Assembly: GCA_002686885.1 (NCBI GenBank)
Contig: NYYT01000124.1
Span: 9,996 to 49,502, forward strand
DNA length: 39,507 bases
Reading direction: 5' to 3'
Origin: Pedosphaera sp.
GTDB lineage: Bacteria > Verrucomicrobiota > Verrucomicrobiia > Limisphaerales > AAA164-E04
Shown here: positions 1 to 39,507 of the stretch, piece by piece
Layout of the letters: each line of letters begins with the position of its first letter
Numbering within the stretch: the first letter of the stretch is position 1
The notes under the pieces: generated by a model
Told to the model about the DNA's origin: nothing
The model's input: the letters and a program-made list of their open reading frames with translations, nothing else
Databases searched by the model: none
Program-made: the position numbers and the translations under genes

Positions 1-1115
1 ATCTTTGCCGCAAACCAAATTTCAGGGCCTGTTGTGCTTTGGTCAAGGCTCAGCGATTGGTCGGTTGTCATCAGGCATTGCAATTCAAATTCTCGAGCGG
101 GTGTGACGAAGCGGGACCACGGCTCCTTTAGGCTGCCCGGAGTCGGCTGGATCAGCTGGGTTTGGGGTGCCTGAACATCCAAATGAGCCAGCAGGGCCTC
201 GACATCCATGGTTTTGGTGGTCAGCCCGCCTCTGAGGACATTGTTCGAATTCGCCATCAATTCCATGCCGGTTCCCTCCAGATAGGCATGCAGGACACCC
301 GCTCTGACAAACATCGCCTGACCGGGTTCAAGGCAAATGAGATGAAGCATGTAAAAGGAGAAAAGACCGCGGTCAAAAGGGTCGGAAGTGGAGAGCGATG
401 CCGACGCTTTCAACAACCAGTAACTGGGATCGTTTCGTTCAAAAGCAACCTTTTGATGGCGGTTGTGAAGGTCCCTCAATAGAGGCTCCAGTGTTTTTTG
501 GCGCTGATGGGAATCCAGCTCCATCACTCTACGGTAGAGCTCCTGGGTGGATTGTGGCGTCTCCTGAATGCCATCGAGAAGTGGAGCCCATTGAGGGATC
601 GACAGAAACCGGTCGCGAATCTCACTCCAGGGTCGAAACCCGCACAGGCCATAAAACGGGCTCAATGCAGCGATTATTTCTGGTTTGTGATTCTTGTCGC
701 GAAACAACCGTTCAGAGACATCCATGGGAGGCATGGAGTTTTGCTCCCTCGCAAAGCCGAGCTCTGCCTGCTCCTTGGTTGGGTGCACTTGTATGGACAA
801 GGGCTGGGCCGCCGAAAGGACCTTGAAGAGGAAAGGCAAGGTCGCACCGAAACGCTGCATGACCTGCTCTCCCAGCAGGGGCTCAGGAGCCGAACCCATG
901 GCCTGATCCAAGGGTATCGCGAGGGAGTTGTCGACATCGAGGAGGGTCGACGGAAGATCCGGATGCGCTCCCATCCAGAACTCCGCATGGGGTTTTTGAG
1001 CCTCGTTGGAGATCCCCAGCAGCTTCGGGATGGCACCTTTATCTCCCCATGCGTAATGTTGGATGCCCCCTTTGAGTGGATACGGTCTGGATTTCAGTGG
1101 CAGCTTCAAAGTCAT
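1..1115 (-). CDS. manA: Mannose-6-phosphate isomerase, class I (3' end cut by window edge)
   Basis: This gene is absent from the ORF track because it has no stop inside the window; I read it from the reverse strand. It interconverts mannose-6-phosphate and fructose-6-phosphate in the cytoplasm, feeding mannose into glycolysis or supplying GDP-mannose. About 371 residues are visible of the roughly 390 usual for the family, so only the extreme C-terminus is missing. Seen: KGGIQHYAWGD near residue 16, the zinc-site stretch SIQVHP (Gln109, His111), NHKPE (Glu146), and the signature region LEPGQAMFVRAGVLHAYLEG followed by MANSNNVLRGGLTTK with His276 and Arg295. The start is the ATG at 1113-1115; an in-frame TTG lies 15 bases upstream, and no clear Shine-Dalgarno is present. 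It diverges from the sulfatase across 100 bases. The family assignment is firm. Confidence 0.93.
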   Translation of the reverse strand, partial: MTLKLPLKSRPYPLKGGIQHYAWGDKGAIPKLLGISNEAQKPHAEFWMGAHPDLPSTLLDVDNSLAIPLDQAMGSAPEPLLGEQVMQRFGATLPFLFKVLSAAQPLSIQVHPTKEQAELGFAREQNSMPPMDVSERLFRDKNHKPEIIAALSPFYGLCGFRPWSEIRDRFLSIPQWAPLLDGIQETPQSTQELYRRVMELDSHQRQKTLEPLLRDLHNRHQKVAFERNDPSYWLLKASASLSTSDPFDRGLFSFYMLHLICLEPGQAMFVRAGVLHAYLEGTGMELMANSNNVLRGGLTTKTMDVEALLAHLDVQAPQTQLIQPTPGSLKEPWSRFVTPAREFELQCLMTTDQSLSLDQSTTGPEIWFAAK

Positions 1116-1204
1116 GGATCTGAGAATCAAGGATATGAGGGTGTCTTGGGGGCCCTTTTCCACAACCTTAAGCTCAGGGATTGCCGTCTTCGAGTCGATT
1201 TTTT

Positions 1205-1208
1205 AGGA
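1205..1208 (+). promoter_or_regulatory. Ribosome binding site of the first sulfatase
   Basis: AGGA sits 7 bases before the ATG at 1216 and supports that start. The 100-base gap to the divergent manA start must hold both promoters. I see only weak -35/-10 candidates there and do not call them. Confidence 0.5.
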
Positions 1209-1215
1209 TACCTTC

Positions 1216-3021
1216 ATGTATGCTTTTCGGTGTCATCCCTTTTTCCGGCTTGGTCTCTTCCTGATCTTGTTTGCCACGACGCATTCTTCGGTGATCGTGC
1301 AAGGCGCCTCACGCCCCAACGTGATCGTCATGATTACCGATGATCAGGGTTATGGGGATTTTGGATTTCAAGGAAACCCGATTCTGAGGACCCCCAACCT
1401 GGACGCCATGGCCCGTCAGAGTGCACAAATGACTCAATACTATGTCAGTCCCGTGTGTGCTCCGACTCGGGCCTGCCTCATGACCGGGCGATACAATTAT
1501 CGGACTCGATGTATTGATACCTACATCGGCCGTGCCATGATGGATCCTGAGGAGCGTACCCTTGCTGAGTATTTGTTTGATGCGGGCTATGCGACTGGCA
1601 TTTTCGGCAAATGGCATCTGGGCGACAATTATCCGCTTCGCGCCATGGACCAGGGTTTTGAGGAATCGCTGGTGCTTCGTGGAGGAGGTATTGGGCAGCC
1701 ATCCGATCCCCTGGGTGCCGAAGGAAAATACACGGATCCAACCCTTTTTCACAATGGCACTCCCCTTTCAATGAAGGGTTACTGCACCGATCTTTACTTT
1801 GATCATGCTCTGAGCTTCATGCAGCAGGCCAAGGCGCGCAATCGACCGTTCTTTGTCTATCTTCCGACCAACGCTCCACACGGCCCTTTCCACGATGTGC
1901 CTCAGGCCGAATATGACTTCTATCGCTCTCAAAATCTGGCCAATGACCAATTTCCACAGAAGCATGGGCACCCACTTCCGGAAAATGCGGACCTGGATAA
2001 ACGAGCCCGTATTTTTGCCATGATTGACAACATTGATCAAAATGTTGGAAAGCTAACTCGTGGTCTCGAGGAGTTGGGGGCCCTTGAAAATACCCTCATT
2101 CTTTTCATGGTCGACAATGGGCCGAATGGGAGGCGCTATGTTGCCGGCATGCAGGGCATGAAATCCCATGTGCACGAAGGGGGTATTCGTTCTCCGTTGC
2201 TTCTGCACTGGCCTGCTCACCTCAAGGCGGGCATTTCCTCAGACAAGGTGGTCGCCCACATAGACGTGACACCTACCATTCTGGATGCCTGTGGGATTCG
2301 TTTCCCAGAGGGGCCAAAAATGGACGGCAGAAGTTTTCTCCCCCTTCTGGATGGGAGACCCAGTGTTTGGCTTGATCGAACCCTTTTCATTCAATCCCAT
2401 CGCGGGGATGTTCCCGTTCGCTACCATCATTTTGCCGCTCGCAATCAGCGCTGGAAATTGCTGCATGCTTCTGGCTTTGGGAAGGAAGGTTTTCAAGGTG
2501 CTCCCCGTCTGGAACTGTATGACATGCAGTTGGATCCTCTTGAAACACGCGAAGTATCTCGGTTTTTTCCAGAAGTAGTGAAGGAGATGACTGCGGCGTA
2601 TGACCGGTGGTTTGATGATGTGGCGGCCACACGTCCCAACAACTATGCCCCACCAAAAATCGTCATCGGATCGATGGAGGAAAACCCCACCTGGCTCACC
2701 CGCCAGGACTGGCGCCATCTCCAGGGCAAGCCGTGGGGCGCCAACTCCAATGGGCATTGGTCGGTGCGCTTGACGCGGCCTGGCTTTTATCGCGTCATTG
2801 TACACACCAAGGAGGCGCGAAAAGCGACCGCGGTGAGGATGACCCTGGGCGATGCGTCCTGGGATGATTTCCAGCCAAACCAGGCAGGTCAGCTGGAAAA
2901 AGAAATTCAGGTAGCTTTACCCACCGAAGGCGAGCTGCAAGTTGAACTTCAACTTGAAGATGAAAACGTGGGGCCTCATCAACTGGAGATCCACTACCGT
3001 CCGAGCTCAAAGAAACCGTAA
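1216..3021 (+). CDS. Secreted Cys-type sulfatase (S1 family, arylsulfatase-like)
   Basis: A 601-residue sulfatase predicted to remove sulfate esters from polysaccharides or other sulfated substrates outside the cytoplasm. Seen: a hydrophobic leader at about residues 9-30 ending near VIVQGAS; the metal-binding ITDDQGYGD at 40-48; and the formylglycine motif CAPTRACLMTGR with Cys81, the residue an FGE/anSME enzyme must convert. GIFGKWHLGD and FMVDNGPNG are further conserved active-site stretches. After the catalytic domain (about 33-480) there is a C-terminal beta-rich region (about 505-595, around HWSVRLTRPGFYRVIV) of a kind common in verrucomicrobial and planctomycetal sulfatases. The substrate cannot be read from the sequence. 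No maturase gene is visible here. Its stop overlaps the opposing topoisomerase A gene by 15 bases. Confidence 0.93.
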   Translation: MYAFRCHPFFRLGLFLILFATTHSSVIVQGASRPNVIVMITDDQGYGDFGFQGNPILRTPNLDAMARQSAQMTQYYVSPVCAPTRACLMTGRYNYRTRCIDTYIGRAMMDPEERTLAEYLFDAGYATGIFGKWHLGDNYPLRAMDQGFEESLVLRGGGIGQPSDPLGAEGKYTDPTLFHNGTPLSMKGYCTDLYFDHALSFMQQAKARNRPFFVYLPTNAPHGPFHDVPQAEYDFYRSQNLANDQFPQKHGHPLPENADLDKRARIFAMIDNIDQNVGKLTRGLEELGALENTLILFMVDNGPNGRRYVAGMQGMKSHVHEGGIRSPLLLHWPAHLKAGISSDKVVAHIDVTPTILDACGIRFPEGPKMDGRSFLPLLDGRPSVWLDRTLFIQSHRGDVPVRYHHFAARNQRWKLLHASGFGKEGFQGAPRLELYDMQLDPLETREVSRFFPEVVKEMTAAYDRWFDDVAATRPNNYAPPKIVIGSMEENPTWLTRQDWRHLQGKPWGANSNGHWSVRLTRPGFYRVIVHTKEARKATAVRMTLGDASWDDFQPNQAGQLEKEIQVALPTEGELQVELQLEDENVGPHQLEIHYRPSSKKP

Positions 3022-5160
3022 TTCGGTGGTGGCAGCCTTGGCATCCCAATTCTTGGGCGGCTTGGTGCGAATAGAGTGTACCTCCTTGATGGACACCTGG
3101 TTGCCCTTGGCCTTGGCTGATTTGATTCCCAATTCACCCGGATTTGCCGTCTGTTGACTGACTTTTTGCCGTGGCGCTGCCTTGTACTTGATGTAAAGCA
3201 CTTCGGGAGTACCGGGTTCAAAGAACAGGACTTTTGATTTCTCCGGACACAGACGGTAGTCCTTGTTGAGAATCGTGCCCCCAAAGGTAAAGCGCTTGAG
3301 GTAGGTGACCCCTTTGTGGCGATAAGCCATGGTCATCTCGCGTTCGCGCTCAGGGGTGGCGCAGTACAGGAGCTCTTTACCCAGGAACAATTTGTCTGGT
3401 ACTTCGATGACCTTGTAGGCGCCATCCTGAAGCACGACCAGAATCTTGTCATATTTCGAACAAGCCATCTGAAATTCACTGCCACTCACTTTATAGCCGA
3501 TGTATCCCTTGTCCCTGTCGTAGGCAACCTTCAGCGACTTGAAGGCTGCTTCCTTGGCAACCACGGTTTCAAAGCTGCCGATTTGTGTCTTTCTGGGGAA
3601 GGTCGCGCCGTAGGCCTTGAGGAGTTCCTTGATGTGACGAATGGTGTATCGAGTGAGGGACTTGAGGTTTTGCCTGGTTTGATCCAGTTCGGCCTGCACC
3701 TTCTCGATTTCCTGTTGATGTCGTTGGATGTCAAAGAGGGAAATGCGACGGATGCGTACGCCCAGGAGCATTTCGATGTCGCTGTCTTCCAGGTCCCGGT
3801 AGTATTCGTCCCGATAAGGCTCAAAGCCTTTGTAAATCGCCTTATTGATGGCCTCTTGTGTTTTGCAGGATTCGATTTTCTTGTAGATCCTGTTTTCGAT
3901 GAAGATGCGGACTAGGGTTTTGAAGAACAAGTCTTCCAGTAGTTTTTGCTCCTTGAGTTCCAGTTCGCGTCGCAGCAAGTCCACCAGTTGTGTGGTGTTT
4001 GCCTTGATCACCTCGCTCACCGTCATTTCCACCGGGCGCTTGTCCCGGATGACAATCAATCTGCTTGAGATGCTGCATTCGCAACCGGTGAAGGCATAAA
4101 GGGCCGGGATGAGTTTTTCCGCCGGCACGCCTGGAGGCGACTTGATTTCGATTTCAATTTTTTCGGAGGTGAAATCATTGATGCTGCGTACCTTGAGCTT
4201 TCCCTTGCGGGTTGCATCCTCTATGGAAGCGATCAGGGATTCGGTGGTTGTCCCTGGGGGGATCTGAGTGATGTGCAGGGTCGAGGCATCCTTCACGTCG
4301 ATCTTGGCCCTGACTTTCACACTCCCTTTGCCATCCTCATAAGCCGTGGCATCCATGAGACCTCCCGCCGGGAAGTCAGGAAGGAGTTCAAAAGATTGTT
4401 TCCTCAGGATGGCGATTTGCGCCTCCAGCAATTCGCAGAAATTGTGGGGAAGGATCTTGGCTGAGAGTCCGACGGCGATGCCCTCGGCCCCAAGCATCAA
4501 CAGCATGGGGATTTTGCTCGGAAGACATACCGGTTCCTTGTTGCGCCCATCATAGCTGGGGACAAATTCGGTCAGCTCATCGTTGAAGAGTTGCGTGCGT
4601 GCCAGAGGGGTCAGGCGACATTCGATGTACCTAGAGGCTGCCGCGGGATCTCCGGTGAAGAGATTGCCAAAGTTACCCTGGCCTTCAATGAGGTATTGCT
4701 TGTTGGTCAGGACGACCAATGCATCGCTGATGGAAGCATCTCCATGAGGGTGGTATTGCATGCAGTGGCCCACAATGTTGGCCACCTTGATGAATTTGCC
4801 ATCGTCGTTCTGATGCAGTGACCACATGATGCGCCTCTGAACGGGCTTGAGCCCGTCGACAAGACTTGGGATGGCCCGATCGCGGATGACGTAGGAAGCA
4901 TATTCCAGGAAGTTCGTATCCATCCTCTTACCCAAGGGCGATTGGGGCTCCTCGGTGCTCCCAGAGCCTTCGGGCTTCGCCTCTTGAGGTGGTTCCCGAT
5001 CATTCCCCATTTCGGACGCCGCCGACGTGGCGGGTGCTTCCTCGTCTCGGGGTGGGTTCTCTGAGGTATCCTCCTCGATGGGCAAATCCCCGAAATCGTA
5101 ATGTGCGTCCATGGGGAGTTCCGGGTCTCCCGATCCTGTGTTTTTCTTTTTACGCGGCAT
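3007..5160 (-). CDS. parC: Type IIA DNA topoisomerase subunit A (ParC/GyrA-like)
   Basis: DNA-cleaving subunit of a heterotetrameric type II topoisomerase, partner of the ATPase subunit just upstream. The 717-residue protein begins with an acidic, low-complexity tail of about 78 residues (rich in E, P, S), unusual at the N-terminus of this family. The breakage-reunion domain follows: DTNFLEYASYVIRDRAIPSL, DGLKPVQRRI, QYHPHGDASISDALV and DPAAASRYIECRLTPLA, with catalytic Tyr178. The coiled-coil tower helices lie around 500-545. The C-terminal pinwheel is short; only a couple of beta blades (YDKILVVLQDGAYKVIEVPDK) are recognisable, so supercoiling activity is doubtful and a topoisomerase IV-like decatenation role is more likely. 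The ATG at 5158-5160 lies 22 bases after the B-subunit stop. A gyrase pair presumably exists elsewhere in the genome. Confidence 0.9.
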   Translation of the reverse strand: MPRKKKNTGSGDPELPMDAHYDFGDLPIEEDTSENPPRDEEAPATSAASEMGNDREPPQEAKPEGSGSTEEPQSPLGKRMDTNFLEYASYVIRDRAIPSLVDGLKPVQRRIMWSLHQNDDGKFIKVANIVGHCMQYHPHGDASISDALVVLTNKQYLIEGQGNFGNLFTGDPAAASRYIECRLTPLARTQLFNDELTEFVPSYDGRNKEPVCLPSKIPMLLMLGAEGIAVGLSAKILPHNFCELLEAQIAILRKQSFELLPDFPAGGLMDATAYEDGKGSVKVRAKIDVKDASTLHITQIPPGTTTESLIASIEDATRKGKLKVRSINDFTSEKIEIEIKSPPGVPAEKLIPALYAFTGCECSISSRLIVIRDKRPVEMTVSEVIKANTTQLVDLLRRELELKEQKLLEDLFFKTLVRIFIENRIYKKIESCKTQEAINKAIYKGFEPYRDEYYRDLEDSDIEMLLGVRIRRISLFDIQRHQQEIEKVQAELDQTRQNLKSLTRYTIRHIKELLKAYGATFPRKTQIGSFETVVAKEAAFKSLKVAYDRDKGYIGYKVSGSEFQMACSKYDKILVVLQDGAYKVIEVPDKLFLGKELLYCATPEREREMTMAYRHKGVTYLKRFTFGGTILNKDYRLCPEKSKVLFFEPGTPEVLYIKYKAAPRQKVSQQTANPGELGIKSAKAKGNQVSIKEVHSIRTKPPKNWDAKAATTELRFL

Positions 5161-5182
5161 GTGAGCTTACGGGAGATAGAGT

Positions 5183-7003
5183 TTAGTCTTCGACTGGAAC
5201 CACCAGGTGATTCATGATGTAGTTCCGTCTTTGAGGAGTGTTCTTGCCCATGTAAAAGGTGAAGATGTGATTGGCTTCCTTCTGGGAGGCATGCTCCACA
5301 CGATGAATACGCATGTCCTGCCCAATGAAATGTTTGAATTCGGTGGGTGATATTTCTCCCAGCCCCTTGAAGCGTGTGATTTCAACCCCCTTTGCGAGTG
5401 TTTGAATGGCCTTCTCGCGTTCCTGATCCGAATAGCAATAAATGGTTTTCTTGCGATTGCGCACGCGAAAGAGTGGGGTCTCCAGAATGTAGAGGTGGCC
5501 CTCATGGATCAGTTGATCGAAAAACTTGAAAAAGTAGGTGATCATCAAGTTGCGAATATGCAAGCCATCCACATCGGCATCGGTGGCCAGGATGACTTTC
5601 TCATAGCGAAGGTCGTGGATCGAATTCTCAATGCCAAGTGAGCGCATGAGATTATACATTTCGTCGTTCTTGTAGACGGCATCACGCTTGAGATCCCATA
5701 CATTGAGGGGCTTCCCTTTGAGGGTGAAAATCGCTTGGGAATTCACGTCACGACAGCTCACGATGGAGCCTGCGGCGGAGACTCCCTCGGTAATGAAAAC
5801 CATGGTGTCGAGTCCCTTGCCTTTTTCCTTGTTGAAATGCTTCTTGCAATCCTTGAGTTGAGGGATCCGCAAGCTGACAGCCTTGGAACGTTCGCGGGCC
5901 AGCTTTTTGACCGCCATCAGCTCCTTACGCAGTTTGCGTGTGTCTTCCACCTTTGCCAGGAGAGTGTCCGCAACCTTCTTGTCCTGATGCAGGAGGTGCA
6001 GCACCTCTTCCCTGACTTTGGTGACCAGTTCGGATCGGATCTCCGTGTTGCCAAGCTTGTTTTTGGTCTGCGACTCAAACATCGGTTCCTGCAGACGGAT
6101 GGCGACGGCCCCCACCATGCATTCGCGGACGTCATCGCCATCGTACTTGCCTTTGGCATACTCGTTGACGGCCTTCAGGAGCCCCTCGCGGAAAGCGCTG
6201 AGGTGGGTGCCACCATCAGAGGTGTATTGCCCGTTGACAAAAGAGAAGAAGGTCTCACCGGAGCGTCCCTGGCTGTGGGTGAAGCAGAATTCCAGTGTCT
6301 TGGAGCTGAAATAGAAGGGAGGGTAGATGGCATCTTCTTCCACTTCTTCCCGGATCAGATCCAGAAGGCCTTTTCGGGAATAAAAGGTTTTTCCGTTGTA
6401 GATCAGCTTCAGGCCGGAGTTGAGATAGCTGTAGTGCTTGAGGCGTTTTTCGATCAACTCCTCGCGTAGCTGCAGTTTCTTGAAAATGCTTCTGTCGGGT
6501 TCAAAGCTGACGAAAGTGCCATTGGCTTCTCCCTGGCATTTACCTTTCTTTTTCTCCAGCAAGGAGCCTTTGGAAAATGAAGCGGTCGCATAGGCTCCAT
6601 CCCGATGGGATTTGACGGTGAAGGATTGGGAAAGGGCATTGACTGCCTTGGTGCCGACTCCGTTGAGTCCGACACTGAATTGAAACACCTCGTCGTTGTA
6701 TTTGGCACCCGTATTGATGGTGGAGACACAATCGACGATTTTGCCTAGGGGGATCCCCCTTCCGAAATCCCGGACACGGACTTGATTGTCTTCGATGTCG
6801 ATACGGACTTCCCGGCCGAATCCCATGATGTATTCATCAATGGCATTGTCGATGACCTCCTTGAGGAGAATGTAGGCGCCGTCATCATAATGGCTCCCGT
6901 CACCGATGCGACCAATATACATCCCCGTTCGGAGCCGGATGTGCTCCAATGAGGAAAGGGTCTTGATTTTGCTTTCGTCGTAATTGTGTTTGTTTGCCGC
7001 CAT
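5183..7003 (-). CDS. parE: Type IIA DNA topoisomerase subunit B (ParE/GyrB-like)
   Basis: ATPase and Toprim subunit, first gene of a two-gene operon with the A subunit. The 606 residues show the GHKL ATPase (KEVIDNAIDE with Glu49 and Asn53; RDFGRGIP; GLNGVGTKAVNALS), then the transducer domain and a Toprim domain. The Toprim acidic triad TDADVDG (Asp475, Asp477, Asp479) is present. The usual EGDSA motif reads EGVSA (Glu406, Val408), keeping the catalytic Glu but losing the following Asp. The end (GLGEISPTEFKHFIG, TFYMGKNTPQRRNYI) is the standard tail with no large insertion. NSQAIFTLKGKPLN and LETPLFRVRNRKKT resemble the Bacteroidetes-type ParE rather than proteobacterial GyrB. It diverges from the ThuA gene across 252 bases in which I find no convincing promoter. 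Confidence 0.92.
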   Translation of the reverse strand: MAANKHNYDESKIKTLSSLEHIRLRTGMYIGRIGDGSHYDDGAYILLKEVIDNAIDEYIMGFGREVRIDIEDNQVRVRDFGRGIPLGKIVDCVSTINTGAKYNDEVFQFSVGLNGVGTKAVNALSQSFTVKSHRDGAYATASFSKGSLLEKKKGKCQGEANGTFVSFEPDRSIFKKLQLREELIEKRLKHYSYLNSGLKLIYNGKTFYSRKGLLDLIREEVEEDAIYPPFYFSSKTLEFCFTHSQGRSGETFFSFVNGQYTSDGGTHLSAFREGLLKAVNEYAKGKYDGDDVRECMVGAVAIRLQEPMFESQTKNKLGNTEIRSELVTKVREEVLHLLHQDKKVADTLLAKVEDTRKLRKELMAVKKLARERSKAVSLRIPQLKDCKKHFNKEKGKGLDTMVFITEGVSAAGSIVSCRDVNSQAIFTLKGKPLNVWDLKRDAVYKNDEMYNLMRSLGIENSIHDLRYEKVILATDADVDGLHIRNLMITYFFKFFDQLIHEGHLYILETPLFRVRNRKKTIYCYSDQEREKAIQTLAKGVEITRFKGLGEISPTEFKHFIGQDMRIHRVEHASQKEANHIFTFYMGKNTPQRRNYIMNHLVVPVED

Positions 7004-7255
7004 GATTCTTGGGTCTCATGTGTTGGGCCCTTGCTTGCCATCTCACCAGGTGAAAAGGCATGCCAAGGCCTGCGCTGGGGAGTCTCCACCAGCGGTTACG
7101 ACAGGAAAAATACGACGGGAACTGCTTCCTTTCCGGTGGCTGTAGAAAAACCCCGGTGGTGGACGTGGCTCTTTGACTTCGGTGAGTCACGTGCAGTGGA
7201 AGTCTTATTAACAAACATCTGGCATTCTTCCACTCTTTTCGCCAAAAAAGTAATC

Positions 7256-8896
7256 ATGACCGCAACTTTCCGTCCATCGATTCCAAAAAGGATCTCAGGC
7301 CTCTGTTCCGCCCTTGTCCTGTGCGGCACTTTTCTGGAAATGGGGGGAGAGTTGCTCATGGCTCAGGGAGAGACCGATCGCTCGGCCAATGTGGTGTTGA
7401 TTGCCGGACCTATTACCGGGCATCCCAAAGAGGCTCACGAATATGAGAAGGCCGTGACCCTGATCAAGCACTGTTTGGAGACTTCTCCCAACGCCCCCTC
7501 CATGAATCTTTCAGCTCACTACCAGGGATGGCCTGAAGACCCGTCGATTCTGGAGAGAGCCGATGCCATTCTTCTGGTTTCCGACGGGAGCGACCATCAG
7601 GAGACGATGCATCCTTTTTACAGGGAAGATCGTTTTGCCATGCTCAAAAAGCAGATGGATCGAGGGTGTGGACTGATGCTTCTGCACTGGTCGACCTTTC
7701 ATCCTGCTCGATTTCATGATGAGATTACCGAGTGGATTGGGGGTTACTTCGATTACGAAACGGGCCCTGAACCTCGAAAGTGGTATTCACGCATCCAGAC
7801 ATGGAGCCAGGAGGTGTCTCTTACTTCCATGGCACACCCTGTGCTCAGGGGGGTCCGCCCTTTTGAACTGAAGGACGAATACTACTACCACCTTCGCTTC
7901 CGAGCCTCCGACAGGCGTTTGCTGCCCATCCTCCAAGTCCTCCCTCCGGGCGAAGAATCTCTGGATACCGTTGCATGGTGTTTGGAGCGCAAGGATGGAG
8001 GCCGGGGTTTTGCCTTTACCGGTGGTCATTTTCACGACAGCTGGTGGCTTCCGGATTTCCGAAGGATGCTGCTGAATGCGGTCGTTTGGACCTCTGGATG
8101 CGAGGTTCCCGAGGGTGGGATCGTGAGTGCGTTGCCCCCGCGCCAGAAAGTGGTGATTTTAACCGGAGATCAGCACCCTGCTCATCACTGGAAGGACACG
8201 ACCCTGGCCCTGATGCACGCAATGGAATTGGATCCCAGGTGTCGGGTTGAGGTGAGTGAATCGCCCGAGGCCTGGCTCTCGGATGCTTCCCATTTGCACG
8301 GGATCGATCTGCTTGTCATGAACTATTGTAATTGGGAAAGCCCGGGATGGGGTGCTCAAGCCAGGGAAAGACTCGACCAATTTGTTCGTAGAGGCGGCGG
8401 ACTTGCCGTGATTCATTTTGCCAACGGGGCATTCCATGCTTCGTTGCCTGGGGCCGAAACATCGGACTGGCCGGGTTATCAGAAATTGGTGCGACGGGTT
8501 TGGGATCATGATGGTCCAAGCGGTCATGATCCCTATGGATCGTTTGAAGTGCACGTTTCGCAGGTCAGGCATCCGATTACCGATGGATTGTCCTCGTTTC
8601 AGACAGAAGATGAACTTTACTTTCATCAAGCTGGGGACCGCCCGGTGCAGGCCCTGGTTTTTGCGGATTCATCGGTGACGGGGCAGGCAGAGCCCCTTGC
8701 CTGGGCCTACCAGGTGGAGCAGGGCCGGGTGTTCCAGACGCTCTTGGGTCATGCCAGCATATCGATCTATCGAGCGGCAAACTTGATCCAACGAGGATGC
8801 ACTTGGGCTGCCGGTAAAGAGCCACTGAGCTTTGATCCGCCTGCGATCCTTGCCGAAGGGGCCATGCTGCGCGATGGGGCTTCCTGGAAACCTTGA
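7256..8896 (+). CDS. Secreted protein with two ThuA-like (trehalose utilisation) domains
   Basis: The ORF track starts this frame at 6986, inside the opposing topoisomerase gene. The ATG at 7256 (MTATFRPSIPKR) gives a plausible signal peptide with a hydrophobic stretch at about 13-35 and a 546-residue protein. ThuA-like domains adopt a class I glutamine amidotransferase-like fold, and their biochemical role is poorly defined. They often occur near sugar-oxidising enzymes and DUF1080 proteins in Planctomycetes and Verrucomicrobia. The first domain spans about 45-275 (NVVLIAGPITGH, GCGLMLLHWSTFHP, GFAFTGGHFHDSWW). The second spans about 297-525 (KVVILTGDQHPAHHW, GGGLAVIHFANGAFH, RVFQTLLGHASISIY). 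Each keeps the late GGH/LGH-type His region. Two tandem ThuA domains in one chain are less usual than one. There is no clear Shine-Dalgarno. Confidence 0.85.
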   Translation: MTATFRPSIPKRISGLCSALVLCGTFLEMGGELLMAQGETDRSANVVLIAGPITGHPKEAHEYEKAVTLIKHCLETSPNAPSMNLSAHYQGWPEDPSILERADAILLVSDGSDHQETMHPFYREDRFAMLKKQMDRGCGLMLLHWSTFHPARFHDEITEWIGGYFDYETGPEPRKWYSRIQTWSQEVSLTSMAHPVLRGVRPFELKDEYYYHLRFRASDRRLLPILQVLPPGEESLDTVAWCLERKDGGRGFAFTGGHFHDSWWLPDFRRMLLNAVVWTSGCEVPEGGIVSALPPRQKVVILTGDQHPAHHWKDTTLALMHAMELDPRCRVEVSESPEAWLSDASHLHGIDLLVMNYCNWESPGWGAQARERLDQFVRRGGGLAVIHFANGAFHASLPGAETSDWPGYQKLVRRVWDHDGPSGHDPYGSFEVHVSQVRHPITDGLSSFQTEDELYFHQAGDRPVQALVFADSSVTGQAEPLAWAYQVEQGRVFQTLLGHASISIYRAANLIQRGCTWAAGKEPLSFDPPAILAEGAMLRDGASWKP

Positions 8897-8930
8897 GCTG
8901 GGCTGAGACTGAATCGGACGGATTGGGCTG

Positions 8931-8956
8931 AGGCATGATGAAATCGCGGCATGCCT
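8931..8956 (+). other. Intergenic inverted repeat downstream of the ThuA gene
   Basis: A perfect 7-base stem AGGCATG/CATGCCT with a 12-base loop lies 34 bases after the ThuA stop and is followed only by TTTG. It may be a weak terminator or processing signal. The lack of a T-run and the modest GC content keep confidence low. Confidence 0.3.
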
Positions 8957-9029
8957 TTGCGGAATTAGCCTGCTGTGCCAATGTATGAAACATTTTGAAA
9001 TCGCATCCGAGTCGGGGTGGTTCGCACCG

Positions 9030-12000
9030 ATGAAATGCCTTCCTTCCTTGGTCGTGCTCGGCGCGATGATGGGATGGCTGGTTTCATTCGCTGCCATGGC
9101 CCAGTCTGATGGCCTGGTAGCCTACTGGCCGCTGGATGAGCTGCGAGCCGGTGCCACTCCCGACGTCGTGAAGGACTATGACTTGAAAGCTACCCATCTT
9201 GATGTCAGCGATGTGGTGGCAGGGCGGCACGGGCGCGCCATCGCTTTTGAGAGTGGGCGTCAGACGCTGCTATCCCGCGTTCATGAAGTGGGCGAGGAGC
9301 TTCCCATCAACCAGCATCCCTCCTTTACCCTCTCCCTTTGGGTGAAGGTGGATGGTCGCAGGCAAAATGATCTGAGACTTTTCTCCGAAGGGAACACGGT
9401 GGACAGCAACCCTCTTTTCAATTTGGGGACACACAGCGGAGGGGCTGACGGTCGTTTGGATGTTTATCTTCGTCAGAGTGGTTGGCCTACGTTTGGCCAC
9501 TCCTACTCCGAGTATGAGCCATTGGATGGTCAATGGCATCATCTGGCTTGGGTGGAGCATGATGGGCAACGTTCTCTCTATGTGGATGGCCGCTTGGATG
9601 CTTTGGAGATCGCTCCTCGGCCAGATGGAGCCTGGCGCTTGGACAACACCACCTTGGGGGGTATCTTGCGTGCCTCCCCCTCGCATTGGGTCACCGGTCT
9701 CATCGATGATGTCGCCGTTTGGCGTCGTGCTCTTTCAGGGGATGAAATCCACCAGCTCTCGGAACAATCGGTCGGCGATTGGCTGGAAAATGGCGACGCA
9801 TCCCTCTCGGGATCACAAGTCAAGCTGAGTCGATATTGGGTCCAACGGTCTCATGAGGTTGGATCGGTCGTCGCCGATTTATCTCTCTCATCCGAAGAAG
9901 CCTTGGGGCCGGTTTCTTTTGAACTTGTGGAAGGTCAGGGATCCGAAGGCAACACCTCATTTGCGATTGAAGATCAAAAATTGATGTTGGTTTCGAGCTT
10001 GGAACGGCTTTCCCATGGGCAAGAATTGAACATTCGAATGAGAGTCCAAGATGCCGGTGGTTGGAACGATGAGGTGTCCATGACGATTCTGGTGATCAGT
10101 GGGGAGGGGCTCATAGCTCCGGTTCTGATTACAGAACTGATGGCCGATAACCAGGGTATCCATCTTGACGGCGATGGAAGAGCAGTCGATTGGATTGAAT
10201 TGCATAACCCTCTGAGCATTCCGGTCAGTTTGGCCGGTTACTTTCTGACCGATCAGATAGATGATTTACGTAAATGGATGTTTCCGCCCTGTGAGATGGA
10301 ACCCGGAGCTTACCTGGTGCTTTATGGTGGGGCACCGGAAGTCGATGGAGTGAGGCAGGAAGATTTTCGTGATGCTCAGGGTTTCCTGCATTTCAGTTTC
10401 AATCTTGATGCGGATGGAGAGTATCTTGCATTGGTTGAGCCTGATGGGCAGAGGATTGCCTTCGAATTGACCGAGAATTACCCTGCCCAGTTTGCGGATG
10501 TTTCCTACGGCATGAATGCTCAAGGACAGTGGTCTTTTCAAACCCGACCCACACCCGGTCGAGGAAACTCTGCAGGGGTTCTCGGTTGGGTGGGAGATAC
10601 GGTTTTTTCGGTGGATCGAGGCTTTTACGAAGAGCCTTTCGAAGTGGCTATTTCAACCTCTTCGGGGCAGGAGGCGATCATTCATTACACCTTGGATGGT
10701 AGTGAGCCCTCTCCTGATCATGGACTGGTTTATGAATCTCCGATCACGGTCAGCACCACAACGACCCTTCGGGCTATGGCATTTCGAGAAGGGTGGGAAT
10801 CTACCAATGTGGATACCCATACCTATGTCTTTGTGGATGATGTTGCCCACCAACCGGCTCAACCCTCAGGATGGCCTCAGAATTGGGGGCGCAACAGCGA
10901 AGTCGATGGTCGAGATGGAGCCGGTAATGGTATAGTGCCTGCAGATTACGAAATGGACCCGCGAGTGGTCGATCAAACCCTGGAGGGCTTCGGCATACGG
11001 GATGCGCTATTGGATATTCCCAGTGTTTCCATCGTGATGCATCCGGACGATTTCATTAAACCCGGAAGAGGCATTTATTCCATTCCACAATCGCGCATCG
11101 AGAGGGTTTGTTCGATGGAATACCTGCATCCTGACGGCACAAAAGGATTTCAGGAAAATGCCAAGATTGAGGTGCACGGCAACTCGAGTCGCCGCCCATG
11201 GCGCATGCAGAAGCACTCCCTGCGAATCACCTTCAGCGGTCAGGTCGGTGTAAAATCACTCGACTATCCCTTGTTTGAGAATTCTCCAGTGAGCCGATTC
11301 AACCAGCTGGTTCTTCGAGCCTGTTTTACCGATAGCTGGGCCTTGGTGAGCTGGGGGAGCAGTCGCTATCGTCCCAATGATTCTCAATACATCCGCGATG
11401 TATGGATGAAGGAATCCCTCCGTGACATGGGCCAGCCCTCCAGCCATGGATCGTTCGTGCATCTTTATGTGAACGGCTTGTACTTTGGCCTGCACAACCT
11501 GACGGAGCGATTGGCAGAGGATTTTTTCGCCGATCATTTGGGGGGGGATCCCGAGGACTGGGAAATCAATGAGGACTTCGGCAGTCCTGGGCCTCGATGG
11601 AATCAAATCCTTTCCATGGATGTGACAGACCCCGATGTCTACGAGGAGCTCCATCAGTATGTTGATCTGGCAAACCTGGCTGATTACAGCCTCTTGCATT
11701 TTTATGCGGATGCGGAGGATTGGCCGCACCACAATGGCTACGCAGCAGTCAATCCGGTTTCAGGGGATGGGCGGTACCGTTTTTTTGTGTGGGATCAGGA
11801 AATCGTCTTGGACAAGTTCACATGGAACCCGTTCAACAAAAATAGCGGGATGGGTGCTCTCTTCCAAAAGCTCCGAGCCAATACTGATTTCAGGCGTCTT
11901 TTTGCCGATCGAGTACAGAGGCATCTTTTTCATGGAGGTGCTTTGAGTCTGGAGGCAAGCCGTTCGCGTTACATGAACCTCGCTCAGCAAATTGACAAGG

Positions 12001-13943
12001 CCATCGTGGCTGAGTCGGCACGCTGGGGGGACACGCAGATGAGCACCCCTTATGGTAGCGTCATTGAACAACCCCGACCGTTGAGTGATGTGGATGATGA
12101 TCACTATCCGCCCGCTCCTCATGCGCCTGATGTTTACTTTACTCGCGAAGACTCCTGGCTAGTGGAGCGGGACAATGTGGTCGAACACTACCTGCCCACT
12201 TTGCATGATGCTTCCAGTCCCCATGCCGTGATCAATGAACTGAGAGCTGCCAACCTTTATCCCTCTCTGGATGCTCCCAGTCTTTCACTGAAGCCGGGCC
12301 CTGTGATTTCCGGGCAAGCATTGGGCATGCAGGCAACCCGAGGTAGCGTTTACTATACGTTGACGGGCCAGGATCCATGGCAACCTTCCAAGGATGCTCA
12401 ACAGGTGCTTCTACCCGACGGCGCGTCTGCCCATGCGTGGATCCCAGTGGATGATCGTCATGGTCTCTCCTGGACGCGGAAGAACTTCAGAGTGGATGAC
12501 ACTTGGTTGGAAGGTCGAACGGGCGTGGGCTATGAAACGAGCATTTCCGATTACAAGGGGTTTATAGGGCTGGATGTCATGGGAATGAGGAATTTCAATG
12601 GATCGGTCTACATACGGGTCCCCTTCGAGATGAGCGATTTGACCTGGATGAGCGATGACACCCGCGTCTTTCTTCACATACGCTATGATGATGGGTTTGT
12701 GGCCTACCTCAATGGTCGGGAAGTGGCGCGAGCCAACGCGCCACTGGGTCAACCCTCCTGGGACTCACTGGCCCGTGCTTCACATGCCGACAGTGCAGCC
12801 AGCCAATTTGAAGCGTTTGATATCACCGATCATCAAGGCGTGTGGGTTCAGGGAGAAAACGTCCTGGCCATTCATGGACTCAATGTCTCGCTTTCCAGTA
12901 GCGATTTGTTGATCACCCCCAAAATAGTGGCTTCGCAGAGAGTTCAAGGGGCCCTGCCTGCTGAAGTGCTTACTTACACACAGTCCATTCCACTGACACA
13001 GAGCGCCCATCTGAAGGCTCGTGCCTTCTACCAGGGTGAGTGGTCCGCTCTGACCGAGGCCCATTATTCCATGGGTCGTCCTCCAGCACCTGGTGATCTG
13101 GCCTTGACCGAAATACATTATCATCCGACTGAGCCACAGCAGGGTGAGTTTGTGGAGATCCTGAACATGGCGCAGGATACTCTGGTTTTGGATGGGGTTA
13201 CTCTCAGCGATGGACTCTCCTTTGTGTTTCCTCCCCAAAGCCTGCTCGAACCCGGACAGCGTGTGGTGGTTGCCCAAGATCCCCAGAGCCTGCGTGCCGC
13301 TTACCCGGGCATCCTGGTGTATGGCCCCTTCGTAAACCATACCCAGCTTTCCAACGGTGGCGAGCGTCTGAGTCTCTTGAACGCATCTGGAGACCTGCTT
13401 CTTGGTTTGAAATACGGCGATGAGGCACCGTGGCCTGATTCAGCAGATGGAAAGGGATACAGTCTGGTTCTCAGGGATCCCGCCGCACCCGGTGCGCTGA
13501 ACGACCCGGCGCTTTGGACTGCCAGCCATGCGTTGGGTGGATCACCGGGAGTGATGGATGTCAATGAGACAAGGAGCACTGTTTCCAGCGATGTCGATGC
13601 CGATGGAATCCCCGCACTAGGTGAAGCCTTTCATGGAACCAGTGATGCCGAGCCTCAAAAAGTCGAGGAAGTGTTCGTCATCCGGTCGGTCATCCAAAGC
13701 AATCCTGAACCTTCCATCGCCTGGGTGATGGATGTCTTGCATGATCCAGGTGCCACCGAAATCCTGATGGATATCGAAGTCTCCGTTGATCTGAAGACCT
13801 GGCAATCTGCCGGCATCTCCTTTGAGAAAACATCCGAAGTCATGGCAGATGAAGGGCGTGTCTGGCTGCGCCATACCTTGCCTCCAATGCAGACCCTTCC
13901 CAGTCGTCAATTCTTCCGGTTGAAGTACTTTCACCCTCGATGA
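9030..13943 (+). CDS. Giant secreted LamG / lamin-tail / CotH-domain protein
   Basis: A secreted protein of about 1637 residues. The start at 9030 (MKCLPSLVVLGAMMGWLVSF) gives a standard signal peptide and has GGGGTGG upstream; the longer ORF from 8985 would put 15 extra residues ahead of it. Domains in order: LamG/concanavalin-like (about 28-245, GLVAYWPLDEL to LIDDVAVWRRALS); a cadherin-like stretch (about 255-360); lamin-tail domain 1 (about 362-490, VLITELMADNQ); a chitobiase/FN3-type segment (about 520-600, IIHYTLDGSEPS); a CotH kinase-like domain (about 660-925, with KIEVHGNSSRRP, LHNLTER and FFVWDQE); a further galactose-binding-like segment; lamin-tail domain 2 (about 1355-1480, LALTEIHYHPTEP); and a short tail with DVDADGIP ending FFRLKYFHPR, typical of verrucomicrobial secreted proteins. 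The role is unknown; surface adhesion or protein phosphorylation outside the cell are options. Confidence 0.88.
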   Translation: MKCLPSLVVLGAMMGWLVSFAAMAQSDGLVAYWPLDELRAGATPDVVKDYDLKATHLDVSDVVAGRHGRAIAFESGRQTLLSRVHEVGEELPINQHPSFTLSLWVKVDGRRQNDLRLFSEGNTVDSNPLFNLGTHSGGADGRLDVYLRQSGWPTFGHSYSEYEPLDGQWHHLAWVEHDGQRSLYVDGRLDALEIAPRPDGAWRLDNTTLGGILRASPSHWVTGLIDDVAVWRRALSGDEIHQLSEQSVGDWLENGDASLSGSQVKLSRYWVQRSHEVGSVVADLSLSSEEALGPVSFELVEGQGSEGNTSFAIEDQKLMLVSSLERLSHGQELNIRMRVQDAGGWNDEVSMTILVISGEGLIAPVLITELMADNQGIHLDGDGRAVDWIELHNPLSIPVSLAGYFLTDQIDDLRKWMFPPCEMEPGAYLVLYGGAPEVDGVRQEDFRDAQGFLHFSFNLDADGEYLALVEPDGQRIAFELTENYPAQFADVSYGMNAQGQWSFQTRPTPGRGNSAGVLGWVGDTVFSVDRGFYEEPFEVAISTSSGQEAIIHYTLDGSEPSPDHGLVYESPITVSTTTTLRAMAFREGWESTNVDTHTYVFVDDVAHQPAQPSGWPQNWGRNSEVDGRDGAGNGIVPADYEMDPRVVDQTLEGFGIRDALLDIPSVSIVMHPDDFIKPGRGIYSIPQSRIERVCSMEYLHPDGTKGFQENAKIEVHGNSSRRPWRMQKHSLRITFSGQVGVKSLDYPLFENSPVSRFNQLVLRACFTDSWALVSWGSSRYRPNDSQYIRDVWMKESLRDMGQPSSHGSFVHLYVNGLYFGLHNLTERLAEDFFADHLGGDPEDWEINEDFGSPGPRWNQILSMDVTDPDVYEELHQYVDLANLADYSLLHFYADAEDWPHHNGYAAVNPVSGDGRYRFFVWDQEIVLDKFTWNPFNKNSGMGALFQKLRANTDFRRLFADRVQRHLFHGGALSLEASRSRYMNLAQQIDKAIVAESARWGDTQMSTPYGSVIEQPRPLSDVDDDHYPPAPHAPDVYFTREDSWLVERDNVVEHYLPTLHDASSPHAVINELRAANLYPSLDAPSLSLKPGPVISGQALGMQATRGSVYYTLTGQDPWQPSKDAQQVLLPDGASAHAWIPVDDRHGLSWTRKNFRVDDTWLEGRTGVGYETSISDYKGFIGLDVMGMRNFNGSVYIRVPFEMSDLTWMSDDTRVFLHIRYDDGFVAYLNGREVARANAPLGQPSWDSLARASHADSAASQFEAFDITDHQGVWVQGENVLAIHGLNVSLSSSDLLITPKIVASQRVQGALPAEVLTYTQSIPLTQSAHLKARAFYQGEWSALTEAHYSMGRPPAPGDLALTEIHYHPTEPQQGEFVEILNMAQDTLVLDGVTLSDGLSFVFPPQSLLEPGQRVVVAQDPQSLRAAYPGILVYGPFVNHTQLSNGGERLSLLNASGDLLLGLKYGDEAPWPDSADGKGYSLVLRDPAAPGALNDPALWTASHALGGSPGVMDVNETRSTVSSDVDADGIPALGEAFHGTSDAEPQKVEEVFVIRSVIQSNPEPSIAWVMDVLHDPGATEILMDIEVSVDLKTWQSAGISFEKTSEVMADEGRVWLRHTLPPMQTLPSRQFFRLKYFHPR

Positions 13944-13954
13944 TTTAAGGCATC

Positions 13955-13973
13955 CAAGCGGGTTTCCTGCTTG
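13955..13973 (+). other. Hairpin between the CotH-domain gene and recD2
   Basis: CAAGCGGG-TTT-CCTGCTTG forms an 8-base-pair stem (one G-U pair) with a 3-base loop in a 39-base gap. Its 3' arm contains the TTG used as the recD2 start in the ORF track, which argues for the ATG at 13983 instead. There is no T-tract on either side, so intrinsic termination is uncertain. Confidence 0.4.
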
Positions 13974-13982
13974 AATCGGATC

Positions 13983-16205
13983 ATGCGCTCACGCGATGAT
14001 CAGCACTTCTCGATGCCGGATCATCCCCAATCTCGCCAGGAAAGCCTATCGGGCTTGATTGAGCGTGTGACTTTCTTCAACGAAGACACGGGCTTTGTGG
14101 TTCTGCGCGTGAAGGCCAAGGGGAGGAAGGCTCTTCTGACGGTTCTCGGTAAAGTGGTTTCCGCCAATGCGGGTGAATGGATTCAGGCCGAAGGTTCGTG
14201 GCAGCGCGATCGAGACCATGGCATGCAATTCAGGGCCGATCGACTGGTGTGCACTCCACCCACCAACCGGGAAGGTATTGAGAAATACCTTGCCAGTGGA
14301 ATGATCAAGGGCATTGGGCCGGTCTATGCCAAGAAAATGGTGCAGAAATTTGGCGATGAGGTATTCGACATCATCGAGCATGCCTCGGCCCGCTTGGAAA
14401 CCATCGAGGGCATTGGGCCGGGGCGCCGAAAATTGATCAAGGATGCCTGGCAGGAACAGAAGGTCATTCGGGATATCATGGTCTTTTTGCACTCCAATGG
14501 AGTGAGCACCAGCCGAGCCGTGCGGATTTACAAGACCTATGGCGAGGAATCCATTGAAAAGCTTCAGCACAATCCCTACATCCTTTCACGCGACATCCGT
14601 GGCATCGGCTTCAAGATTGCGGATCAAATTGCCCAAAAGCTTGGGATTCCCAAAGATTCCCTGCATCGCTCTCAGGCCGGTTTGGCACATACCTTGACCA
14701 TGGCTACAGGCATGGGGCATTGCGGGCTTCCCGAGGAAATGCTCATCGAACAAACTACCGAACTGCTGGGTGTTCCTCCTGATGTGGTTTGCTCAGGCCT
14801 GAAGCAAGCGCTGAGCGAAGGGTCGGTGATTCGGGAAATACTGTGGGAAAAGCCGTTTATCTTTCTTCCTGCTCTCAAGGAAGCCGAAGAGGGCATTGCC
14901 AGGAGAGCCCTTCGACTGGCTGGAAAGCCTGCAGCCTATCCTCCCATTGATTTGGAACGGGCGATAGAGTGGGTTCAGGGGCAATCCAAAATCAAGTTGG
15001 CAGATTCTCAAGTCAAAGCGGTTCGCAATGCCTTGTTGCAACGTTTCATGATTCTGACGGGTGGACCGGGCGTCGGAAAGACCACCATCATTCGCTCCAT
15101 TCTCAAAATTCTGCATGCCAAGAAAGTTTCCTTTGCGTTGGCAGCGCCCACAGGCCGAGCCGCCAAGCGATTGGCTGAATCGACCGGTCACCCGGCCAAA
15201 ACCATTCATCGCCTGCTGGAAATGAATCCCCACACCGGACGCTTCCTGCATGATGAACATCATCCTCTGGAGGTGCAGCTTTTGGTGATCGATGAATGCT
15301 CCATGGTGGATATCCCCCTCATGTATCAGCTTTGGCGTGCCCTTCCTCCCGAAGCCCATTTGTTGCTGGTGGGTGATGTGGATCAGCTTCCCTCTGTCGG
15401 CCCTGGATCGGTGTTGAAAGATTTAATGACCAGCGGCTGCATTGAGGTGGCTCGGCTGGAAGAGATTTTCCGGCAGGCATCCACCAGTCAGATCATCACC
15501 AATGCCCACCGGATGAATCAGGGAGACATGCCGTTGACGAGCGAAGCTGGAGAGGAAGATTTTTATTTTCTGGAGCGAGATGAGCCCGAGCAGATTATCT
15601 CTGCGATGCTGTCCATGATCACTCAGCGCATTCCAAGGAAGTTTATGTTGGATCCGATGATGGATGTTCAGGTGTTGTGTCCCATGAATCGCGGAAGTCT
15701 CGGGGTGCGTGAAATGAATCTGACCTTGCAGGAGCGATTGAACCCATCGAGGGAAGGAGAGACCTATGTGGAAAAATTTGGTTGGCAGTTTCGTATCCGG
15801 GACAAGGTCATCCAGACGGAAAACAATTATGACAAGGATGTCTTCAATGGAGATATTGGGCAAATCACCAAGATTGATTTGGTGGAAAAAGAAGTGATCG
15901 TTGCCTTTGATCAGCGCAAAGTGAGCTATGATTTCGGGGAATTGGATGAGCTTGCCCTGGCCTATGCCATTACCATACACAAATCTCAGGGTTCGGAGTT
16001 TCCCGTGGTGGTGATTCCGGTGGCCACTCAGCAATTCCTCCTGCTCCAGCGCAACCTCATTTACACGGGGGTCACCCGAGGTCGAAAGCTGGTGCTCCTG
16101 GTGGGGCAGAAAAAGGCCCTGAACATGGCGGTTGCCAACGCTACCTCTGCTCGCCGCTATTCAGGTTTGCTGCACCGCATGCGAAGCATGGGTGAAAAGA
16201 CCTAG
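13983..16205 (+). CDS. recD2: RecD2-type ATP-dependent DNA helicase
   Basis: A superfamily 1B 5'-3' helicase of the RecD2 type, which works without RecBC, probably in DNA repair or replication-fork maintenance. The protein has about 740 residues. Seen: an N-terminal OB-like region (LSGLIERVTFFNEDTGFVVL); helix-hairpin-helix repeats (SGMIKGIGPVYAKK, LETIEGIGPGRRK, RDIRGIGFKIADQIA); Walker A LTGGPGVGKTT near residue 360; APTGRAAKRL; Walker B LLVIDECSMVD; motif III LVGDVDQLPSVGPG; an Arg motif (FRQASTSQIITNAHRMN); and the C-terminal UvrD-like YAITIHKSQGSEF and IYTGVTRGRKL. The long N-terminal HhH region separates it from RecBCD-type RecD. Possible starts are TTG 13971, ATG 13983 and ATG 14013; I choose 13983. 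Its stop codon shares the bases CTAG with the opposing scaffold gene. Confidence 0.92.
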   Translation: MRSRDDQHFSMPDHPQSRQESLSGLIERVTFFNEDTGFVVLRVKAKGRKALLTVLGKVVSANAGEWIQAEGSWQRDRDHGMQFRADRLVCTPPTNREGIEKYLASGMIKGIGPVYAKKMVQKFGDEVFDIIEHASARLETIEGIGPGRRKLIKDAWQEQKVIRDIMVFLHSNGVSTSRAVRIYKTYGEESIEKLQHNPYILSRDIRGIGFKIADQIAQKLGIPKDSLHRSQAGLAHTLTMATGMGHCGLPEEMLIEQTTELLGVPPDVVCSGLKQALSEGSVIREILWEKPFIFLPALKEAEEGIARRALRLAGKPAAYPPIDLERAIEWVQGQSKIKLADSQVKAVRNALLQRFMILTGGPGVGKTTIIRSILKILHAKKVSFALAAPTGRAAKRLAESTGHPAKTIHRLLEMNPHTGRFLHDEHHPLEVQLLVIDECSMVDIPLMYQLWRALPPEAHLLLVGDVDQLPSVGPGSVLKDLMTSGCIEVARLEEIFRQASTSQIITNAHRMNQGDMPLTSEAGEEDFYFLERDEPEQIISAMLSMITQRIPRKFMLDPMMDVQVLCPMNRGSLGVREMNLTLQERLNPSREGETYVEKFGWQFRIRDKVIQTENNYDKDVFNGDIGQITKIDLVEKEVIVAFDQRKVSYDFGELDELALAYAITIHKSQGSEFPVVVIPVATQQFLLLQRNLIYTGVTRGRKLVLLVGQKKALNMAVANATSARRYSGLLHRMRSMGEKT

Positions 16206-16735
16206 CTAGAGTCCTCCTCAGGTGGAAGCATCACCACCCGTAATCCCTGGCCGCCCTTGGCGGCATTCTGCATCTGATCCAGCAGGCTACCCTGAGTGGT
16301 GAGAGGAGAGCCTTCTGTCGATGGTTCACTGGCTTTTGTCTCAGGGCTGCCGCCCTCATGGGCTGCGATGGCGCTGCGAAGGGCATCCTCGACCATGGTG
16401 GTACAGTGGATCTTGGTAGGAGGCAAGGGGCCCAGGTCCGCCGCCATTTCCACCCCTGAGAGAGCCAGGGCCTCCGAGGTGCTTTTGCCCTTGATCAGTT
16501 CAGTCGCCAAGCTAGCAGCGGCAATGGCAGTCTCACAACCAAAGGATTGGAAGGAGGCCTTGTCGATGACCTTCTTGCCATCCTGGTCCTTGAACTTGAG
16601 CCACATGCGGAGCATATCGCCACAACCTGCCCCCCCGACAGTTCCGACGGCATCGGCATCTTCCATTTTTCCGAGGTTTTTGGGATTCGCAATGGCTTCA
16701 CGAACCTTTTCTTCAAAGGAGTCTGAGTGGGTCAT
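16202..16735 (-). CDS. IscU/NifU N-terminal-type iron-sulfur cluster scaffold with C-terminal tail
   Basis: The last gene of the suf operon encodes a 177-residue scaffold on which nascent Fe-S clusters are built from sulfur supplied by a cysteine desulfurase. The conserved ligands are present: Cys38 and Asp40 in GAGCGDML, Cys67 in FGCETAIA, and His110-Cys111 in LPPTKIHCTTM. The spacing from Cys67 to Cys111 and the retained His-Cys pair match IscU/NifU rather than Firmicutes SufU, which has an insertion there and uses zinc. LPPTK resembles the LPPVK chaperone-binding motif of IscU, although no hscA/hscB is seen here. After residue 125 comes a linker rich in S, T, E and P and a short conserved-looking end (GQGLRVVMLPPEE) of unknown role. 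It starts 8 bases after the rhodanese-like gene. Confidence 0.88.
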   Translation of the reverse strand: MTHSDSFEEKVREAIANPKNLGKMEDADAVGTVGGAGCGDMLRMWLKFKDQDGKKVIDKASFQSFGCETAIAAASLATELIKGKSTSEALALSGVEMAADLGPLPPTKIHCTTMVEDALRSAIAAHEGGSPETKASEPSTEGSPLTTQGSLLDQMQNAAKGGQGLRVVMLPPEEDSS

Positions 16736-16743
16736 GGTATGGG

Positions 16744-17310
16744 CTAGGATGCTTCAGGGGTGGGGGGCATGGGCTCGAGACGGTAACGCGGGATGGTTGG
16801 GTCCACTTGCTGAGACCACGCATCAATGCCACCTTCCATGCACCTGATTTGAGTGAAACCCTGTCCCTGAAAATAGGTGGCGGCATCCAGGCTGGTTTTC
16901 CCCTTGTGATCCACGATCACAAGGAGTGCATCCCGTTGCCATTGAGAGAGCATCATCTGCATGGATTCCTGAGACATGTGAGTGGATGCTTCCAGGTGAA
17001 CCGCATCCCATTCTTCGCTGGTGCGGATGTCGACAAGGTGGCATGGGGCATCCGACTTCAAGGCAGCTTCCACCTCGGTGGGAGACATCCAAAGTTGAAG
17101 GTCCTCATCGTGGCTCTGTTTGATGCGATCGATGACTTCCTGAGGATGAATGCGATCATTACGCTCACAAAGCTCCTTCAGTGTTTCTTCGGCATGGAAG
17201 GCGCAACTGGAGCAACCGCCGATGTGAAAGTGGCGGAACAGGGCCCTTTGCGCCCATGGGTAGGCCTCCAAAACGGCCTGCATGGTGGATTCAGGAGTGA
17301 TCTCTGACAT
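16744..17310 (-). CDS. CSSC-domain protein with degenerate rhodanese domain, in the suf operon
   Basis: The ORF track extends to 17394 through an upstream alternative start inside sufS. The ATG at 17310 (MSEITPEST), 10 bases after the sufS stop, fits operon spacing and gives 188 residues. Residues about 8-65 form a small helical domain with HIGGCSSCAFHAEETL (Cys33, Cys36), similar to DUF1858-type domains. Residues about 73-170 form a rhodanese-like domain (HLVDIRTSEEWDAVHLEAS at the front, CMEGGIDAW at the end). The active-site loop, normally a Cys followed by xxGxRS, reads DHKGKTS with Asp134 in place of the sulfur-carrying Cys, so persulfide chemistry at that site is not expected. The CSSC pair could carry sulfur or metal instead. 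The role is inferred from its place between sufS and the scaffold gene. Confidence 0.8.
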   Translation of the reverse strand: MSEITPESTMQAVLEAYPWAQRALFRHFHIGGCSSCAFHAEETLKELCERNDRIHPQEVIDRIKQSHDEDLQLWMSPTEVEAALKSDAPCHLVDIRTSEEWDAVHLEASTHMSQESMQMMLSQWQRDALLVIVDHKGKTSLDAATYFQGQGFTQIRCMEGGIDAWSQQVDPTIPRYRLEPMPPTPEAS

Positions 17311-17320
17311 GGAACAGAAC

Positions 17321-18541
17321 TTAGTTACGGTCTGCGAAACGTTTGTAAAGATGATCGAGAATCTCGAGGGATCGGTCAACTTCCTCCTTGTCATTGTAAA
17401 AATAGAAGCTGGCCCTGGCCGTGCCGGTGATCCCCCATTTTTTCATCAGCGCCTGGGTGCAATGGTGGCCACCTCTCAATGCCAACCCCTTCTGGTCTGC
17501 CAAAGTCACCAGGTCATGTACATGAAGCCCATCGAGGAGAAAACTTACCAAACCGCCTCTGTTGGTTGGCGGACCAAAGACCCGGACCCCGGGGAAGCGT
17601 CGGATTTCATCATAAAAATACTGAGCAAGGGCCTGGTCGTGGTCGTGGATCTGTTGGCGACCGATGGCGTCGATGTAGTCCATGGCTCTGGCAAGCCCCA
17701 CGGCTCCAGCCATATTGGGAGTCCCAGCCTCGTAACGATGGGGGGATGCCTTGAAGCTGGGCCTCTCAAAGGTGACCTCCTGGATCATTTCCCCACCTCC
17801 CTGGTAAGGCGGCCAGGAGTCCATGATTGATTTTCGAGCGTAGAGTACCCCAATACCTGTAGGCCCACATATTTTGTGTCCTGAGAAGGCATAGAAATCA
17901 CAATCGATTTCCTGAACATCGATGGGCATGTGTCCGGCACTTTGCGCTCCATCGACCAGAGTGAGTATGCCCTTGGAGCGAGCCTTCTGACATAATTCCT
18001 TGACCGGATTGATGGTGCCCAGACTGTTGGAGACATGGACACAGCTCAGGAGTTTGACATCCTCTCTCAAACGATTGTCCAACCAACTCAGGTCAAGGCT
18101 GCCATCCTTTTCAAGGACGGGAATAAATTCCAGGGTGGCCCCTGTCCTTGAAGCAAGGATTTGCCAGGGGACCATGTTGCTGTGGTGCTCCATTTCGGTG
18201 ATGAGAATCTTGTCCCCGGGTCCCAACGAGTTTTGCCCCAGGCAGTGGGCGACCAGATTGATGGATTCAGTGGTGCCCCGAGTGAAGATAATGTCCGATG
18301 CACTGCTTGCATGAAGGAATTCAGCGGTCCGCTCCCTGGCAGACTCGTAGGCAAGAGTGGCGCGGTTGCTGAGCTCATGAATGCCGCGGTGAACATTCGC
18401 ATGGTCCTTTTGGTAATAAGCCTTGATGGCCTCGATGACCTGATTGGGTTTCTGGCTGCTTGCGGCATTGTCGAAATAGATCAGTGGATGCCCATTGACG
18501 GACTGTTCCAGAATGGGGAAGTCATGCCTGAAATGCTTCAT
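17321..18541 (-). CDS. sufS: Cysteine desulfurase SufS (type II)
   Basis: A PLP enzyme that converts cysteine to alanine and loads the sulfur onto its own cysteine for Fe-S cluster assembly. The ATG at 18541 (MKHFRHDFP) gives 406 residues, the same length as E. coli SufS; the ORF track's longer start at 18565 is a TTG. Seen: IYFDNAASSQKP near 21; TEMEHHSNMVPW (116-127); DGAQSAGH (197-204); the PLP lysine in SGHKICGPTG (Lys223); YEAGTPN; and the catalytic Cys361 in RGGHHCTQ. The short loop around the cysteine marks group II, which usually needs SufE or SufU as sulfur acceptor. Neither classical SufE nor zinc-type SufU is present in this operon. It lies 53 bases downstream of sufT. Confidence 0.95.
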   Translation of the reverse strand: MKHFRHDFPILEQSVNGHPLIYFDNAASSQKPNQVIEAIKAYYQKDHANVHRGIHELSNRATLAYESARERTAEFLHASSASDIIFTRGTTESINLVAHCLGQNSLGPGDKILITEMEHHSNMVPWQILASRTGATLEFIPVLEKDGSLDLSWLDNRLREDVKLLSCVHVSNSLGTINPVKELCQKARSKGILTLVDGAQSAGHMPIDVQEIDCDFYAFSGHKICGPTGIGVLYARKSIMDSWPPYQGGGEMIQEVTFERPSFKASPHRYEAGTPNMAGAVGLARAMDYIDAIGRQQIHDHDQALAQYFYDEIRRFPGVRVFGPPTNRGGLVSFLLDGLHVHDLVTLADQKGLALRGGHHCTQALMKKWGITGTARASFYFYNDKEEVDRSLEILDHLYKRFADRN

Positions 18542-18594
18542 GAAAGTAGGGTGAGTCTGGCTCAAGGTGCTCGTATTGAGGAGGGCGGCTTCGC

Positions 18595-19155
18595 TTACAT
18601 CAAGCCGAGCTGAAGTCGGGCGGCTTCAGTCATCATGTCCTGGCTCCACTGCGGTTCCCAGACCAGTTCGACATCGGCCTGAGCCACATCTTCAATGCAC
18701 ATCACCTTGTTCTGTACATCCTGCTGAATCACCGGCCCCATGCCACATCCGGGAGCCGTGAGTGTCATCTTCACCAGCACGTTGAATTCGTTGCCTTCCT
18801 CAATCGGAGTGACCACGCAATCATAAATCAATCCCAGGTCCACGATGTTGACCGGGATTTCCGGGTCATAGCAGGTTTTCATCTGTTCCCAGACCTGTGC
18901 TTCGACCTCTTCGGCGGTAGCCTTTTCACCTGCGACCGCCGCCTGGATGCGGACTTCTTCGACTTCCCTCCCGAGGGCGTCGGCATGTTTGCCTTGAATG
19001 CGAAACATGTTGCCGTTGACGATCACCGTGAAGGCTCCACCCAGCTCTTGAGTGATCTGGGCTTCCTCGCCTTGTTTGAGTGTGACTGGTTCACCGGTGG
19101 GCACAATGGCCGCTTCGACATCTCGACTGAGAATGATCTGGGTTTCTTGGCTCAT
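18595..19155 (-). CDS. sufT: SufT, Fe-S cluster assembly/maturation protein (MIP18/DUF59 family)
   Basis: An auxiliary Fe-S maturation factor of 186 residues. The N-terminal part (about 5-65: LSRDVEAAIVPTGEPVTL, QELGGAFTVIVNGNMFRI) is specific to the SufT branch. The MIP18/DUF59 domain follows at about 84-180 with DPEIPVNIVDLGLIYD (97-112) and LTAPGCGMGP (132-141, Cys137). The start at 19155 overlaps the sufD stop in an ATGA arrangement, which suggests translational coupling; the track's longer start at 19212 would run deep into sufD. In other bacteria SufT helps deliver clusters to client proteins. A separate YPLP-type regulatory role is not supported here. Confidence 0.92.
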   Translation of the reverse strand: MSQETQIILSRDVEAAIVPTGEPVTLKQGEEAQITQELGGAFTVIVNGNMFRIQGKHADALGREVEEVRIQAAVAGEKATAEEVEAQVWEQMKTCYDPEIPVNIVDLGLIYDCVVTPIEEGNEFNVLVKMTLTAPGCGMGPVIQQDVQNKVMCIEDVAQADVELVWEPQWSQDMMTEAARLQLGLM

Positions 19156-20516
19156 GACAGGGGAGTAGAGGTGTGGGCGTGAAAGTGCGGAAGGGCTTCG
19201 AGTTGTTCCCACACTAAATCGTCGAGAGACTTTCGAATGTTTGGATGCTCAATACGATCGATGATTTCACCAGCAAAGGCATGCACCAGCATACGCCTGG
19301 CCCTGGCCATTGGGATCCCTCGAGCACGCAGATACCAAATGGCCTGGTCATCCAGCTGGCCGATGGTTGCCCCGTGCGTGCAGCGAACATCATCTGCATA
19401 AATCTCAAGTTGAGGTTTGGTGTCCGCGGTGGCGGCATCGGAAAGCAAGAGATTTTTGTTGGTTTGCTTGGCATCTGTTTTCTGTGCTACCTGACGCACG
19501 TGGATGCGGCCATGGAAGACGCTGCGGGATTGATCGTCCAGAATCCCATTGAAGTATTCATGGCTTTCGGTGTGCTGTTGGGCATGATCCACGACCATGT
19601 GGTGGTCGATGATCTGATCGCCTTGGGCGAGTGAGAGCCCGTTGAGCGTGCAGCAAAGCCCGGGTCCATCCAGGTGCGTTCGGATATGGTTGCGGCTGAT
19701 CCGTCCTCCGAGGCTTAAATGATGGGAATCCATGCGCGCATCTCGCGTGATGCGTGCATAGATACTGGCCATGTGAAAGGCCTGCTTGGATTCATCTTGA
19801 ACTTTGATATGCTCTAGATAAGCGTTGTCTTCCACCAGGCATTCCAAGGTAGGAGCCGAGAGATACACCCCTTGATCCATGCCATGGAAGCTTTCCATGA
19901 CCGTGGCTTTTGAACCGGCCTCCATGTGAATCCAACAGCGGGCAAAAATGGCAGAGGCCTGAGGCTGTGCCGTGGTCACATGCATGATTTGGATGGGAAG
20001 CTCCAGTTGGACCCCCTTGGGAACCTTCAAGCAAATGCCGTCTTCAAAACAGGCAGCGTTGAGGGCTGCAAATGGACTATCGTTACCGTAGGTGTATTGA
20101 CCGAGGTGGTTTTTGAGCGGCGACTCGGGGTCTTGAACCGCCTGCTTAAGGGACCTAAGGCAGACTTCCTCTGGGAGCAGCGATCGATCGGACAAGGTTT
20201 CATTAAAGATGCCATCCACCAAAACCACACGAATACAGGCTGGATCCTTCAGTGGGTTTTCGATGCTCTGAAATGCCTCCTTGGAAATCCCCTTTGAATT
20301 GGAGGGGTGTTGGAAGGAGCACGAACGCATCGGATCCAGATTGGTGAACCGCCAGTCCTCATCGGAAAGAGTCGGGCATCCACTGCTTGCATAGCCTGCG
20401 ACCCCTGCTTTGCGGATGGGGGTCAGCCAGGTAGGGCCTTCATGCATCTCTGGATCCAGTGAATCCAACAGAGGAATAAAGGGATCGGTCGGGGGAGCTT
20501 TCAAGGTTTCGGTCAT
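19152..20516 (-). CDS. sufD: SufD, subunit of the SufBCD scaffold complex
   Basis: A 454-residue partner of SufB and SufC in the ATP-dependent cluster-building complex. The C-terminal beta-helix core is clear (CLKVPKGVQLELPIQIMH, ARCWIHMEAGSKATVMESF, YLEHIKVQDESKQAFHMAS, DHHMVVDHAQQHTESHEYF, VFHGRIHVRQVAQKTDAKQ). So is the conserved tail DDVRCTHGATIGQLDDQAIWYLRARGIP, which includes the Cys and His needed at the SufB-SufD interface. The N-terminal helical part carries DEDWRFTNLDPM. It starts 6 bases after sufC and overlaps sufT by 4 bases. Confidence 0.95.
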   Translation of the reverse strand: MTETLKAPPTDPFIPLLDSLDPEMHEGPTWLTPIRKAGVAGYASSGCPTLSDEDWRFTNLDPMRSCSFQHPSNSKGISKEAFQSIENPLKDPACIRVVLVDGIFNETLSDRSLLPEEVCLRSLKQAVQDPESPLKNHLGQYTYGNDSPFAALNAACFEDGICLKVPKGVQLELPIQIMHVTTAQPQASAIFARCWIHMEAGSKATVMESFHGMDQGVYLSAPTLECLVEDNAYLEHIKVQDESKQAFHMASIYARITRDARMDSHHLSLGGRISRNHIRTHLDGPGLCCTLNGLSLAQGDQIIDHHMVVDHAQQHTESHEYFNGILDDQSRSVFHGRIHVRQVAQKTDAKQTNKNLLLSDAATADTKPQLEIYADDVRCTHGATIGQLDDQAIWYLRARGIPMARARRMLVHAFAGEIIDRIEHPNIRKSLDDLVWEQLEALPHFHAHTSTPLS

Positions 20517-20522
20517 GATATT

Positions 20523-21311
20523 TCAATGAGACAACGCAGCAGTTGTCGCCTGAGCTTCCTCGATCACCCAGTCATAACCTTTTTCTTCCAGCTTGAGAGC
20601 CAGTTCCTTGGGGCCGCTCTTGATGATACGCCCATCGTAAAGGACATGCACGACATCAGGGACGATGTAATCAAGCAGTCGCTGATAATGTGTGATGACC
20701 AGTTGAGAAGTTTGCGGACTCCTGAGTTGGTTCACCCCGTTGGCGACTACTTTGAGAGCGTCAATATCCAGACCTGAATCGGTTTCATCCAACACCGCCA
20801 TCACGGGTTCGAGGGCCGCCATCTGAAAGATTTCGTTTCGCTTTTTCTCACCCCCTGAAAACCCCACATTGAGCGAACGCTTGAGGAAGTCTTCAGGTAA
20901 GTCGAGCAAGGCGGCCTTCTCCTTGATGTATTTCAAGAAAGCCACGGCATCGAGTTCCTTCTCTCCGCGCGCTTTGCGGACTTCATTGATGGCTGACTTG
21001 AGAAAATAGGTGGTGTTGACACCCGGGATTTCGACCGGGTATTGAAACGCCAGGAACAGCCCAAGATGCGCCCTTTCCTCAGGTGCACATTCCAGGATGT
21101 CCTGATCCTTGAAGTGAATATTCCCTCCCAGGATTTCATATCCCTCTCGCCCAGCGATGACAGAAGCCAGGGTGCTTTTCCCGCTCCCGTTCGGCCCCAT
21201 GATGGCATGGACTTCACCCGACTGAATTTCCAGATCTATTCCCTTGAGGATTTTCCGGCCTTCGACGCCGGCTTGCAGGTTGGTTATTCTCAACAATGAT
21301 GGGTTGGACAT
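20523..21311 (-). CDS. sufC: SufC, ABC-type ATPase of the SufBCD complex
   Basis: A cytoplasmic ATPase of 262 residues that drives conformational change in SufB/SufD during cluster assembly; it is not a transporter. Seen: Walker A GPNGSGKST (39-47), Q-loop FLAFQYPVEIPGV, ABC signature GFSGGEKKRNEIFQ, Walker B/D-loop AVLDETDSGLDIDAL and switch His in VITHYQRLLDYI. GFSGGEKKR and YPVEIPGV are diagnostic for SufC. The ATG at 21309-21311 follows sufB by 43 bases. No Shine-Dalgarno is visible, as for most genes of this operon. Confidence 0.96.
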   Translation of the reverse strand: MSNPSLLRITNLQAGVEGRKILKGIDLEIQSGEVHAIMGPNGSGKSTLASVIAGREGYEILGGNIHFKDQDILECAPEERAHLGLFLAFQYPVEIPGVNTTYFLKSAINEVRKARGEKELDAVAFLKYIKEKAALLDLPEDFLKRSLNVGFSGGEKKRNEIFQMAALEPVMAVLDETDSGLDIDALKVVANGVNQLRSPQTSQLVITHYQRLLDYIVPDVVHVLYDGRIIKSGPKELALKLEEKGYDWVIEEAQATTAALSH

Positions 21312-21354
21312 AATGAATTAAAAAGCATTTGAAAACGGTGGCCATCGATCACTC

Positions 21355-22803
21355 TTAACCGACACTTCCCTCCAGGCTGACACCGAGAAGTTTTTGAGCC
21401 TCCATGGCAAATTCCATGGGGAGTTCGCTGAAGACTTCCTTGCAGAAACCATTGACGATCATGTTGACCGCATCCTGGGTCGAGATGCCACGCTGATTGC
21501 AGTAAAAGATCTGATCTTCACCAATCTTGCTCGTGGTCGCTTCGTGCTCGATGCTCGCAGTGGTGTTTTTTGCTTCGATGTAGGGAAAGGTGTGGGCTCC
21601 ACACTGGTCTCCAATCAAGAGCGAGTCACACTGAGAGAAATTGCGTGCACCACTGGCTGATTTACGTACCTGGACCAGCCCGCGATAGCTGTTTTGACCG
21701 CGACCCGCAGAGATTCCCTTTGAGACAATCGTGCTTTTGGTGTCCTTACCGATATGAACCATTTTCGTTCCCGTATCGGCCTGCTGACGACGATTGGTCA
21801 ACGCCACTGAGTAAAATTCTCCAACGCTCTGGTCTCCAAGCAGGATACAGCTTGGATATTTCCAAGTGACTGCTGAGCCGGTTTCAACCTGTGTCCAGGA
21901 AATCTTGGAAGCACGTCCTTTGCAAATCCCGCGCTTGGTCACGAAATTGTAGATCCCTCCCTTTCCTTCTTCATCCCCGGGATACCAGTTCTGCACCGTT
22001 GAATATTTGATTTCTGCCTGGTCCAGGGCGACCAGCTCCACCACGGCGGCGTGCAACTGGTTTTCATCGCGCATGGGTGCGGTGCATCCTTCGAGGTAAC
22101 TGACATAGCTACTGTCCTCTGCCACGATGAGGGTTCTCTCAAATTGGCCCGACTTGGCCGCATTGATCCGAAAATAAGTGGAAAGTTCCATCGGGCAACG
22201 GACTCCCTTGGGTATGTAAACAAAGGATCCATCACTGAAGACCGCCGAGTTGAGAGCGGCATAAAAATTATCCGTGTAGGGAACCACGCTGCCCAAGTAG
22301 CGCTGCACCAGTTCCGGATGCTCCTGCACGGCTTCAGACATCGAGCAGAAGATGATCCCTTTCTCAGCCAATGTTTCCTTGTAGGTGGTGCCTACTGAAA
22401 CACTGTCAAAAACAGCATCCACGGCCACGCCGGCAAGTTTGGCGCGTTCGTGAAGCGGAATGCCCAGCTTTTCATAGGTTTCCAATAACTTGGGATCCAC
22501 CTCATCCAGACTCTTCGGGCCATCACTGGCTTTTTTGGGCGCTGAATAATAAATGATATCCTGAAAATCAACCGGAGGGTAGCTTACCTTGGGCCACGTG
22601 GGGGGCTGCATGGTGAGCCAGTGCCGGTAGGCTTTGAGACGCCACTCCAGCATGAAGGCGGGCTCGTTTTTCTTGTGAGAGATAAAACGGATGATGTCTT
22701 CGTTGAGCCCTGGAGGTGCTGATTCGGCTTCAATATCAGTGATGAAGCCGTATTTGTAGTCGCTTTTGACAAATCCTTCGATGGTTTCGGTGGCGCTGCT
22801 CAT
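21355..22803 (-). CDS. sufB: SufB, scaffold subunit of the SufBCD complex
   Basis: The main scaffold for new Fe-S clusters in the Suf system. The ATG at 22803 ([11 protein letters not shown]) gives 482 residues, normal for SufB; the track's extension to 22866 uses a GTG. Seen: [80 protein letters not shown] (the C-T-A-P region used in cluster binding), [21 protein letters not shown] and the C-terminal [22 protein letters not shown] with the conserved Glu and Cys. It is the first structural gene after the Fur/PerR regulator, with 103 bases between them. Confidence 0.96.
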
Positions 22804-22906
22804 GTTGTTGATGGAACTGCGTAATCTTGTTTCAAAGTTCAAAAAGTTTGTGAAGCCACAGCACACGGTGGCCTAGATGCTATCTCGCGGTCTTTCCCCC
22901 CACGTT

Positions 22907-23365
22907 TTAATTTCGATTTCGGTTTGGGCACTTCAAAGGGTCGGCACATCGACCTCGAAGCGAGATATCCACCTGGGTAGGGACCAGGTTTCTGGGAAGT
23001 TTCAATGGTAGTTCCCCTTTATCTTTTTTGAAATCCACGTCGTGGATGCTGCCACATTCCTCACAGAAAAAGTGACAGTGTTCGTTCATGTTGGAACAGT
23101 AACGAGAGGCTGTACGTTCGACATTGACCTGTTTGATCAGGCCACATTTGACCAGCGCATCCAGTGTGTTGTAAACCGTTGCCATGGAGAGCTCCGGCAT
23201 GGCTGATTTGGCCCTCAGGTAAACTTCGTCTGCTGTGGGGTGATCGGTCTGCTGGAGCAGAGTATGATAAACATGCTCCCGCTGTGCGGTCATGCGCATG
23301 CCGCTGCTGGCTAGCTTGTGAGCCAGGTCCTGATCGCTTGTCGCAGATGGAAGATCCTTTTTCAT
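22907..23365 (-). CDS. Fur/PerR-family metal-dependent repressor heading the suf operon
   Basis: A 152-residue regulator from the ATG at 23365 (MKKDLPSAT); the track's start at 23413 lies upstream of the predicted promoter elements. The winged-helix region includes GMRMTAQREHVYHTLL and ELSMATVYNTLDALVKCGLI. Compared with B. subtilis PerR, the metal-site positions line up at a constant offset of 5: His42 (H37), Cys90 (D85), His96 (H91), His98 (H93) and Asp109 (D104). Asp at the last position favours PerR-type over Fur-type behaviour, but Cys at the second is unusual. The structural zinc Cys pairs are CEEC (101, 104) and CADPLKC (140, 146), the second wider than the usual CxxC. It probably controls itself and suf in response to iron or peroxide. 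That role is inferred from family, position and the palindrome at 23417. Confidence 0.9.
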   Translation of the reverse strand: MKKDLPSATSDQDLAHKLASSGMRMTAQREHVYHTLLQQTDHPTADEVYLRAKSAMPELSMATVYNTLDALVKCGLIKQVNVERTASRYCSNMNEHCHFFCEECGSIHDVDFKKDKGELPLKLPRNLVPTQVDISLRGRCADPLKCPNRNRN

Positions 23366-23385
23366 GACAGTCAAAACGCTGATGT

Positions 23386-23413
23386 AATGTAGTGGCACCC
23401 AGAGGTGTGTCAA
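23386..23413 (-). promoter_or_regulatory. Predicted sigma70-type promoter of the Fur/PerR gene and suf operon
   Basis: On the minus strand a perfect -35 TTGACA (23408-23413) is followed, after 16 bases, by TACATT (23386-23391), matching the -10 consensus at 4 of 6 positions. The start codon is 20 bases further on. The element sits 3 bases from the palindromic operator at 23417-23431. Confidence 0.6.
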
Positions 23414-23416
23414 TAG

Positions 23417-23431
23417 TTAGAATGATTCTAA
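23417..23431. promoter_or_regulatory. PerR-box-like operator, perfect 7-1-7 palindrome
   Basis: TTAGAATGATTCTAA is an exact inverted repeat of 7 bases around one central base. It has the same architecture as the B. subtilis PerR box (TTATAATnATTATAA) and differs at one position per half. It lies between the regulator gene and the divergent sulfatase gene, beside the predicted -35 of the regulator, so it is well placed for autoregulation and perhaps for control of the sulfatase as well. Confidence 0.7.
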
Positions 23432-23566
23432 ATATAAATTCCTTTGGTCAAAGTGGTTTCACGGGTTGCAAAGTTCTCTTTCATGGAGTGATGCCCTGTG
23501 AATGCAGGGCATGTGGCAAGCCTTCGCGTTGACGGCATCGTGCTCAAACGACATGATGACAACACC

Positions 23567-25003
23567 ATGCATCGAATGCATCAACTGAGCTGGTTGTGGA
23601 TCCCTCTCTTTTTGGCAATGGGGCAGGTGCTCACCCTGGGCGAAAACCCCAGACCCAACGTGCTGGTGATCCTGGCCGATGACTGCACCCGCAGCGATCT
23701 GAGGCTCTACGGCGGAAAAAATGCCCTCACTCCTCACATCGATCGCCTGGCTGATGACGGTCTTGTGTTTGATCATGCCTATCTGACCTCTGCCATGTGT
23801 CAGCCCTGTCGAGCTGAGCTCTACACTGGTCTTTTTCCCATGCGCAATGGGTGTGCCTGGAATCATTCCGCCAGTCGTCCCGGCACCATGAGTCTTCCTC
23901 ATTATTTAGGGCCTTTGGGATATCGTGTTGGGCTGGCCGGTAAAGTGCATGTCACCCCACCATCCTCTTTTCCCTTCGAATCCATCGGCGGATTTGATTC
24001 CAACTGTGTGCGTTCTCCGACTCAGCCACATCGCTTGGATGAAGTGACTGAATTCATCACTCGCGACCCAAGCCAGCCTTTTTGCCTGGTGGTGGCATTG
24101 GTCGAACCTCATGTGCCTTGGGTGATGGGCGATCCCTCCCAATACCCTCCTGAAAAAATTCACCTTCCACCCCATCTTGCAGATACCATCCGTACGCGTG
24201 AGGATTTCAGCCGATACCTGGCCGAAATAACCTACATGGATTCCCAGGTGGGTGCACTCCTGGATGCGCTGGAGCATGCCTCTCAGGAGAACAACACCTT
24301 GGTCTTGTTTTCCTCGGAACAGGGTGCTCAATTTCCTGGCTGTAAATGGACCAACTGGGATGCCGGTTTGCATACGGCTCTGCTTGCCAGATGGCCTGGA
24401 CACATTCGCGAGGGTCAACGCACTTCAGCCATCGTTCATTATGCGGATGTCCTTCCCACCTTGATCGATTTGGCCGGAGGTGAGATGGAATCGAGAGCTC
24501 TGGATGGCTGGAGTTTTACTGAAGTCTTATCAGGGCGGCAAAAGACCCATCGCAGCTTGAGTTTTGGCATGCATAACAATGTGCCTGAAGGCCCTCCTTA
24601 CCCCATTCGGAGTGTCAACAATGGAAGGTATCACTACATCCGTAACCTTCTTCCAGATGATATCTATATCGAAAAGCACCTGATGGGTCTCCGTGGCAAC
24701 GGCAAGCTCAACAACCCCTATTGGGCCAGTTGGGTTTGGGATGCCACCGATAATCCTCAAACCTATGCGTTGGTCAAGCGCTACACGCATCGTCCAGCAG
24801 AGGAACTTTATGATCTGACCATGGATCCTCATGAAATGAGTAACCGAATCGACGATCCGTCACTTCAAGCCATCAGGCAGTCGTTAAGTGATTCATTGGA
24901 TCAATGGATGTTGGAACAGTCCGATCCCGGAGTGGAGCAGGACACCTGGCGCTCATTGGAGGCCTCTCGCGTGGGAGAACATCGCTATGGCCCTCCTCAG
25001 TAG
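23567..25003 (+). CDS. Secreted Cys-type sulfatase (heparan N-sulfatase-like)
   Basis: A second, unrelated-looking sulfatase. The track starts at a GTG (23498). The ATG at 23567 (MHRMHQLSWLWIPLFLAMGQ) gives a clean signal peptide and 478 residues. Seen: metal site VLVILADDCTRSD near 32; formylglycine motif MCQPCRAELYTGL, fitting C-x-P-x-R with Cys as the convertible residue; GLAGKVHV; LVEPHVPW; LVLFSSEQGAQ with the later metal ligands; and GCKWTNWDAGLHTALLARWPG with the substrate-site Lys. The overall pattern resembles the N-sulfoglucosamine sulfohydrolase branch; the substrate is not determinable by eye. It diverges from the Fur/PerR gene, so the operator at 23417 may affect it. A formylglycine-generating enzyme elsewhere would be required for activity. 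Confidence 0.9.
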   Translation: MHRMHQLSWLWIPLFLAMGQVLTLGENPRPNVLVILADDCTRSDLRLYGGKNALTPHIDRLADDGLVFDHAYLTSAMCQPCRAELYTGLFPMRNGCAWNHSASRPGTMSLPHYLGPLGYRVGLAGKVHVTPPSSFPFESIGGFDSNCVRSPTQPHRLDEVTEFITRDPSQPFCLVVALVEPHVPWVMGDPSQYPPEKIHLPPHLADTIRTREDFSRYLAEITYMDSQVGALLDALEHASQENNTLVLFSSEQGAQFPGCKWTNWDAGLHTALLARWPGHIREGQRTSAIVHYADVLPTLIDLAGGEMESRALDGWSFTEVLSGRQKTHRSLSFGMHNNVPEGPPYPIRSVNNGRYHYIRNLLPDDIYIEKHLMGLRGNGKLNNPYWASWVWDATDNPQTYALVKRYTHRPAEELYDLTMDPHEMSNRIDDPSLQAIRQSLSDSLDQWMLEQSDPGVEQDTWRSLEASRVGEHRYGPPQ

Positions 25004-25066
25004 GAGATCGTTTCAGCGTTACCGGAATGGGTTGATTCACGGGCTGTTTTCCGCTAAGTTCCAGAA

Positions 25067-25381
25067 ATGTTCCCGGGCGAGTCAGCGCAGTCTCTTTCTG
25101 TACCCCTGCAGATGGGTTTGTGGATTTTGGCTGCCGGATTGTTATGTCTGGTTTTTCTGTGGCTGCTCAAAATTGAGCCCTACGTCAGGCGACGCAATCG
25201 AACCTCGACTTTCTTTCTCTACCCCTGGGCTCCATGGAAGGATTGTCTGGATGGATTCAAGGTGGCGCGAAGACACCGTCGAGGGACACCTTCTTTTTTG
25301 TTTATCTTTTGGTGGGGAAGTTTTCTTGAGGCAATAGGCTTGCTTTTATGGCTCATCGCCTGGTCCTTGCACTTGTCGTAG
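25067..25381 (+). CDS. Small hypothetical membrane protein
   Basis: I do not recognise this 104-residue protein. It has two hydrophobic segments likely to span the membrane, about residues 15-35 (MGLWILAAGLLCLVFLWLL) and about 78-102 (FLFIFWWGSFLEAIGLLLWL). They are joined by a positively charged loop (EPYVRRRNRTS, FKVARRHRRG) that probably lies in the cytoplasm. The start could be 25067 or the internal ATG at 25112. It follows the sulfatase by 63 bases on the same strand and converges on the alkaline phosphatase gene. A competing frame (24888-25337) lacks this membrane-protein character. It may be cotranscribed with the sulfatase; no function is proposed. Confidence 0.6.
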   Translation: MFPGESAQSLSVPLQMGLWILAAGLLCLVFLWLLKIEPYVRRRNRTSTFFLYPWAPWKDCLDGFKVARRHRRGTPSFLFIFWWGSFLEAIGLLLWLIAWSLHLS

Positions 25382-25391
25382 CCTGAATCTC

Positions 25392-27194
25392 TCAAGGTTT
25401 TTCCATATCACCTGAGGCATAACGCATCACGTGATAGAGGAAATTTTGCTCGATGACCCCACGGATGAGATGGGCCATGGGGCCGATGGCAAACACAGCC
25501 ACATCTTCGCCGGCATGAGTCTCACTGCTCAGAGCAACCCCTGCTTCTTGTACGTAATCTTCGCAGCCGACATCCACTTCACTCAAATCAGGCCGAGGGC
25601 TTCTGGGTGTGTGAAGGTATTTCCAGTCATCGTGTGCGGCCAGTGGTCCACCGCCATCTCCGATATCCAGATGGAAATGAACCCCGCCAGTGGTGATTTC
25701 CTTGGACTTCTTGTTTTGCATGGGGCCCGAATAACCCCCTCCATTTGCGTAGGCAAGCGTTGTATAGGGGAGCCCCATGGCGTCTTTCTTGGGTGAGGAC
25801 TCCGGGTTGCCATGGTCATCATTGCCAACCACCAGTCCGAGGATAGGGTTTCCACGAGTGGGATACCCCGCAATGGTAAAGGTATGACTGTGGTCGGCAG
25901 TCACCAGGATCAAGGTATCTTCTTTTTCTTCCTCACTCAGGGCGGATTGGATGGCATGAACCGCCTTGGAAAGGGCAATGGTTTCGGAGAGCGCCCGAAA
26001 GGCATTGCCAGCATGGTGAGCATGATCAATGCGACCGCCCTCAATCATGAGAAAGTAGCCTTGTTGGTTTTGCTTCAAGATTTCCAGAGCCTTGAGACTC
26101 ATTTCACTCAGAGAGGGGTCTGAAGGGCTCACTTCCTTGATACGGTCTGTTTCGTAGGTCATGTGGCTGCGTTCAAAAAGACCCAGCAACCGTTCGGTCG
26201 AGGAAGTGTCCACCTGAAGCAAACCCTTCCGGTCAAAAACAAAGGACGACCCCGGTTGCCTGAGCCAGGTGTCAATGAGGTGGCGTCCATCCAGTCGGTG
26301 TCCCATGAGTTTTGGGTCCTCATAATCATGTGCCGTGTTTGGAAGGAAAGCCTGACGTCCTCCTCCCAATACCACCTCCAGTCCGTCACCATACGGAAAC
26401 TCCATGAGCTGGCGGGCGATATCCTTGAATCCGGCCTCCAGTGCCTTCGGGTGATTCTCCGTCATGTCCGCATCGTGTTCCCAATTTCTCTCAGGGGAGT
26501 GAGCATAGCATGCCGCAGGGGTGGCGTGAGTGACGCGGGCGGTGGTCACCACACCCGTCGATTTGCCTTTTTTTTCGAAATATTCCAGGAGCGTCTCGCA
26601 AGAAGCGGCTTCTCCCTGGAAGTCTCTGGTAGAGGTGTGGTCCCCCCGGACCACGCGTTGGTCATAGCCAAAGGTGTAGGCCTTGGTTTTGTGTCCGGTC
26701 ATGATGGCGCTCATCGTGCCAGCTGAATCCGGAGTTTGTTGGTTGGTGTTGTAAACCTTTGCCAGAGCTGAATAAGGGAAGTGCTCCCAGCTCAGTCGGT
26801 GCTCTTCTCCGGCGGTGCCCTTTTGCTGCCCTTCAAGGATGCGCGAGGCAGTCATGGTGGAAATCCCCATGCCATCACCGATGAATAAAATAATGTTCTT
26901 TGCCGGTCGGTGATTGGGCCGATGCTTCAGGTAGCGATTTAATTGTTCTCGTTGGTTCTGAAAAGATGCGGGCTCTGCCCCCTGTGTTTGTGACTGCATG
27001 TTCCAACAGACTCCCATCCATCCCATGAGGAGGAGGATCGTCCACAATAAACCCCTGTCATGGGCGTCGATCGGTTTCAGGATGTCTTTTTCTGGTAGGC
27101 GAAGGAGTGGATGTTGAGAGGGGGGCATAGGGAATAGGGTTGCCTGTTGTATTCTTCTTGCGGGGCCAATAATCGCTTTTTGATGATGCATCAT
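25392..27194 (-). CDS. Secreted alkaline phosphatase (PhoA family)
   Basis: Hydrolyses phosphomonoesters outside the cytoplasm to release phosphate. The 600-residue protein shows the metal and catalytic signature of the family: NIILFIGDGMG with Asp107, nucleophile Ser157 in TPDSAGTMSA, MIEGGRIDHAHH, TADHSHT and the late metal ligand in SSETHAGEDVAVFAIGP. The start is uncertain. From 27194 the export signal (about 48-66, RGLLWTILLLMGWMGVCW) is preceded by a long charged leader; an ATG at 27128 (MPPSQHPLL) shortens it by 22 residues and is also possible. It begins 9 bases after the AAA-FHA gene and is probably cotranscribed with it. There is no Pho box that I can recognise. Confidence 0.92.
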   Translation of the reverse strand: MMHHQKAIIGPARRIQQATLFPMPPSQHPLLRLPEKDILKPIDAHDRGLLWTILLLMGWMGVCWNMQSQTQGAEPASFQNQREQLNRYLKHRPNHRPAKNIILFIGDGMGISTMTASRILEGQQKGTAGEEHRLSWEHFPYSALAKVYNTNQQTPDSAGTMSAIMTGHKTKAYTFGYDQRVVRGDHTSTRDFQGEAASCETLLEYFEKKGKSTGVVTTARVTHATPAACYAHSPERNWEHDADMTENHPKALEAGFKDIARQLMEFPYGDGLEVVLGGGRQAFLPNTAHDYEDPKLMGHRLDGRHLIDTWLRQPGSSFVFDRKGLLQVDTSSTERLLGLFERSHMTYETDRIKEVSPSDPSLSEMSLKALEILKQNQQGYFLMIEGGRIDHAHHAGNAFRALSETIALSKAVHAIQSALSEEEKEDTLILVTADHSHTFTIAGYPTRGNPILGLVVGNDDHGNPESSPKKDAMGLPYTTLAYANGGGYSGPMQNKKSKEITTGGVHFHLDIGDGGGPLAAHDDWKYLHTPRSPRPDLSEVDVGCEDYVQEAGVALSSETHAGEDVAVFAIGPMAHLIRGVIEQNFLYHVMRYASGDMEKP

Positions 27195-27203
27195 GGGCCA
27201 TGT

Positions 27204-28631
27204 TCAATCTTCGAAATCAAGCACCGTCCGGTTAAGGGAGGTGGACTCACCTGGTGCCTGGCGCACGGCCCCTGGTTGGTGATAAATGAGCGTAAAAGGG
27301 CCAATCTGAATCCGATCCTGATGCCTGAGAAGCATCGGCTTGGTTACCCTTGAACCATTGATCAGGGTGCCGTTGCGACTGTCTGAATCGATGAGCCACA
27401 ATTCCTGGTTGGATTCTTTCTGAATCATGGCATGACGACGTGAAACCCTTGGATTCGGCAAACAAATATCGCTTGCTTGGGTCCGACCAATGGAGCAGTT
27501 CGATCGAATTCTTACCCGTGTCCCTTCCTGCATCTCCACTTCAGCGACTGGGCGAATACGCTCGATCCACTGCTGATCAAACAGATGATGATAAATGCGA
27601 TTTCGCGTCACCAAAAAATCGCCTCTTACTTTAACCAAGCCCGTAAGTAGTAATTCACTGATGATGAGGTTTTCCTCATCGTATCGAATGTTCTCTCCTC
27701 GCCAGATGCTCCAATAATCGTCCAAAAGGGAGATCTGATCCAGGGGGCATCTTCTTACGCGTTCTCTGACATAGAGCAGATTGTCATCCTGCTCCTTGGC
27801 ACGTGGTGAGAGGAAGAGGAGTTCGCAGATGTGATCCACCAGCTGTGCTGGATCTCCCTCCTGGTTCTGTTCCATGACCGCTTGGCAAAGGCGCTGGGTT
27901 AGGTAGGGGTGTCCCTGAGTCCAGTGGTGGATCCTCTCAATGAGCGCGCCGGCTCGCTCTTGATCTTCAGGGTGACGTTCCAGGCCTCGGGCCAGCGGCC
28001 TGGCTTCGTCGAGACTGAAGTCATGAAGCTCGATTCGATGGCCGATGTTGAAAGGGGTGTGATGTGGATCTTGAATCAGCTCTGAGGGAGTGGCAACGCC
28101 CAGAAGACAAAAAGTCACTTTTTCCATCATGGGATCTTCGATCCGGGCATGGTAGCACTGGCGTATGGCTGCAAAAAATTCGTCTGTGCAAAATGAAAGA
28201 CCTCGGACCACATCCAATTCATCAAAAAAGATGATGAGTCGCTTGGAAATCCTGGGCAAGACTACTTCTCGAATGGCCTGAAACCAGCGCTGAACAGGGC
28301 TCAGTCGAAGATGATCCATCCAATAATCCTCCAGTGCATCTTCCATTTGAAGGGACTGGCCGATTTTTGCCAGCAGCCCATCATACCATTGTTCGGCGTT
28401 GAGGTTCTGGCCGATGGCTGTCAGGTCCAGAATCAAGGCATCCATGGCCTGCTCTTTGAGTTTCATGGCGGCACGCACCATGCTGGATGATTTGCCTATC
28501 TGGCGTGCCGTTAGCACGTAGCAAAACTCGCCTTCCGAAAGCCTTGCGTTGAGCTGCTGGTCCGACGCGCGCTCAACATAGGAAGGGCTATTGTGGTGGA
28601 GGGTGCCTCCAGTAGTGAAGAACCAGCTCAT
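27204..28631 (-). CDS. AAA-like (STAND-type) ATPase with C-terminal FHA domain
   Basis: A 475-residue fusion. The N-terminal half belongs to the AAA-like ATPases related to STAND signalling proteins: YVLTARQIGKSSSMVRAA (P-loop, Lys47), Walker B RLIIFFDELDVV (131-142), sensor-like FCLLGVATPSELI, and the helical lid IHHWTQGHPYLTQRLCQA (234-251). A winged-helix-like region (about 310-355) precedes an FHA domain at about 360-452, with the phosphothreonine-binding residues in SIGRTQASDICLP, RVSRRHAMI and SDSRNGTLING (Arg383, Ser397, His400, Asn420). The last residues, LNRTVLDFED, hold a TxxD sequence (Thr469, Asp472), a pattern some FHA domains bind when phosphorylated. It is probably a cytoplasmic, kinase-dependent switch; the partner is unknown. 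It heads a likely operon with the phosphatase gene. Confidence 0.85.
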   Translation of the reverse strand: MSWFFTTGGTLHHNSPSYVERASDQQLNARLSEGEFCYVLTARQIGKSSSMVRAAMKLKEQAMDALILDLTAIGQNLNAEQWYDGLLAKIGQSLQMEDALEDYWMDHLRLSPVQRWFQAIREVVLPRISKRLIIFFDELDVVRGLSFCTDEFFAAIRQCYHARIEDPMMEKVTFCLLGVATPSELIQDPHHTPFNIGHRIELHDFSLDEARPLARGLERHPEDQERAGALIERIHHWTQGHPYLTQRLCQAVMEQNQEGDPAQLVDHICELLFLSPRAKEQDDNLLYVRERVRRCPLDQISLLDDYWSIWRGENIRYDEENLIISELLLTGLVKVRGDFLVTRNRIYHHLFDQQWIERIRPVAEVEMQEGTRVRIRSNCSIGRTQASDICLPNPRVSRRHAMIQKESNQELWLIDSDSRNGTLINGSRVTKPMLLRHQDRIQIGPFTLIYHQPGAVRQAPGESTSLNRTVLDFED

Positions 28632-28638
28632 GATGTGT

Positions 28639-28645
28639 CCTCCTC
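28639..28645 (-). promoter_or_regulatory. Strong Shine-Dalgarno of the AAA-FHA gene
   Basis: GAGGAGG lies 7 bases before the ATG at 28631 on the minus strand, the only near-perfect ribosome binding site I found in the window. It fixes the start of the AAA-FHA gene and suggests efficient, independent translation. Confidence 0.75.
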
Positions 28646-28691
28646 GAAACTCGGGAGCCTTGTTTCTTGGTCAAATACCCAGCCAGGACAA

Positions 28692-28730
28692 GACCTCGAA
28701 AGCATTGGCAGCCACCCCCGGCTTGAGGTC
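28692..28730 (-). other. Inverted repeat upstream of the AAA-FHA gene
   Basis: On the minus strand, GACCTCAAGC pairs with GCTTTCGAGGTC to form a 10-base-pair stem with a 2-base bulge and a 17-base loop. It lies between the VOC-protein stop and the AAA-FHA Shine-Dalgarno. No T-tract follows. It could be a leader structure or part of a termination region. Confidence 0.35.
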
Positions 28731-28756
28731 ATTGGTCTGTGGCCGAAAGGCTTCTC

Positions 28757-29146
28757 TCAGACTCTGCGCTCAATGAGTTCAATTTCGTAACCCTCTGGAG
28801 CGTCGATGAAGGCGAAACCTCCGCTGCCATCTGTCTTCATCGTGGGTCCGTCCGAGAAAGAGAGTCCCAAACCCTCAAGGTGCTTGCCAAAGGCTTCGAG
28901 GCTGTCGACGATAAAGGCCAAGTGGGTGAGGTCCTCCTGCACTTCCACAGCGCCGCTGTTGGGGAAGTAACACAACTCGATGAGTTCGTCGCTTTCTGGA
29001 GCCTTGAGGAACACCAATTGGGATCCCCTTGGAGATTGATGGCGTCTGACTTCGGTGAGCCCGAGGACTTGAGTGTAGAAATCAACGCTCTTTTCCAGAT
29101 CAGTGACCCGGTATCGTGTGTGGTCCAGTCTTCTGACAATCGACAT
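28757..29146 (-). CDS. VOC-family protein (glyoxalase I/lactoylglutathione lyase-like)
   Basis: A 129-residue protein with two beta-alpha-beta-beta-beta modules of the vicinal oxygen chelate fold. Seen: LDHTRYRVTDLEKSVDFYTQVLGL (first metal His at position 9), ELCYFPNSGAVEV with a Glu ligand region near 57, THLAFIVDSLEAFGKHLE with the second His near 75, and FIDAPEGYEIELIER with the final Glu. These match glyoxalase I-like enzymes that detoxify methylglyoxal, but VOC proteins are diverse, so the substrate is not certain. It is the last gene of a probable proB-mazG-VOC operon, 49 bases after mazG. Confidence 0.85.
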   Translation of the reverse strand: MSIVRRLDHTRYRVTDLEKSVDFYTQVLGLTEVRRHQSPRGSQLVFLKAPESDELIELCYFPNSGAVEVQEDLTHLAFIVDSLEAFGKHLEGLGLSFSDGPTMKTDGSGGFAFIDAPEGYEIELIERRV

Positions 29147-29195
29147 AATGCTTAAACTAGGGGGAACCTATTGCCAGGGCAATCGTTGATTGGGT

Positions 29196-29852
29196 TCATG
29201 AGTGGTTTGCTTCCACTGCCCTCCAGGTTTGCTCTCGTCGTCGGATGGCCTCCCTCAGCAGGATTTCTGGAGACCAGCCTTTTGCCTGAGCGGCAATCAC
29301 CTGGTCCAGCAGGGCTTCGGCAAACTGGTCGGCAGACTCCGGAAGGCTGGGGGCCTGGAGATGATCACTCAGAGGAGCTACCTTGCGGGCTTTTTTAGTC
29401 ATTTTTTCCGCATACTGCAGGGCAGGAAGGTGCCTTGGAATGCCATCCAAAGCGGAATGCCTCTCTTCGAGGGTTCCTTTCTTTTCGGATCGTTTGATGG
29501 CCTCCCATTGAGTCCAGACCCCTTCGACATCTTCGATGGTCTTGTCTCCAAAAACATGTGGATGCCTGCGGACCAATTTATCTGCCAATTCGTTGCAAAC
29601 GGTGTCAAAATCAAAGGCTTTGCGTTCATGGGCCAGCTGGCAGTGGAAGATGACCTGAAGCAGAAGATCCCCAAGCTCCTCGCGCATTTCACCATCATTT
29701 TCCATCTCGATGGCGTCGATCAATTCGTAAACCTCTTCGACAGCGTGAAAGCGGAGTGAGTGATGATTCTGTTCCTGATCCCAGGGGCAGCCATCGGGCG
29801 CCCTCAATCGGGCCATAATGTGGCAGACGCGCTGAATGGGTGTTTCCTTCAT
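29196..29852 (-). CDS. mazG: MazG nucleoside triphosphate pyrophosphohydrolase
   Basis: Hydrolyses (d)NTPs to monophosphates and pyrophosphate; in bacteria it acts as house-cleaning for aberrant nucleotides and modulates stress responses. The start at 29852 (MKETPIQRV) lies 5 bases after the proB stop and gives 218 residues; the track's start at 29912 overlaps proB. Seen: LRAPDGCPWDQEQNHHSL, HAVEEVYELIDAIE (helix with metal-binding Glu), EMREELGDLLLQVIFH, KLVRRHPHVFGD and the C-terminal EALLDQVIAAQAKGWSPEILLREA. This is the standard architecture of a long MazG with its domain repeat reduced at the end. Confidence 0.93.
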   Translation of the reverse strand: MKETPIQRVCHIMARLRAPDGCPWDQEQNHHSLRFHAVEEVYELIDAIEMENDGEMREELGDLLLQVIFHCQLAHERKAFDFDTVCNELADKLVRRHPHVFGDKTIEDVEGVWTQWEAIKRSEKKGTLEERHSALDGIPRHLPALQYAEKMTKKARKVAPLSDHLQAPSLPESADQFAEALLDQVIAAQAKGWSPEILLREAIRRREQTWRAVEANHS

Positions 29853-29857
29853 AAACC

Positions 29858-30937
29858 TTATAAGATCACCAGATCGTTTCGATGGATGATTTCCTGATCG
29901 CATTGCCTCCATTGGGTAAATGTCTCGGCATCAAACCGAGCGATTCCCATGGCAAATTCGGTGCCTTCCTCATCACGGATGCTGACGACTTCACCCTTCG
30001 AAAAAATGCCATCAATGCGGGAGACACCTTTGGGCAGGAGGCTTTTTCCCTGTTCCCTGAGGGCCGTCTTGGCACCCCGATCAACGATCAAGGCGCCCTT
30101 GGGACGATGAAAAAACGCGATCCAGCGCTTGCGGCCCTTGAGCTTGCGTTCCGAAGGCAGAAACAGGGTGCCCACATCCTCTCCCTGGCTCATGGCTGAG
30201 AGAATTCCTCTCTGCTTTCCGGGGCCGATGAACATGGGAATGCCGGAGCGGACGGCAATGCGCGCCGCTTCGACCTTGGTGACCATGCCACCGGTCGCCG
30301 TCACGCTGGTGGTTCCCTTGGCCATTTGAGTCACTTCCCGATTGATGGTGGATACCTCGCCAAGACGTGTGGCTGCGGGTGTGCCGAAATCGCGGATCAA
30401 CCCATCAGCCGTCGTAAGAATGACAAGCAGGTCAGCAGGAAGAAGGCTGGCTACCAGGGCGGAGAGCCGATCATTGTCCCCGAATTTCAATTCCGTGAAA
30501 GACACAGCATCATTTTCATTGACGATGGGAACGATGTCTCTTTCCAAGAGGGCCAACAGAGTGTTTCTGGCATTGAGGTGCCGATCATGGTGCTGTAGAT
30601 CCTCATGAGTGAGAAGGACCTGCCCGACTCCAATGCCATGATTGCCAAACAATGTGGCGTATTGTTGCATGAGGTGGGTCTGACCGACAGCCGCACAAGC
30701 TTGAAGATCGGCCAGATCCTTGGGCCTTCCTCGTAACCCAAGGCTTCCCATACCGGCGCCGACCGCTCCTGAGCTGACCAGAATCACCTCACGACCTTCT
30801 TTTCGGAGTGCCGAAATCTGACCCACCAGCTGTTCTAGCTGAGCGACATCCGGCTGATTCTGCGCATTGGTGAGAATCCCCGTGCCCAGCTTGATCACGA
30901 TGCGACGAGCCTTCTTTAGTAATTCCGATCGGATCAT
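29858..30937 (-). CDS. proB: Glutamate 5-kinase
   Basis: The first enzyme of proline synthesis, phosphorylating glutamate with ATP. The start at 30937 (MIRSELLKKARR) gives 359 residues; the track's start at 30997 is a TTG. Seen: the amino-acid kinase domain (RIVIKLGTGILT, VILVSSGAVGAGM, AVGQTHLMQQY, IVPIVNENDAVS, FGDNDRLSALVASLL, TTADGLIRDFG, GGMVTKVEAARIA) and a C-terminal PUA domain (about 268-355, GALIVDRGAKTALREQGKSLLP). The partner gene proA is not in the window. It is followed after 5 bases by mazG. Confidence 0.95.
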   Translation of the reverse strand: MIRSELLKKARRIVIKLGTGILTNAQNQPDVAQLEQLVGQISALRKEGREVILVSSGAVGAGMGSLGLRGRPKDLADLQACAAVGQTHLMQQYATLFGNHGIGVGQVLLTHEDLQHHDRHLNARNTLLALLERDIVPIVNENDAVSFTELKFGDNDRLSALVASLLPADLLVILTTADGLIRDFGTPAATRLGEVSTINREVTQMAKGTTSVTATGGMVTKVEAARIAVRSGIPMFIGPGKQRGILSAMSQGEDVGTLFLPSERKLKGRKRWIAFFHRPKGALIVDRGAKTALREQGKSLLPKGVSRIDGIFSKGEVVSIRDEEGTEFAMGIARFDAETFTQWRQCDQEIIHRNDLVIL

Positions 30938-31030
30938 ATCCACCGGCAACAGTTTGTTCTCGAGTGAGTGATGCTTGTCAAGGCCAAGCCCTTGCAAGTC
31001 TCAGCAAGCTCTTGTAGGCGCTACCAGCTC

Positions 31031-32404
31031 TCAGAGTTCCTTGATGTAGAGGCTGGCGAATTCAATGGGGTCACCGTGGTGCTGCAAGCCGATGGGACCT
31101 TCCGGTGGGATGCCTGGAAGCAACGCATCTTCGATGACCCTGTGTCCGTTGAGGGTTACGCTCAGGCGATCTCCCTTGAGAGTGATAATGAAGCGGTTCC
31201 ATTTGCCGATGGGGTTGTCGGCAGCCAAGCGGGGAGTGACGGATTGGCGGACTTCAGGTGAGGTTTTTGGATCATTTCGGTAACCATAGACCTCTCCGGA
31301 GCCAATGCTCCAGTTCCAGATATTGACCTGGCTTTTGGTGTTGCCTCTGAGGAAGATCCCACTGTCTCCGGCAAAGTCGACTTCTTCATTGAGGCGCTCT
31401 CCTTTTTCGTTTTTTGCATAGCTTCCGTCAGGAAGGATGAGGGGAACCTGGCGTTTGGAGGTCTCACCGGACCATCGCCAGTCGCACACCATGACAAAAT
31501 CACGATACGATTCCCGAGTCCACAAATGCTTGATCTCGGCCTGACTTTTCCCATCGTAAACGAGTTTCCAATCTTGGGCCCTCCAATGGTCTTCGCTGCC
31601 CTCGGGAACCACCCAGCCATCCAGATTCACTCCATTGTAGAGGGTTGTGAAGCCCTGATCGAGCGGGGCCACCATCGAAGGGGCTGGAGACGAGCTTGGG
31701 AGTTCCTTGATCCGAATATTCCGGTAATCGACTTTTCCTCCTTCCGATTCCAGCGCGATATAGCCCTTGCGGTAAACACATTCCTTGCCGCCGGAGACTT
31801 CCTTGCCATTGACGGCCAGTTGAATGACTCCATCGATGCAGGTTACGCGATAATGGTTCCACTCCGGAGAAGCCTTGGAGCGCATTTCGCTGGGGAAACT
31901 GCGCGATCCGCGGCTGGGTGCATCGGGGATCATGGTCGACCCATGAATGGGAAAGATATCTCCATGGGTGGTAAACCAGTCGGACTTCCCATAGGCATGA
32001 TCGAGTATTTGGACTTCAATGGCCCTGAGAAAAGGCACCCCTGGTGCTGAAATGGGTTCCGCCCAGACAAAGAGTCCTGCATTGCCGGCGGCAACCAGAT
32101 GACGCCACTCGAATTCCAGAATAAAGTTTTCGTATGGTCGATCGGTTCTCAGGGCGCCGGTTGGAATACCCGTGCAATGGATCATGCCCTCCCTCACGGT
32201 CCATGTGGAGGGTGCACAATTGACGTTGACCCACCCATCAAGAGACTTGCCGTCGAAAAGGGGCCGCCAATCTTGTGTCGCTTTTTGCGTGTCCTGGGCA
32301 TGGAGGAGAGGCATCTGGAGCGCGGCCAGGCAGGTGATGAGCAGAAAAATGATGGGCATGATGGGTGAAAGTGTTCGCCAATTATGACATTTCAGCAAGC
32401 GCAT
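31031..32404 (-). CDS. Secreted protein with two DUF1080 (3-keto-disaccharide hydrolase-type) domains
   Basis: A 457-residue exported protein with two LamG-like DUF1080 domains. The signal peptide is MPIIFLLITCLAALQMPLLHAQD; the start may be ATG 32404 or ATG 32359. The first domain is at about 46-235 (WRPLFDGKSLDGWVN, NFILEFEWRH, GNAGLFVW, YIALESEGGKVDYRNIRIKEL). The second is at about 250-457 (FTTLYNGVNLDGWVV, FVMVCDWRW, FAGDSGIFLRG, GPIGLQHHGDPIEFASLYIKEL). Some family members hydrolyse 3-keto-glucosides, but activity of this one is unproven. Such proteins are abundant in Planctomycetes and Verrucomicrobia and often accompany ThuA proteins like the one at 7256. It diverges from the protease gene. 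Confidence 0.88.
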   Translation of the reverse strand: MRLLKCHNWRTLSPIMPIIFLLITCLAALQMPLLHAQDTQKATQDWRPLFDGKSLDGWVNVNCAPSTWTVREGMIHCTGIPTGALRTDRPYENFILEFEWRHLVAAGNAGLFVWAEPISAPGVPFLRAIEVQILDHAYGKSDWFTTHGDIFPIHGSTMIPDAPSRGSRSFPSEMRSKASPEWNHYRVTCIDGVIQLAVNGKEVSGGKECVYRKGYIALESEGGKVDYRNIRIKELPSSSPAPSMVAPLDQGFTTLYNGVNLDGWVVPEGSEDHWRAQDWKLVYDGKSQAEIKHLWTRESYRDFVMVCDWRWSGETSKRQVPLILPDGSYAKNEKGERLNEEVDFAGDSGIFLRGNTKSQVNIWNWSIGSGEVYGYRNDPKTSPEVRQSVTPRLAADNPIGKWNRFIITLKGDRLSVTLNGHRVIEDALLPGIPPEGPIGLQHHGDPIEFASLYIKEL

Positions 32405-32487
32405 TTGCGGCCATCAGGTCTTGTTTGATTTCTCGAGGTTGCAATTGCCATGGGTGCTGGCACACTCGGGCAATAAGATGTGGGCTA

Positions 32488-33888
32488 ATGAGCCGTCCGT
32501 TTCCATTGATTTGTTCCTGTTTTCATCAGCTGCCCATGCTGTTTTTGGGTTGCTGTCTCCTGCTGGTTTGTCCCACCCGTGTTCAGTGCCAATCTTTCGA
32601 ATGGGACGCATCAAGCGATCTGGTTTCCGCGGATTTCGGACATGCCACTCTGGGGCAGGCCCTGGAAAGTATCGCCGAAGCCATGGGCTGGGATGTGTTT
32701 GTTGAGCCAGGCCTTGAAGCACGCAGGGTCAAGACGCGATTTAGCCGTCTTCCTCGCAGCGAGGCTCTCAGGCGCATCCTGGGAGATCTCAATTACGCCT
32801 TGTTGGGCGGAGAATCTGGGACACCGCGCAGGTTGATGGTGTATGCCATCAGTGCTTCCCGTGCGACTCGCAAGATAGAGATTGCTGACGAAGTCACCGT
32901 GTTTGTCTCTCGCCGTCTGGACAATGAAATCATTGTCCAGATCAAGCCTGGAAGTGAGCTGTCCATCGAGGCTTTAGCCGAGACCTTGGGTGCCACTATT
33001 GTCGGCAAAGTCGAGGGACTGAACGCCTACCGACTTTCATTTGAGGATCATGACTCGGCGGACCGGGCACGGGAACAGCTTGCTGGATCCGAGACCCTTC
33101 AGATCAGCGACAACTATACTTGGGAGCGACCCGGAAACCAACAATCCTTCCCTCTTTCCTCTCTGCCTGGTTTACGCATCCAGCCGGAGAATGGATCGGC
33201 CTCGACCATCGTAGGCTTGATCGACATGCCGGTCCAAAGCGAAGCGGCTGAACTCGCCCCCTTCCTGCTGCCGGGAATCCATGTGGGAGGCGAAGTTCCT
33301 GTTCTGGAGAGTGACCTGCCAACCCATGGAACTTCCATGGCACATACGGTGCTCAAGGGGGTGGAGATGGGGCTTCAAGGTCAAAACACCACCCCGGTGA
33401 AAATTCTGCCGGTCGATGTGTATGGGGGTAGCGAAGCTACCTCCACCTTCGAGGTGGTTTCCGGCATCTATCAAGCGGTCCAGGCGGGGGCTCAGGTCAT
33501 CAACCTCAGCCTTGGGGGAGCGGATCCCGTTCCCATCATGGAAGAGGTGATCGATCAAGCTTCTGCTCAGGGAATTCTCTTCGTGGGAGCGGCGGGTAAC
33601 AGTCCGGGCACCGAACCTGTGTTTCCGGCTGCTTACCCGGGAGTTCTCGCAGTCACTGCTTCCTCTCGTCCGGGGCAGGTTGCGTCCTATGCCAACACGG
33701 GGGATTTTGTGGATGTGATGGTTCCCGGTCGCACGTATCTTGATTTCAATGGCGTGACCTACATGGTGAATGGAACCTCTGCTTCGGCCGCCTATGTCAG
33801 CGGCCTGGCTGCATCGATTGCTGCAGCCACAGGCCGCCCCGTTCAGGAAGTGGCGTTGGAGCTCAAGGCTCAGCTGCCCAAACCATGA
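32488..33888 (+). CDS. Secreted subtilisin-like (S8) serine protease with N-terminal secretin-type domain
   Basis: The track starts at a GTG (32365). The ATG at 32488 (MSRPFPLICSC) gives a signal peptide (MLFLGCCLLLVCPTRVQCQ) and 466 residues. Residues about 37-100 (FGHATLGQALESIAEAMGWDVFVEP, LPRSEALRRILGDLNYALL) resemble the STN/secretin-TonB short N-terminal domain, not usual on proteases. Residues about 140-215 look like a subtilase propeptide (EALAETLGATIVGKVEGLNAYRLSF). The S8 domain carries Asp246 in GLIDMPV, where the usual DTG/DSG is DMP; His280 in PTHGTSMAHTV; NLSLGG; GAAGNSPGTEPVFPAAY; and Ser431 in NGTSASAAYVSG. The triad is intact. The substrate is unknown. It converges on the Tm-1-like gene with a 10-base gap. 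Confidence 0.88.
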   Translation: MSRPFPLICSCFHQLPMLFLGCCLLLVCPTRVQCQSFEWDASSDLVSADFGHATLGQALESIAEAMGWDVFVEPGLEARRVKTRFSRLPRSEALRRILGDLNYALLGGESGTPRRLMVYAISASRATRKIEIADEVTVFVSRRLDNEIIVQIKPGSELSIEALAETLGATIVGKVEGLNAYRLSFEDHDSADRAREQLAGSETLQISDNYTWERPGNQQSFPLSSLPGLRIQPENGSASTIVGLIDMPVQSEAAELAPFLLPGIHVGGEVPVLESDLPTHGTSMAHTVLKGVEMGLQGQNTTPVKILPVDVYGGSEATSTFEVVSGIYQAVQAGAQVINLSLGGADPVPIMEEVIDQASAQGILFVGAAGNSPGTEPVFPAAYPGVLAVTASSRPGQVASYANTGDFVDVMVPGRTYLDFNGVTYMVNGTSASAAYVSGLAASIAAATGRPVQEVALELKAQLPKP

Positions 33889-33898
33889 TGGGGGGTTT

Positions 33899-35131
33899 CT
33901 ACGCGCCGCAGGCCTTCGTCGCGGCGTTCTGTTCCATGTTCTTGAGGAGCGCCTGGGTGCAGGCTTCCGCGAACTGGGGATGATTGATTTCGAGATCCAG
34001 GCTGACCACCTCGATACCCTTTCGAAGGCCTTGCTGGAGGCTCTTGAAGAGTTGAGCATCGGCTGCCGGGTCATGAAATGGCCCTCCCTTTCCACCGATG
34101 ACACTGAGTCCACCCAAGGGAAGCAGGACCGTGACCGGAGCTGTGTAAGCATTGATTTTATCCGCCAGAATGATGCCCAGTTGCGCACATTCTTCAGGGG
34201 TCGTCCGCATCAATGTCACTTGGGGATTGTGAGCATAAAACTGACGGTCGGCGAAGACTGAAGGAATGGTGTCTGGCGCATGAAAATTCACCATGTCGAG
34301 ACATCCGGGGACGACCACTGAGGGAACGGCGGCTTTTCCAGAGGCTTCATGACGATGGGGTCCTGCACTGAGAACGCCGCCCACCAGCTCGTCTGCCCAC
34401 TCAGTGGCTGTGATGTCCAGTACGCCTTGTGCCAACCCACTTTCGATGAGGGTCTCCATGGTGCGACCTCCAGCACCGGTGGCATGAAAGACAAAAACCT
34501 CGAAGCCGCTCTCTTCCAAATGAGAACGAGCATGCTCGACACAGGATGTTGTGTTGCCAAACATGCTTGCGACGATGGTAGGTTTCTCATCCTGTTTCTG
34601 CGAAAAAGCCTCGACCATGCCGCAGATGGCTCCAGCCCCGCGTTCCATGACCCCTCTGAGGATACTGTTGAGGCCTGACACATCGACGACACTGGGCATC
34701 ATGACGATGTCGGAAGTCTCCAGGTAGGCCGAAACATCGCCGCTTGCCATCGTCGTGATCATCACCTTTGGAAAACCGACGGGCAGGGCGCGCATGGCAG
34801 CTGTGCTCATGGATGTGCCTCCGCCGCCCCCCATGGAGATGACGCCATCAATCTTCCCTTCTTCGAACCATTGTTTCATGACAACGGGAGCCGCGTGTGC
34901 CATCGCCTCGACGCATCGACCGCGATCGCCACATAGGAGCACCTCCTCAAGATGCCCTCCTGCAGCCTGAAGCACTGCTTCGCGACTTAAGTCGGGCTGA
35001 AGGATGGGAGGGCTTCCCGTGCCAAGATCGACTAGAAGGGTTTGATGCCCGCGCTCTCGAATCGCTCTGGCAAGCCATGCCAGTTCTTCCCCTTTGGTAT
35101 CAAGCGTTCCGATGACAGCAATGGTTGCCAT
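33899..35131 (-). CDS. Tm-1-like ATP-binding protein (UPF0261 family)
   Basis: A 410-residue protein matching the N-terminal half of plant Tm-1 and its bacterial relatives, a family with ATP-binding character and no settled bacterial function. The start is ATG 35131 (MATIAVIGTLDTKGEELAWLA); the track's 35146 is a TTG. Seen: ISMGGGGGTSMSTAAMRALPVGFPKVMIT, VSGLNSILRGVMERGAGAICGM, ASMFGNTTSCVEHAR, FHATGAGGRTMETLIESG, PGCLDMVNF and LLPLGGLSVIGGKGGPFHDP near the C-terminus. It is encoded 42 bases after the TIM-barrel gene that corresponds to the other half of Tm-1, so the two products probably act together. Confidence 0.88.
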   Translation of the reverse strand: MATIAVIGTLDTKGEELAWLARAIRERGHQTLLVDLGTGSPPILQPDLSREAVLQAAGGHLEEVLLCGDRGRCVEAMAHAAPVVMKQWFEEGKIDGVISMGGGGGTSMSTAAMRALPVGFPKVMITTMASGDVSAYLETSDIVMMPSVVDVSGLNSILRGVMERGAGAICGMVEAFSQKQDEKPTIVASMFGNTTSCVEHARSHLEESGFEVFVFHATGAGGRTMETLIESGLAQGVLDITATEWADELVGGVLSAGPHRHEASGKAAVPSVVVPGCLDMVNFHAPDTIPSVFADRQFYAHNPQVTLMRTTPEECAQLGIILADKINAYTAPVTVLLPLGGLSVIGGKGGPFHDPAADAQLFKSLQQGLRKGIEVVSLDLEINHPQFAEACTQALLKNMEQNAATKACGA

Positions 35132-35173
35132 GAGAGAGTCAATCAATCCTTCGAGGCTGTTTCAATGGACCTC

Positions 35174-36061
35174 TCATGAGGGGAGGCCAAAGCGCTGCGC
35201 CGCGGGAGCATGGATGGCCTTGAAGGTTTGCGTGAGGGAGGGAAGAGAAGATTCGATGGCCATACGCTCCAGCGAGCTGGCCCCGACGAAGCCCAGCACA
35301 TCCGTGTGCTGCACGATGCGCTCCACATCTTCAGGAGTGTTGATGGGGCCTCCGTGGGCCAGAGGGATGACCTCCTTGCGCGTTTCCTTGACCGCCCGGA
35401 CAATCGTCTGGCACCGCTCGATGGTATCCTCCCAGCTGACCACGGCCTCTCGCACGCCAATACTCCCCCCGACGGTTGTTCCAACATGCACAATGATGGC
35501 ATCGGCGCCTGCTTCTGCCATGGCGACTGCCTCCGAAGCGGTTGCTACATAAACGATGGAGAACAAATCCATCTTGCGGGCGATGGAGACCATTTCTACC
35601 TCTTTTTGAAAACTCATGCCGGTCTCCTCCAGAACCTGCCGGAATTGACCATCTACAATGCAATGAGTGGGGAAGTTGTTGACTCCGGAAAAGCCCATCT
35701 CCTTGACCTTCAGAAGCCAGTGCCACATGCGCCTTCGGGGGTCCGTCGCGTGCACCCCACAGATGACAGGGGTTTCTTCTACCACGGGCAAGACTTCGAA
35801 CTCCCCGATCTCCATGGCCACTGCATTGGCATCGCCATAGGACATCAGCCCACTGGTAGAACCATGCCCCGCCATGCGGAAGCGCCCTGAATTGTAGATG
35901 ATGATCAAGTCACCCCCCCCTTGTTCGATGAATTTCGCGGAAATGCCTGTCCCCGCTCCGGCAGCGATGATGGCCTTGCCTTCCCTCAGGGTTTGATGGA
36001 GGCGCTCGATGACCTCCTTCCGGGTGTAGGGGTTTCCCTTACCTGTCCATGGGTTCGGCAT
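35174..36061 (-). CDS. TIM-barrel protein of the Tm-1 C-terminal/phosphoenolpyruvate hydrolase-like family
   Basis: A 295-residue protein of the TIM-barrel signal transduction family, annotated in databases as phosphoenolpyruvate hydrolase-like. Seen: KAIIAAGAGTGISAKFIEQGG, IIIYNSGRFRMAGHGSTSGLMSYGDANAV, VICGVHATDPRR, GVNNFPTHCIVDGQFRQ, YVATASEAVAMAEAGADAIIVHVGTTVGG, PLAHGGPINTPEDVERIV and GFVGASSLERMAIE, the usual alternating strand-helix pattern of the family. In plants and fungi this domain is fused to the Tm-1-like domain encoded by the next gene. The biochemical role in bacteria is unresolved. The ATG at 36059-36061 has 83 bases upstream before the opposite end of tcdA. Confidence 0.88.
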   Translation of the reverse strand: MPNPWTGKGNPYTRKEVIERLHQTLREGKAIIAAGAGTGISAKFIEQGGGDLIIIYNSGRFRMAGHGSTSGLMSYGDANAVAMEIGEFEVLPVVEETPVICGVHATDPRRRMWHWLLKVKEMGFSGVNNFPTHCIVDGQFRQVLEETGMSFQKEVEMVSIARKMDLFSIVYVATASEAVAMAEAGADAIIVHVGTTVGGSIGVREAVVSWEDTIERCQTIVRAVKETRKEVIPLAHGGPINTPEDVERIVQHTDVLGFVGASSLERMAIESSLPSLTQTFKAIHAPAAQRFGLPS

Positions 36062-36144
36062 AAGGCAACGATGGTATGGCGCAAAAAGGTTTCATGCAGA
36101 AGGGTTCACGTTAAAACGAGCTGATAATGAATGCAAATCCGGGC

Positions 36145-36954
36145 TCATGGGAGATCTTTATCTGCTCGGCCGAGTGGCGATGGATCGTTGACTTGAATGG
36201 CGCGCAAGGCCAGAGCCGCGGCTGCAAAGCCGAATGAGCCCGTGACCTGCGTGATGCTTCCATAGCCATTGGCACAACCCAGGCGTCCCGATACTTCCCT
36301 AAGGTCGTCCGGGTGACATGCATCGGAAGCAGGTTCTGGCATGCGAGGGGTTTCTGGTGAAAAGACACAGGAGACCCCCATGGATCGAGATCGCGGAAAC
36401 CCATGGGTGGCTCTGAGCTGCTTACGAACTTTTTGAAGGAGCCGGTCGTGATGCACCTGACTCAGATCAGCGGTCTGGATTTGAAAGGGATCCACCTTGC
36501 CACCAGCGGCTCCCGTGCAGATCGCCGCAATCCCTTTTTCGCGAGCGACCTTCAAGATTAGGCACTTGGCCGATGCACGATCAATGGCGTCAATGATCAC
36601 ATCGGCTCCATCGAGCCACCCGTCTGAGGCAGTGCTCTCATTGAAAAAGCGATGATACGCTTCGACCTGGCATTCCGGTTGGAATGCCAAAATACGCTCT
36701 TTCATGACTTCCACCTTCGAAAGCCCCACACTCTCGGTGGTGGCATGGATCTGGCGATTGGTGTTGGTGATGCAAATATCGTCCATGTCGATGAGTGACA
36801 ATTGACCAATGCCACTCCGGGCCAGTGCCTCAGCCGCCCAGGAGCCCACTCCGCCGATACCAATGATACATGCATGGGCTCTTTGGATGCATCCAGCAGC
36901 TTTTGGTCCAACCAATCGCTCAATACCACCAAACCTTTGGTCCCACCCCTTCAT
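36145..36954 (-). CDS. tcdA: tRNA threonylcarbamoyladenosine dehydratase (TcdA/CsdL family)
   Basis: An E1-like enzyme that cyclises t6A to ct6A at position 37 of ANN-decoding tRNAs, using ATP. The 269 residues match the length of E. coli TcdA. Seen: RFGGIERLVGPKAAGCIQRAH, nucleotide-binding IIGIGGVGSWAAEALARSGI, LIDMDDICITNTNRQIHA, VIIDAIDRASAKCLIL, GAAGGKVDPFQIQTADLSQ and YGSITQVTGSFGFAAAALAL. It overlaps the rmuC stop codon in an ATGA arrangement, so translation of the two is probably coupled. MoeB/ThiF relatives are less likely because the CxxC zinc pairs of those enzymes are missing. Confidence 0.92.
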   Translation of the reverse strand: MKGWDQRFGGIERLVGPKAAGCIQRAHACIIGIGGVGSWAAEALARSGIGQLSLIDMDDICITNTNRQIHATTESVGLSKVEVMKERILAFQPECQVEAYHRFFNESTASDGWLDGADVIIDAIDRASAKCLILKVAREKGIAAICTGAAGGKVDPFQIQTADLSQVHHDRLLQKVRKQLRATHGFPRSRSMGVSCVFSPETPRMPEPASDACHPDDLREVSGRLGCANGYGSITQVTGSFGFAAAALALRAIQVNDPSPLGRADKDLP

Positions 36955-38333
36955 GTGTCTTTGCCCGGTGACGGGGCGTCTCGAAGCATTTGAGCTGAGG
37001 GCGTCAGCTCTTTCATTTCTGCGACGGTGTGCTCGGAGAGCTTGAGCAGGCGTTCGCCGCTTGGGCGAATCGATCGCTCGTAACTACCCACGGCTTTGTT
37101 GTAGGCACCACTTGCGGTCTCAAGGCCCGATTTGATTTTATCCATATGATCCACAAATACCATGAGGCGTCGGTAAAGCTCTTCGGCTGCGGAGGCAATG
37201 GCCCGTGCATTTTCGGTTTGAGCATGTTGTTTCCAGCTCACCGAGACACTGCGCAACAGGGCGATCAGAGAAGTGGGTGTTGCCAAAAGTATCTTTCGCT
37301 CTGCGGCCCAGACGATGAGGTCCTGATCCGCCTCCAGCGCAGCGCTGAACAAGGACTCCGCAGGCATGAATAAAATAACGTGATCCAAAGCCTGAGGGAA
37401 TTGCTCCGGGTAATGACGATCAGCCAGCTGGCGAATGGTCAGTTTGAGTTTTGAAACGTGATGCGCCAGTTGCTCTTTTCGCTGAGCAGGATCGGCTTGA
37501 TCCATGTGACCGAGCCCTTCCAGATCGGGTACTTTGGCATCCACCACGATCATGCGATCCCCGGGCAATTTGACAATCATGTCCGGCTTGGCTTCCCCTG
37601 ATTGCACCTGTTCCACAAAATCACAATGAGCGCTCATGCCGGCCGCTTCCACGACGCGTCGCAGGGTTTCCTCACCCCAGCGACCTCGTGCCTGGTTGGA
37701 GCTCAGGATGCGTCTCAACTGAACGGTCTCCTGCGAAAGAGTGAGGTTTTGAGAAGATAAATGCTCCAGTTGATTTTTGAGTTCCCCCATGGATTTGGAA
37801 CGGTGCTGTTCGGTTTCGCTGAGTTGTTTCTGGTATTGCTTGAGATGGTCTTCCAGTGGTTTGACCAGTGCAGCGATGGATTCTTGTCGCTTGGAAAGAT
37901 CTCCCCTGGCTGATTCTTGCAGCGTGGCAAAGGTTTCCTTCGCTAATTGGAGGAAGGCCGGGTGAGTTTCCTTGAGGGCATCATTGCTGAGAGCCTTGAA
38001 AGATTCCTTCAGGCCCTCCAAGGCTTTGCGATGATCTTCCTTGAGGGTGGTCAGGTGTTTCTCGTGCAGCTGGTCCTGCTCTGTTCGATAGGATTCGGCC
38101 GCCTCGAGTCGAGCCTCTGCCTGAGCTTTTTGGTGACGCTCCTTTTCCAGGGAAGACCTCAATTCTTCCACCGTCTGCTGAGAGGATGCAATTTGTTGTC
38201 GGAGCTCGGCCTCCAATCCGTCCTGACGGTTGTCCTTGGAAGGGGCTTGCGGACGCCGATAGAGAATCCCAATCCATCCCGCCATTCCGAGAACAAGGAT
38301 CGTCAAGCATGGAATGATCCACTCTGGACTCAT
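36951..38333 (-). CDS. rmuC: RmuC-family DNA recombination protein
   Basis: A 460-residue member of the RmuC family, linked in E. coli to limiting inversions at short repeats and predicted to contain a PD-(D/E)XK-like nuclease core. An N-terminal membrane anchor (about 5-25, WIIPCLTILVLGMAGWIGIL) is followed by a long coiled coil (about 38-215, rich in E, Q, K, L). The core domain follows (SNQARGRWGEETLRRVVEAAGM, KPDMIVKLPGDRMIVVDAKVP, RQLADRHYPEQFPQALDHVILFMPAESLF, ILLATPTSLIALLRSVS). It lies 9 bases after ridA. Confidence 0.94.
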   Translation of the reverse strand: MSPEWIIPCLTILVLGMAGWIGILYRRPQAPSKDNRQDGLEAELRQQIASSQQTVEELRSSLEKERHQKAQAEARLEAAESYRTEQDQLHEKHLTTLKEDHRKALEGLKESFKALSNDALKETHPAFLQLAKETFATLQESARGDLSKRQESIAALVKPLEDHLKQYQKQLSETEQHRSKSMGELKNQLEHLSSQNLTLSQETVQLRRILSSNQARGRWGEETLRRVVEAAGMSAHCDFVEQVQSGEAKPDMIVKLPGDRMIVVDAKVPDLEGLGHMDQADPAQRKEQLAHHVSKLKLTIRQLADRHYPEQFPQALDHVILFMPAESLFSAALEADQDLIVWAAERKILLATPTSLIALLRSVSVSWKQHAQTENARAIASAAEELYRRLMVFVDHMDKIKSGLETASGAYNKAVGSYERSIRPSGERLLKLSEHTVAEMKELTPSAQMLRDAPSPGKDT

Positions 38334-38342
38334 AGGTGATCT

Positions 38343-38723
38343 TCAGGTGTGGGCGATTGCTTCGATTTCGACTTTCGCACCCATCGGCAGGGCGGCGACC
38401 TGAATGGTCGATCGTGCGGGATAGGCATCGACAAAAAAGCGAGCATAGACCTCGTTCATGGCCGCAAACTCTGCCAGGTCGGTCATGAACACGGTGGTTT
38501 TCATCACATGCGACAGGTTCAGACCCTCACTTTCAAGAAGGCCCTGCAAATTTTGAAGAACGCGCTGGGTTTGTTCTTTGATGCCTCCGGGTACCAGTAG
38601 ATTGGTTTCAGGGTCCAGCGGGATCTGTCCCGCCGTGAATACGAGCCCATCCTTGCGGGTACCATGATTGTAGGGCCCGACTGCCTTGGGAGAGTTTTCA
38701 GGAGAAAAAGTTTTTTTCAGCAT
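38343..38723 (-). CDS. ridA: RidA family enamine/imine deaminase
   Basis: A 126-residue cytoplasmic enzyme that hydrolyses reactive enamine and imine intermediates produced by PLP enzymes, protecting them from damage. Seen: KAVGPYNHG, GLVFTAGQIPLDPETN, VMKTTVFMTDLAEFAAMNEVYARFF and the diagnostic YPARSTIQVAALPMGAKVEIEAIA with Arg104 and Glu121. It is the first gene of ridA-rmuC-tcdA on the minus strand. ATG 38721-38723; no close Shine-Dalgarno. Confidence 0.95.
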   Translation of the reverse strand: MLKKTFSPENSPKAVGPYNHGTRKDGLVFTAGQIPLDPETNLLVPGGIKEQTQRVLQNLQGLLESEGLNLSHVMKTTVFMTDLAEFAAMNEVYARFFVDAYPARSTIQVAALPMGAKVEIEAIAHT

Positions 38724-38928
38724 GATGTTTGATTCTTCCAGATTCTAGGGAGAAGCCTGATACAGATTCAATTTGCAATCCTGCATTGATGCCTCAAAGG
38801 CCGACTTCGATGGGGGCGCTTTTCGAGGCTTCGGAGAGACATTCTTCGCAGTCTCGCCACCATGGCCCAAGGGGCCTATCCAAATATCACTTGCACCAAG
38901 CCTCTCAACTCATCATCTTGTCCTCAAC
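38724..38928. other. Divergent intergenic region between ridA and clpP
   Basis: 205 bases hold the promoters of both genes, but I see no convincing -35/-10 pair. Two short hairpins are present: GAGAC/GTCTC (38836-38855, 10-base loop) and GGCCC-AAG-GGGCC (38864-38876). They lie about 50-90 bases before the clpP start and could belong to its leader. Confidence 0.3.
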
Positions 38929-39507
38929 ATGAGGTTAGATTGTCAGGATTCCGAACCCAAAAAGCCGGTCGCTAGTAAGATCACCGATTCTTTGCTCAAG
39001 CAGCGAATCATCACCCTCTATGGAGAGATCAATCAGGAGGCCGCTGAGCGTGTCACACAGTGTCTTTTGGTGATGGATCATGAATCCAACGACCCCATCC
39101 GCTTGATCATCAACTCGCAAGGTGGACATGTGGAATCTGGCGATACTATTTTTGACATGATTCGCTTCGTCAAATCTAAAGTCTATGTAGTGGGTACGGG
39201 TTGGGTTGCCAGCGCTGGGGCATTGATCTATTCAGCTCCTCCCAAAAAATATCGCCTGAGTCTTCCCAATACGCGATTCATGCTCCACCAACCCATGGGT
39301 GGGGTGGGGGGATCCGCTTCGGACGCTGAGATTGAAGCGCGGGAGATCATCAAGATGCGGGAACGCCTCAACCAGACCTTTGCTGACCAAACGGGCCAGC
39401 CCATCGAGAAAGTGAGGCAAGACAGCGATCGTAATTTCTGGATGAGCCCCAAGGAAGCCATGGATTATGGCTTGGTGGGTAAAGTGATCAAATCGATCAG
39501 CGATTTG
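38929..39507 (+). CDS. clpP: ClpP-family protease subunit with Asn at the catalytic Asp position (3' end cut by window)
   Basis: Not in the ORF track because it runs off the right edge; 193 codons are visible from the ATG at 38929, nearly a full-length ClpP. It would form a barrel-shaped peptidase with a Clp ATPase. Seen: ITLYGEINQEAAERV, LIINSQGGHVESGDTIFDMI (where most ClpPs have NSPGGSV), GTGWVASAGALIYSA with Ser95, RFMLHQPMGG with His120, the handle region EIEAREIIKMRERLNQTFADQTGQ and DSDRNFWMSPKEAMDYGLV. The residue expected to be the catalytic Asp is Asn169. Spacing from Ser95 to His120 to Asn169 (25 and 49) is exactly that of E. coli Ser97-His122-Asp171. L. monocytogenes ClpP1 has the same Asp-to-Asn change. 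A second, canonical clpP may exist elsewhere. The start lacks a Shine-Dalgarno. Confidence 0.9.
   Translation, partial: MRLDCQDSEPKKPVASKITDSLLKQRIITLYGEINQEAAERVTQCLLVMDHESNDPIRLIINSQGGHVESGDTIFDMIRFVKSKVYVVGTGWVASAGALIYSAPPKKYRLSLPNTRFMLHQPMGGVGGSASDAEIEAREIIKMRERLNQTFADQTGQPIEKVRQDSDRNFWMSPKEAMDYGLVGKVIKSISDL

Follow-up and report, generated by a model that had tools for sequence, protein, structure and literature searches.

Locus Organization

The stretch of DNA analyzed in this study (39,507 nucleotides; hereafter, the window) carries a cluster of suf genes on the reverse strand, in which the last two genes encode a rhodanese-fold protein, designated X, and an Fe-S scaffold protein, designated S. 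The gene order is that of a tight operon: fur/perR-like, sufB, sufC, sufD, sufT, sufS, X, scaffold. The annotated features are listed below in window coordinates.

22907..23413, reverse strand: regulator of the Fur/PerR family, heading the cluster, synteny conserved
21355..22866, reverse strand: sufB, with a likely ATG start at 22803
20523..21311, reverse strand: sufC
19152..20516, reverse strand: sufD
18595..19212, reverse strand: sufT, long form (TIGR03406 above the cut-off), adjoining the X-S pair in many members of the class
17321..18565, reverse strand: sufS, cysteine desulfurase (TIGR01979 above the cut-off), directly upstream of X in this taxonomic order
16744..17310, reverse strand: protein X, 188 aa, with a DUF1858-like CSSC domain and an Asp-type rhodanese domain
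17095..17310, reverse strand: residues 1-72 of X, an N-terminal domain of four helices resembling DUF1858/TIGR03980
17203..17214, reverse strand: Cys33-Ser-Ser-Cys36 motif of X, both Cys invariant in 58/58 orthologues
16810..17082, reverse strand: rhodanese domain of X, residues 77-167, PF00581
16906..16911, reverse strand: Asp134-His135 of X at the rhodanese active-site position, with Asp for Cys, invariant in 58/58 orthologues
16202..16735, reverse strand: scaffold S, a diverged IscU/NifU-N-type protein and the strict co-occurrence partner of X

The X open reading frame is in frame, starting with ATG at position 17310 and encoding 188 aa followed by a stop codon. Its start lies 10 bp past the sufS stop and its end 8 bp ahead of the scaffold start; because of these spacings, X is regarded as a member of the operon, and its placement between sufS and a scaffold gene, first noted in a sequence-only reading of this DNA, was confirmed. 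The sufD gene and the listed sufT ORF share 61 bases (window 19152-19212), and a downstream ATG may be the true sufT start. On the forward strand, a sulfatase gene (window 23498-25003) is divergent from the Fur/PerR-family gene heading the suf cluster, and a RecD2-like helicase gene (window 13971-16205, with a TTG start in the ORF call) is convergent with the scaffold gene, overlapping its stop by four bases. Another forward-strand gene (window 8985-13943) encodes a secreted-type protein of 1652 aa containing LamG, CotH-kinase, lamin-tail, and chitobiase-C-like domains.

Domain Architecture and Predicted Structure of X

The X sequence contains Cys33 and Cys36 within HIGGCSSC and Asp134 within VDHKGKTS. 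The PF00581 model matched residues 77-167 (E 6.3e-12; 46.3 bits against a cut-off of 22.2), which places X in the rhodanese family. In the alignment with E. coli GlpE, Asp134 falls on Cys65, the nucleophile. Both the Asp at the catalytic Cys position and the Cys33/Cys36 pair in the N-terminal domain had been pointed out in the sequence-only reading, and both were borne out. The catalytic Cys of an active rhodanese (thiosulfate sulfurtransferase) is thus absent from X, its position being occupied by Asp in 58 of 58 orthologues. No match to the SufE domain (PF02657) or to NifU_N was obtained with X, indicating that it is neither a SufE nor a SufU.

The N-terminal domain had been described as DUF1858-like, and the likeness stood, with weak matches at the sequence level. 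TIGR03980 matched X with an E value of 0.0013 and 18.7 bits, below the curated cut-off of 44.95, and gave weak matches in 20 of 22 orthologues; the DUF1858 model of Pfam matched weakly in only 2 of the 22. Folded separately, the domain was predicted with a pLDDT of 93, and the only plausible neighbours of the predicted fold were 2k53 and 2k5e, at non-significant values (probability 0.75-0.87, E about 0.8-1.0). The 2k5e structure was also the sole sequence match of the domain, and the CxxC motif expected of TIGR03980/DUF1858 is present. The full-length model of X (pLDDT 93.2, pTM 0.81) had GlpE (1gmx; Foldseek E 7.2e-07) and MOCS3 (3i2v) as its nearest folds. The structural matches included 5hbq, in which the YgaP rhodanese domain carries a C63D mutation, an experimental mimic of the Cys-to-Asp replacement in X.

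Conservation of X and Its Cys-Retaining Homologues

Orthologues of X were collected from order-level relatives, GTDB genomes, and a phylum sample of 388 genomes. The search of GTDB genomes yielded ten full-length matches, all belonging to Verrucomicrobia or a member group. The 58 distinct orthologues have a median pairwise identity of 48% and share 18 invariant positions, including His29, Gly31, Gly32, Cys33, Cys36, Asp94, Arg96, Glu100, Asp134, His135, Arg175, and Tyr176. The codons of invariant residues vary synonymously among the 58 sequences: Asp134 is encoded by GAT in 40 and GAC in 18, Cys33 by TGC in 50 and TGT in 8, and Cys36 by TGC in 36 and TGT in 22. Because Asp134 is invariant at 48% identity and its codon has undergone synonymous changes, we conclude that it has been fixed by selection and not by decay. 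Neither a close orthologue with Cys at position 134 nor poor conservation of the CSSC pair, the two observations that the sequence-only reading had named as counting against it, was found in this alignment.

Decay of X and sequencing error were ruled out by the 58/58 invariance. The loss of the catalytic Cys might suggest a decaying, functionless remnant of a rhodanese, a reading refuted by the conservation of Asp134 and the CSSC pair under synonymous turnover and also opposed by the co-retention of X with S (see below); its probability is negligible.

Four genomes of family f92, outside the class (G422, G444, G448, and G449), encode homologues with the two-domain architecture of X and a CxxC motif (CQSC). 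The rhodanese Cys is retained in the three complete homologues, those of G422, G444, and G448 (YCQDGQGS, YCRDGAGS), and the RY C-terminus is missing; the G449 homologue ends before the position of the rhodanese Cys. No suf genes were detected near the homologues at the two loci read (G422 and G448), and no type-S scaffold was detected in G422. As far as sampled, with the presence of S checked in G422 of f92, the Cys-to-Asp state goes together with scaffold S. Loci L112, L113, and L114 hold such f92 homologues with an intact rhodanese Cys outside suf clusters; they form a natural control and permit a direct comparison with the Asp form.

Co-Occurrence of X and S

A profile built from S recognized S at E <= 1e-67 and canonical NifU/IscU at about 1e-35 or weaker in the phylum sample; in the order sample, canonical NifU/IscU reached down to 2e-40, and SufU was also cleanly separated. 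Among the 388 genomes of the phylum sample, S was present in exactly 30, identical to the 30 with full-length X(Asp). Among the 58 genomes of the order sample, X and S were both found in the same 32 and neither in the other 26, one of the two being incomplete in G008, G036, and G047, where it runs into a contig end or gap. The two samples overlap in G000 and G051 and thus comprise 444 genomes, 60 of which contain both X(Asp) and S, none S alone, and none X(Asp) alone. Because neither X(Asp) nor S was found without the other across these genomes, the pair is probably a functional module.

Simple operon linkage as the cause of the pairing was ruled out by unlinked co-occurrence in two lineages, f50 and f55/g85. 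The X and S genes are 1.2-3.4 Mb apart in the single-contig genomes G309, G312, and G376 and lie on different contigs in G257, G245, and others. Within family f50, both genes are missing from the two g52 genomes placed on the tree, as well as from G435. On a quick rpoB tree of 76 genomes, X and S changed together in nine of nine independent pairs on supported branches (p 0.004), some of these pairs being linked loci, for which independence is overstated. Part of the co-gain and co-loss within the order could be due to a linked block having been transferred or lost as a unit. SufE and SufU did not track X on the species tree.

Adjacency of X and S is common, and in many members of the class the two genes are accompanied by sufT and not by sufS. 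The constant partner of X is scaffold S, not SufS; SufS as the main partner was not supported, since X often occurs without SufS nearby and tracks S exactly. It is very probable that X and S function as a pair, and their co-occurrence demonstrates functional dependence, not direct binding. A separate observation concerns G051, in which a type-S scaffold (G051:C64:17531-18010; L197:6523-8163) is located away from X, directly beside a gene for a 381-aa protein with a C-terminal rhodanese domain and about the length of MoeB/MoeZ, forming another rhodanese-scaffold neighbourhood.

Features of Scaffold S

S scores as IscU/NifU and not as SufU. Of the residues conserved in IscU-type scaffolds (three Cys, Asp39, His105, and Lys103), S has Cys38, Cys67, Cys111, and His110 in 33/33 sequences and Lys108 in 32/33, and the Asp39 equivalent is Asp in 22 and Glu in 11, which identifies S as an IscU-type scaffold. 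The N-terminal IscS-contact motif (Y..DHYENPRN) is absent from S: the His10 position is occupied by Ala in 30/33 and never by His, and the aromatic residue at the Tyr11 position is replaced by I/M/L/V/A/R. In the E. coli complex, Tyr11 of IscU touches IscS; the Y11A substitution alone was not enough to abolish the IscU-IscS binding, and deletion of residues 1-12 abolished it (PMC2854127). If the docking partner of S has changed, the loss of the N-terminal His/aromatic pair would be expected. Among the S proteins of the window (16202-16735) and of class loci L064-L081, many have a conserved tail after the NifU_N domain (about SLLD...G(v)K(I/V)VFL) that could be a binding peptide.

No match to canonical IscU was found in the 60 X carriers, and 11 non-carriers of the order possess it. 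At both loci read (G021 and G041), canonical IscU directly adjoins an iscS-like gene. The carriers and non-carriers showed no difference in IscS/NifS, such genes being present in both. The X-S pair may take the place of IscS-IscU.

Relation of X to SufE, SufU, and SufS

X had been put forward in the sequence-only reading as a candidate for a missing sulfur relay. Its assignment to the Fe-S machinery was supported; the relay proved not to be missing. A sufE gene is located on another contig of the window's genome (G000:C103:5606-5980; E 7.7e-42). The operon in G038 and G011 has the order B-C-D-sufE-T-sufS-X-scaffold; that of G020 contains X and, in the sufE slot, a SufU-like gene; sufE accompanies X in the operons of L108 and L109, and a SufU-like gene does so in L106. 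In the order sample, SufE or a SufU-like gene was found in 26 of 30 full-length X carriers, three of the four exceptions being genomes of 75-80% completeness. Since sufE occurs elsewhere in the genome, both types of gene coexist with X in operons, and neither follows X on the tree, X is not a stand-in for SufE or SufU; the shared operons and the lack of covariation rule out such a substitution.

Proposed Function and Alternative Explanations

We propose that X is a dedicated partner of the adjacent scaffold S and that the two constitute an accessory Fe-S assembly module atop a complete SUF system, a proposal with about an even chance of being correct. In this model, X would bind S. The rhodanese domain would act as a docking module, in which Asp134 would keep the active-site loop permanently charged and unable to form or carry a persulfide, and the CSSC domain would perform thiol chemistry on the S cysteines. 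It might receive persulfide sulfur from a desulfurase and hand it on to S, or it might reduce a persulfide or disulfide on S, delivery and reduction being about equally probable. The involvement of Cys33/Cys36 in thiol or persulfide chemistry is rather likely; a structural disulfide or a metal site would likewise fit the CxxC pair. The division of roles suggested in the sequence-only reading, with chemistry on the CSSC domain and docking on the rhodanese fold, is compatible with everything observed, its chemical part being what we infer.

In the same reading, X would accept sulfur from SufS in the manner of SufE or SufU, the CSSC domain taking the sulfur and the rhodanese domain docking on SufS. 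Such a role would agree with the position of X directly behind sufS in this order, with the absence of sufE from the operon of the window, and with the ability of rhodaneses to accept sulfur from, and stimulate, cysteine desulfurases, as found for STR18 with ABA3 (PMC8931425). However, this role is unlikely: the same genome encodes SufE elsewhere, X shares operons with sufE or SufU-like genes, X covaries with S but with neither SufE nor SufU, and many class members have X beside S and SufT and not beside SufS. SufS may still be a partner of X, given the gene order described above.

Two further explanations were considered. X could handle iron or another metal for S, or support it structurally: Asp134-His135, possibly with His29, Cys33, and Cys36, would bind Fe(II) or hold the complex together in a frataxin-like manner. 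These residues are invariant, and Asp, His, and Cys side chains are typical metal ligands; yet the parent architecture has Cys at the Asp134 position, and the Asp134 loop is, by homology, the anion-binding cradle of rhodaneses and not a known metal site, so that the chance of this function is slim. X could also be a redox sensor or regulator, the disulfide state of its CSSC motif altering docking on S or SufS and throttling Fe-S assembly. The annotation of TIGR03980 as a redox disulfide domain, the Fur/PerR-family gene at the start of the cluster, and the precedent of TROL, an Asp-for-Cys rhodanese thought to regulate FNR binding (PMC12295754), are in line with this idea. Nevertheless, a regulator would not need exact co-retention with one scaffold in unlinked genomes, and X shows no tie to a signal; a regulatory function is therefore considered improbable.

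Returning to X as the dedicated partner of S, we tentatively extend the proposal to an undescribed Fe-S module of Verrucomicrobiia, in which an IscU scaffold devoid of the desulfurase docking motif would have a Cys-less rhodanese as its obligate adaptor and thiol partner, the two replacing IscS-IscU alongside SUF; this wider version is plausible but rather doubtful.

Fe-S assembly is usually framed as ISC, SUF, or NIF with few partners, and a scaffold never found without one Asp-rhodanese would add a component to the list of these partners. So far, SufE and SufU are the persulfide carriers that have been named for SUF systems (PMC8593673). No description of a DUF1858-rhodanese fusion or of this operon was found in the literature; X is probably a rhodanese-fold accessory of Fe-S assembly, a kind already known, with the X-S pair itself undescribed. 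The pair would explain the use of an IscU-type scaffold by a SUF organism, and X represents a natural experiment on the function of the rhodanese fold without its cysteine. The X-S pairing is well supported and its chemistry conjectural; the pair is of good interest because it is strict and open to direct testing.

Comparison with Known Systems

X shares its fold with the GlpE and MoeZ/MOCS3 rhodaneses (PF00581), which gave the best sequence and structure matches, and its -RY C-terminus also occurs in the rhodaneses of L041-L043. It differs from GlpE and MoeZ/MOCS3 in the replacement of the catalytic Cys by Asp (58/58), in the additional N-terminal CSSC domain, and in having an IscU-type scaffold as a partner. 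With its predicted helical fold and C-x-x-C after a helix, the N-terminal domain resembles DUF1858/TIGR03980, the hybrid cluster protein-associated redox disulfide domain (2k53, 2k5e), the fold matches having non-significant E values; the domain in X scores under the curated cut-offs, is fused to a rhodanese, is tied to Fe-S assembly, and adds the invariant His29 and Gly31-Gly32.

S belongs to the family of IscU/NifU N-domain scaffolds (4eb5, 3lvl), with three Cys and LPPxKxHC. Unlike these, it has Asp or Glu at the Asp39 position and a C-terminal tail, with Trp45 and Asp58 both invariant; it has lost the N-terminal His/aromatic pair and, by co-occurrence, requires X. With SufE and SufU, X has in common the operon neighbourhood and possibly a cysteine-based sulfur hand-over, but it contains neither domain, and a single operon can hold X alongside sufE or a SufU-like gene.

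Pairs of a rhodanese with a desulfurase or SufE are known, namely STR18-ABA3 (PMC8931425) and SseA-SufE of Mtb (PMC12375888). In these, as in the case of X, a rhodanese-fold protein is paired with Fe-S or desulfurase components; however, those rhodaneses are catalytically active, and X cannot be at Asp134. The rhodanese domain of TROL, from the Arabidopsis thylakoid, resembles X in having Asp at the position of the active-site Cys, and a docking and regulatory role has been proposed for it (PMC12295754). In contrast to X, TROL resides in the thylakoid membrane of plants and has a tail that binds FNR, with no CSSC domain and no link to an Fe-S scaffold.
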